Shown: positions 1 through 64,000 of the stretch, one piece after another
How positions within the stretch are numbered: position 1 is the first letter of the stretch
How the letters are laid out: every line of letters starts with the position of its first letter
NCBI GenBank assembly: GCA_963971405.1
Contig: CAXART010000009.1
Span: 868,001 to 932,000, forward strand
DNA: 64,000 bases
DNA from: Psococerastis gibbosa
Lineage: Eukaryota > Arthropoda > Insecta > Psocodea > Psocidae
Reading direction: 5' to 3'
The notes under the pieces: model-generated
What the model saw: the letters and a program-made list of their open reading frames with translations, nothing else
Told to the model about the DNA's origin: nothing
Databases searched by the model: none
Made by a program: the position numbers and the translations under genes

Positions 1-1827
1 ATGAACACGCAGGAACAATTGCTCAATGTTAAGTACAATACAATGAGCCAAAATAAGCAAAATTAAGACACCTATATCTTTTTAAAACCTTTAAAAAAAA
101 TAAAATAAGTAATTAGCTATTTTTCTTATTCTTGTCGAATGAATTTTTTTTAGCTACATTTACACCGATGAACACGCACGAGCAATTGCTCAATGTCAAG
201 TACAATACAATGAGCCAAAATAAGCCAAATTAAGACACTTATGTCATATCAAGACCTTTAAAAAAAATAAAATAAGTATTTAGCTAATTTTCTTATTCTT
301 GTCGAATGAATTTTTTTTAGCTACATTTACACCGATGAACACGCAGGAGCAATTGTTTAATGTCACGTACAATACAATGAGCCTAAATAAGCAAAATTTA
401 GACACCTATATCTTTTTAAGACCTTTAAAAAAAATAAAATAAGTAAATAGCTATTTTTCTTATTCTTGTCGAATGAATTTTTTTTAGCTACATTTACACC
501 GATGAACACGCAGGAACAATTGCTCAATGTTAAGTACAATACAATGAGCCAAAATAAGCAAAACTAAGACACCTACATCTTTTAGAAACCTTTAAAAAAA
601 TAAAATAAGTAAATAGCTATTTTTCTTATTCTTGTCGAATGAATTTTTTTTAGCTACATTTACAACGATGAACACGCAGAAGCAATTGTTCAATGTTAAG
701 TACAATACAATGAGCCAAAATAAGCCAAATTAAGACACTTATGTCATATCAAGACCTTTAAAAAAAATAAAATAAGTATTTAGCTAATTTTCTTATTCTT
801 GTCGAATGAATTTTTTTTAGCTACATTTACACCGATGAACACGCACGAGCAATTGCTCAATGTCAAGTACAATACAATGAGCCTAAATAAGCAAAATTAA
901 GACACCTATATCTTTTTAAGACCTTTAAAAAAAATAAAATAAGTAAATAGCTATTTTTCTTATTCTTGTCGAATGAATTTTTTTTAGCTACATTTACACC
1001 GATGAACACGCAGGAGCAATTGTTCAATGTTAAGTACAATACAATGAGCCAAAATAAGCAAAATTAAGACACCCTTATCATATCAAGACCTTTAAAAAAA
1101 ATAAAAAAAGTAAATAGCTATTTTTTTTATTCTTGTCGAATGAATTTTTTTTAGCAACATTTAAACCGATGTACACGCAGGAGCAATTGTTTAATATCAA
1201 GTACGATACAATGAGCCAAAATAAGCAAAACTAAGACACCTACATCTTTTAGAAACCTTTAAAAAAATAAAATAAGTAAATAGCTATTTTTCTTATTCTT
1301 GTCGAATGAATTTTTTTTAGCTACATTTACAACGATGAACACGCAGAAGCAATTGCTCAATGTTAAGTACAATACAATGAGCCAAAATAAGCCAAATTAA
1401 GACACTTATGTCATATCAAGACCTTTAAAAAAAATAAAATAAGTATTTAGCTAATTTTCTTATTCTTGTCGAATGAATTTTTTTTAGCTACATTTACACC
1501 GATGAACACGCAGGAGCAATTGTTTAATATCAAGTACGATACCATGAGCCAAAATAAGCAAAATTAAGACACCTATATCTTTTTAAAACCTTTAAAAAAA
1601 TAAAATAAGTAAATAGCTATTTTTCTAATTCTTGTCGAATGAATTTTTTTTAGCTACATTTACACCGATGAACACGCAGGAGCAGTTGCTCAATGTTAAG
1701 TACAATACAATGAGCCAAAATAAGCCAAATTAAGACACCCGTGTCATATCAAGACCTTTAAAAAAAATAAAATAAGTATATAGCTATTTTTCGTATTCTT
1801 GTCGAATGAATTTTTTGTAGCTACATT

Positions 1828-1840
1828 TACACCGATGTAC
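1828..1840 (+). repeat. Target-site duplication, left copy
   Basis: The 13 bases TACACCGATGTAC directly precede the insert and recur at 2085-2097. The identity stops one base further out (T at 1827, C at 2084). The uninterrupted sequence occurs once in the paralogous empty site at 5255-5267, so this is a duplicated target and not part of the element. The first TAC could instead belong to the element's TAC tail, so the true length is 10-13 bp. Confidence 0.88.
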
Positions 1841-1853
1841 AGCCGGCCGCCAT

Positions 1854-1906
1854 ACCAAGTTGAATCCAGCGGACCAGAGCAGGTTCAAAGCTGCAGACAA
1901 CTTGGT
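1854..1906 (+). other. Stem-loop in the insert with 9-bp perfect stem
   Basis: ACCAAGTTG at 1854-1862 is perfectly complementary to CAACTTGGT at 1898-1906. The loop contains a smaller GCAG/CTGC stem (1879-1882 with 1891-1894) that presents GTTCAAAG, including the B-box-like motif. This is a predicted RNA fold seen by eye; no energy was calculated. Confidence 0.6.
1883..1891 (+). promoter_or_regulatory. B-box-like internal pol III promoter motif
   Basis: GTTCAAAGC matches the consensus GWTCRANNC at every constrained position. In tRNA-derived SINEs this box lies some 30-50 bp after an A box, but no good A-box match is seen in the 42 bases upstream. A nine-base degenerate motif can arise by chance, so this is suggestive only. 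Confidence 0.4.
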
Positions 1907-1925
1907 CGTGTGCACAGTGCCGGTA

Positions 1926-1990
1926 GGGAAACATGGTAGGACTTGTCCTGGTCACCTCCGAACTAATCGTGTGACTTCACTGTGTTTCCC
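1926..1990 (+). other. Branched stem in the insert
   Basis: GGGAAACATGGT (1926-1937) pairs with ACTGTGTTTCCC (1979-1990) over 12 positions, two of them G-U. Inside are two smaller inverted repeats: GGAC/GTCC (1939-1948) and GTCAC/GTGAC (1951-1955 with 1971-1975). Together they could form a three-way junction in RNA. Confidence 0.5.
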
Positions 1991-1991
1991 A

Positions 1992-2009
1992 AGTGGTTCG
2001 GAATCCACT
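1992..2009 (+). other. tRNA T-arm-like hairpin in the insert
   Basis: A 5-bp stem AGTGG/CCACT (1992-1996 and 2005-2009) encloses TTCGGAAT. A canonical tRNA T arm has a 5-bp stem with a 7-base TTCRANN loop. This differs by one extra base in the loop. It may be a degenerate tRNA relic or a second B box, or a chance likeness. Confidence 0.4.
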
Positions 2010-2030
2010 ATAATCAGGAGGTCCACTGGA

Positions 2031-2060
2031 GTCCTATGGGCCCACACCGTGGCCTGGGAC
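2031..2060 (+). other. 3' hairpin in the insert
   Basis: GTCCTA (2031-2036) pairs with TGGGAC (2055-2060, one G-U). Inside it GG/CC and CCAC (2042-2045)/GTGG (2049-2052) close over ACC. It sits 12 bases before the TAC tail, where many SINEs keep the structure recognised by a partner LINE reverse transcriptase. That role is inference. Confidence 0.45.
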
Positions 2061-2072
2061 TGTGTCAAACCA

Positions 2073-2087
2073 TACTACTACTACTAC
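2073..2087 (+). repeat. (TAC)5 tail at the insert's 3' end
   Basis: Five TAC units run from 2073 to 2087. The last one overlaps the right target duplication, which itself begins with TAC. Short tandem tails of this kind occur on SINEs mobilised by LINE clades that do not need poly-A. The match of tail and target suggests priming by microhomology. Confidence 0.75.
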
Positions 2088-2097
2088 ACCGATGTAC
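2085..2097 (+). repeat. Target-site duplication, right copy
   Basis: TACACCGATGTAC is identical to 1828-1840. Satellite sequence then resumes without loss: ACGCAGGAGCAAGTG continues the j-type monomer as at 5268 onward. Confidence 0.88.
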
Positions 2098-5000
2098 ACG
2101 CAGGAGCAAGTGTTTAATGTTAAGTACAATACAATGAGCCTAAATAAGCAAAATTAAGACACCTATATCTTTTAAAGACCTTTAAAAAAAATAATATAAG
2201 TAAATAGCTATTTTTCTTATTCTTGTCGAATGAATTTTTTTTAGCTACATTTACACCGATGAACACGCAGGAACAATTGCTCAATGTTACGTACAATACA
2301 ATGAGCCAAATTAAGCAAAATTAAGACACCTATATCTTTTTAAAACCTTCAAAAAAAATAAAATAAGTAAATAGCTATTTTTCTTATTCTTGTCGAATGA
2401 ATTTTTTTTAGCTACATTTACACCGATGAACACGCAGGAGCAACTGCTCAATGTTAAGTACAATACAATGAGCCAAAATAAGCCAAATTAAGACACCCGC
2501 GTCATATCAAGACCTTTAAAAAAAATAAAATAAGTATATAGCTATTTTTCGTATTCTTGTCGAATGAATTTTTTGTAGCTACATTTACACCGATGTACAC
2601 GCAGGAGCAAGTGGTCAATGTTAAGTACAATACAATGAGCCTAAATAAGCAAAATTAAGACACCTATATCTTTTTAAGACCTTTAAAAAAAATAAAATAA
2701 GTAAATAGCTATTTTTCTTATTCCTGTCGAATGAATTTTTTTTAGCTACATTTACAACGACGAACACGCAGGAACAATAGCTCATTGTTAAGTACAATAC
2801 AGTGAGCCAAAATAGGCAAAATTAAGACACCTATATCTTTTTAAAACCTTTAAAAAAAAATAAAATAAGTAAATAGCTATTTTTCTTATTCTTGTCTAAT
2901 GAATTTTTTTTAGCTACATTTACACCGATGAACACGCAGGAACAATTGCTCAATGTTGAGTACAATACAATGAGCCAAAATAAGCCAAACTAAGACACCC
3001 GTGTCATATCAAGACCTTTAAAAAAAATAAAATAAGTATATAGCTATTTTTCGTATTCTTGTCGAATGAATTTTTTGTAGCTACATTTACACCGATGTAC
3101 ACGCAGGAGCAAGTGTCCAATGTTAAGTACAATACAATGAGCCTAAATAAGCAAAATTAAGACACCTATATCTTTTAAAGACCTTTAAAAAAAATAAAAT
3201 AAGTAAATAGCTATTTTTCTTATTCTTGTCGAATGAATTTTTTGTAGCTACATTTACACCGATGAACACGCTGGAGCAATTGCCTAATGTTAGATACAGT
3301 ACAATGAGCCAAAATAAGCAAAATAAAGACACCTATATCTTTTTAAATCCTTTAAAAAAATAAAATAAGTAAATAGCTATTTTTCTTATTCTTGTCGAAT
3401 GAATTTTTTTTAGCTACATTTACACCGATGAACACGCAGGAGCAATTGCTCAATGTTAATTACAATACAATGAGCCAAAATAAGCCAAATTAAGACACCC
3501 GTGTCATATCAAGACCTTTAAAAAAAATAAAATAAGTATTTAGCTAATTTTCTTATTCTTGTCGAATGAATTTTTTTTAGCAACATTTAAACCGATGTAC
3601 ACGCAGGAGCAATTGTTTAATATCAAGTGCGATACAATGAGCCAAAATAAGCAAAATTAAGACACCTACATCTTTTAGAAACCTTTAAAAAAATAAAATA
3701 AGTAAATAGCTATTTTTCTTATTCTTGTCGAATGAATTTTTTTTAGCTACATTTACAACGATGAACACGCAGAAGCAATTGCTCAATGTTAATTACAATA
3801 CAATGAGCCAAAATAAGCCAAATTTAGACACCCGTGTCATATCAAGACCTTTAAAAAAAATAAAATAAGTATATAGCTAATTTTCTTATTCTTGTCGAAT
3901 GAATTTTTTTTAGCTACATTTACACCGATGAACACGCAGGAGCAATTGCTCAATGTCACGTACAATACAATGAGCCTAAATAAGCAAAATTTAGACACCT
4001 ATATCTTTTTAAGACCTTTAAAAAAAATAAAATAAGTAAATAGCTATTTTTCTTATTCTTGTCGAATGAATTTTTTTTAGCTACATTTACACCGATGAAC
4101 ACGCAGGAACAATTGCTCAATGTTAAGTACAATACAATGAGCCAAAATAAGCAAAATTAAGACACCTATATCTTTTTAAAACCTTTAAAAAAAATAAAAT
4201 AAGTAATTAGCTATTTTTCTTATTCTTGTCGAATGAATTTTTTTTAGCTACATTTACACCGATGAACACGCACGAGCAATTGCTCAATGTCAAGTACAAT
4301 ACAATGAGCCAAAATAAGCCAAATTAAGACACTTATGTCATATCAAGACCTTTAAAAAAAATAAAATAAGTATTTAGCTAATTTTCTTATTCTTGTCGAA
4401 TGAATTTTTTTTAGCTACATTTACACCGATGAACACGCAGGAGCAATTGTTTAATGTCACGTACAATACAATGAGCCTAAATAAGCAAAATTTAGACACC
4501 TATATCTTTTTAAGACCTTTAAAAAAAATAAAATAAGTAAATAGCTATTTTTCTTATTCTTGTCGAATGAATTTTTTTTAGCTACATTTACACCGATGAA
4601 CACGCAGGAACAATTGCTCAATGTTAAGTACAATACAATGAGCCAAAATAAGCAAAACTAAGACACCTACATCTTTTAGAAACCTTTAAAAAAATAAAAT
4701 AAGTAAATAGCTATTTTTCTTATTCTTGTCGAATGAATTTTTTTTAGCTACATTTACAACGATGAACACGCAGAAGCAATTGCTCAATGTTAAGTACAAT
4801 ACAATGAGCCAAAATAAGCCAAATTAAGACACTTATGTCATATCAAGACCTTTAAAAAAAATAAAATAAGTATTTAGCTAATTTTCTTATTCTTGTCGAA
4901 TGAATTTTTTTTAGCTACATTTACACCGATGAACACGCAGGAGCAATTGTTTAATATCAAGTACGATACCATGAGCCAAAATAAGCAAAATTAAGACACC

Positions 5001-5254
5001 TATATCTTTTTAAAACCTTTAAAAAAATAAAATAAGTAAATAGCTATTTTTCTAATTCTTGTCGAATGAATTTTTTTTAGCTACATTTACACCGATGAAC
5101 ACGCAGGAGCAGTTGCTCAATGTTAAGTACAATACAATGAGCCAAAATAAGCCAAATTAAGACACCCGTGTCATATCAAGACCTTTAAAAAAAATAAAAT
5201 AAGTATATAGCTATTTTTCGTATTCTTGTCGAATGAATTTTTTGTAGCTACATT

Positions 5255-5267
5255 TACACCGATGTAC
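5255..5267 (+). other. Empty insertion site, paralogue of 1828-1840
   Basis: TACACCGATGTAC occurs here once, between an h/i chimera and a j-type monomer. This is exactly the context that flanks the insert at 1841-2084. It gives the pre-insertion sequence and confirms the 13-bp duplication. Confidence 0.85.
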
Positions 5268-5763
5268 ACGCAGGAGCAAGTGTTTAATGTTAAGTACAAT
5301 ACAATGAGCCTAAATAAGCAAAATTAAGACATCCAATATCTTTTTAAGACCTTTAAAAAAAATAAAATAAGTAAATAGCTATTTTTCTTATTCTTGTCGA
5401 ATGAATTTTTTTTAGCTACATTTACACCGATGAACACGCAGGAACAATTGCTCAATGTTACGTACAATACAATGAGCCAAATTAAGCAAAATTAAGACAC
5501 CTATATCTTTTTAAAACCTTCAAAAAAAATAAAATAAGTAAATAGCTATTTTTCTTATTCTTGTCGAATGAATTTTTTTTAGCTACATTTACACCGATGA
5601 ACACGCAGGAGCAACTGCTCAATGTTAAGTACAATACAATGAGCCAAAATAAGCCAAATTAAGACACCCGCGTCATATCAAGACCTTTAAAAAAAATAAA
5701 ATAAGTATATAGCTATTTTTCGTATTCTTGTCGAATGAATTTTTTGTAGCTACATTTACACCG

Positions 5764-5929
5764 ATGTACACGCAGGAGCAAGTGGTCAATGTTAAGTACA
5801 ATACAATGAGCCTAAATAAGCAAAATTAAGACACCTACATCTTTTAGAAACCTTTAAAAAAATAAAATAAGTAAATAGCTATTTTTCTTATTCCTGTCGA
5901 ATGAATTTTTTTTAGCTACATTTACAACG
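5764..5929 (+). repeat. t-type monomer with short o-type conversion patch
   Basis: The monomer starts as type t (CAAGTGGTC, CCTAAATAAGC) and ends as type t (TTCCTGTCG at 5891 onward). Its middle from 5838 to about 5861 has the o/e-type bases CTACATCTTTTAGAAACC and a 7-A run. Two switches inside one monomer fit a short gene-conversion tract better than crossover. The unconverted counterpart is the t monomer at 2593. Confidence 0.75.
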
Positions 5930-6096
5930 ACGAACACGCAGGAACAATAGCTCATTGTTAAGTACAATACAGTGAGCCAAAATAGGCAAAATTAAGACAC
6001 CTATATCTTTTTAAAACCTTTAAAAAAAATAAAATAAGTAAATAGCTATTTTTCTAATTCTTGTCGAATGAATTTTTTTTAGCTACATTTACACCG

Positions 6097-7762
6097 ATGA
6101 ACACGCAGGAGCAGTTGCTCAATGTTAATTACAATACAATGAGCCAAAATAAGCCAAATTAAGACACCCGTGTCATATCAAGACCTTTAAAAAAAATAAA
6201 ATAAGTATTTAGCTAATTTTCTTATTCTTGTCGAATGAATTTTTTTTAGCTATATTTACACCGATGAACACGCAGGAACAATTGCTCAATGTTAAGTACA
6301 ATACAATGAGCCAAAATAAGCCAAACTAAGACACCCGTGTCATATCAAGACCTTTAAAAAAAATAAAATAAGTATATAGCTATTTTTCGTATTCTTGTCG
6401 AATGAATTTTTTGTAGCTACATTTACACCGATGTACACGCAGGAGCAAGTGTTTAATGTTAAGTACAATACAATGAGCCTAAATAAGCAAAATTAAGACA
6501 CCTATATCTTTTAAAGACCTTTAAAAAAAATAATATAAGTAAATAGCTATTTTTCTTATTCTTGTCGAATGAATTTTTTTTAGCTACATTTACACCGATG
6601 AACACGCAGGAACAATTGCTCAATGTTACGTACAATACAATGAGCCTAAATAAGCAAAATTAAGACACCTATATCTTTTAAAGACCTTTAAAAAAAATAA
6701 TATAAGTAAATAGCTATTTTTCTTATTCTTGTCGAATGAATTTTTTTTAGCTACATTTACACCGATGAACACGCAGGAACAATTGCTCAATGTTACGTAC
6801 AATACAATGAGCCAAATTAAGCAAAATTAAGACACCTATATCTTTTTAAAACCTTCAAAAAAAATAAAATAAGTAAATAGCTATTTTTCTTATTCTTGTC
6901 GAATGAATTTTGTTTAGCTACATTTACACCGATGAACACGCAGGAGCAATTGCTCAATGTTAAGTACAATACAATGAGCCAAAATAAGCAAAATTAAGAC
7001 ACTCATATCATATCAAGACCTTTAAAAAAAAAAATAAGTATATAGCTATTTTTCTTATTCTTGTCGAATGAATTTTTTGTAGCTACATTTACACCGATGA
7101 ACACGCTGGAGCAATTGCCTAATGTTAGATACAGTACAGTGAGCCAAAATAAGCAAAATAAAGACACCTATATCTTTTTAAAACCTTTAAAAAAATAAAA
7201 TAAGTAAATAGCTATTTTTCTTATTCTTGTCGAATGAATTTTTTTTAGCTACATTTACACCGATGAACACGCAGGAGCAATTGCTCAATGTTAATTACAA
7301 TACAATGAGCCAAAATAAGCCAAATTAAGACACCCGTGTCATATCAAGACCTTTAAAAAAAATAAAATAAGTATTTAGCTAATTTTCTTATTCTTGTCGA
7401 ATGAATTTTTTTTAGCAACATTTAAACCGATGTACACGCAGGAGCAATTGTTTAATATCAAGTGCGATACAATGAGCCAAAATAAGCAAAATTAAGACAC
7501 CTACATCTTTTAGAAACCTTTAAAAAAATAAAATAAGTATATAGCTAATTTTCTTATTCTTGTCGAATGAATTTTTTTTAGCTACATTTACACCGATGAA
7601 CACGCAGGAGCAATTGCTCAATATTAAGTACAATACAATGAGCCAAAATAAGCAAAATTTAGACACCCAAATCATATCAAGACCTTTAAAAAAAATAATA
7701 TAAGTAAATAGCTATTTTTTTTATTCTTGTCGAATGAATTTTTTTTAGCAACATTTAAACCG
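6097..7762 (+). repeat. Satellite block 3: h-p part-HOR, 10 monomers
   Basis: Order: h, i, j, k/j, k, l, m, n, o, p, which is the second part of the 16-mer half-HOR. One additional chimeric monomer at 6598 has a k-type start (GTTACGTAC) and a j-type end (CTTTTAAAGACC, ATAATATAAG). It reads as a one-monomer insertion by unequal exchange between neighbours. Confidence 0.88.
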
Positions 7763-8596
7763 ATGAACACGCAGGAGCAATTGCTCAATGTCACGTACAA
7801 TACAATGAGCCTAAATAAGCAAAATTAAGACACCTATATCTTTTTAAGACCTTTAAAAAAAATAAAATAAGTAAATAGCTATTTTTCTTATTCTTGTCGA
7901 ATGAATTTTTTTTAGCTACATTTACACCGATGAACACGCAGGAACTATTGCTCAATGTTAAGTACAATACAATGAGCCAAAATAAGCAAAATTAAGACAC
8001 CTATATCTTTTTAAAACCTTTAAAAAAAATAAAATAAGTAATTAGCTATTTTTCTTATTCTTGTCGAATGAATTTTTTTTAGCTACATTTACACCGATGA
8101 ACACGCACGAGCAATTGCTCAATGTCAAGTACAATACAATGAGCCTAAATAAGCAAAATTAAGACACCTATATCTTTTTAAGACCTTTAAAAAAAATAAA
8201 ATAAGTAAATAGCTATTTATCTTATTCTTGTCGAATGAATTTGTTTTAGCTACATTTACACCGATGAACACGCAGGAACAATTGCTCAATGTTAAGTACA
8301 ATACAATGAGCCAAAATAAGCAAAATTAAGACACCTATATCTTTTTAAAACCTTTAAAAAAAATAAAATAAGTAATTAGCTATTTTTCTTATTCCTGTCG
8401 AATGAATTTTTTTTAGCTACATTTACACCGATGAACACGCAGGAACAATTGCTCAATGTTAAGTACAATACAATGAGGCAAAATAAGCAAAATTAAGACA
8501 CCTATATCTTTTTAAAACCTTTAAAAAAATAAAATAAGTAAATAGCTATTTTTCCTATTCTTGTCGAATGAATTTTTTTTAGCTACATTTACACCG

Positions 8597-9597
8597 ATGA
8601 ACACGCAGGAGCAACTGCTCAATGTTAAGTACAATACAATGAGCCAAAATAAGCCAAATTAAGACACCCGCGTCATATCAAGACCTTTAAAAAAAATAAA
8701 ATAAGTATATAGCTATTTTTCGTATTCTTGTCGAATGAATTTTTTGTAGCTACATTTACACCGATGTACACGCAGGAGCAAGTGGTCAATGTTAAGTACA
8801 ATACAATGAGCCTAAATAAGCAAAATTAAGACACCTATATCTTTTTAAGACCTTTAAAAAAAATAAAATAAGTAAATAGCTATTTTTCTTATTCCTGTCG
8901 AATGAATTTTTTTTAGCTACATTTACAACGACGAACACGCAGGAACAATAGCTCATTGTTAAGTACAATACAGTGAGCCAAAATAGGCAAAATTAAGACA
9001 CCTATATCTTTTTAAAACCTTTAAAAAAAATAAAATAAGTAAATAGCTATTTTTCTTATTCTTGTCTAATGAATTTTTTTTAGCTACATTTACACCGATG
9101 AACACGCAGGAACAATTGCTCAATGTTGAGTACAATACAGTGAGCCAAAATAAGCCAAACTAAGACACCCGTGTCATATCAAGACCTTTAAAAAAAATAA
9201 AATAAGTATATAGCTATTTTTCGTATTCTTGTCGAATGAATTTTTTGTAGCTACATTTACACCGATGTACACGCAGGAGCAAGTGTCCAATGTTAAGTAC
9301 AATACAATGAGCCTAAATAAGCAAAATTAAGACACCTATATCTTTTAAAGACCTTTAAAAAAAATAAAATAAGTAAATAGCTATTTTTCTTATTCTTGTC
9401 GAATGAATTTTTTGTAGCTACATTTACACCGATGAACACGCTGGAGCAATTGCCTAATGTTAGATACAGTACAATGAGCCAAAATAAGCAAAATAAAGAC
9501 ACCTATATCTTTTTAAATCCTTTAAAAAAATAAAATAAGTAAATAGCTATTTTTCTTATTCTTGTCGAATGAATTTTTTTTAGCTACATTTACACCG
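8597..9597 (+). repeat. Tandem 6-mer s-t-u-v-w-x, first copy
   Basis: This 1001-bp unit is followed immediately by a near-identical copy at 9598-10598. The second copy has small changes, such as AAATTAGGACACC near 9830 and GTATACGC near 10269. Confidence 0.9.
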
Positions 9598-10598
9598 ATG
9601 AACACGCAGGAGCAACTGCTCAATGTTAAGTACAATACAATGAGCCAAAATAAGCCAAATTAAGACACCCGCGTCATATCAAGACCTTTAAAAAAAATAA
9701 AATAAGTATATAGCTATTTTTCGTATTCTTGTCGAATGAATTTTTTGTAGCTACATTTACACCGATGTACACGCAGGAGCAAGTGGTCAATGTTAAGTAC
9801 AATACAATGAGCCTAAATAAGCAAAATTAGGACACCTATATCTTTTTAAGACCTTTAAAAAAAATAAAATAAGTAAATAGCTATTTTTCTTATTCCTGTC
9901 GAATGAATTTTTTTTAGCTACATTTACAACGACGAACACGCAGGAACAATAGCTCATTGTTAAGTACAATACAGTGAGCCAAAATAGGCAAAATTAAGAC
10001 ACCTATATCTTTTTAAAACCTTTAAAAAAAATAAAATAAGTAAATAGCTATTTTTCTTATTCTTGTCTAATGAATTTTTTTTAGCTACATTTACACCGAT
10101 GAACACGCAGGAACAATTGCTCAATGTTGAGTACAATACAATGAGCCAAAATAAGCCAAACTAAGACACCCGTGTCATATCAAGACCTTTAAAAAAAATA
10201 AAATAAGTATATAGCTATTTTTCGTATTCTTGTCGAATGAATTTTTTGTAGCTACATTTACACCGATGTATACGCAGGAGCAAGTGTCCAATGTTAAGTA
10301 CTATACAATGAGCCTAAATAAGCAAAATTAAGACACCTATATCTTTTAAAGACCTTTAAAAAAAATAAAATAAGTAAATAGCTATTTTTCTTATTCTTGT
10401 CGAATGAATTTTTTGTAGCTACATTTACACCGATGAACACGCTGGAGCAATTGCCTAATGTTAGATACAGTACAATGAGCCAAAATAAGCAAAATAAAGA
10501 CACCTATATCTTTTTAAATCCTTTAAAAAAATAAAATAAGTAAATAGCTATTTTTCTTATTCTTGTCGAATGAATTTTTTTTAGCTACATTTACACCG
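9598..10598 (+). repeat. Tandem 6-mer s-t-u-v-w-x, second copy
   Basis: This 1001-bp copy of 8597-9597 is present in tandem only here. Elsewhere s-x occurs once per HOR, so it is a local unequal-crossover product. Confidence 0.9.
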
Positions 10599-11277
10599 AT
10601 GAACACGCAGGAGCAATTGCTCAATGTTAATTACAATACAATGAGCCAAAATAAGCCAAATTAAGACACCCGTGTCATATCAAGACCTTTAAAAAAAATA
10701 AAATAAGTATTTAGCTAATTTTCTTATTCTTGTCGAATGAATTTTTTTTAGCAACATTTAAACCGATGTACACGCAGGAGCAATTGTTTAATATCAAGTG
10801 CGATACAATGAGCCAAAATAAGCAAAATTAAGACACCTACATCTTTTAGAAACCTTTAAAAAAATAAAATAAGTAAATAGCTATTTTTTTTATTCTTGTC
10901 GAATGAATTTTTTTTAGCTACATTTACAACGATGAACACGCAGAAGCAATTGCTCAATGTTAATTACAATACAATGAGCCAAAATAAGCCAAATTTAGAC
11001 ACCCGTGTCATATCAAGACCTTTAAAAAAAAAAAAATAAGTATATAGCTAATTTTCTTATTCTTGTCGAATGAATTTTTTCTAGCTACATTTACACCGAT
11101 GAACACGCAGGAGCAATAGCTCAATGTTGAGTACAATACAGTGAGCCAAAATAAGCAAAATTTAGACACCCAAATCATATCAAGACCTTTAAAAAAAATA
11201 ATATAAGTAAATAGCTATTTTTTTTATTCTTGTCGAATGAATTTTTTTTAGCAACATTTAAACCGATGAACACGCAG

Positions 11278-11289
11278 GAGCAATTGCTC
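11278..11289. other. 12-bp perfect palindrome at monomer start
   Basis: GAGCAATTGCTC equals its own reverse complement. It recurs intact in many a, c, k-to-p and n monomers. Other types have one change, such as GAACAATTGCTC in b, i, q and v, or GAGCAATAGCTC in z. Confidence 0.85.
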
Positions 11290-11368
11290 AATGTCACGTA
11301 CAATACAATGAGCCTAAATAAGCAAAATTAAGACACCTATATCTTTTTAAGACCTTTAAAAAAAATAA

Positions 11369-11395
11369 AATAAGTAAATAGCTATTTTTCTTATT
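11369..11395. other. 27-bp imperfect dyad around TAGCTA
   Basis: AATAAG, T, AAATAGCTATTT, TT, CTTATT: the outer 6-mers are reverse complements and the central 12 bases are a perfect palindrome. Only the single T and the TT spacers break symmetry. It recurs in most monomers that carry GTAAATAGC. In c' monomers the core lengthens to the 14-bp palindrome TAAATAGCTATTTA. Confidence 0.8.
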
Positions 11396-14300
11396 CTTGT
11401 CGAATGAATTTTTTTTAGCTACATTTACACCGATGAACACGCAGGAACAATTGCTCAATGTTAAGTACAATACAATGAGCCAAAATAAGCAAAATTAAGA
11501 CACCTATATCTTTTTAAAACCTTTAAAAAAAATAAAATAAGTAATTAGCTATTTTTCTTATTCTTGTCGAATGAATTTTTTTTAGCTACATTTACACCGA
11601 TGAACACGCACGAGCAATTGCTCAATGTCAAGTACAATACAATGAGCCTAAATAAGCAAAATTAAGACACCTATATCTTTTTAAGACCTTTAAAAAAAAT
11701 AAAATAAGTAAATAGCTATTTTTCTTATTCTTGTCGAATGAATTTTTTTTAGCTACATTTACACCGATGAACACGCAGGAGCAATTGTTCAATGTTAAGT
11801 ACAATACAATGAGCCAAAATAAGCAAAATTAAGACACCCTTATCATATCAAGACCTTTAAAAAAAATAAAAAAAGTAAATAGCTATTTTTTTTATTCTTG
11901 TCGAATGAATTTTTTTTAGCAACATTTAAACCGATGTACACGCAGGAGCAATTGTTTAATATCAAGTACGATACAATGAGCCAAAATAAGCAAAACTAAG
12001 ACACCTACATCTTTTAGAAACCTTTAAAAAAATAAAATAAGTAAATAGCTATTTTTCTTATTCTTGTCGAATGAATTTTTTTTAGCTACATTTACAACGA
12101 TGAACACGCAGAAGCAATTGCTCAATGTTAAGTACAATACAATGAGCCAAAATAAGCCAAATTAAGACACTTATGTCATATCAAGACCTTTAAAAAAAAT
12201 AAAATAAGTATTTAGCTAATTTTCTTATTCTTGTCGAATGAATTTTTTTTAGCTACATTTACACCGATGAACACGCAGGAGCAATTGTTTAATATCAAGT
12301 ACGATACCATGAGCCAAAATAAGCAAAATTAAGACACCTATATCTTTTTAAAACCTTTAAAAAAATAAAATAAGTAAATAGCTATTTTTCTAATTCTTGT
12401 CGAATGAATTTTTTTTAGCTACATTTACACCGATGAACACGCAGGAGCAGTTGCTCAATGTTAATTACAATACAATGAGCCAAAATAAGCCAAATTAAGA
12501 CACCCGTGTCATATCAAGACCTTTAAAAAAAATAAAATAAGTATTTAGCTAATTTTCTTATTCTTGTCGAATGAATTTTTTTTAGCTACATTTACACCGA
12601 TGAACACGCAGGAACAATTGCTCAATGTTAAGTACAATACAATGAGCCAAAATAAGCCAAATTAAGACACCCGTGTCATATCAAGACCTTTAAAAAAAAT
12701 AAAATAAGTATATAGCTATTTTTCGTATTCTTGTCGAATGAATTTTTTGTAGCTACATTTACACCGATGTACACGCAGGAGCAAGTGTTTAATGTTAAGT
12801 ACAATACAATGAGCCTAAATAAGCAAAATTAAGACACCTATATCTTTTAAAGACCTTTAAAAAAAATAATATAAGTAAATAGCTATTTTTCTTATTCTTG
12901 TCGAATGAATTTTTTTTAGCTACATTTACACCGATGAACACGCAGGAACAATTGCTCAATGTTACGTACAATACAATGAGCCAAATTAAGCAAAATTAAG
13001 ACACCTATATCTTTTTAAAACCTTCAAAAAAAATAAAATAAGTAAATAGCTATTTTTCTTATTCTTGTCGAATGAATTTTTTTTAGCTACATTTACACCG
13101 ATGAACACGCAGGAGCAATTGCTCAATGTTAAGTACAATACAATGAGCCAAAATAAGCAAAATTAAGACACTCATATCATATCAAGACCTTTAAAAAAAA
13201 AAATAAGTATATAGCTATTTTTCTTATTCTTGTCGAATGAATTTTTTGTAGCTACATTTACACCGATGAACACGCTGGAGCAATTGCCTAATGTTAGATA
13301 CAGTACAGTGAGCCAAAATAAGCAAAATAAAGACACCTATATCTTTTTAAAACCTTTAAAAAAATAAAATAAGTAAATAGCTATTTTTCTTATTCTTGTC
13401 GAATGAATTTTTTTTAGCTACATTTACACCGATGAACACGCAGGAGCAATTGCTCAATGTTAATTACAATACAATGAGCCAAAATAAGCCAAATTAAGAC
13501 ACCCGTGTCATATCAAGACCTTTAAAAAAAATAAAATAAGTATTTAGCTAATTTTCTTATTCTTGTCGAATGAATTTTTTTTAGCAACATTTAAACCGAT
13601 GTACACGCAGGAGCAATTGTTTAATATCAAGTGCGATACAATGAGCCAAAATAAGCAAAATTAAGACACCTACATCTTTTAGAAACCTTTAAAAAAATAA
13701 AATAAGTATATAGCTAATTTTCTTATTCTTGTCGAATGAATTTTTTTTAGCTACATTTACACCGATGAACACGCAGGAGCAATTGCTCAATATTAAGTAC
13801 AATACAATGAGCCAAAATAAGCAAAATTTAGACACCCAAATCATATCAAGACCTTTAAAAAAAATAATATAAGTAAATAGCTATTTTTTTTATTCTTGTC
13901 GAATGAATTTTTTTTAGCAACATTTAAACCGATGAACACGCAGGAGCAATTGCTCAATGTCACGTACAATACAATGAGCCTAAATAAGCAAAATTAAGAC
14001 ACCTATATCTTTTTAAGACCTTTAAAAAAAATAAAATAAGTAAATAGCTATTTTTCTTATTCTTGTCGAATGAATTTTTTTTAGCTACATTTACACCGAT
14101 GAACACGCAGGAACAATTGCTCAATGTTAAGTACAATACAATGAGCCCAAATAAGCAAAATTAAGACACCTATATCTTTTTAAAACCTTTAAAAAAAATA
14201 AAATAAGTAATTAGCTATTTTTCTTATTCTTGTCGAATGAATTTTTTTTAGCTACATTTACACCGATGAACACGCACGAGCAATTGCTCAATGTCAAGTA

Positions 14301-16433
14301 CAATACAATGAGCCTAAATAAGCAAAATTAAGACACCTATATCTTTTTAAGACCTTTAAAAAAAATAAAATAAGTAAATAGCTATTTATCTTATTCTTGT
14401 CGAATGAATTTGTTTTAGCTACATTTACACCGATGAACACGCAGGAACAATTGCTCAATGTTAAGTACAATACAATGAGCCAAAATAAGCAAAATTAAGA
14501 CACCTATATCTTTTTAAAACCTTTAAAAAAAATAAAATAAGTAATTAGCTATTTTTCTTATTCCTGTCGAATGAATTTTTTTTAGCTACATTTACACCGA
14601 TGAACACGCAGAAACAATTGCTCAATGTTAAGTACAATACAATGAGGCAAAATAAGCAAAATTAAGACACCTATATCTTTTTAAAACCTTTAAAAAAATA
14701 AAATAAGTAAATAGCTATTTTTCCTATTCTTGTCGAATGAATTTTTTTTAGCTACATTTACACCGATGAACACGCAGGAGCAACTGCTCAATGTTAAGTA
14801 CAATACAATGAGCCAAAATAAGCCAAATTAAGACACCCGCGTCATATCAAGACCTTTAAAAAAAATAAAATAAGTATATAGCTATTTTTCGTATTCTTGT
14901 CGAATGAATTTTTTGTAGCTACATTTACACCGATGTACACGCAGGAGCAAGTGGTCAATGTTAAGTACAATACAATGGGCCTAAATAAGCAAAATTAAGA
15001 CACCTATATCTTTTTAAGACCTTTAAAAAAAATAAAATAAGTAAATAGCTATTTTTCTTATTCCTGTCGAATGAATTTTTTTTAGCTACATTTACAACGA
15101 CGAACACGCAGGAACAATAGCTCATTGTTAAGTACAATACAGTGAGCCAAAATAGGCAAAATTAAGACACCTATATCTTTTTAAAACCTTTAAAAAAAAT
15201 AAAATAAGTAAATAGTTATTTTTCTTATTCTTGTCTAATGAATTTTTTTTAGCTACATTTACACCGATGAACACGCAGGAACAATTGCTCAATGTTGAGT
15301 ACAATACAATGAGCCAAAATAAGCCAAACTAAGACACCCGTGTCATATCAAGACCTTTAAAAAAAATAAAATAAGTATATAGCTATTTTTCGTATTCTTG
15401 TCGAATGAATTTTTTGTAGCTACATTTACACCGATGTACACGCAGGAGCAAGTGTCCAATGTTAAGTACAATACAATGAGCCTAAATAAGCAAAATTAAG
15501 ACACCTATATCTTTTAAAGACCTTTAAAAAAAATAAAATAAGTAAATAGCTATTTTTCTTATTCTTGTCGAATGAATTTTTTGTAGCTACATTTACACCG
15601 ATGAACACGCTGGAGCAATTGCCTAATGTTAGATACAGTACAATGAGCCAAAATAAGCAAAATAAAGACACCTATATCTTTTTAAATCCTTTAAAAAAAT
15701 AAAATAAGTAAATAGCTATTTTTCTTATTCTTGTCGAATGAATTTTTTTTAGCTACATTTACACCGACGAACACGCAGGAGCAATCGCTCAATGTTAATT
15801 ACAATACAATGAGCCAAAATAAGCCAAATTAAGACACCCGTGTCATATCAAGACCTTTAAAAAAAATAAAATAAGTATTTAGCTAATTTTCTTATTCTTG
15901 TCGAATGAATTTTTTTTAGCAACATTTAAACCGATGTACACGCAGGAGCAATTGTTTAATATCAAGTGCGATACAATGAGCCAAAATAAGCAAAATTAAG
16001 ACACCTACATCTTTTAGAAACCTTTAAAAAAATAAAATAAGTAAATAGCTATTTTTCTTATTCTTGTCGAATGAATTTTTTTTAGCTACATTTACAACGA
16101 TGAACACGCAGAAGCAATTGCTCAATGTTAATTACAATACAATGAGCCAAAATAAGCCAAATTTAGACACCCGTGTCATATCAAGACCTTTAAAAAAAAT
16201 AAAATAAGTATATAGCTAATTTTCTTATTCTTGTCGAATGAATTTTTTTTAGCTACATTTACACCGATGAACACGCACGAGCAATAGCTCAATGTTAAGT
16301 ACAATACAGTGAGCCAAAATAAGCAAAATTTAGACACCCAAATCATATCAAGACCTTTAAAAAAAATAATATAAGTAAATAGCTATTTTTTTTATTCTTG
16401 TCGAATGAATTTTTTTTAGCAACATTTAAACCG

Positions 16434-18435
16434 ATGAACACGCAGGAGCAATTGCTCAATGTCACGTACAATACAATGAGCCTAAATAAGCAAAATTAAG
16501 ACACCTATATCTTTTTAAGACCTTTAAAAAAAATAAAATAAGTAAATAGCTATTTTTCTTATTCTTGTCGAATGAATTTTTTTTAGCTACATTTACACCG
16601 ATGAACACGCAGGAACAATTGCTCAATGTTAAGTACAATACAATGAGCCAAAATAAGCAAAATTAAGACACCTATATCTTTTTAAAACCTTTAAAAAAAA
16701 TAAAATAAGTAATTAGCTATTTTTCTTATTCTTGTCGAATGAATTTTTTTTAGCTACATTTACACCGATGAACACGCACGAGCAATTGCTCAATGTCAAG
16801 TACAATACAATGAGCCTAAATAAGCAAAATTAAGACACCTATATCTTTTTAAGACCTTTAAAAAAAATAAAATAAGTAAATAGCTATTTATCTTATTCTT
16901 GTCGAATGAATTTGTTTTAGCTACATTTACACCGATGAACACGCAGGAACAATTGCTCAATGTTAAGTACAATACAATGAGCCAAAATAAGCAAAATTAA
17001 GACACCTATATCTTTTTAAAACCTTTAAAAAAAATAAAATAAGTAATTAGCTATTTTTCTTATTCCTGTCGAATGAATTTTTTTTAGCTACATTTACACC
17101 GATGAACACGCAGGAACAATTGCTCAATGTTAAGTACAATACAATGAGGCAAAATAAGCAAAATTAAGACACCTATATCTTTTTAAAACCTTTAAAAAAA
17201 TAAAATAAGTAAATAGCTATTTTTCCTATTCTTGTCGAATGAATTTTTTTTAGCTACATTTACACCGATGAACACGCAGGAGCAACTGCTCAATGTTAAG
17301 TACAATACAATGAGCCAAAATAAGCCAAATTAAGACACCCGCGTCATATCAAGACCTTTAAAAAAAATAAAATAAGTATATAGCTATTTTTCGTATTCTT
17401 GTCGAATGAATTTTTTGTAGCTACATTTACACCGATGTACACGCAGGAGCAAGTGGTCAATGTTAAGTACAATACAATGAGCCTAAATAAGCAAAATTAA
17501 GACACCTATATCTTTTTAAGACCTTTAAAAAAAATAAAATAAGTAAATAGCTATTTTTCTTATTCCTGTCGAATGAATTTTTTTTAGCTACATTTACAAC
17601 GACGAACACGCAGGAACAATAGCTCATTGTTAAGTACAATACAGTGAGCCAAAATAGGCAAAATTAAGACACCTATATCTTTTTAAAACCTTTAAAAAAA
17701 ATAAAATAAGTAAATAGCTATTTTTCTTATTCTTGTCTAATGAATTTTTTTTAGCTACATTTACACCGACGAACACGCAGGAGCAATCGCTCAATGTTAA
17801 TTACAATACAATGAGCCAAAATAAGCCAAATTAAGACACCCGTGTCATATCAAGACCTTTAAAAAAAATAAAATAAGTATTTAGCTAATTTTCTTATTCT
17901 TGTCGAATGAATTTTTTTTAGCAACATTTAAACCGATGTACACGCAGGAGCAATTGTTTAATATCAAGTGCGATACAATGAGCCAAAATAAGCAAAATTA
18001 AGACACCTACATCTTTTAGAAACCTTTAAAAAAATAAAATAAGTAAATAGCTATTTTTCTTATTCTTGTCGAATGAATTTTTTTTAGCTACATTTACAAC
18101 GATGAACACGCAGAAGCAATTGCTCAATGTTAATTACAATACAATGAGCCAAAATAAGCAAAATTTAGACACCCAAATCATATCAAGACCTTTAAAAAAA
18201 ATAAAATAAGTATATAGCTAATTTTCTTATTCTTGTCGAATGAATTTTTTTTAGCTACATTTACACCGATGAACACGCAGGAGCAATAGCTCAATGTTAA
18301 GTACAATACAGTGAGCCAAAATAAGCAAAATTTAGACACCCAAATCATATCAAGACCTTTAAAAAAAATAATATAAGTAAATAGCTATTTTTTTTATTCT
18401 TGTCGAATGAATTTTTTTTAGCAACATTTAAACCG
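16434..18435 (+). repeat. Satellite block 6: 12-monomer shortened HOR half
   Basis: Order: a, b, c', q, r, s, t, u, n, o, y/z, z. Compared with the 15-mer half it lacks v, w and x: u at 17602 runs straight into n at 17769. That n monomer carries GACGAACACGC and GCAATCGCTC, the same variant as the n at 15767. The y/z chimera (18102-18268) has an AAATTTAGACACCCAAATC middle. Confidence 0.9.
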
Positions 18436-21400
18436 ATGAACACGCAGGAGCAATTGCTCAATGTCACGTACAATACAATGAGCCTAAATAAGCAAAATTA
18501 AGACACCTATATCTTTTTAAGACCTTTAAAAAAAATAAAATAAGTAAATAGCTATTTTTCTTATTCTTGTCGAATGAATTTTTTTTAGCTACATTTACAC
18601 CGATGAACACGCAGGAACAATTGCTCAATGTTAAGTACAATACAATGAGCCAAAATAAGCAAAATTAAGACACCTATATCTTTTTAAAACCTTTAAAAAA
18701 AATAAAATAAGTAATTAGCTATTTTTCTTATTCTTGTCGAATGAATTTTTTTTAGCTACATTTACACCGATGAACACGCACGAGCAATTGCTCAATGTCA
18801 AGTACAATACAATGAGCCTAAATAAGCAAAATTAAGACACCTATATCTTTTTAAGACCTTTAAAAAAAATAAAATAAGTAAATAGCTATTTATCTTATTC
18901 TTGTCGAATGAATTTTTTTTAGCTACATTTACACCGATGAACACGCAGGAACAATTGCTCAATGTTAAGTACAATACAATGAGCCAAAATAAGCAAAATT
19001 AAGACACCTATATCTTTTTAAAACCTTTAAAAAAAATAAAATAAGTAATTAGCTATTTTTCTTATTCCTGTCGAATGAATTTTTTTTAGCTACATTTACA
19101 CCGATGAACACGCAGGAACAATTGCTCAATGTTAAGTACAATACAATGAGGCAAAATAAGCAAAATTAAGACACCTATATCTTTTTAAAACCTTTAAAAA
19201 AATAAAATAAGTAAATAGCTATTTTTCCTATTCTTTACGAATGAATTTTTTTTAGCTACATTTACACCGATGAACACGCAGGAGCAACTGCTCAATGTTA
19301 AGTACAATACAATGAGCCAAAATAAGCCAAATTAAGACACCCGCGTCATATCAAGACCTTTAAAAAAAATAAAATAAGTATATAGCTATTTTTCGTATTC
19401 TTGTCGAATGAATTTTTTGTAGCTACATTTACACCGATGTACACGCAGGAGCAAGTGGTCAATGTTAAGTACAATACAATGAGCCTAAATAAGCAAAATT
19501 AATACACCTATATCTTTTAAAGACCTTTAAAAAAAATTAAATAAGTAAATAGCTATTTTTCTTATTCCTGTCGAATGAATTTTTTTTAGCTACATTTACA
19601 ACGACGAACACGCAGGAACAATAGCTCATTGTTAAGTACAATACAGTGAGCCAAAATAAGCAACATTAAGACACCCTTATCATATCAAGACCTTTAAAAA
19701 AAATAAAAGAAGTAAATAGCTATTTTTTTTATTCTTGTCGAATGAATTTTTTTTAGCAACATTTAAACCGATGTACACGCAGGAGCAATTGTTTAATATC
19801 AAGTACGATACAATGAGCCAAAATAAGCAAAACTAAGACACCTACATCTTTTAGAAACCTTTAAAAAAATAAAATAAGTAAATAGCTATTTTTCTTATTC
19901 TTGTCGAATGAATTTTTTTTAGCTACATTTACAACGATGAACACGCAGAAGCAATTGGTCAATGTTAAGTACAATACAATGAGCCAAAATAAGCCAAATT
20001 AAGACACTTATGTCATATCAAGACCTTTAAAAAAAATAAAATAAGTATTTAGCTAATTTTCTTATTCTTGTCGAATGAATTTTTTTTAGCTACATTTACA
20101 CCGATGAACACGCAGGAGCAATTGTTTAATATCAAGTACGATACCATGAGCCAAAATAAGCAAAATTAAGACACCTATATCTTTTTAAAACCTTTAAAAA
20201 AATAAAATAAGTAAATAGCTATTTTTCTAATTCTTGTCGAATGAATTTTTTTTAGCTACATTTACACCGATGAACACGCAGGAGCAGTTGCTCAATGTTA
20301 AGTACAATACAATGAGCCAAAATAAGCAAAACTAAGACACCTACATCTTTTAGAAACCTTTAAAAAAATAAAATAAGTAAATAGCTATTTTTCTTATTCT
20401 TGTCGAATGAATTTTTTTTAGCTACATTTACAACGATGAACACGCAGAAGCAATTGGTCAATGTTAAGTACAATACAATGAGCCAAAATAAGCCAAATTA
20501 AGACACCCGTGTCATATCAAGACCTTTAAAAAAAATAAAATAAGTATTTAGCTAATTTTCTTATTCTTGTCGAATGAATTTTTTTTAGCTACATTTACAC
20601 CGATGAACACGCAGGAACAATTGCTCAATGTTAAGTACAATACAATGAGCCAAAATAAGCCAAATTAAGACACCCGTGTCATATCAAGACCTTTAAAAAA
20701 AATAAAATAAGTATATAGCTATTTTTCGTATTCTTGTCGAATGAATTTTTTGTAGCTACATTTACACCGATGTACACGCAGGAGCAAGTGTTTAATGTTA
20801 AGTACAATACAATGAGCCTAAATAAGCAAAATTAAGACACCTATATCTTTTAAAGACCTTTAAAAAAAATAATATAAGTAAATAGCTATTTTTCTTATTC
20901 TTGTCGAATGAATTTTTTTTAGCTACATTTACACCGATGAACACGCAGGAGCAATTGCTCAATGTTAAGTACAATACAATGAGCCAAAATAAGCAAAATT
21001 AAGACACTCATATCATATCAAGACCTTTAAAAAAAAAAATAAGTATATAGCTATTTTTCTTATTCTTGTCGAATGAATTTTTTGTAGCTACATTTACACC
21101 GATGAACACGCTGGAGCAATTGCCTAATGTTAGATACAGTACAGTGAGCCAAAATAAGCAAAATAAAGACACCTATATCTTTTTAAAACCTTTAAAAAAA
21201 TAAAATAAGTAAATAGCTATTTTTCTTATTCTTGTCGAATGAATTTTTTTTAGCTACATTTACACCGATGAACACGCAGGAGCAATTGCTCAATGTTAAT
21301 TACAATACAATGAGCCAAAATAAGCCAAATTAAGACACCCGTGTCATATCAAGACCTTTAAAAAAAATAAAATAAGTATTTAGCTAATTTTCTTATTCTT

Positions 21401-21768
21401 GTCGAATGAATTTTTTTTAGCAACATTTAAACCGATGTACACGCAGGAGCAATTGTTTAATATCAAGTGCGATACAATGAGCCAAAATAAGCAAAATTAA
21501 GACACCTACATCTTTTAGAAACCTTTAAAAAAATAAAATAAGTATATAGCTAATTTTCTTATTCTTGTCGAATGAATTTTTTTTAGCTACATTTACACCG
21601 ATGAACACGCAGGAGCAATTGCTCAATATTAAGTACAATACAATGAGCCAAAATAAGCAAAATTTAGACACCCAAATCATATCAAGACCTTTAAAAAAAA
21701 TAATATAAGTAAATAGCTATTTTTTTTATTCTTGTCGAATGAATTTTTTTTAGCAACATTTAAACCGA
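18436..21768 (+). repeat. Satellite block 7: 20 monomers, rejoined halves
   Basis: Order: a, b, c', q, r, s, t, u/d, e, f, g, h/e, f/i, i, j, l, m, n, o, p. The u/d chimera (19604-19770) splices the 15-mer half onto the 16-mer half. A second junction, h/e (20270-20435), repeats an e-f step. Type k is missing between j and l. The r monomer near 19104 has a private CTTTACGAATG in place of CTTGTCGAATG. Confidence 0.88.
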
Positions 21769-24269
21769 TGAACACGCAGGAGCAATTGCTCAATGTCACG
21801 TACAATACAATGAGCCTAAATAAGCAAAATTAAGACACCTATATCTTTTTAAGACCTTTAAAAAAAATAAAATAAGTAAATAGCTATTTTTCTTATTCTT
21901 GTCGAATGAATTTTTTTTAGCTACATTTACACCGATGAACACGCAGGAACAATTGCTCAATGTTAAGTACAATACAATGAGCCAAAATAAGCAAAATTAA
22001 GACACCTATATCTTTTTAAAACCTTTAAAAAAAATAAAATAAGTAATTAGCTATTTTTCTTATTCTTGTCGAATGAATTTTTTTTAGCTACATTTACACC
22101 GATGAACACGCACGAGCAATTGCTCAATGTCAAGTACAATACAATGAGCCTAAATAAGCAAAATTAAGACACCTATATCTTTTTAAGACCTTTAAAAAAA
22201 ATAAAATAAGTAAATAGCTATTTATCTTATTCTTGTCGAATGAATTTGTTTTAGCTACATTTACACCGACGAACACGCAGGAACAATTGTTCAATGTTAA
22301 GTACAATACAATGAGCCAAAATAAGCAAAATTAAGACACCTATATCTTTTTAAAACCTTTAAAAAAAATAAAATAAGTAATTAGCTATTTTTCTTATTCC
22401 TGTCGAATGAATTTTTTTTAGCTACATTTACACCGATGAACACGCAGGAACAATTGCTCAATGTTAAGTACAATACAATGAGGCAAAATAAGCAAAATTA
22501 AGACACCTATATCTTTTTAAAACCTTTAAAAAAATAAAATAAGTAAATAGCTATTTTTCCTATTCTTGTCGAATGAATTTTTTTTAGCTACATTTACACC
22601 GATGAACACGCAGGAGCAACTGCTCAATGTTAAGTACAATACAATGAGCCAAAATAAGCCAAATTAAGACACCCGCGTCATATCAAGACCTTTAAAAAAA
22701 ATAAAATAAGTATATAGCTATTTTTCGTATTCTTGTCGAATGAATTTTTTGTAGCTACATTTACACCGATGTACACGCAGGAGCAAGTGGTCAATGTTAA
22801 GTACAATACAATGAGCCTAAATAAGCAAAATTAAGACACCTATATCTTTTTAAGACCTTTAAAAAAAATGAAATAAGTAAATAGCTATTTTTCTTATTCC
22901 TGTCGAATGAATTTTTTTTAGCTACATTTACAACGACGAACACGCAGGAACAATAGCTCATTGTTAAGTACAATACAGTGAGCCAAAATAGGCAAAATTA
23001 AGACACCTATATCTTTTTAAAACCTTTAAAAAAAATAAAATAAGTAAATAGCTATTTTTCTTATTCTTGTCTAATGAATTTTTTTTAGCTACATTTACAC
23101 CGATGAACACGCAGGAACAATTGCTCAATGTTGAGTACAATACAATGAGCCAAAATAAGCCAAACTAAGACACCCGTGTCATATCAAGACCTTTAAAAAA
23201 AATAAAATAAGTATATAGCTATTTTTCGTATTCTTGTCGAATGAATTTTTTGTAGCTACATTTACACCGATGTACACGCAGGAGCAAGTGTCCAATGTTA
23301 AGTACAATACAATGAGCCTAAATAAGCAAAATTAAGACACCTATATCTTTTAAAGACCTTTAAAAAAAATAAAATAAGTAAATAGCTATTTTTCTTATTC
23401 TTGTCGAATGAATTTTTTGTAGCTACATTTACACCGATGAACACGCTGGAGCAATTGCCTAATGTTAGATACAGTACAATGAGCCAAAATAAGCAAAATA
23501 AAGACACCTATATCTTTTTAAATCCTTTAAAAAAATAAAATAAGTAAATAGCTATTTTTCTTATTCTTGTCGAATGAATTTTTTTTAGCTACATTTACAC
23601 CGATGAACACGCAGGAGCAATTGCTCAATGTTAATTACAATACAATGAGCCAAAATAAGCCAAATTAAGACACCCGTGTCATATCAAGACCTTTAAAAAA
23701 AATAAAATAAGTATTTAGCTAATTTTCTTATTCTTGTCGAATGAATTTTTTTTAGCAACATTTAAACCGATGTACACGCAGGAGCAATTGTTTAATATCA
23801 AGTGCGATACAATGAGCCAAAATAAGCAAAATTAAGACACCTACATCTTTTAGAAACCTTTAAAAAAATAAAATAAGTAAATAGCTATTTTTCTTATTCT
23901 TGTCGAATGAATTTTTTTTAGCTACATTTACAACGATGAACACGCAGAAGCAATTGCTCATTGTTAATTACAATACAATGAGCCAAAATAAGCCAAATTT
24001 AGACACCCGTGTCATATCAAGACCTTTAAAAAAAATAAAATAAGTATATAGCTAATTTTCTTATTCTTGTCGAATGAATTTTTTTTAGCTACATTTACAC
24101 CGATGAACACGCAGGAGCAATAGCTCAATGTTAAATACAATACAGTGAGCCAAAATAAGCAAAATTTAGACACCCAAATCATATCAAGACCTTTAAAAAA
24201 AATAATATAAGTAAATAGCTATTTTTTTTATTCTTGTCGAATGAATTTTTTTTAGCAACATTTAAACCG
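21769..24269 (+). repeat. Satellite block 8: complete 15-mer HOR half
   Basis: Order: a b c' q r s t u v w x n o y z, the same as 13932-16433. The q monomer near 22270 has a private GACGAACACGC start and a GTTC change. Confidence 0.92.
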
Positions 24270-26768
24270 ATGAACACGCAGGAGCAATTGCTCAATGTCA
24301 CGTACAATACAATGAGCCTAAATAAGCAAAATTAAGACACCTATATCTTTTTAAGACCTTTAAAAAAAATAAAATAAGTAAATAGCTATTTTTCTTATTC
24401 TTGTCGAATGAATTTTTTTTAGCTACATTTACACCGATGAACACGCAGGAACAATTGCTCAATGTTAAGTACAATACAATGAGCCAAAATAAGCAAAATT
24501 AAGACACCTATATCTTTTTAAAACCTTTAAAAAAAATAAAATAAGTAATTAGCTATTTTTCTTATTCTTGTCGAATGAATTTTTTTTAGCTACATTTACA
24601 CCGATGAACACGCACGAGCAATTGCTCAATGTCAAGTACAATACAATGAGCCTAAATAAGCAAAATTAAGACACCTATATCTTTTTAAGACCTTTAAAAA
24701 AAATAAAATAAGTAAATAGCTATTTTTCTTATTCTTGTCGAATGAATTTTTTTTAGCTACATTTACACCGATGAACACGCAGGAGCAATTGTTCAATGTT
24801 AAGTACAATACAATGAGCCAAAATAAGCAAAATTAAGACACCCTTATCATATCAAGACCTTTAAAAAAAATAAAAAAAGTAAATAGCTATTTTTTTTATT
24901 CTTGTCGAATGAATTTTTTTTAGCAACATTTAAACCGATGTACACGCAGGAGCAATTGTTTAATATCAAGTACGATACAATGAGCCAAAATAAGCAAAAC
25001 TAAGACACCTACATCTTTTAGAAACCTTTAAAAAAATAAAATAAGTAAATAGCTATTTTTCTTATTCTTGTCGAATGAATTTTTTTTAGCTACATTTACA
25101 ACGATGAACACGCAGAAGCAATTGCTCAATGTTAAGTACAATACAATGAGCCAAAATAAGCCAAATTAAGACACTTATGTCATATCAAGACCTTTAAAAA
25201 AAATAAAATAAGTATTTAGCTAATTTTCTTATTCTTGTCGAATGAATTTTTTTTAGCTACATTTACACCGATGAACACGCAGGAGCAATTGTTTAATATC
25301 AAGTACGATACCATGAGCCAAAATAAGCAAAATTAAGACACCTATATCTTTTTAAAACCTTTAAAAAAATAAAATAAGTAAATAGCTATTTTTCTAATTC
25401 TTGTCGAATGAATTTTTTTTAGCTACATTTACACCGATGAACACGCAGGAGCAGTTGCTCAATGTTAATTACAATACAATGAGCCAAAATAAGCCAAATT
25501 AAGACACCCGTGTCATATCAAGACCTTTAAAAAAAATAAAATAAGTATTTAGCTAATTTTCTTATTCTTGTCGAATGAATTTTTTTTAGCTACATTTACA
25601 CCGATGAACACGCAGGAACAATTGCTCAATGTTAAGTACAATACAGTGAGCCAAAATAAGCCAAATTAAGACACCCGTGTCATATCAAGACCTTTAAAAA
25701 AAATAAAATAAGTATATAGCTATTTTTCGTATTCTTGTCGAATGAATTTTTTGTAGCTACATTTACACCGATGTACACGCTGGAGCAAGTGTTTAATGTT
25801 AAGTACAATACAATGAGCCTAAATAAGCAAAATTAAGACACCTATATCTTTTAAAGACCTTTAAAAAAAATAATATAAGTAAATAGCTATTTTTCTTATT
25901 CTTGTCGAATGAATTTTTTTTAGCTACATTTACACCGATGAACACGCAGGAACAATTGCTCAATGTTACGTACAATACAATGAGCCAAATTAAGCAAAAT
26001 TAAGACACCTATATCTTTTTAAAACCTTCAAAAAAAATAAAATAAGTAAATAGCTATTTTTCTTATTCTTGTCGAATGAATTTTTTTTAGCTACATTTAC
26101 ACCGATGAACACGCAGGAGCAATTGCTCAATGTTAAGTACAATACAATGAGCCAAAATAAGCAAAATTAAGACACTCATATCATATCAAGACCTTTAAAA
26201 AAAAAAATAAGTATATAGCTATTTTTCTTATTCTTGTCGAATGAATTTTTTGTAGCTACATTTACACCGATGAACACGCTGGAGCAATTGCCTAATGTTA
26301 GATACAGTACAGTGAGCCAAAATAAGCAAAATAAAGACACCTATATCTTTTTAAAACCTTTAAAAAAATAAAATAAGTAAATAGCTATTTTTCTTATTCT
26401 TGTCGAATGAATTTTTTTTAGCTACATTTACACCGATGAACACGCAGGAGCAATTGCTCAATGTTAATTACAATACAGTGAGCCAAAATAAGCCAAATTA
26501 AGACACCCGTGTCATATCAAGACCTTTAAAAAAAATAAAATAAGTATTTAGCTAATTTTCTTATTCTTGTCGAATGAATTTTTTTTAGCAACATTTAAAC
26601 CGATGTACACGCAGGAGCAATTGTTTAATATCAAGTGCGATACAATGAGCCAAAATAAGCAAAATTAAGACACCTACATCTTTTAGAAACCTTTAAAAAA
26701 ATAAAATAAGTATATAGCTATTTTTTTTATTCTTGTCGAATGAATTTTTTTTAGCAACATTTAAACCG
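24270..26768 (+). repeat. Satellite block 9: 16-mer half less one monomer
   Basis: Order: a b c d e f g h i j k l m n o/p. The last monomer (26603-26768) begins as o (GTGCGATAC) and ends as p (TATTTTTTTTATTC, AGCAACATTTAAACC), switching in or near the A-run. One monomer was lost in phase. The j monomer has GCTGGAGCAAGTG, a variant shared with blocks 11 and 12 only. Confidence 0.9.
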
Positions 26769-29700
26769 ATGAACACGCAGGAGCAATTGCTCAATGTCAC
26801 GTACAATACAATGAGCCTAAATAAGCAAAATTAAGACACCTATATCTTTTTAAGACCTTTAAAAAAAATAAAATAAGTAAATAGCTATTTTTCTTATTCT
26901 TGTCGAATGAATTTTTTTTAGCTACATTTACACCGATGAACACGCAGGAACAATTCCTCAATGTTAAGTACAATACAATGAGCCAAAATAAGCAAAATTA
27001 AGACACCTATATCTTTTTAAAACCTTTAAAAAAAATAAAATAAGTAATTAGCTATTTTTCTTATTCTTGTCGAATGAATTTTTTTTAGCTACATTTACAC
27101 CGATGAACACGCACGAGCAATTGCTCAATGTCAAGTACAATACAATGAGCCTAAATAAGCAAAATTAAGACACCTATATCTTTTTAAGACCTTTAAAAAA
27201 AATAAAATAAGTAAATAGCTATTTTTCTTATTCTTGTCGAATGAATTTTTTTTAGCTACATTTACACCGATGAACACGCAGGAGCAATTGTTCAATGTTA
27301 AGTACAATACAATGAGCCAAAATAAGCAAAATTAAGACACCCTTATCATATCAAGACCTTTAAAAAAAATAAAAAAAGTAAATAGCTATTTTTTTTATTC
27401 TTGTCGAATGAATTTTTTTTAGCAACATTTAAACCGATGTACACGCAGGAGCAATTGTTTAATATCAAGTACGATACAATGAGCCAAAATAAGCAAAACT
27501 AAGACACCTACATCTTTTAGAAACCTTTAAAAAAATAAAATAAGTAAATAGCTATTTTTCTTATTCTTGTCGAATGAATTTTTTTTAGCTACATTTACAA
27601 CGATGAACACGCAGAAGCAATTGCTCAATGTTAAGTACAATACAATGAGCCAAAATAAGCCAAATTAAGACACTTATGTCATATCAAGACCTTTAAAAAA
27701 AATAAAATAAGTATTTAGCTATTTTTCTTATTCTTGTCGAATGAATTTTTTTTAGCTACATTTACACCGATGAACACGCACGAGCAATTGCTCAATGTCA
27801 AGTACAATACAATGAGCCTAAATAAGCAAAATTAAGACACCTATATCTTTTTAAGACCTTTAAAAAAAATAAAATAAGTAAATAGCTATTTATCTTATTC
27901 TTGTCGAATGAATTTGTTTTAGCTACATTTACACCGATGAACACGCAGGAACAATTGCTCAATGTTAAGTACAATACAATGAGCCAAAATAAGCAAAATT
28001 AAGACACCTATATCTTTTTAAAACCTTTAAAAAAAATAAAATAAGTAATTAGCTATTTTTCTTATTCCTGTCGAATGAATTTTTTTTAGCTACATTTACA
28101 CCGATGAACACGCAGGAACAATTGCTCAATGTTAAGTACAATACAATGAGGCAAAATAAGCAAAATTAAGACACCTATATCTTTTTAAAACCTTTAAAAA
28201 AATAAAATAAGTAAATAGCTATTTTTCCTATTCTTGTCGAATGAATTTTTTTTAGCTACATTTACACCGATGAACACGCAGGAGCAACTGCTCAATGTTA
28301 AGTACAATACAATGAGCCAAAATAAGCCAAATTAAGACACCCGCGTCATATCAAGACCTTTAAAAAAAATAAAATAAGTATATAGCTATTTTTCGTATTC
28401 TTGTCGAATGAATTTTTTGTAGCTACATTTACACCGATGTACACGCAGGAGCAAGTGGTCAATGTTAAGTACAATACAATGAGCCTAAATAAGCAAAATT
28501 AAGACACCTATATCTTTTTAAGACCTTTAAAAAAAATAAAATAAGTAAATAGCTATTTTTCTTATTCCTGTCGAATGAATTTTTTTTAGCTACATTTACA
28601 ACGACGAACACGCAGGAACAATAGCTCATTGTTAAGTACAATACAGTGAGCCAAAATAGGCAAAATTAAGACACCTATATCTTTTTAAAACCTTTAAAAA
28701 AAATAAAATAAGTAAATAGCTATTTTTCTTATTCTTGTCTAATGAATTTTTTTTAGCTACATTTACACCGACGAACACGCAGGAGCAATCGCTCAATGTT
28801 AATTACAATACAATGAGCCAAAATAAGCCAAATTAAGACACCCGTGTCATATCAAGACCTTTAAAAAAAATAAAATAAGTATTTAGCTAATTTTCTTATT
28901 CTTGTCGAATGAATTTTTTTTAGCAACATTTAAACCGATGAACACGCAGGAACAATTGCTCAATGTTGAGTACAATACAATGAGCCAAAATAAGCCAAAC
29001 TAAGACACCCGTGTCATATCAAGACCTTTAAAAAAAATAAAATAAGTATATAGCTATTTTTCGTATTCTTGTCGAATGAATTTTTTGTAGCTACATTTAC
29101 ACCGATGTACACGCAGGAGCAAGTGTCCAATGTTAAGTACAATACAATGAGCCTAAATAAGCAAAATTAAGACACCTATATCTTTTAAAGACCTTTAAAA
29201 AAAATAAAATAAGTAAATAGCTATTTTTCTTATTCTTGTCGAATGAATTTTTTGTAGCTACATTTACACCGATGAACACGCTGGAGCAATTGCCTAATGT
29301 TAGATACAGTACAATGAGCCAAAATAAGCAAAATAAAGACACCTATATCTTTTTAAATCCTTTAAAAAAATAAAATAAGTAAATAGCTATTTTTCTTATT
29401 CTTGTCGAATGAATTTTTTTTAGCTACATTTACACCGATGAACACGCAGGAGCAATTGCTCAATGTTAATTACAATACAATGAGCCAAAATAAGCCAAAT
29501 TAAGACACCCGTGTCATATCAAGACCTTTAAAAAAAATAAAATAAGTATTTAGCTAATTTTCTTATTCTTGTCGAATGAATTTTTTTTAGCAACATTTAA
29601 ACCGATGTACACGCAGGAGCAATTGTTTAATATCAAGTGCGATACAATGAGCCAAAATAAGCAAAATTAAGACACCTACATCTTTTAGAAACCTTTAAAA

Positions 29701-30104
29701 AAATAAAATAAGTAAATAGCTATTTTTCTTATTCTTGTCGAATGAATTTTTTTTAGCTACATTTACAACGATGAACACGCAGAAGCAATTGCTCATTGTT
29801 AATTACAATACAATGAGCCAAAATAAGCCAAATTTAGACACCCGTGTCATATCAAGACCTTTAAAAAAAATAAAATAAGTATATAGCTAATTTTCTTATT
29901 CTTGTCGAATGAATTTTTTTTAGCTACATTTACACCGATGAACACGCAGGAGCAATAGCTCAATGTTAAATACAATACAGTGAGCCAAAATAAGCAAAAT
30001 TTAGACACCCAAATCATATCAAGACCTTTAAAAAAAATAATATAAGTAAATAGCTATTTTTTTTATTCTTGTCGAATGAATTTTTTTTAGCAACATTTAA
30101 ACCG
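26769..30104 (+). repeat. Satellite block 10: 20-monomer rejoined HOR
   Basis: Order: a b c d e f c' q r s t u n v w x n o y z. The f monomer near 27604 has a GTATTTAGC left side but a CTATTTTTC right side, a switch at the A-rich/TAGC region. It then leads into c' and skips g-p and the second a-b. An additional n sits between u and v near 28771. Blocks 9 and 10 together span 5835 bp, 35 monomers. Confidence 0.88.
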
Positions 30105-32770
30105 ATGAACACGCAGGAGCAATTGCTCAATGTCACGTACAATACAATGAGCCTAAATAAGCAAAATTAAGACACCTATATCTTTTTAAGACCTTTAAAA
30201 AAAATAAAATAAGTAAATAGCTATTTTTCTTATTCTTGTCGAATGAATTTTTTTTAGCTACATTTACACCGATGAACACGCAGGAACAATTGCTCAATGT
30301 TAAGTACAATACAATGAGCCAAAATAAGCAAAATTAAGACACCTATATCTTTTTAAAACCTTTAAAAAAAATAAAATAAGTAATTAGCTATTTTTCTTAT
30401 TCTTGTCGAATGAATTTTTTTTAGCTACATTTACACCGATGAACACGCACGAGCAATTGCTCAATGTCAAGTACAATACAATGAGCCTAAATAAGCAAAA
30501 TTAAGACACCTATATCTTTTTAAGACCTTTAAAAAAAATAAAATAAGTAAATAGCTATTTTTCTTATTCTTGTCGAATGAATTTTTTTTAGCTACATTTA
30601 CACCGATGAACACGCAGGAGCAATTGTTCAATGTTAAGTACAATACAATGAGCCAAAATAAGCAAAATTAAGACACCCTTATCATATCAAGACCTTTAAA
30701 AAAAATAAAAAAAGTAAATAGCTATTTTTTTTATTCTTGTCGAATGAATTTTTTTTAGCAACATTTAAACCGATGTACACGCAGGAGCAATTGTTTAATA
30801 TCAAGTACGATACAATGAGCCAAAATAAGCAAAACTAAGACACCTACATCTTTTAGAAACCTTTAAAAAAATAAAATAAGTAAATAGCTATTTTTCTTAT
30901 TCTTGTCGAATGAATTTTTTTTAGCTACATTTACAACGATGAACACGCAGAAGCAATTGCTCAATGTTAAGTACAATACAATGAGCCAAAATAAGCCAAA
31001 TTAAGACACTTATGTCATATCAAGACCTTTAAAAAAAATAAAATAAGTATTTAGCTAATTTTCTTATTCTTGTCGAATGAATTTTTTTTAGCTACATTTA
31101 CACCGATGAACACGCAGGAGCAATTGTTTAATATCAAGTACGATACCATGAGCCAAAATAAGCAAAATTAAGACACCTATATCTTTTTAAAACCTTTAAA
31201 AAAATAAAATAAGTAAATAGCTATTTTTCTAATTCTTGTCGAATGAATTTTTTTTAGCTACATTTACACCGATGAACACGCAGGAGCAGTTGCTCAATGT
31301 TAATTACAATACAATGAGCCAAAATAAGCCAAATTAAGACACCCGTGTCATATCAAGACCTTTAAAAAAAATAAAATAAGTATTTAGCTAATTTTCTTAT
31401 TCTTGTCGAATGAATTTTTTTTAGCTACATTTACACCGATGAACACGCAGGAACAATTGCTCAATGTTAAGTACAATACAGTGAGCCAAAATAAGCCAAA
31501 TTAAGACACCCGTGTCATATCAAGACCTTTAAAAAAAATAAAATAAGTATATAGCTATTTTTCGTATTCTTGTCGAATGAATTTTTTGTAGCTACATTTA
31601 CACCGATGTACACGCTGGAGCAAGTGTTTAATGTTAAGTACAATACAATGAGCCTAAATAAGCAAAATTAAGACACCTATATCTTTTAAAGACCTTTAAA
31701 AAAAATAATATAAGTAAATAGCTATTTTTCTTATTCTTGTCGAATGAATTTTTTTTAGCTACATTTACACCGATGAACACGCAGGAACAATTGCTCAATG
31801 TTACGTACAATACAATGAGCCAAATTAAGCAAAATTAAGACACCTATATCTTTTTAAAACCTTCAAAAAAAATAAAATAAGTAAATAGCTATTTTTCTTA
31901 TTCTTGTCGAATGAATTTTTTTTAGCTACATTTACACCGATGAACACGCAGGAGCAATTGCTCAATGTTAAGTACAATACAATGAGCCAAAATAAGCAAA
32001 ATTAAGACACTCATATCATATCAAGACCTTTAAAAAAAAAAATAAGTATATAGCTATTTTTCTTATTCTTGTCGAATGAATTTTTTGTAGCTACATTTAC
32101 ACCGATGAACACGCTGGAGCAATTGCCTAATGTTAGATACAGTACAGTGAGCCAAAATAAGCAAAATAAAGACACCTATATCTTTTTAAAACCTTTAAAA
32201 AAATAAAATAAGTAAATAGCTATTTTTCTTATTCTTGTCGAATGAATTTTTTTTAGCTACATTTACACCGATGAACACGCAGGAGCAATTGCTCAATGTT
32301 AATTACAATACAATGAGCCAAAATAAGCCAAATTAAGACACCCGTGTCATATCAAGACCTTTAAAAAAAATAAAATAAGTATTTAGCTAATTTTCTTATT
32401 CTTGTCGAATGAATTTTTTTTAGCAACATTTAAACCGATGTACACGCAGGAGCAATTGTTTAATATCAAGTGCGATACAATGAGCCAAAATAAGCAAAAT
32501 TAAGACACCTACATCTTTTAGAAACCTTTAAAAAAATAAAATAAGTATATAGCTAATTTTCTTATTCTTGTCGAATGAATTTTTTTTAGCTACATTTACA
32601 CCGATGAACACGCAGGAGCAATTGCTCAATATTAAGTACAATAAAATGAGCCAAAATAAGCAAAATTTAGACACCCAAATCATATCAAGACCTTTAAAAA
32701 AAATAATATAAGTAAATAGCTATTTTTTTTATTCTTGTCGAATGAATTTTTTTTAGCAACATTTAAACCG
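30105..32770 (+). repeat. 16-mer half-HOR a-p, tandem copy 1
   Basis: This is the complete a-p series in 2666 bp, with the next copy following directly. Its p monomer has ATAAAATGAG (32641) instead of ATACAATGAG. Only the second copy (35307) shares this, exactly 2666 bp away. Confidence 0.93.
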
Positions 32771-35436
32771 ATGAACACGCAGGAGCAATTGCTCAATGTC
32801 ACGTACAATACAATGAGCCTAAATAAGCAAAATTAAGACACCTATATCTTTTTAAGACCTTTAAAAAAAATAAAATAAGTAAATAGCTATTTTTCTTATT
32901 CTTGTCGAATGAATTTTTTTTAGCTACATTTACACCGATGAACACGCAGGAACAATTGCTCAATGTTAAGTACAATACAATGAGCCAAAATAAGCAAAAT
33001 TAAGACACCTATATCTTTTTAAAACCTTTAAAAAAAATAAAATAAGTAATTAGCTATTTTTCTTATTCTTGTCGAATGAATTTTTTTTAGCTACATTTAC
33101 ACCGATGAACACGCACGAGCAATTGCTCAATGTCAAGTACAATACAATGAGCCTAAATAAGCAAAATTAAGACACCTATATCTTTTTAAGACCTTTAAAA
33201 AAAATAAAATAAGTAAATAGCTATTTTTCTTATTCTTGTCGAATGAATTTTTTTTAGCTACATTTACACCGATGAACACGCAGGAGCAATTGTTCAATGT
33301 TAAGTACAATACAATGAGCCAAAATAAGCAAAATTAAGACACCCTTATCATATCAAGACCTTTAAAAAAAATAAAAGAAGTAAATAGCTATTTTTTTTAT
33401 TCTTGTCGAATGAATTTTTTTTAGCAACATTTAAACCGATGTACACGCAGGAGCAATTGTTTAATATCAAGTACGATACAATGAGCCAAAATAAGCAAAA
33501 CTAAGACACCTACATCTTTTAGAAACCTTTAAAAAAATAAAATAAGTAAATAGCTATTTTTCTTATTCTTGTCGAATGAATTTTTTTTAGCTACATTTAC
33601 AACGATGAACACGCAGAAGCAATTGGTCAATGTTAAGTACAATACAATGAGCCAAAATAAGCCAAATTAAGACACTTATGTCATATCAAGACCTTTAAAA
33701 AAAATAAAATAAGTATTTAGCTAATTTTCTTATTCTTGTCGAATGAATTTTTTTTAGCTACATTTACACCGATGAACACGCAGGAGCAATTGTTTAATAT
33801 CAAGTACGATACCATGAGCCAAAATAAGCAAAATTAAGACACCTATATCTTTTTAAAACCTTTAAAAAAATAAAATAAGTAAATAGCTATTTTTCTAATT
33901 CTTGTCGAATGAATTTTTTTTAGCTACATTTACACCGATGAACACGCAGGAGCAGTTGCTCAATGTTAATTACAATACAATGAGCCAAAATAAGCCAAAT
34001 TAAGACACCCGTGTCATATCAAGACCTTTAAAAAAAATAAAATAAGTATTTAGCTAATTTTCTTATTCTTGTCGAATGAATTTTTTTTAGCTACATTTAC
34101 ACCGATGAACACGCAGGAACAATTGCTCAATGTTAAGTACAATACAGTGAGCCAAAATAAGCCAAATTAAGACACCCGTGTCATATCAAGACCTTTAAAA
34201 AAAATAAAATAAGTATATAGCTATTTTTCGTATTCTTGTCGAATGAATTTTTTGTAGCTACATTTACACCGATGTACACGCTGGAGCAAGTGTTTAATGT
34301 TAAGTACAATACAATGAGCCTAAATAAGCAAAATTAAGACACCTATATCTTTTAAAGACCTTTAAAAAAAATAATATAAGTAAATAGCTATTTTTCTTAT
34401 TCTTGTCGAATGAATTTTTTTTAGCTACATTTACACCGATGAACACGCAGGAACAATTGCTCAATGTTACGTACAATACAATGAGCCAAATTAAGCAAAA
34501 TTAAGACACCTATATCTTTTTAAAACCTTCAAAAAAAATAAAATAAGTAAATAGCTATTTTTCTTATTCTTGTCGAATGAATTTTTTTTAGCTACATTTA
34601 CACCGATGAACACGCAGGAGCAATTGCTCAATGTTAAGTACAATACAATGAGCCAAAATAAGCAAAATTAAGACACTCATATCATATCAAGACCTTTAAA
34701 AAAAAAAATAAGTATATAGCTATTTTTCTTATTCTTGTCGAATGAATTTTTTGTAGCTACATTTACACCGATGAACACGCTGGAGCAATTGCCTAATGTT
34801 AGATACAGTACAGTGAGCCAAAATAAGCAAAATAAAGACACCTATATCTTTTTAAAACCTTTAAAAAAATAAAATAAGTAAATAGCTATTTTTCTTATTC
34901 TTGTCGAATGAATTTTTTTTAGCTACATTTACACCGATGAACACGCAGGAGCAATTGCTCAATGTTAATTACAATACAATGAGCCAAAATAAGCCAAATT
35001 AAGACACCCGTGTCATATCAAGACCTTTAAAAAAAATAAAATAAGTATTTAGCTAATTTTCTTATTCTTGTCGAATGAATTTTTTTTAGCAACATTTAAA
35101 CCGATGTACACGCAGGAGCAATTGTTTAATATCAAGTGCGATACAATGAGCCAAAATAAGCAAAATTAAGACACCTACATCTTTTAGAAACCTTTAAAAA
35201 AATAAAATAAGTATATAGCTAATTTTCTTATTCTTGTCGAATGAATTTTTTTTAGCTACATTTACACCGATGAACACGCAGGAGCAATTGCTCAATATTA
35301 AGTACAATAAAATGAGCCAAAATAAGCAAAATTTAGACACCCAAATCATATCAAGACCTTTAAAAAAAATAATATAAGTAAATAGCTATTTTTTTTATTC
35401 TTGTCGAATGAATTTTTTTTAGCAACATTTAAACCG
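32771..35436 (+). repeat. 16-mer half-HOR a-p, tandem copy 2
   Basis: This is a direct repeat of the previous 2666 bp with few differences: the d monomer has AAAAGAAGTAAAT near 33373 and f has GCAATTGGTC near 33620. Both small variants also occur at 19.6-20 kb, so conversion between distant copies, or common descent, is possible. Confidence 0.93.
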
Positions 35437-38400
35437 ATGAACACGCAGGAGCAATTGCTCAATGTCACGTACAATACAATGAGCCTAAATAAGCAAAATT
35501 AAGACACCTATATCTTTTTAAGACCTTTAAAAAAAATAAAATAAGTAAATAGCTATTTTTCTTATTCTTGTCGAATGAATTTTTTTTAGCTACATTTACA
35601 CCGATGAACACGCAGGAACAATTCCTCAATGTTAAGTACAATACAATGAGCCAAAATAAGCAAAATTAAGACACCTATATCTTTTTAAAACCTTTAAAAA
35701 AAATAAAATAAGTAATTAGCTATTTTTCTTATTCTTGTCGAATGAATTTTTTTTAGCTACATTTACACCGATGAACACGCACGAGCAATTGCTCAATGTC
35801 AAGTACAATACAATGAGCCTAAATAAGCAAAATTAAGACACCTATATCTTTTTAAGACCTTTAAAAAAAATAAAATAAGTAAATAGCTATTTATCTTATT
35901 CTTGTCGAATGAATTTGTTTTAGCTACATTTACACCGATGAACACGCAGGAACAATTGCTCAATGTTAAGTACAATACATTGAGCCAAAATAAGCAAAAT
36001 TAAGACACCTATATCTTTTTAAAACCTTTAAAAAAAATAAAATAAGTAATTAGCTATTTTTCTTATTCCTGTCGAATGAATTTTTTTTAGCTACATTTAC
36101 ACCGATGAACACGCAGGAACAATTGCTCAATGTTAAGTACAATACAATGAGGCAAAATAAGCAAAATTAAGACACCTATATCTTTTTAAAACCTTTAAAA
36201 AAAGAAAATAAGTAAATAGCTATTTTTCCTATTCTTGTCGAATGAATTTTTTTTAGCTACATTTACACCGATGAACACGCAGGAGCAACTGCTCAATGTT
36301 AAGTACAATACAATGAGCCAAAATAAGCCAAATTAAGACACCCGCGTCATATCAAGACCTTTAAAAAAAATAAAATAAGTATATAGCTATTTTTCGTATT
36401 CTTGTCGAATGAATTTTTTGTAGCTACATTTACACCGATGTACACGCAGGAGCAAGTGGTCAATGTTAAGTACAATACAATGAGCCTAAATAAGCAAAAT
36501 TAAGACACCTATATCTTTTTAAGACCTTTAAAAAAAATAAAATAAGTAAATAGCTATTTTTCTTATTCCTGTCGAATGAATTTTTTTTAGCTACATTTAC
36601 AACGACGAACACGCAGGAACAATAGCTCATTGTTAAGTACAATACAGTGAGCCAAAATAGGCAAAATTAAGACACCTATATCTTTTTAAAACCTTTAAAA
36701 AAAATAAAATAAGTAAATAGCTATTTTTCTTATTCTTGTCTAATGAATTTTTTTTAGCTACATTTACACCGATGAACACGCAGGAACAATTGCTCAATGT
36801 TGAGTACAATACAATGAGCCAAAATAAGCCAAACTAAGACACCCGTGTCATATCAAGACCTTTAAAAAAAATAAAATAAGTATATAGCTATTTTTCGTAT
36901 TCTTGTCGAATGAATTTTTTGTAGCTACATTTACACCGATGTACACGCAGGAGCAAGTGTCCAATGTTAAGTACAATACAATGAGCCTAAATAAGCAAAA
37001 TTAAGACACCTATATCTTTTAAAGACCTTTAAAAAAAATAAAATAAGTAAATAGCTATTTTTCTTATTCTTGTCGAATGAATTTTTTTTAGCTACATTTA
37101 CACCGATGAACACGCAGGAGCAATTGTTCAATGTTAAGTACAATACAATGAGCCAAAATAAGCAAAATTAAGACACTCATATCATATCAAGACCTTTAAA
37201 AAAAAAAATAAGTATATAGCTATTTTTCTTATTCTTGTCGAATGAATTTTTTGTAGCTACATTTACACCGATGAACACGCTGGAGCAATTGCCTAATGTT
37301 AGATACAGTACAATGAGCCAAAATAAGCAAAATAAAGACACCTATATCTTTTTAAAACCTTTAAAAAAATAAAATAAGTAAATAGCTATTTTTCTTATTC
37401 TTGTCGAATGAATTTTTTTTAGCTACATTTACACCGATGAACACGCAGGAGCAATTGCTCAATGTTAATTACAATACAATAAGCCAAAATAAGCCAAATT
37501 AAGACACCCGTGTCATATCAAGACCTTTAAAAAAAATAAAATAAGTATTTAGCTAATTTTCTTATTCTTGTCGAATGAATTTTTTTTAGCAACATTTAAA
37601 CCGATGTACACGCAGGAGCAATTGTTTAATATCAAGTGCGATACAATGAGCCAAAATAAGCAAAATTAAGACACCTACATCTTTTAGAAACCTTTAAAAA
37701 AATAAAATAAGTAAATAGCTATTTTTCTTATTCTTGTCGAATGAATTTTTTTTAGCTACATTTACAACGATGAACACGCAGAAGCAATTGCTCAATGTTA
37801 ATTACGATACAATGAGCCAAAATAAGCCAAATTTAGACACCCGTGTCATATCAAGACCTTTAAAAAAATAAAATAAGTATATAGCTAATTTTCTTATTCT
37901 TGTCGAATGAATTTTTTTTAGCTACATTTACACCGATGAACACGCAGGAGCAATAGCTCATTGTTAAGTACAATACAGTGAGCCAAAATAGGCAAAATTA
38001 AGACACCTATATCTTTTTAAAACCTTTAAAAAAAATAAAATAAGTAAATAGCTATTTTTCTTATTCTTGTCTAATGAATTTTTTTTAGCTACATTTACAC
38101 CGATGAACACGCAGGAACAATTGCTCAATGTTGAGTACAATACAATGAGCCAAAATAAGCCAAACTAAGACACCCGTGTCATATCAAGACCTTTAAAAAA
38201 AATAAAATAAGTATATAGCTATTTTTCGTATTCTTGTCGAATGAATTTTTTGTAGCTACATTTACACCGATGTACACGCAGGAGCAAGTGTCCAATGTTA
38301 GATACAGTACAATGAGCCAAAATAAGCAAAATTAAGACACCTATATCTTTTAAAGACCTTTAAAAAAAATAAAATAAGTAAATAGCTATTTTTCTTATTC

Positions 38401-41099
38401 TTGTCGAATGAATTTTTTGTAGCTACATTTACACCGATGAACACGCTGGAGCAATTGCCTAATGTTAGATACAGTACAATGAGCCAAAATAAGCAAAATA
38501 AAGACACCTATATCTTTTTAAATCCTTTAAAAAAATAAAATAAGTAAATAGCTATTTTTCTTATTCTTGTCGAATGAATTTTTTTTAGCTACATTTACAC
38601 CGATGAACACGCAGGAGCAATTGCTCAATGTTAATTACAATACAATGAGCCAAAATAAGCCAAATTAAGACACCCGTGTCATATCAAGACCTTTAAAAAA
38701 AATAAAATAAGTATTTAGCTAATTTTCTTATTCTTGTCGAATGAATTTTTTTTAGCAACATTTAAACCGATGTACACGCAGGAGCAATTGTTTAATATCA
38801 AGTGCGATACAATGAGCCAAAATAAGCAAAATTAAGACACCTACATCTTTTAGAAACCTTTAAAAAAATAAAATAAGTAAATAGCTATTTTTCTTATTCT
38901 TGTCGAATGAATTTTTTTTAGCTACATTTACAACGATGAACACGCAGAAGCAATTGCTCAATGTTAATTACAATACAATGAGCCAAAATAAGCCAAATTT
39001 AGACACCCGTGTCATATCAAGACCTTTAAAAAAAAAAATAAGTATATAGCTATTTTTCTTATTCTTGTCGAATGAATTTTTTGTAGCTACATTTACACCG
39101 ATGAACACGCTGGAGCAATTGCCTAATGTTAGATACAGTACAATGAGCCAAAATAAGCAAAATAAAGACACCTATATCTTTTTAAAACCTTTAAAAAAAT
39201 AAAATAAGTAAATAGCTATTTTTCTTATTCTTGTCGAATGAATTTTTTTTAGCTACATTTACACCGATGAACACGCAGGAGCAATTGCTCAATGTTAATT
39301 ACAATACAATAAGCCAAAATAAGCCAAATTAAGACACCCGTGTCATATCAAGACCTTTAAAAAAAATAAAATAAGTATTTAGCTAATTTTCTTATTCTTG
39401 TCGAATGAATTTTTTTTAGCAACATTTAAACCGATGTACACGCAGGAGCAATTGTTTAATATCAAGTGCGATACAATGAGCCAAAATAAGCAAAATTAAG
39501 ACACCTACATCTTTTAGAAACCTTTAAAAAAATAAAATAAGTAAATAGCTATTTTTCTTATTCTTGTCGAATGAATTTTTTTTAGCTACATTTACAACGA
39601 TGAACACGCAGAAGCAATTGCTCAATGTTAATTACAATACAATGAGCCAAAATAAGCCAAATTTAGACACCCGTGTCATATCAAGACCTTTAAAAAAATA
39701 AAATAAGTATATAGCTAATTTTCTTATTCTTGTCGAATGAATTTTTTTTAGCTACATTTACACCGATGAACACGCAGGAGCAATAGCTCATTGTTAAGTA
39801 CAATACAGTGAGCCAAAATAGGCAAAATTAAGACACCTATATCTTTTTAAAACCTTTAAAAAAAATAAAATAAGTAAATAGCTATTTTTCTTATTCTTGT
39901 CTAATGAATTTTTTTTAGCTACATTTACACCGATGGACACGCAGGAACAATTGCTCAATGTTGAGTACAATACAATGAGCCAAAATAAGCCAAACTAAGA
40001 CACCCGTGTCATATCAAGACCTTTAAAAAAAATAAAATAAGTATATAGCTATTTTTCGTATTCTTGTCGAATGAATTTTTTGTAGCTACATTTACACCGA
40101 TGTACACGCAGGAGCAAGTGTCCAATGTTAGATACAGTACAATGAGCCAAAATAAGCAAAATTAAGACACCTATATCTTTTAAAGACCTTTAAAAAAAAT
40201 AAAATAAGTAAATAGCTATTTTTCTTATTCTTGTCGAATGAATTTTTTGTAGCTACATTTACACCGATGAACACGCTGGAGCAATTGCCTAATGTTAGAT
40301 ACAGTACAATGAGCCAAAATAAGCAAAATAAAGACACCCATATCTTTTTAAATCCTTTAAAAAAATAAAATAAGTAAATAGCTATTTTTCTTATTCTTGT
40401 CGAATGAATTTTTTTTAGCTACATTTACACCGATGAACACGCAGGAGCAATTGCTCAATGTTAATTACAATACAATGAGCCAAAATAAGCCAAATTAAGA
40501 CACCCGTGTCATATCAAGACCTTTAAAAAAAATAAAATAAGTATTTAGCTAATTTTCTTATTCTTGTCGAATGAATTTTTTTTAGCAACATTTAAACCGA
40601 TGTACACGCAGGAGCAATTGTTTAATATCAAGTGCGATACAATGAGCCAAAATAAGCAAAATTAAGACACCTACATCTTTTAGAAACCTTTAAAAAAATA
40701 AAATAAGTAAATAGCTATTTTTCTTATTCTTGTCGAATGAATTTTTTTTAGCTACATTTACAACGATGAACACGCAGAAGCAATTGCTCAATGTTAATTA
40801 CAATACAATGAGCCAAAATAAGCCAAATTTAGACACCCGTGTCATATCAAGACCTTTAAAAAAAATAAAATAAGTATATAGCTAATTTTCTTATTCTTGT
40901 CGAATGAATTTTTTTTAGCTACATTTACACCGATGAACACGCAGGAGCAATAGCTCAATGTTAAGTACAATACAGTGAGCCAAAATAAGCAAAATTTAGA
41001 CACCCAAATCATATCAAGACCTTTAAAAAAAATAATATAAGTAAATAGCTATTTTTTTTATTCTTGTCGAATGAATTTTTTTTAGCAACATTTAAACCG
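35437..41099 (+). repeat. Satellite block 13: 34 monomers, start of younger sub-array
   Basis: Order: a b c' q r s t u v w, l m n o y u' v, w' x n o y/l m n o y u' v, w' x n o y z. New here are w' (GTTAGATACAGTAC after CAAGTGTCCAAT), u' and the y/l chimera at 38936. After w at about 36939 the series jumps to l, m. Confidence 0.88.
38270..40099 (+). repeat. 11-mer HOR unit, first occurrence
   Basis: w' x n o y/l m n o y u' v in 1830 bp. The next w' at 40100 starts another cycle that continues into z instead of y/l. Two further tandem copies of the 11-mer lie at 50599-54260. Confidence 0.88.
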
Positions 41100-44000
41100 A
41101 TGAACACGCAGGAGCAATTGCTCAATGTCACGTACAATACAATGAGCCTAAATAAGCAAAATTAAGACACCTATATCTTTTTAAGACCTTTAAAAAAAAT
41201 AAAATAAGTAAATAGCTATTTTTCTTATTCTTGTCGAATGAATTTTTTTTAGCTACATTTACACCGATGAACACGCAGGAACAATTGCTCAATGTTAAGT
41301 ACAATACAATGAGCCAAAATAAGCAAAATTAAGACACCTATATCTTTTTAAAACCTTTAAAAAAAATAAAATAAGTAATTAGCTATTTTTCTTATTCTTG
41401 TCGAATGAATTTTTTTTAGCTACATTTACACCGATGAACACGCACGAGCAATTGCTCAATGTCAAGTACAATACAATGAGCCTAAATAAGCAAAATTAAG
41501 ACACCTATATCTTTTTAAGACCTTTAAAAAAAATAAAATAAGTAAATAGCTATTTTTCTTATTCTTGTCGAATGAATTTTTTTTAGCTACATTTACACCG
41601 ATGAACACGCAGGAGCAATTGTTCAATATTAAGTACAATACAATGAGCCAAAATAAGCAAAATTAAGACACCCTTATCATATCAAGACCTTTAAAAAAAA
41701 TAAAAAAAGTAAATAGCTATTTTTTTTATTCTTGTCGAATGAATTTTTTTTAGCAACATTTAAACCGACGTACACGCAGGAGCAATTGTTTAATATCAAG
41801 TACGATACAATGAGCCAAAATAAGCAAAACTAAGACACCTACATCTTTTAGAAACCTTTAAAAAAATAAAATAAGTAAATAGCTATTTTTCTTATTCTTG
41901 TCGAATGAATTTTTTTTAGCTACATTTACAACGATGAACACGCAGAAGCAATTGCTCAATGTTAAGTACAATACAATGAGCCAAAATAAGCCAAATTAAG
42001 ACACTTATGTCATATCAAGACCTTTAAAAAAAATAAAATAAGTATTTAGCTAATTTTCTTATTCTTGTCGAATGAATTTTTTTTAGCTACATTTACACCG
42101 ATGAACACGCAGGAGCAATTGTTTAATATCAAGTACGATACCATGAGCCAAAATAAGCAAAATTAAGACACCTATATCTTTTTAAAACCTTTAAAAAAAT
42201 AAAATAAGTAAATAGCTATTTTTCTAATTCTTGTCGAATGAATTTTTTTTAGCTACATTTACACCGATGAACACGCAGGAGCAGTTGCTCAATGTTAATT
42301 ACAATACAATGAGCCAAAATAAGCCAAATTAAGACACCCGTGTCATATCAAGACCTTTAAAAAAAATAAAATAAGTATTTAGCTAATTTTCTTATTCTTG
42401 TCGAATGAATTTTTTTTAGCTACATTTACACCGATGAACACGCAGGAACAATTGCTCAATGTTAAGTACAATACAATGAGCCAAAATAAGCCAAATTAAG
42501 ACACCCGTGTCATATCAAGACCTTTAAAAAAAATAAAATAAGTATATAGCTATTTTTCGTATTCTTGTCGAATGAATTTTTTGTAGCTACATTTACACCG
42601 ATGTACACGCAGGAGCAAGTGTTTAATGTTAAGTACAATACAATGAGCCCAAATAAGCAAAATTAAGACACCTATATCTTTTAAAGACCTTTAAAAAAAA
42701 TAATATAAGTAAATAGCTATTTTTCTTATTCTTGTCGAATGAATTTTTTTTAGCTACATTTACACCGATGAACACGCAGGAACAATTGCTCAATGTTACG
42801 TACAATACAATGAGCCAAATTAAGCAAAATTAAGACACCTATATCTTTTTAAAACCTTCAAAAAAAATAAAATAAGTAAATAGCTATTTTTCTTATTCTT
42901 GTCGAATGAATTTTTTTTAGCTACATTTACACCGATGAACACGCAGGAGCAATTGCTCAATGTTAAGTACAATACAATGAGCCAAAATAAGCAAAATTAA
43001 GACACTCATATCATATCAAGACCTTTAAAAAAAAAAATAAGTATATAGCTATTTTTCTTATTCTTGTCGAATGAATTTTTTGTAGCTACATTTACACCGA
43101 TGAACACGCTGGAGCAATTGCCTAATGTTAGATACAGTACAGTGAGCCAAAATAAGCAAAATAAAGACACCTATATCTTTTTAAAACCTTTAAAAAAATA
43201 AAATAAGTAAATAGCTATTTTTCTTATTCTTGTCGAATGAATTTTTTTTAGCTACATTTACACCGATGAACACGCAGGAGCAATTGCTCAATGTTAACTA
43301 CAATACAATGAGCCAAAATAAGCCAAATTAAGACACCCGTGTCATATCAAGACCTTTAAAAAAAATAAAATAAGTATTTAGCTAATTTTCTTATTCTTGT
43401 CGAATGAATTTTTTTTAGCAACATTTAAACCGATGTACACGCAAGAGCAATTGTTTAATATCAAGTGCGATACAATGAGCCAAAATAAGCAAAATTAAGA
43501 CACCTACATCTTTTAGAAACCTTTAAAAAAATAAAATAAGTATATAGCTAATTTTCTTATTCTTGTCGAATGAATTTTTTTTAGCTACATTTACACCGAT
43601 GAACACGCAGGAGCAATTGCTCAATATTAAGTACAATACAATGAGCCAAAATAAGCAAAATTTAGACACCCAAATCATATCAAGACCTTTAAAAAAAATA
43701 AAATAAGTAAATAGCTATTTTTCTTATTCTTGTCGAATGAATTTTTTTTAGCTACATTTACACCGATGAACACGCAGGAACAATTGCTCAATGTTAAGTA
43801 CAATACAATGAGCCAAAATAAGCAAAATTAAGACACCTATATCTTTTTAAAACCTTTAAAAAAAATAAAACAAGTAATTAGCTATTTTTCTTATTCTTGT
43901 CGAATGAATTTTTTTTAGCTACATTTACACCGATGAACACGCACGAGCAATTGCTCAATGTCAAGTACAATACAATGAGCCTAAGTAAGCAAAATTAAGA

Positions 44001-45766
44001 CACCTATATCTTTTTAAGACCTTTAAAAAAAATAAAATAAGTAAATAGCTATTTATCTTATTCTTGTCGAATGAATTTGTTTTAGCTACATTTACACCGA
44101 TGAACACGCAGGAACAATTGCTCAATGTTAAGTACAATACAATGAGCCAAAATAAGCAAAATTAAGACACCTATATCTTTTTAAAACCTTTAAAAAAAAT
44201 AAAATAAGTAATTAGCTATTTTTCTTATTCCTGTCGAATGAATTTTTTTTAGCTACATTTACACCGATGAACACGCAGGAACAATTGCTCAATGTTAAGT
44301 ACAATACAATGAGGCAAAATAAGCAAAATTAAGACACCTATATCTTTTTAAAACCTTTAAAAAAATAAAATAAGTAAATAGCTATTTTTCCTATTCTTGT
44401 CGAATGAATTTTTTTTAGCTACATTTACACCGATGAACACGCAGGAGCAACTGCTCAATGTTAAGTACAATACAATGAGCCAAAATAAGCCAAATTTAGA
44501 CACCCGTGTCATATCAAGACCTTTAAAAAAATAAAATAAGTATATAGCTAATTTTCTTATTCTTGTCGAATGAATTTTTTTTAGCTACATTTACACCGAT
44601 GAACACGCAGGAGCAATAGCTCATTGTTAAGTACAATACAGTGAGCCAAAATAGGCAAAATTAAGACACCTATATCTTTTTAAAACCTTTAAAAAAAATA
44701 AAATAAGTAAATAGCTATTTTTCTTATTCTTGTCTAATGAATTTTTTTTAGCTACATTTACACCGATGAACACGCAGGAACAATTGCTCAATGTTGAGTA
44801 CAATACAATGAGCCAAAATAAGCCAAACTAAGACACCCGTGTCATATCAAGACCTTTAAAAAAAATAAAATAAGTATATAGCTATTTTTCGTATTCTTGT
44901 CGAATGAATTTTTTGTAGCTACATTTACACCGATGTACACGCAGGAGCAAGTGTCCAATGTTAGATACAGTACAATGAGCCAAAATAAGCAAAATTAAGA
45001 CACCTATATCTTTTAAAGACCTTTAAAAAAAATAAAATAAGTAAATAGCTATTTTTCTTATTCTTGTCGAATGAATTTTTTGTAGCTACATTTACACCGA
45101 TGAACACGCTGGAGCAATTGCCTAATGTTAATTACAATACAATGAGCCAAAATAAGCCAAATTAAGACACCCGTGTCATATCAAGACCTTTAAAAAAAAT
45201 AAAATAAGTATTTAGCTAATTTTCTTATTCTTGTCGAATGAATTTTTTTTAGCAACATTTAAACCGATGTACACGCAGGAGCAATTGTTTAATATCAAGT
45301 GCGATACAATGAGCCAAAATAAGCAAAATTAAGACACCTACATCTTTTAGAAACCTTTAAAAAAATAAAATAAGTAAATAGCTATTTTTCTTATTCTTGT
45401 CGAATGAATTTTTTTTAGCTACATTTACAACGATGAACACGCAGAAGCAATTGCTCAATGTTAATTACAATACAATGAGCCAAAATAAGCCAAATTTAGA
45501 CACCCGTGTCATATCAAGACCTTTAAAAAAAATAAAATAAGTATATAGCTAATTTTCTTATTCTTGTCGAATGAATTTTTTTTAGCTACATTTACACCGA
45601 TGAACACGCAGGAGCAATAGCTCAATGTTAAGTACAATACAGTGAGCCAAAATAAGCAAAATTTAGACACCCAAATCATATCAAGACCTTTAAAAAAAAT
45701 AATATAAGTAAATAGCTATTTTTTTTATTCTTGTCGAATGAATTTTTTTTAGCAACATTTAAACCG
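41100..45766 (+). repeat. Satellite block 14: 28-monomer HOR, 4667 bp
   Basis: Order: a-o, p/a, b, c', q, r, s/y, u', v, w', x/n, o, y, z. Its e monomer starts ACGTACACGC (41768) and its n has GTTAACTAC near 43298. Both variants mark the four a-o copies right of 41 kb. s/y (44433-44598) and x/n (45100-45266) are chimeric monomers left by deletions. Confidence 0.9.
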
Positions 45767-48700
45767 ATGAACACGCAGGAGCAATTGCTCAATGTCACGT
45801 ACAATACAATGAGCCTAAATAAGCAAAATTAAGACACCTATATCTTTTTAAGACCTTTAAAAAAAATAAAATAAGTAAATAGCTATTTTTCTTATTCTTG
45901 TCGAATGAATTTTTTTTAGCTACATTTACACCGATGAACACGCAGGAACAATTGCTCAATGTTAAGTACAATACAATGAGCCAAAATAAGCAAAATTAAG
46001 ACACCTATATCTTTTTAAAACCTTTAAAAAAAATAAAATAAGTAATTAGCTATTTTTCTTATTCTTGTCGAATGAATTTTTTTTAGCTACATTTACACCG
46101 ATGAACACGCACGAGCAATTGCTCAATGTCAAGTACAATACAATGAGCCTAAATAAGCAAAATTAAGACACCTATATCTTTTTAAGACCTTTAAAAAAAA
46201 TAAAATAAGTAAATAGCTATTTTTCTTATTCTTGTCGAATGAATTTTTTTTAGCTACATTTACACCGATGAACACGCAGGAGCAATTGTTCAATGTTAAG
46301 TACAATACAATGAGCCAAAATAAGCAAAATTAAGACACCCTTATCATATCAAGACCTTTAAAAAAAATAAAAAAAGTAAATAGCTATTTTTTTTATTCTT
46401 GTCGAATGAATTTTTTTTAGCAACATTTAAACCGACGTACACGCAGGAGCAATTGTTTAATATCAAGTACGATACAATGAGCCAAAATAAGCAAAACTAA
46501 GACACCTACATCTTTTAGAAACCTTTAAAAAAATAAAATAAGTAAATAGCTATTTTTCTTATTCTTGTCGAATGAATTTTTTTTAGCTACATTTACAACG
46601 ATAAACACGCAGAAGCAATTGCTCAATGTTAAGTACAATACAATGAGCCAAAATAAGCCAAATTAAGACACTTATGTCATATCAAGACCTTTAAAAAAAA
46701 TAAAATAAGTATTTAGCTAATTTTCTTATTCTTGTCGAATGAATTTTTTTTAGCTACATTTACACCGATGAACACGCAGGAGCAATTGTTTAATATCAAG
46801 TACGATACCGTGAGCCAAAATAAGCAAAATTAAGACACCTATATCTTTTTAAAACCTTTAAAAAAATAAAATAAGTAAATAGCTATTTTTCTAATTCTTG
46901 TCGAATGAATTTTTTTTAGCTACATTTACACCGATGAACACGCAGGAGCAGTTGCTCAATGTTAATTACAATACAATGAGCCAAAATAAGCCAAATTAAG
47001 ACACCCGTGTCATATCAAGACCTTTAAAAAAAATAAAATAAGTATTTAGCTAATTTTCTTATTCTTGTCGAATGAATTTTTTTTAGCTACATTTACACCG
47101 ATGAACACGCAGGAACAATTGCTCAATGTTAAGTACAATACAATGAGCCAAAATAAGCCAAATTAAGACACCCGTGTCATATCAAGACCTTTAAAAAAAA
47201 TAAAATAAGTATATAGCTATTTTTCGTATTCTTGTCGAATGAATTTTTTGTAGCTACATTTACACCGATGTACACGCAGGAGCAAGTGTTTAATGTTAAG
47301 TACAATACAATGAGCCTAAATAAGCAAAATTAAGACACCTATATCTTTTAAAGACCTTTAAAAAAAATAATATAAGTAAATAGCTATTTTTCTTATTCTT
47401 GTCGAATGAATTTTTTTTAGCTACATTTACACCGATGAACACGCAGGAACAATTGCTCAATGTTACGTACAATACAATGAGCCAAATTAAGCAAAATTAA
47501 GACACCTATATCTTTTTAAAACCTTCAAAAAAAATAAAATAAGTAAATAGCTATTTTTCTTATTCTTGTCGAATGAATTTTTTTTAGCTACATTTACACC
47601 GATGAACACGCAGGAGCAATTGCTCAATGTTAAGTACAATACAATGAGCCAAAATAAGCAAAATTAAGACACTCATATCATATCAAGACCTTTAAAAAAA
47701 AAAATAAGTATATAGCTATTTTTCTTATTCTTGTCGAATGAATTTTTTGTAGCTACATTTACACCGATGAACACGCTGGAGCAATTGCCTAATGTTAGAT
47801 ACAGTACAGTGAGCCAAAATAAGCAAAATAAAGACACCTATATCTTTTTAAAACCTTTAAAAAAATAAAATAAGTAAATAGCTATTTTTCTTATTCTTGT
47901 CGAATGAATTTTTTTTAGCTACATTTACACCGATGAACACGCAGGAGCAATTGCTCAATGTTAACTACAATACAATGAGCCAAAATAAGCCAAATTAAGA
48001 CACCCGTGTCATATCAAGACCTTAAAAAAAAATAAAATAAGTATTTAGCTAATTTTCTTATTCTTGTCGAATGAATTTTTTTTAGCAACATTTAAACCGA
48101 TGTACACGCAGGAGCAATTGTTTAATATCAAGTGCGATACAATGAGCCAAAATAAGCAAAATTAAGACACCTACATCTTTTAGAAACCTTTAAAAAAATA
48201 AAATAAGTATATAGCTAATTTTCTTATTCTTGTCGAATGAATTTTTTTTAGCTACATTTACACCGATGAACACGCAGGAGCAATTGCTCAATATTAAGTA
48301 CAATACAATGAGCCAAAATAAGCAAAATTTAGACACCCAAATCATATCAAGACCTTTAAAAAAAATAAAATAAGTAAATAGCTATTTTTCTTATTCTTGT
48401 CGAATGAATTTTTTTTAGCTACATTTACACCGATGAACACGCAGGAACAATTGCTCAATGTTAAGTACAATACAATGAGCCAAAATAAGCAAAATTAAGA
48501 CACCTATATCTTTTTAAAACCTTTAAAAAAAATAAAACAAGTAATTAGCTATTTTTCTTATTCTTGTCGAATGAATTTTTTTTAGCTACATTTACATCGA
48601 TGAACACGCACGAGCAATTGCTCAATGTCAAGTACAATACAATGAGCCAAAATAAGCCAAATTAAGACACCCGCGTCATATCAAGACCTTTAAAAAAAAT

Positions 48701-50598
48701 AAAATAAGTATATAGCTATTTTTCGTATTCTTGTCGAATGAATTTTTTGTAGCTACATTTACACCGATGTACACGCAGGAGCAAGTGGTCAATGTTAAGT
48801 ACAATACAATGAGCCTAAATAAGCCAAATTAAGACACCTATATCTTTTTAAGACCTTTAAAAAAAATAAAATAAGTAAATAGCTATTTTTCTTATTCCTG
48901 TCGAATGAATTTTTTTTAGCTACATTTACAACGACGAACACGCAGGAACAATAGCTCATTGTTAAGTACAATACAGTGAGCCAAAATAGGCAAAATTAAG
49001 ACACCTATATCTTTTTAAAACCTTTAAAAAAAATAAAATAAGTAAATAGCTATTTTTCTTATTCTTGTCTAATGAATTTTTTTTAGCTACATTTACACCG
49101 ATGAACACGCAGGAACAATTGCTCAATGTTGAGTACAATACAATGAGCCAAAATAAGCCAAACTAAGACACCCGTGTCATATCAAGACCTTTAAAAAAAA
49201 TAAAATAAGTATATAGCTATTTTTCGTATTCTTGTCGAATGAATTTTTTGTAGCTACATTTACACCGATGTACACGCAGGAGCAAGTGTCCAATGTTAAG
49301 TACAATACAATGAGCCTAAATAAGCAAAATTAAGACACCTATATCTTTTAAAGACCTTTAAAAAAAATAAAATAAGTAAATAGCTATTTTTCTTATTCTT
49401 GTCGAATGAATTTTTTTTAGCTACATTTACACCGATGAACACGCAGGAGCAATTGTTCAATGTTAAGTACAATACAATGAGCCAAAATAAGCAAAATTAA
49501 GACACTCATATCATATCAAGACCTTTAAAAAAAAAAATAAGTATATAGCTATTTTTCTTATTCTTGTCGAATGAATTTTTTGTAGCTACATTTACACCGA
49601 TGAACACGCTGGAGCAATTGCCTAATGTTAGATACAGTACAATGAGCCAAAATAAGCAAAATAAAGACACCTATATCTTTTTAAAACCTTTAAAAAAATA
49701 AAATAAGTAAATAGCTATTTTTCTTATTCTTGTCGAATGAATTTTTTTTAGCTACATTTACACCGATGAACACGCAGGAGCAATTGCTCAATGTTAATTA
49801 CAATACAATAAGCCAAAATAAGCCAAATTAAGACACCCGTGTCATATCAAGACCTTTAAAAAAAATAAAATAAGTATTTAGCTAATTTTCTTATTCTTGT
49901 CGAATGAATTTTTTTTAGCAACATTTAAACCGATGTACACGCAGGAGCAATTGTTTAATATCAAGTGCGATACAATGAGCCAAAATAAGCAAAATTAAGA
50001 CACCTACATCTTTTAGAAACCTTTAAAAAAATAAAATAAGTAAATAGCTATTTTTCTTATTCTTGTCGAATGAATTTTTTTTAGCTACATTTACAACGAT
50101 GAACACGCAGAAGCAATTGCTCAATGTTAATTACGATACAATGAGCCAAAATAAGCCAAATTTAGACACCCGTGTCATATCAAGACCTTTAAAAAAATAA
50201 AATAAGTATATAGCTAATTTTCTTATTCTTGTCGAATGAATTTTTTTTAGCTACATTTACACCGATGAACACGCAGGAGTAATAGCTCATTGTTAAGTAC
50301 AATACAGTGAGCCAAAATAGGCAAAATTAAGACACCTATATCTTTTTAAAACCTTTAAAAAAAATAAAATAAGTAAATAGCTATTTTTCTTATTCTTGTC
50401 TAATGAATTTTTTTTAGCTACATTTACACCGATGAACACGCAGGAACAATTGCTCAATGTTGAGTACAATACAATGAGCCAAAATAAGCCAAACTAAGAC
50501 ACCCGTGTCATATCAAGACCTTTAAAAAAAATAAAATAAGTATATAGCTATTTTTCGTATTCTTGTCGAATGAATTTTTTGTAGCTACATTTACACCG

Positions 50599-52429
50599 AT
50601 GTACACGCAGGAGCAAGTGTCCAATGTTAGATACAGTACAATGAGCCAAAATAAGCAAAATTAAGACACCTATATCTTTTAAAGACCTTTAAAAAAAATA
50701 AAATAAGTAAATAGCTATTTTTCTTATTCTTGTCGAATGAATTTTTTGTAGCTACATTTACACCGATGAACACGCTGGAGCAATTGCCTAATGTTAGATA
50801 CAGTACAATGAGCCAAAATAAGCAAAATAAAGACACCTATATCTTTTTAAATCCTTTAAAAAAATAAAATAAGTAAATAGCTATTTTTCTTATTCTTGTC
50901 GAATGAATTTTTTTTAGCTACATTTACACCGATGAACACGCAGGAGCAATTGCTCAATGTTAATTACAATACAATGAGCCAAAATAAGCCAAATTAAGAC
51001 ACCCGTGTCATATCAAGACCTTTAAAAAAAATAAAATAAGTATTTAGCTAATTTTCTTATTCTTGTCGAATGAATTTTTTTTAGCAACATTTAAACCGAT
51101 GTACACGCAGGAGCAATTGTTTAATATCAAGTGCGATACAATGAGCCAAAATAAGCAAAATTAAGACACCTACATCTTTTAGAAACCTTTAAAAAAATAA
51201 AATAAGTAAATAGCTATTTTTCTTATTCTTGTCGAATGAATTTTTTTTAGCTACATTTACAACGATGAACACGCAGAAGCAATTGCTCAATGTTAATTAC
51301 AATACAATGAGCCAAAATAAGCCAAATTTAGACACCCGTGTCATATCAAGACCTTTAAAAAAAAAAATAAGTATATAGCTATTTTTCTTATTCTTGTCGA
51401 ATGAATTTTTTCGTAGCTACATTTACACCGATGAACACGCTGGAGCAATTGCCTAATGTTAGATACAGTACAATGAGCCAAAATAAGCAAAATAAAGACA
51501 CCTATATCTTTTTAAAACCTTTAAAAAAATAAAATAAGTAAATAGCTATTTTTCTTATTCTTGTCGAATGAATTTTTTTTAGCTACATTTACACCGATGA
51601 ACACGCAGGAGCAATTGCTCAATGTTAACTACAATACAATAAGCCAAAATAAGCCAAATTAAGACACCCGTGTCATATCAAGACCTTTAAAAAAAATAAA
51701 ATAAGTATTTAGCTAATTTTCTTATTCTTGTCGAATGAATTTTTTTTAGCAACATTTAAACCGATGTACACGCAGGAGCAATTGTTTAATATCAAGTGCG
51801 ATACAATGAGCCAAAATAAGCAAAATTAAGACACCTACATCTTTTAGAAACCTTTAAAAAAATAAAATAAGTAAATAGCTATTTTTCTTATTCTTGTCGA
51901 ATGAATTTTTTTTAGCTACATTTACAACGATGAACACGCAGAAGCAATTGCTCAATGTTAATTACAATACAATGAGCCAAAATAAGCCAAATTTAGACAC
52001 CCGTGTCATATCAAGACCTTTAAAAAAATAAAATAAGTATATAGCTAATTTTCTTATTCTTGTCGAATGAATTTTTTTTAGCTACATTTACACCGATGAA
52101 CACGCAGGAGCAATAGCTCATTGTTAAGTACAATACAGTGAGCCAAAATAGGCAAAATTAAGACACCTATATCTTTTTAAAACCTTTAAAAAAAATAAAA
52201 TAAGTAAATAGCTATTTTTCTTATTCTTGTCTAATGAATTTTTTTTAGCTACATTTACACCGATGAACACGCAGGAACAATTGCTCAATGTTGAGTACAA
52301 TACAATGAGCCAAAATAAGCCAAACTAAGACACCCGTGTCATATCAAGACCTTTAAAAAAAATAAAATAAGTATATAGCTAATTTTCTTATTCTTGTCGA
52401 ATGAATTTTTTTTAGCAACATTTAAACCG
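50599..52429 (+). repeat. 11-mer HOR unit, tandem copy A
   Basis: w' x n o y/l m n o y u' v in 1831 bp. It is one base longer than 38270-40099 because of an extra C in TTTTTTCGTAG at 51412. The next unit shares that base. Confidence 0.9.
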
Positions 52430-54260
52430 ATGTACACGCAGGAGCAATTGTTTAATATCAAGTGCGATACAATGAGCCAAAATAAGCAAAATTAAGACAC
52501 CTATATCTTTTAAAGACCTTTAAAAAAAATAAAATAAGTAAATAGCTATTTTTCTTATTCTTGTCGAATGAATTTTTTGTAGCTACATTTACACCGATGA
52601 ACACGCTGGAGCAATTGCCTAATGTTAGATACAGTACAATGAGCCAAAATAAGCAAAATAAAGACACCTATATCTTTTTAAATCCTTTAAAAAAATAAAA
52701 TAAGTAAATAGCTATTTTTCTTATTCTTGTCGAATGAATTTTTTTTAGCTACATTTACACCGATGAACACGCAGGAGCAATTGCTCAATGTTAATTACAA
52801 TACAATGAGCCAAAATAAGCCAAATTAAGACACCCGTGTCATATCAAGACCTTTAAAAAAAATAAAATAAGTATTTAGCTAATTTTCTTATTCTTGTCGA
52901 ATGAATTTTTTTTAGCAACATTTAAACCGATGTACACGCAGGAGCAATTGTTTAATATCAAGTGCGATACAATGAGCCAAAATAAGCAAAATTAAGACAC
53001 CTACATCTTTTAGAAACCTTTAAAAAAATAAAATAAGTAAATAGCTATTTTTCTTATTCTTGTCGAATGAATTTTTTTTAGCTACATTTACAACGATGAA
53101 CACGCAGAAGCAATTGCTCAATGTTAATTACAATACAATGAGCCAAAATAAGCCAAATTTAGACACCCGTGTCATATCAAGACCTTTAAAAAAAAAAATA
53201 AGTATATAGCTATTTTTCTTATTCTTGTCGAATGAATTTTTTCGTAGCTACATTTACACCGATGAACACGCTGGAGCAATTGCCTAATGTTAGATACAGT
53301 ACAATGAGCCAAAATAAGCAAAATAAAGACACCTATATCTTTTTAAAACCTTTAAAAAAATAAAATAAGTAAATAGCTATTTTTCTTATTCTTGTCGAAT
53401 GAATTTTTTTTAGCTACATTTACACCGATGAACACGCAGGAGCAATTGCTCAATGTTAATTACAATACAATAAGCCAAAATAAGCCAAATTAAGACACCC
53501 GTGTCATATCAAGACCTTTAAAAAAAATAAAATAAGTATTTAGCTAATTTTCTTATTCTTGTCGAATGAATTTTTTTTAGCAACATTTAAACCGATGTAC
53601 ACGCAGGAGCAATTGTTTAATATCAAGTGCGATACAATGAGCCAAAATAAGCAAAATTAAGACACCTACATCTTTTAGAAACCTTTAAAAAAATAAAATA
53701 AGTAAATAGCTATTTTTCTTATTCTTGTCGAATGAATTTTTTTTAGCTACATTTACAACGATGAACACGCAGAAGCAATTGCTCAATGTTAATTACAATA
53801 CAATGAGCCAAAATAAGCCAAATTTAGACACCCGTGTCATATCAAGACCTTTAAAAAAATAAAATAAGTATATAGCTAATTTTCTTATTCTTGTCGAATG
53901 AATTTTTTTTAGCTACATTTACACCGATGAACACGCAGGAGCAATAGCTCATTGTTAAGTACAATACAGTGAGCCAAAATAGGCAAAATTAAGACACCTA
54001 TATCTTTTTAAAACCTTTAAAAAAAATAAAATAAGTAAATAGCTATTTTTCTTATTCTTGTCTAATGAATTTTTTTTAGCTACATTTACACCGATGAACA
54101 CGCAGGAACAATTGCTCAATGTTGAGTACAATACAATGAGCCAAAATAAGCCAAACTAAGACACCCGTGTCATATCAAGACCTTTAAAAAAAATAAAATA
54201 AGTATATAGCTATTTTTCGTATTCTTGTCGAATGAATTTTTTGTAGCTACATTTACACCG
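52430..54260 (+). repeat. 11-mer HOR unit, tandem copy B
   Basis: 1831 bp. Its first monomer is an o/w chimera (GTGCGATAC start, CTTTTAAAGACC end) in place of w'. The extra C is at 53243, exactly 1831 bp from that of copy A. Confidence 0.9.
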
Positions 54261-55260
54261 ATGTACACGCAGGAGCAAGTGTCCAATGTTAGATACAGTA
54301 CAATGAGCCAAAATAAGCAAAATTAAGACACCTATATCTTTTAAAGACCTTTAAAAAAAATAAAATAAGTAAATAGCTATTTTTCTTATTCTTGTCGAAT
54401 GAATTTTTTGTAGCTACATTTACACCGATGAACACGCTGGAGCAATTGCCTAATGTTAGATACAGTACAATGAGCCAAAATAAGCAAAATAAAGACACCC
54501 ATATCTTTTTAAATCCTTTAAAAAAATAAAATAAGTAAATAGCTATTTTTCTTATTCTTGTCGAATGAATTTTTTTTAGCTACATTTACACCGATGAACA
54601 CGCAGGAGCAATTGCTCAATGTTAATTACAATACAATGAGCCAAAATAAGCCAAATTAAGACACCCGTGTCATATCAAGACCTTTAAAAAAAATAAAATA
54701 AGTATTTAGCTAATTTTCTTATTCTTGTCGAATGAATTTTTTTTAGCAACATTTAAACCGATGTACACGCAGGAGCAATTGTTTAATATCAAGTGCGATA
54801 CAATGAGCCAAAATAAGCAAAATTAAGACACCTACATCTTTTAGAAACCTTTAAAAAAATAAAATAAGTAAATAGCTATTTTTCTTATTCTTGTCGAATG
54901 AATTTTTTTTAGCTACATTTACAACGATGAACACGCAGAAGCAATTGCTCAATGTTAATTACAATACAATGAGCCAAAATAAGCCAAATTTAGACACCCG
55001 TGTCATATCAAGACCTTTAAAAAAAATAAAATAAGTATATAGCTAATTTTCTTATTCTTGTCGAATGAATTTTTTTTAGCTACATTTACACCGATGAACA
55101 CGCAGGAGCAATAGCTCAATGTTAAGTACAATACAGTGAGCCAAAATAAGCAAAATTTAGACACCCAAATCATATCAAGACCTTTAAAAAAAATAATATA
55201 AGTAAATAGCTATTTTTTTTATTCTTGTCGAATGAATTTTTTTTAGCAACATTTAAACCG

Positions 55261-58200
55261 ATGAACACGCAGGAGCAATTGCTCAATGTCACGTACAATA
55301 CAATGAGCCTAAATAAGCAAAATTAAGACACCTATATCTTTTTAAGACCTTTAAAAAAAAAATAAAATAAGTAAATAGCTATTTTTCTTATTCTTGTCGA
55401 ATGAATTTTTTTTAGCTACATTTACACCGATGAACACGCAGGAACAATTGCTCAATGTTAAGTACAATACAATGAGCCAAAATAAGCAAAATTAAGACAC
55501 CTATATCTTTTTAAAACCTTTAAAAAAAATAAAATAAGTAATTAGCTATTTTTCTTATTCTTGTCGAATGAATTTTTTTTAGCTACATTTACACCGATGA
55601 ACACGCACGAGCAATTGCTCAATGTCAAGTACAATACAATGAGCCTAAATAAGCAAAATTAAGACACCTATATCTTTTTAAGACCTTTAAAAAAAATAAA
55701 ATAAGTAAATAGCTATTTTTCTTATTCTTGTCGAATGAATTTTTTTTAGCTACATTTACACCGATGAACACGCAGGAGCAATTGTTCAATGTTAAGTACA
55801 ATACAATGAGCCAAAATAAGCAAAATTAAGACACCCTTATCATATCAAGACCTTTAAAAAAAATAAAAAAAGTAAATAGCTATTTTTTTTATTCTTGTCG
55901 AATGAATTTTTTTTAGCAACATTTAAACCGACGTACACGCAGGAGCAATTGTTTAATATCAAGTACGATACAATGAGCCAAAATAAGCAAAACTAAGACA
56001 CCTACATCTTTTAGAAACCTTTAAAAAAATAAAATAAGTAAATAGCTATTTTTCTTATTCTTGTCGAATGAATTTTTTTTAGCTACATTTACAACGATGA
56101 ACACGCAGAAGCAATTGCTCAATGTTAAGTACAATACAATGAGCCAAAATAAGCCAAATTAAGACACTTATGTCATATCAAGACCTTTAAAAAAAATAAA
56201 ATAAGTATTTAGCTAATTTTCTTATTCTTGTCGAATGAATTTTTTTTAGCTACATTTACACCGATGAACACGCAGGAGCAATTGTTTAATATCAAGTACG
56301 ATACCATGAGCCAAAATAAGCAAAATTAAGACACCTATATCTTTTTAAAACCTTTAAAAAAATAAAATAAGTAAATAGCTATTTTTCTAATTCTTGTCGA
56401 ATGAATTTTTTTTAGCTACATTTACACCGATGAACACGCAGGAGCAGTTGCTCAATGTTAATTACAATACAATGAGCCAAAATAAGCCAAATTAAGACAC
56501 CCGTGTCATATCAAGACCTTTAAAAAAAATAAAATAAGTATTTAGCTAATTTTCTTATTCTTGTCGAATGAATTTTTTTTAGCTACATTTACACCGATGA
56601 ACACGCAGGAACAATTGCTCAATGTTAAGTACAATACAATGAGCCAAAATAAGCCAAATTAAGACACCCGTGTCATATCAAGACCTTTAAAAAAAATAAA
56701 ATAAGTATATAGCTATTTTTCGTATTCTTGTCGAATGAATTTTTTGTAGCTACATTTACACCGATGTACACGCAGGAGCAAGTGTTTAATGTTAAGTACA
56801 ATACAATGAGCCTAAATAAGCAAAATTAAGACACCTATATCTTTTAAAGACCTTTAAAAAAAATAATATAAGTAAATAGCTATTTTTCTTATTCTTGTCG
56901 AATGAATTTTTTTTAGCTACATTTACACCGATGAACACGCAGGAACAATTGCTCAATGTTACGTACAATACAATGAGCCAAATTAAGCAAAATTAAGACA
57001 CCTATATCTTTTTAAAACCTTCAAAAAAAATAAAATAAGTAAATAGCTATTTTTCTTATTCTTGTCGAATGAATTTTTTTTAGCTACATTTACACCGATG
57101 AACACGCAGGAGCAATTGCTCAATGTTAAGTACAATACAATGAGCCAAAATAAGCAAAATTAAGACACTCATATCATATCAAGACCTTTAAAAAAAAAAA
57201 TAAGTATATAGCTATTTTTCTTATTCTTGTCGAATGAATTTTTTGTAGCTACATTTACACCGATGAACACGCTGGAGCAATTGCCTAATGTTAGATACAG
57301 TACAGTGAGCCAAAATAAGCAAAATAAAGACACCTATATCTTTTTAAAACCTTTAAAAAAATAAAATAAGTAAATAGCTATTTTTCTTATTCTTGTCGAA
57401 TGAATTTTTTTTAGCTACATTTACACCGATGAACACGCAGGAGCAATTGCTCAATGTTAACTACAATACAATGAGCCAAAATAAGCCAAATTAAGACACC
57501 CGTGTCATATCAAGACCTTTAAAAAAAATAAAATAAGTATTTAGCTAATTTTCTTATTCTTGTCGAATGAATTTTTTTTAGCAACATTTAAACCGATGTA
57601 CACGCAGGAGCAATTGTTTAATATCAAGTGCGATACAATGAGCCAAAATAAGCAAAATTAAGACACCTATATCTTTTTAAAACCTTTAAAAAAAATAAAA
57701 CAAGTAATTAGCTATTTTTCTTATTCTTGTCGAATGAATTTTTTTTAGCTACATTTACACCGATGAACACGCACGAGCAATTGCTCAATGTCAAGTACAA
57801 TACAATGAGCCTAAGTAAGCAAAATTAAGACACCTATATCTTTTTAAGACCTTTAAAAAAAATAAAATAAGTATATAGCTAATTTTCTTATTCTTGTCGA
57901 ATGAATTTTTTTTAGCTACATTTACACCGATGAACACGCAGGAGCAATAGCTCATTGTTAAGTACAATACAGTGAGCCAAAATAGGCAAAATTAAGACAC
58001 CTATATCTTTTTAAAACCTTTAAAAAAAATAAAATAAGTAAATAGCTATTTTTCTTATTCTTGTCTAATGAATTTTTTTTAGCTACATTTACACCGATGA
58101 ACACGCAGGAACAATTGCTCAATGTTGAGTACAATACAATGAGCCAAAATAAGCCAAACTAAGACACCCGTGTCATATCAAGACCTTTAAAAAAAATAAA

Positions 58201-59263
58201 ATAAGTATATAGCTATTTTTCGTATTCTTGTCGAATGAATTTTTTGTAGCTACATTTACACCGATGTACACGCAGGAGCAAGTGTCCAATGTTAGATACA
58301 GTACAATGAGCCAAAATAAGCAAAATTAAGACACCTATATCTTTTAAAGACCTTTAAAAAAAATAAAATAAGTAAATAGCTATTTTTCTTATTCTTGTCG
58401 AATGAATTTTTTGTAGCTACATTTACACCGATGAACACGCTGGAGCAATTGCCTAATGTTAGATACAGTACAATGAGCCAAAATAAGCAAAATAAAGACA
58501 CCCATATCTTTTTAAATCCTTTAAAAAAATAAAATAAGTAAATAGCTATTTTTCTTATTCTTGTCGAATGAATTTTTTTTAGCTACATTTACACCGATGA
58601 ACACGCAGGAGCAATTGCTCAATGTTAATTACAATACAATGAGCCAAAATAAGCCAAATTAAGACACCCGTGTCATATCAAGACCTTTAAAAAAAATAAA
58701 ATAAGTATTTAGCTAATTTTCTTATTCTTGTCGAATGAATTTTTTTTAGCAACATTTAAACCGATGTACACGCAGGAGCAATTGTTTAATATCAAGTGCG
58801 ATACAATGAGCCAAAATAAGCAAAATTAAGACACCTACATCTTTTAGAAACCTTTAAAAAAATAAAATAAGTAAATAGCTATTTTTCTTATTCTTGTCGA
58901 ATGAATTTTTTTTAGCTACATTTACAACGATGAACACGCAGAAGCAATTGCTCAATGTTAATTACAATACAATGAGCCAAAATAAGCCAAATTTAGACAC
59001 CCGTGTCATATCAAGACCTTTAAAAAAAATAAAATAAGTATATAGCTAATTTTCTTATTCTTGTCGAATGAATTTTTTTTAGCTACATTTACACCGATGA
59101 ACACGCAGGAGCAATAGCTCAATGTTAAGTACAATACAGTGAGCCAAAATAAGCAAAATTTAGACACCCAAATCATATCAAGACCTTTAAAAAAAATAAT
59201 ATAAGTAAATAGCTATTTTTTTTATTCTTGTCGAATGAATTTTTTTTAGCAACATTTAAACCG
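55261..59263 (+). repeat. Satellite block 16: 24-monomer HOR, 4003 bp
   Basis: Order: a-n, o/b, c/y, u', v, w', x, n, o, y, z. The first a monomer has a 10-A run (about 55351) shared only with the a monomer of block 17. The o/b chimera (57596-57762) and the CCTAAGTAAGC variant of c are also shared with block 17. The following c/y chimera is not, so this block is probably a deleted form of block 17 or of its parent. Confidence 0.9.
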
Positions 59264-62200
59264 ATGAACACGCAGGAGCAATTGCTCAATGTCACGTACA
59301 ATACAATGAGCCTAAATAAGCAAAATTAAGACACCTATATCTTTTTAAGACCTTTAAAAAAAAAATAAAATAAGTAAATAGCTATTTTTCTTATTCTTGT
59401 CGAATGAATTTTTTTTAGCTACATTTACACCGATGAACACGCAGGAACAATTGCTCAATGTTAAGTACAATACAATGAGCCAAAATAAGCAAAATTAAGA
59501 CACCTATATCTTTTTAAAACCTTTAAAAAAAATAAAATAAGTAATTAGCTATTTTTCTTATTCTTGTCGAATGAATTTTTTTTAGCTACATTTACACCGA
59601 TGAACACGCACGAGCAATTGCTCAATGTCAAGTACAATACAATGAGCCTAAATAAGCAAAATTAAGACACCTATATCTTTTTAAGACCTTTAAAAAAAAT
59701 AAAATAAGTAAATAGCTATTTTTCTTATTCTTGTCGAATGAATTTTTTTTAGCTACATTTACACCGATGAACACGCAGGAGCAATTGTTCAATGTTAAGT
59801 ACAATACAATGAGCCAAAATAAGCAAAATTAAGACACCCTTATCATATCAAGACCTTTAAAAAAAATAAAAAAAGTAAATAGCTATTTTTTTTATTCTTG
59901 TCGAATGAATTTTTTTTAGCAACATTTAAACCGACGTACACGCAGGAGCAATTGTTTAATATCAAGTACGATACAATGAGCCAAAATAAGCAAAACTAAG
60001 ACACCTACATCTTTTAGAAACCTTTAAAAAAATAAAATAAGTAAATAGCTATTTTTCTTATTCTTGTCGAATGAATTTTTTTTAGCTACATTTACAACGA
60101 TGAACACGCAGAAGCAATTGCTCAATGTTAAGTACAATACAATGAGCCAAAATAAGCCAAATTAAGACACTTATGTCATATCAAGACCTTTAAAAAAAAT
60201 AAAATAAGTATTTAGCTAATTTTCTTATTCTTGTCGAATGAATTTTTTTTAGCTACATTTACACCGATGAACACGCAGGAGCAATTGTTTAATATCAAGT
60301 ACGATACCATGAGCCAAAATAAGCAAAATTAAGACACCTATATCTTTTTAAAACCTTTAAAAAAATAAAATAAGTAAATAGCTATTTTTCTAATTCTTGT
60401 CGAATGAATTTTTTTTAGCTACATTTACACCGATGAACACGCAGGAGCAGTTGCTCAATGTTAATTACAATACAATGAGCCAAAATAAGCCAAATTAAGA
60501 CACCCGTGTCATATCAAGACCTTTAAAAAAAATAAAATAAGTATTTAGCTAATTTTCTTATTCTTGTCGAATGAATTTTTTTTAGCTACATTTACACCGA
60601 TGAACACGCAGGAACAATTGCTCAATGTTAAGTACAATACAATGAGCCAAAATAAGCCAAATTAAGACACCCGTGTCATATCAAGACCTTTAAAAAAAAT
60701 AAAATAAGTATATAGCTATTTTTCGTATTCTTGTCGAATGAATTTTTTGTAGCTACATTTACACCGATGTACACGCAGGAGCAAGTGTTTAATGTTAAGT
60801 ACAATACAATGAGCCTAAATAAGCAAAATTAAGACACCTATATCTTTTAAAGACCTTTAAAAAAAATAATATAAGTAAATAGCTATTTTTCTTATTCTTG
60901 TCGAATGAATTTTTTTTAGCTACATTTACACCGATGAACACGCAGGAACAATTGCTCAATGTTACGTACAATACAATGAGCCAAATTAAGCAAAATTAAG
61001 ACACCTATATCTTTTTAAAACCTTCAAAAAAAATAAAATAAGTAAATAGCTATTTTTCTTATTCTTGTCGAATGAATTTTTTTTAGCTACATTTACACCG
61101 ATGAACACGCAGGAGCAATTGCTCAATGTTAAGTACAATACAATGAGCCAAAATAAGCAAAATTAAGACACTCATATCATATCAAGACCTTTAAAAAAAA
61201 AAATAAGTATATAGCTATTTTTCTTATTCTTGTCGAATGAATTTTTTGTAGCTACATTTACACCGATGAACACGCTGGAGCAATTGCCTAATGTTAGATA
61301 CAGTACAGTGAGCCAAAATAAGCAAAATAAAGACACCTATATCTTTTTAAAACCTTTAAAAAAATAAAATAAGTAAATAGCTATTTTTCTTATTCTTGTC
61401 GAATGAATTTTTTTTAGCTACATTTACACCGATGAACACGCAGGAGCAATTGCTCAATGTTAACTACAATACAATGAGCCAAAATAAGCCAAATTAAGAC
61501 ACCCGTGTCATATCAAGACCTTTAAAAAAAATAAAATAAGTATTTAGCTAATTTTCTTATTCTTGTCGAATGAATTTTTTTTAGCAACATTTAAACCGAT
61601 GTACACGCAGGAGCAATTGTTTAATATCAAGTGCGATACAATGAGCCAAAATAAGCAAAATTAAGACACCTATATCTTTTTAAAACCTTTAAAAAAAATA
61701 AAACAAGTAATTAGCTATTTTTCTTATTCTTGTCGAATGAATTTTTTTTAGCTACATTTACACCGATGAACACGCACGAGCAATTGCTCAATGTCAAGTA
61801 CAATACAATGAGCCTAAGTAAGCAAAATTAAGACACCTATATCTTTTTAAGACCTTTAAAAAAAATAAAATAAGTAAATAGCTATTTATCTTATTCTTGT
61901 CGAATGAATTTGTTTTAGCTACATTTACACCGATGAACACGCAGGAACAATTGCTCAATGTTAAGTACAATACAATGAGCCAAAATAAGCAAAATTAAGA
62001 CACCTATATCTTTTTAAAACCTTTAAAAAAAATAAAATAAGTAATTAGCTATTTTTCTTATTCCTGTCGAATGAATTTTTTTTAGCTACATTTACACCGA
62101 TGAACACGCAGGAACAATTGCTCAATGTTAAGTGCAATACAATGAGGCAAAATAAGCAAAATTAAGACACCTATATCTTTTTAAAACCTTTAAAAAAATA

Positions 62201-63765
62201 AAATAAGTAAATAGCTATTTTTCCTATTCTTGTCGAATGAATTTTTTTTAGCTACATTTACACCGATGAACACGCAGGAGCAACTGCTCAATGTTAAGTA
62301 CAATACAATGAGCCAAAATAAGCCAAATTTAGACACCCGTGTCATATCAAGACCTTTAAAAAAATAAAATAAGTATATAGCTAATTTTCTTATTCTTGTC
62401 GAATGAATTTTTTTTAGCTACATTTACACCGATGAACACGCAGGAGCAATAGCTCATTGTTAAGTACAATACAGTGAGCCAAAATAGGCAAAATTAAGAC
62501 ACCTATATCTTTTTAAAACCTTTAAAAAAAATAAAATAAGTAAATAGCTATTTTTCTTATTCTTGTCTAATGAATTTTTTTTAGCTACATTTACACCGAT
62601 GAACACGCAGGAACAATTGCTCAATGTTGAGTACAATACAATGAGCCAAAATAAGCCAAACTAAGACACCCGTGTCATATCAAGACCTTTAAAAAAAAAA
62701 AAATAAGTATATAGCTATTTTTCGTATTCTTGTCGAATGAATTTTTTGTAGCTACATTTACACCGATGTACACGCAGGAGCAAGTGTCCAATGTTAGATA
62801 CAGTACAATGAGCCAAAATAAGCAAAATTAAGACACCTATATCTTTTAAAGACCTTTAAAAAAAATAAAATAAGTAAATAGCTATTTTTCTTATTCTTGT
62901 CGAATGAATTTTTTGTAGCTACATTTACACCGATGAACACGCTGGAGCAATTGCCAAATGTTAGATACAGTACAATGAGCCAAAATAAGCAAAATAAAGA
63001 CACCTATATCTTTTTAAATCCTTTAAAAAAATAAAATAAGTAAATAGCTATTTTTCTTATTCTTGTCGAATGAATTTTTTTTAGCTACATTTACACCGAT
63101 GAACACGCAGAAGCAATTGCTCAATGTTAATTACAATACAATGAGCCAAAATAAGCCAAATTAAGACACCCGTGTCATATCAAGACCTTTAAAAAAAATA
63201 AAATAAGTATTTAGCTAATTTTCTTATTCTTGTCGAATGAATTTTTTTTAGCAACATTTAAACCGATGTACACGCAGGAGCAATTGTTTAATATCAAGTG
63301 CGATACAATGAGCCAAAATAAGCAAAATTAAGACACCTACATCTTTTAGAAACCTTTAAAAAAATAAAATAAGTAAATAGCTATTTTTCTTATTCTTGTC
63401 GAATGAATTTTTTTTAGCTACATTTACAACGATGAACACGCAGAAGCAATTGCTCAATGTTAATTACAATACAATGAGCCAAAATAAGCCAAATTTAGAC
63501 ACCCGTGTCATATCAAGACCTTTAAAAAAAATAAAATAAGTATATAGCTAATTTTCTTATTCTTGTCGAATGAATTTTTTTTAGCTACATTTACACCGAT
63601 GAACACGCAGGAGCAATAGCTCAATGTTAAGTACAATACAGTGAGCCAAAATAAGCAAAATTTAGACACCCAAATCATATCAAGACCTTTAAAAAAAATA
63701 ATATAAGTAAATAGCTATTTTTTTTATTCTTGTCGAATGAATTTTTTTTAGCAACATTTAAACCG
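59264..63765 (+). repeat. Satellite block 17: 27-monomer HOR, 4502 bp
   Basis: Order: a-n, o/b, c', q, r, s/y, u', v, w', x, n, o, y, z. It matches block 16 apart from the c', q, r, s/y stretch. The v monomer near 62690 has an unusually long uninterrupted A-run, and x has GCCAAATG in place of GCCTAATG near 62953. Confidence 0.9.
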
Positions 63766-64000
63766 ATGAACACGCAGGAGCAATTGCTCAATGTCACGTA
63801 CAATACAATGAGCCTAAATAAGCAAAATTAAGACACCTATATCTTTTTAAGACCTTTAAAAAAAATAAAATAAGTAAATAGCTATTTTTCTTATTCTTGT
63901 CGAATGAATTTTTTTTAGCTACATTTACACCGATGAACACGCAGGAACAATTGCTCAATGTTAAGTACAATACAATGAGCCAAAATAAGCAAAATTAAGA
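63766..64000 (+). repeat. Satellite block 18: one a monomer and a partial b
   Basis: A complete type a monomer (63766-63932) is followed by 68 bases of type b cut by the window edge. It is the start of the next HOR, so the array continues. Confidence 0.92.

Follow-up and report, generated by a model that had tools for sequence, protein, structure and literature searches.

What is the GC-rich segment that breaks a satellite array at one place, and did it enter the array once or several times? The window analysed here is a stretch of 64,000 bp that corresponds to positions 868001-932000 of the 973-kb contig C16, part of a genome of 409 Mb and 68 contigs. From position 1 to 64000 it consists of a 167-bp satellite array, in which Tandem Repeats Finder placed 167-bp rows at 1-1841 and 2085-64000; the sole interruption of these rows lies at 1841-2084. 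A preliminary description of this DNA had claimed a GC-rich, TAC-tailed segment of 244 bp between two 13-bp copies of satellite sequence, and these details were borne out: the two 13-mers are identical, the insert has 54% GC versus 28.6% in the satellite that follows it, and its end carries four TAC units. We are highly confident that the segment is a full-length, recently inserted SINE that combines a 5S-rRNA-like 5' end with a common central domain and closes with a (TAC)n tail.

The insertion site and its empty paralogue

The ends of the insert and the related sites in the window are as follows.

1828-1840, strand not applicable: target-site duplication, 5' copy TACACCGATGTAC, satellite sequence that matches 2085-2097 exactly (14 bp if A1841 is counted)
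1841-2084, + strand: element read as a full-length SINE of subfamily A (a leading A followed by 243 bp that start with GCCGGCC), based on near-identical and dispersed copies
2073-2084, + strand: (TAC)4 terminal repeat; TAC repeats, some of them mutated, also close the A and B copies seen elsewhere
2085-2097, strand not applicable: target-site duplication, 3' copy, identical to 1828-1840
5255-5267, strand not applicable: unfilled paralogous site, within the 99.6% identical block 4768-5768

The boundary of the insert is ambiguous by one base, as A1841 can be either the first base of the element or base 14 of the duplication. The pair of TACACCGATGTAC copies next to the insert proves little alone because this 13-mer is satellite sequence and occurs 38 times in the window. 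The insertion is proven because taking out the insert together with one duplicate brings back the satellite phase. A 1000-bp probe, in which the two flanks were joined and one 13-mer was dropped, matched positions 4768-5768 of the window with 99.6% identity over 1001 bp, and the runner-up paralogue among the matches listed reached 95.4%. The site at 5255-5267, which had been proposed as the state before insertion, lies inside this block and can be retained as such.

Copies across the genome and the class of the element

A search of the host genome with the 244 bp gave 1325 first-look candidates, the best 40 of which were all 99-100% identical to the query and span 11 contigs (C1, C2, C3, C12, C13, C14, C15, C16, C19, C20 and C47). 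The 30 loci that were fetched are best matches and no random sample. Ten of them show no difference from the window copy over 243 bp; half of these ten lie in the satellite, the window's own included. The remaining 20 loci carry one or two base differences. Two haplotypes recur among the 30 fetched copies, C57/C60 and T57/A60 (14 loci), and L021 carries T57 only; this pattern suggests that more than one source copy or lineage was probably active recently.

For the analysis of the flanks, L002-L005 were left out as the same event as L001, which gave 26 flank sets. Exact target duplications of 9-15 bp, mostly different from one another, were present in 21 of these 26, and a mismatched-pairing control, in which the 5' flank of each locus was set against the 3' flank of another, yielded a match of at least 8 bp in 2 of 650 pairings. 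Both control positives were read as the pair L016/L022, whose flanks are in common and represent one event, so that exact duplications accompany 20 of 25 distinct events. An exact duplication of at least 8 bp was absent from five of the 26 flank sets (L010, L014, L015, L023 and L028); by eye, a duplication that is imperfect or offset is visible in the first four but not in L028. In 16 of the 21 exact duplications the first letters are TA, which is inseparable from the final letters of the TAC tail. At L010:1745-1775, about 21 extra bases were seen by eye between the 5' end and the duplicate of the 3' flank, a 5' extension. Dispersed copies with different flanking duplications are what the preliminary description had named as support for a SINE, and neither of the contrary outcomes it had listed, a lack of further genomic copies or fixed, non-duplicated flanks, occurred.

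The abundance of the family was estimated with short patterns over the whole genome, each of which had a reversed control with 0 sites. A 25-mer covering the end of tail A and the first TAC units was found exactly at 1656 sites, a 29-mer of tail B at 2508 sites with up to two mismatches, and a 32-mer of the central domain at 13,187 sites with up to three mismatches. BLAST found matches in nine of 20 random 10-kb stretches, in one case over just 24 bp. The six A/B-like copies from the random stretches have 86-97% identity to the window copy, and the copies with 99-100% identity therefore represent the young end of the family. The longest listed ORF that overlaps the element, under bacterial start-codon rules, has 85 amino acids and extends into the satellite.

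These results bear on two other classes. A single retrocopy of a host RNA, belonging to no repeat family, would account for the target duplication and the 3' repeat tail, but it is refuted by the copy counts, as the same ends recur in many copies, at the 40 scored places and at the exact tail A sites; we give it practically no credence. A non-autonomous DNA transposon (MITE) would likewise be short, present in many copies and flanked by target duplications. However, the length of the duplications varies over the range given above, the ends GCCGGCC.. and ..(TAC)n, as read, are not mutual inverted repeats, and the TAC-repeat tail is also borne by copies that lack the 5' part; the MITE reading, rejected for its variable duplications and repeat tail, is very improbable. 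The insert is a member of a young SINE family, a known and ordinary kind of element, and a well-defined example of it: its dispersal, the mostly different duplications, the tail repeat, the 5'-less copies, the empty site and the co-amplification with the satellite were all observed.

Head, central domain and tails

Within the element the following parts were distinguished, all on the + strand.

1842-1872, + strand: 5S-rRNA-like 5' end, in register from 5S base 1 (nine-head profile; shuffles of the first 24 nt)
1882-1892, + strand: B-box-like motif GGTTCAAAGCT, an uncertain, possible type-2 pol III element
1926-1937, + strand: 5' strand of a predicted 12-bp RNA stem, pairing with 1979-1990
1946-2029, + strand: central domain common to differently tailed relatives (alignment to C-type copies; 32-mer count)
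1979-1990, + strand: 3' strand of the predicted 12-bp RNA stem, pairing with 1926-1937
2030-2072, + strand: A-type 3' tail, presumed LINE-derived recognition region, from which point on the A, B and C relatives diverge

A profile of nine heads aligned with the genome's own 5S rRNA over positions 1-31 with 12.6 bits, a value that none of 1000 shuffles attained (the best gave 10.5), and it produced no alignment to 5S past base 31. The first 24 nt scored above 2000 of 2000 shuffles against the own 5S in each of five copies, and the own 5S (L051) is identical to an older copy at 21 of 22 positions from base 1 of both. With stricter gaps, the best local alignments to the own 5S gave scores that single-base shuffles rarely reached: 2 of 2000 for the window copy, 1 for L037 and 0 for L043. 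The alignment of a Drosophila 5S sequence likewise began at base 1, but under loose gap costs its score was reached by 315 of 2000 dinucleotide shuffles, and the genome's own 5S with stricter gap costs was used in its place. At bases 25-105 all five copies stayed within the range of shuffles, 114 to 651 of 2000 of which scored at least as well. Neither the window copy nor two older copies were hit by the Rfam 5S model at E values up to 10. Over the whole of Rfam, the two older copies gave nothing and the element only a chance match to PreQ1 (E 6.6) in a small hairpin. By Rfam, the shuffles of five copies and the nine-head profile, the 5S internal promoter (boxes A, IE and C) is not recognisable in the head; the likeness to 5S ends at base 24-31, and a putative type-1 promoter therefore lacks support. 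From sequence comparison we describe the 5' end of the head as 5S-like, and derivation of the head from 5S rRNA, as in SINE3-type elements, is likely and only partly shown.

The end of the 5S likeness at about base 31 and the B-box-like motif at 1882-1892 are points in favour of another origin, a tRNA-derived (SINE2) head whose first 31 nt would resemble 5S through later acquisition or coincidence. The B box consensus is GGTTCRANNCC, and GGTTCAAAGCT agrees with it at 10 of 11 positions. This match is weak, however, since 110 of 2000 shuffles do equally well; the best A-box match of the head is at chance level (1293 of 2000 shuffles), and ARAGORN found no tRNA in the window. The scores of the first 24 nt against the own 5S also speak against a tRNA head, as two older copies score higher (93 and 102) than the window copy (75), although L033 is equal (75) and L043 lower (61). 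Rejected on the lack of a tRNA in the window, the chance-level A box and the weak B box, a tRNA-derived head appears unlikely. TTTT is absent inside the element, a feature compatible at most with pol III transcription.

Apart from the SINE, full-length 5S-like sequences of 112-118 bits were located outside the C15 clusters, on C1, C2, C3, C12, C13, C14 and C19 (best 47 of 14106 candidates). Two of these dispersed 5S-like sequences, L052 and L053, have flanks unlike each other and unlike those of the C15 copy.

The predicted transcript folds with -90.8 kcal/mol (z -2.91), and none of 200 shuffles was as low. In the 12-bp stem 94.8% of cells are paired over 13 copies, versus 28-58% when one strand is slid by 1-3 columns. 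At one position of the stem, all six A/B-like copies have an A-U pair; of the seven C-like copies, six have G-C there and one has G-U. Of 500 column shuffles, none reached the observed percentage paired and 3 reached the covariation score, so that these two values are exceptional. The number of pairs with changes on both sides was matched by 200 of the 500 and that of pair types by 454, and neither is remarkable. As the A-U/G-C change may be one event, the covariation is suggestive only, and so is the conserved RNA stem predicted at 1926-1937/1979-1990.

After a common head and domain, the aligned copies carry three different tails: A, as in the window, B (..ACCCGACGAACAC(TAC)n) and C (..AAAGCAGAAATGCTGAA.. 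with AAC-like repeats), the C-type copies being the more diverged ones. The window copy agrees with two C-type copies at 75/82 and 73/82 positions of the domain, at 73/99 and 72/100 of the head and at 25/54 and 23/54 of the tail. A third diverged copy, L043, agrees at 75/98 positions of the head and 55/69 of the domain, and the latter value counts against strict conservation of the central domain. Exact central-domain patterns were absent from a viral collection, and one pattern was absent from a prokaryote collection.

On C1 below 7.7 Mb there are 39 tail sites among those listed (17 A and 22 B), 27 of which have an exact central domain within 160 bp. In nine of the other 12 the domain is mutated, and all or most of it is missing from L055, L056 and L064, so that 2-3 of the 39 listed tail sites are copies that lack the 5' part and end in the same tail. 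L055 is a 5'-truncated copy and L056 is probably another. The final 29 nt of L064:1-159 are tail B, placed after a different repeated body (163 first-look candidates); L064 may represent a SINE that was truncated or the 3' end of a LINE. At L042:2309-2390 a C-type tail lies behind a body without the central domain, beside an exon that by eye is elongase-like and would fit an insect host, and this body is possibly the source element of tail C.

Amplification in the array, proposed mobilization and relatives

The preliminary description had called the element a lone one, which holds for the 64-kb window and fails for the array, where four more copies with 100% identity lie upstream on the same contig. 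The five SINE-bearing satellite sites are C16:835290, 838549, 846310, 858075 and 869841, the last being the window copy; the other four are 12-35 kb upstream of it, their flanks are shared with it and the elements are identical in all five. L001 and L002 agree over 3244 bp. On the upstream side, L001 matches L004 or L005 at 1499/1500 bp and L004 matches L005 at 1500/1500, and on the downstream side L003 matches L004 at 1500/1500; the other pairwise flank comparisons of the five copies gave 905-1318/1500 in ungapped register. Identical elements with shared flanks argue for one insertion multiplied with the satellite, and we read the five copies as a single insertion that would have spread by exchange within the array, its neighbours having been altered on one side or else on the other. 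Five independent insertions at the same satellite position would require target preference, for which sites are at hand, as a 39-base form of the insertion site is present 33 times in the window. Against this stand the full identity of the five elements, the long agreement of L001 with L002 and the fact that every copy matches at least one other at 1499-1500/1500 bp on at least one side; differing duplications or haplotypes among the five copies were looked for and none were seen. Separate insertions were rejected on these identical elements and matching flanks and are hardly credible.

Two of the four spacings between the SINEs on C16 are 11,765 and 11,766 bp. The satellite at 2098-64000 has an ungapped self-identity of 74% at offset 167 and lower values at all other tested offsets from 150 to 24,999; with its peak only at 167 among the offsets tested, no simple higher-order repeat is evident inside the window.

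Under the single-insertion reading, a small RNA, probably a pol III transcript, would have been the starting template, its 3' tail would have been recognised by the reverse transcriptase (RT) of a LINE whose 3' end matches this tail, and the copy would have entered a satellite monomer by target-primed reverse transcription. The unfilled paralogue together with the four filled sister copies points to an order of events in which the block was duplicated, the SINE entered one of the copies and the filled block was amplified further. Unequal exchange or a similar array process may then have spread the block with its SINE, which is now present at no fewer than five places in a span of 35 kb.

RT domains are abundant in the genome (best 150 of 7549 candidates, with LINE status judged by match span alone). 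A comparison of the RT places on C1 with the listed A/B-tail sites (approximately the first 28 and 33 Mb, 100 each, checked in part) revealed no partner LINE, and the only same-strand downstream RT/tail pair within 12 kb among the sites checked has 7.2 kb between the end of the RT and the tail. At the 12 tail sites that were fetched, no LINE 3' end carrying an A or B tail was identified, L064 being a candidate. A polyA-tailed LINE end in L046 was rejected as the partner, and two TAC runs in this locus appeared to belong to another repeat.

By eye, L029:1758-2026 holds another (TAC)-tailed repeat, here element X, which is about 270 bp long and has its own target duplication AACTTTATGG; the window-type SINE in L029 sits a few bases inside the 5' end of this repeat. 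The best 40 of 4782 first-look candidates for element X all begin within its first 6 bases, although best hits favour full length. Element X looks like another short element on TAC-tailed machinery and not like a LINE end.

Compared by description only, SINE3-1_TC of Tribolium castaneum and the planthopper elements are likewise insect SINEs with a 5S-derived 5' end, and, again by description only, the window SINE is unlike the SINE3-1_TC type in having no recognisable 5S internal promoter region. High-copy planthopper elements with the SINE3-1_TC motif have been reported (PMC6401454), and for SINE3-1_TC itself an I-clade LINE has been named as the apparent agent of mobilization (PMC7245038). 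In Helicoverpa, according to a passage on HaSE3, this element is 5S-derived and has its body and tail in common with the tRNA-headed HaSE1 (PMC3272025). PxSE4 and PxSE5 of Plutella are described as 5S-derived SINEs with 5' parts in common, different 3' ends and boundaries set by empty sites (PMC8010984). The same article gives them about 63% identity to Bombyx 5S with the A, IE and C boxes kept, whereas the promoter boxes are not recognisable in the window SINE. As described in these excerpts, the HaSE3/PxSE4/PxSE5 group further differs in its tails, (TGA)n and (ATGT)n versus (TAC)n here, and in length (389 bp versus 244 bp). The CORE, V, Deu, Ceph and other central-domain SINEs, as outlined in source excerpts, resemble the present family in that the domain is common to relatives with different 3' tails.

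A passage from 2012 names just one other insect 5S-derived SINE besides the single one of that paper itself (PMC3272025), and further ones were added in 2021, as an excerpt indicates (PMC8010984). Sequence strings of the element, sought in the literature, gave an unrelated match only. Set against the known 5S SINEs by description only, the family may represent an undescribed SINE superfamily, a proposal that we make tentatively and without leaning towards it. It would be defined by a common 84-bp domain, a 5S-derived 5' end with no recognisable promoter and at least three tails (A, B and C), as if LINE partners had been changed, and its (TAC)n types would have been active recently, invading the satellite and being amplified with it. 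One body with several tails is useful for the study of how SINEs switch between LINE partners, and a clean, datable insertion in an otherwise uniform satellite array is a tag for tracing satellite turnover.
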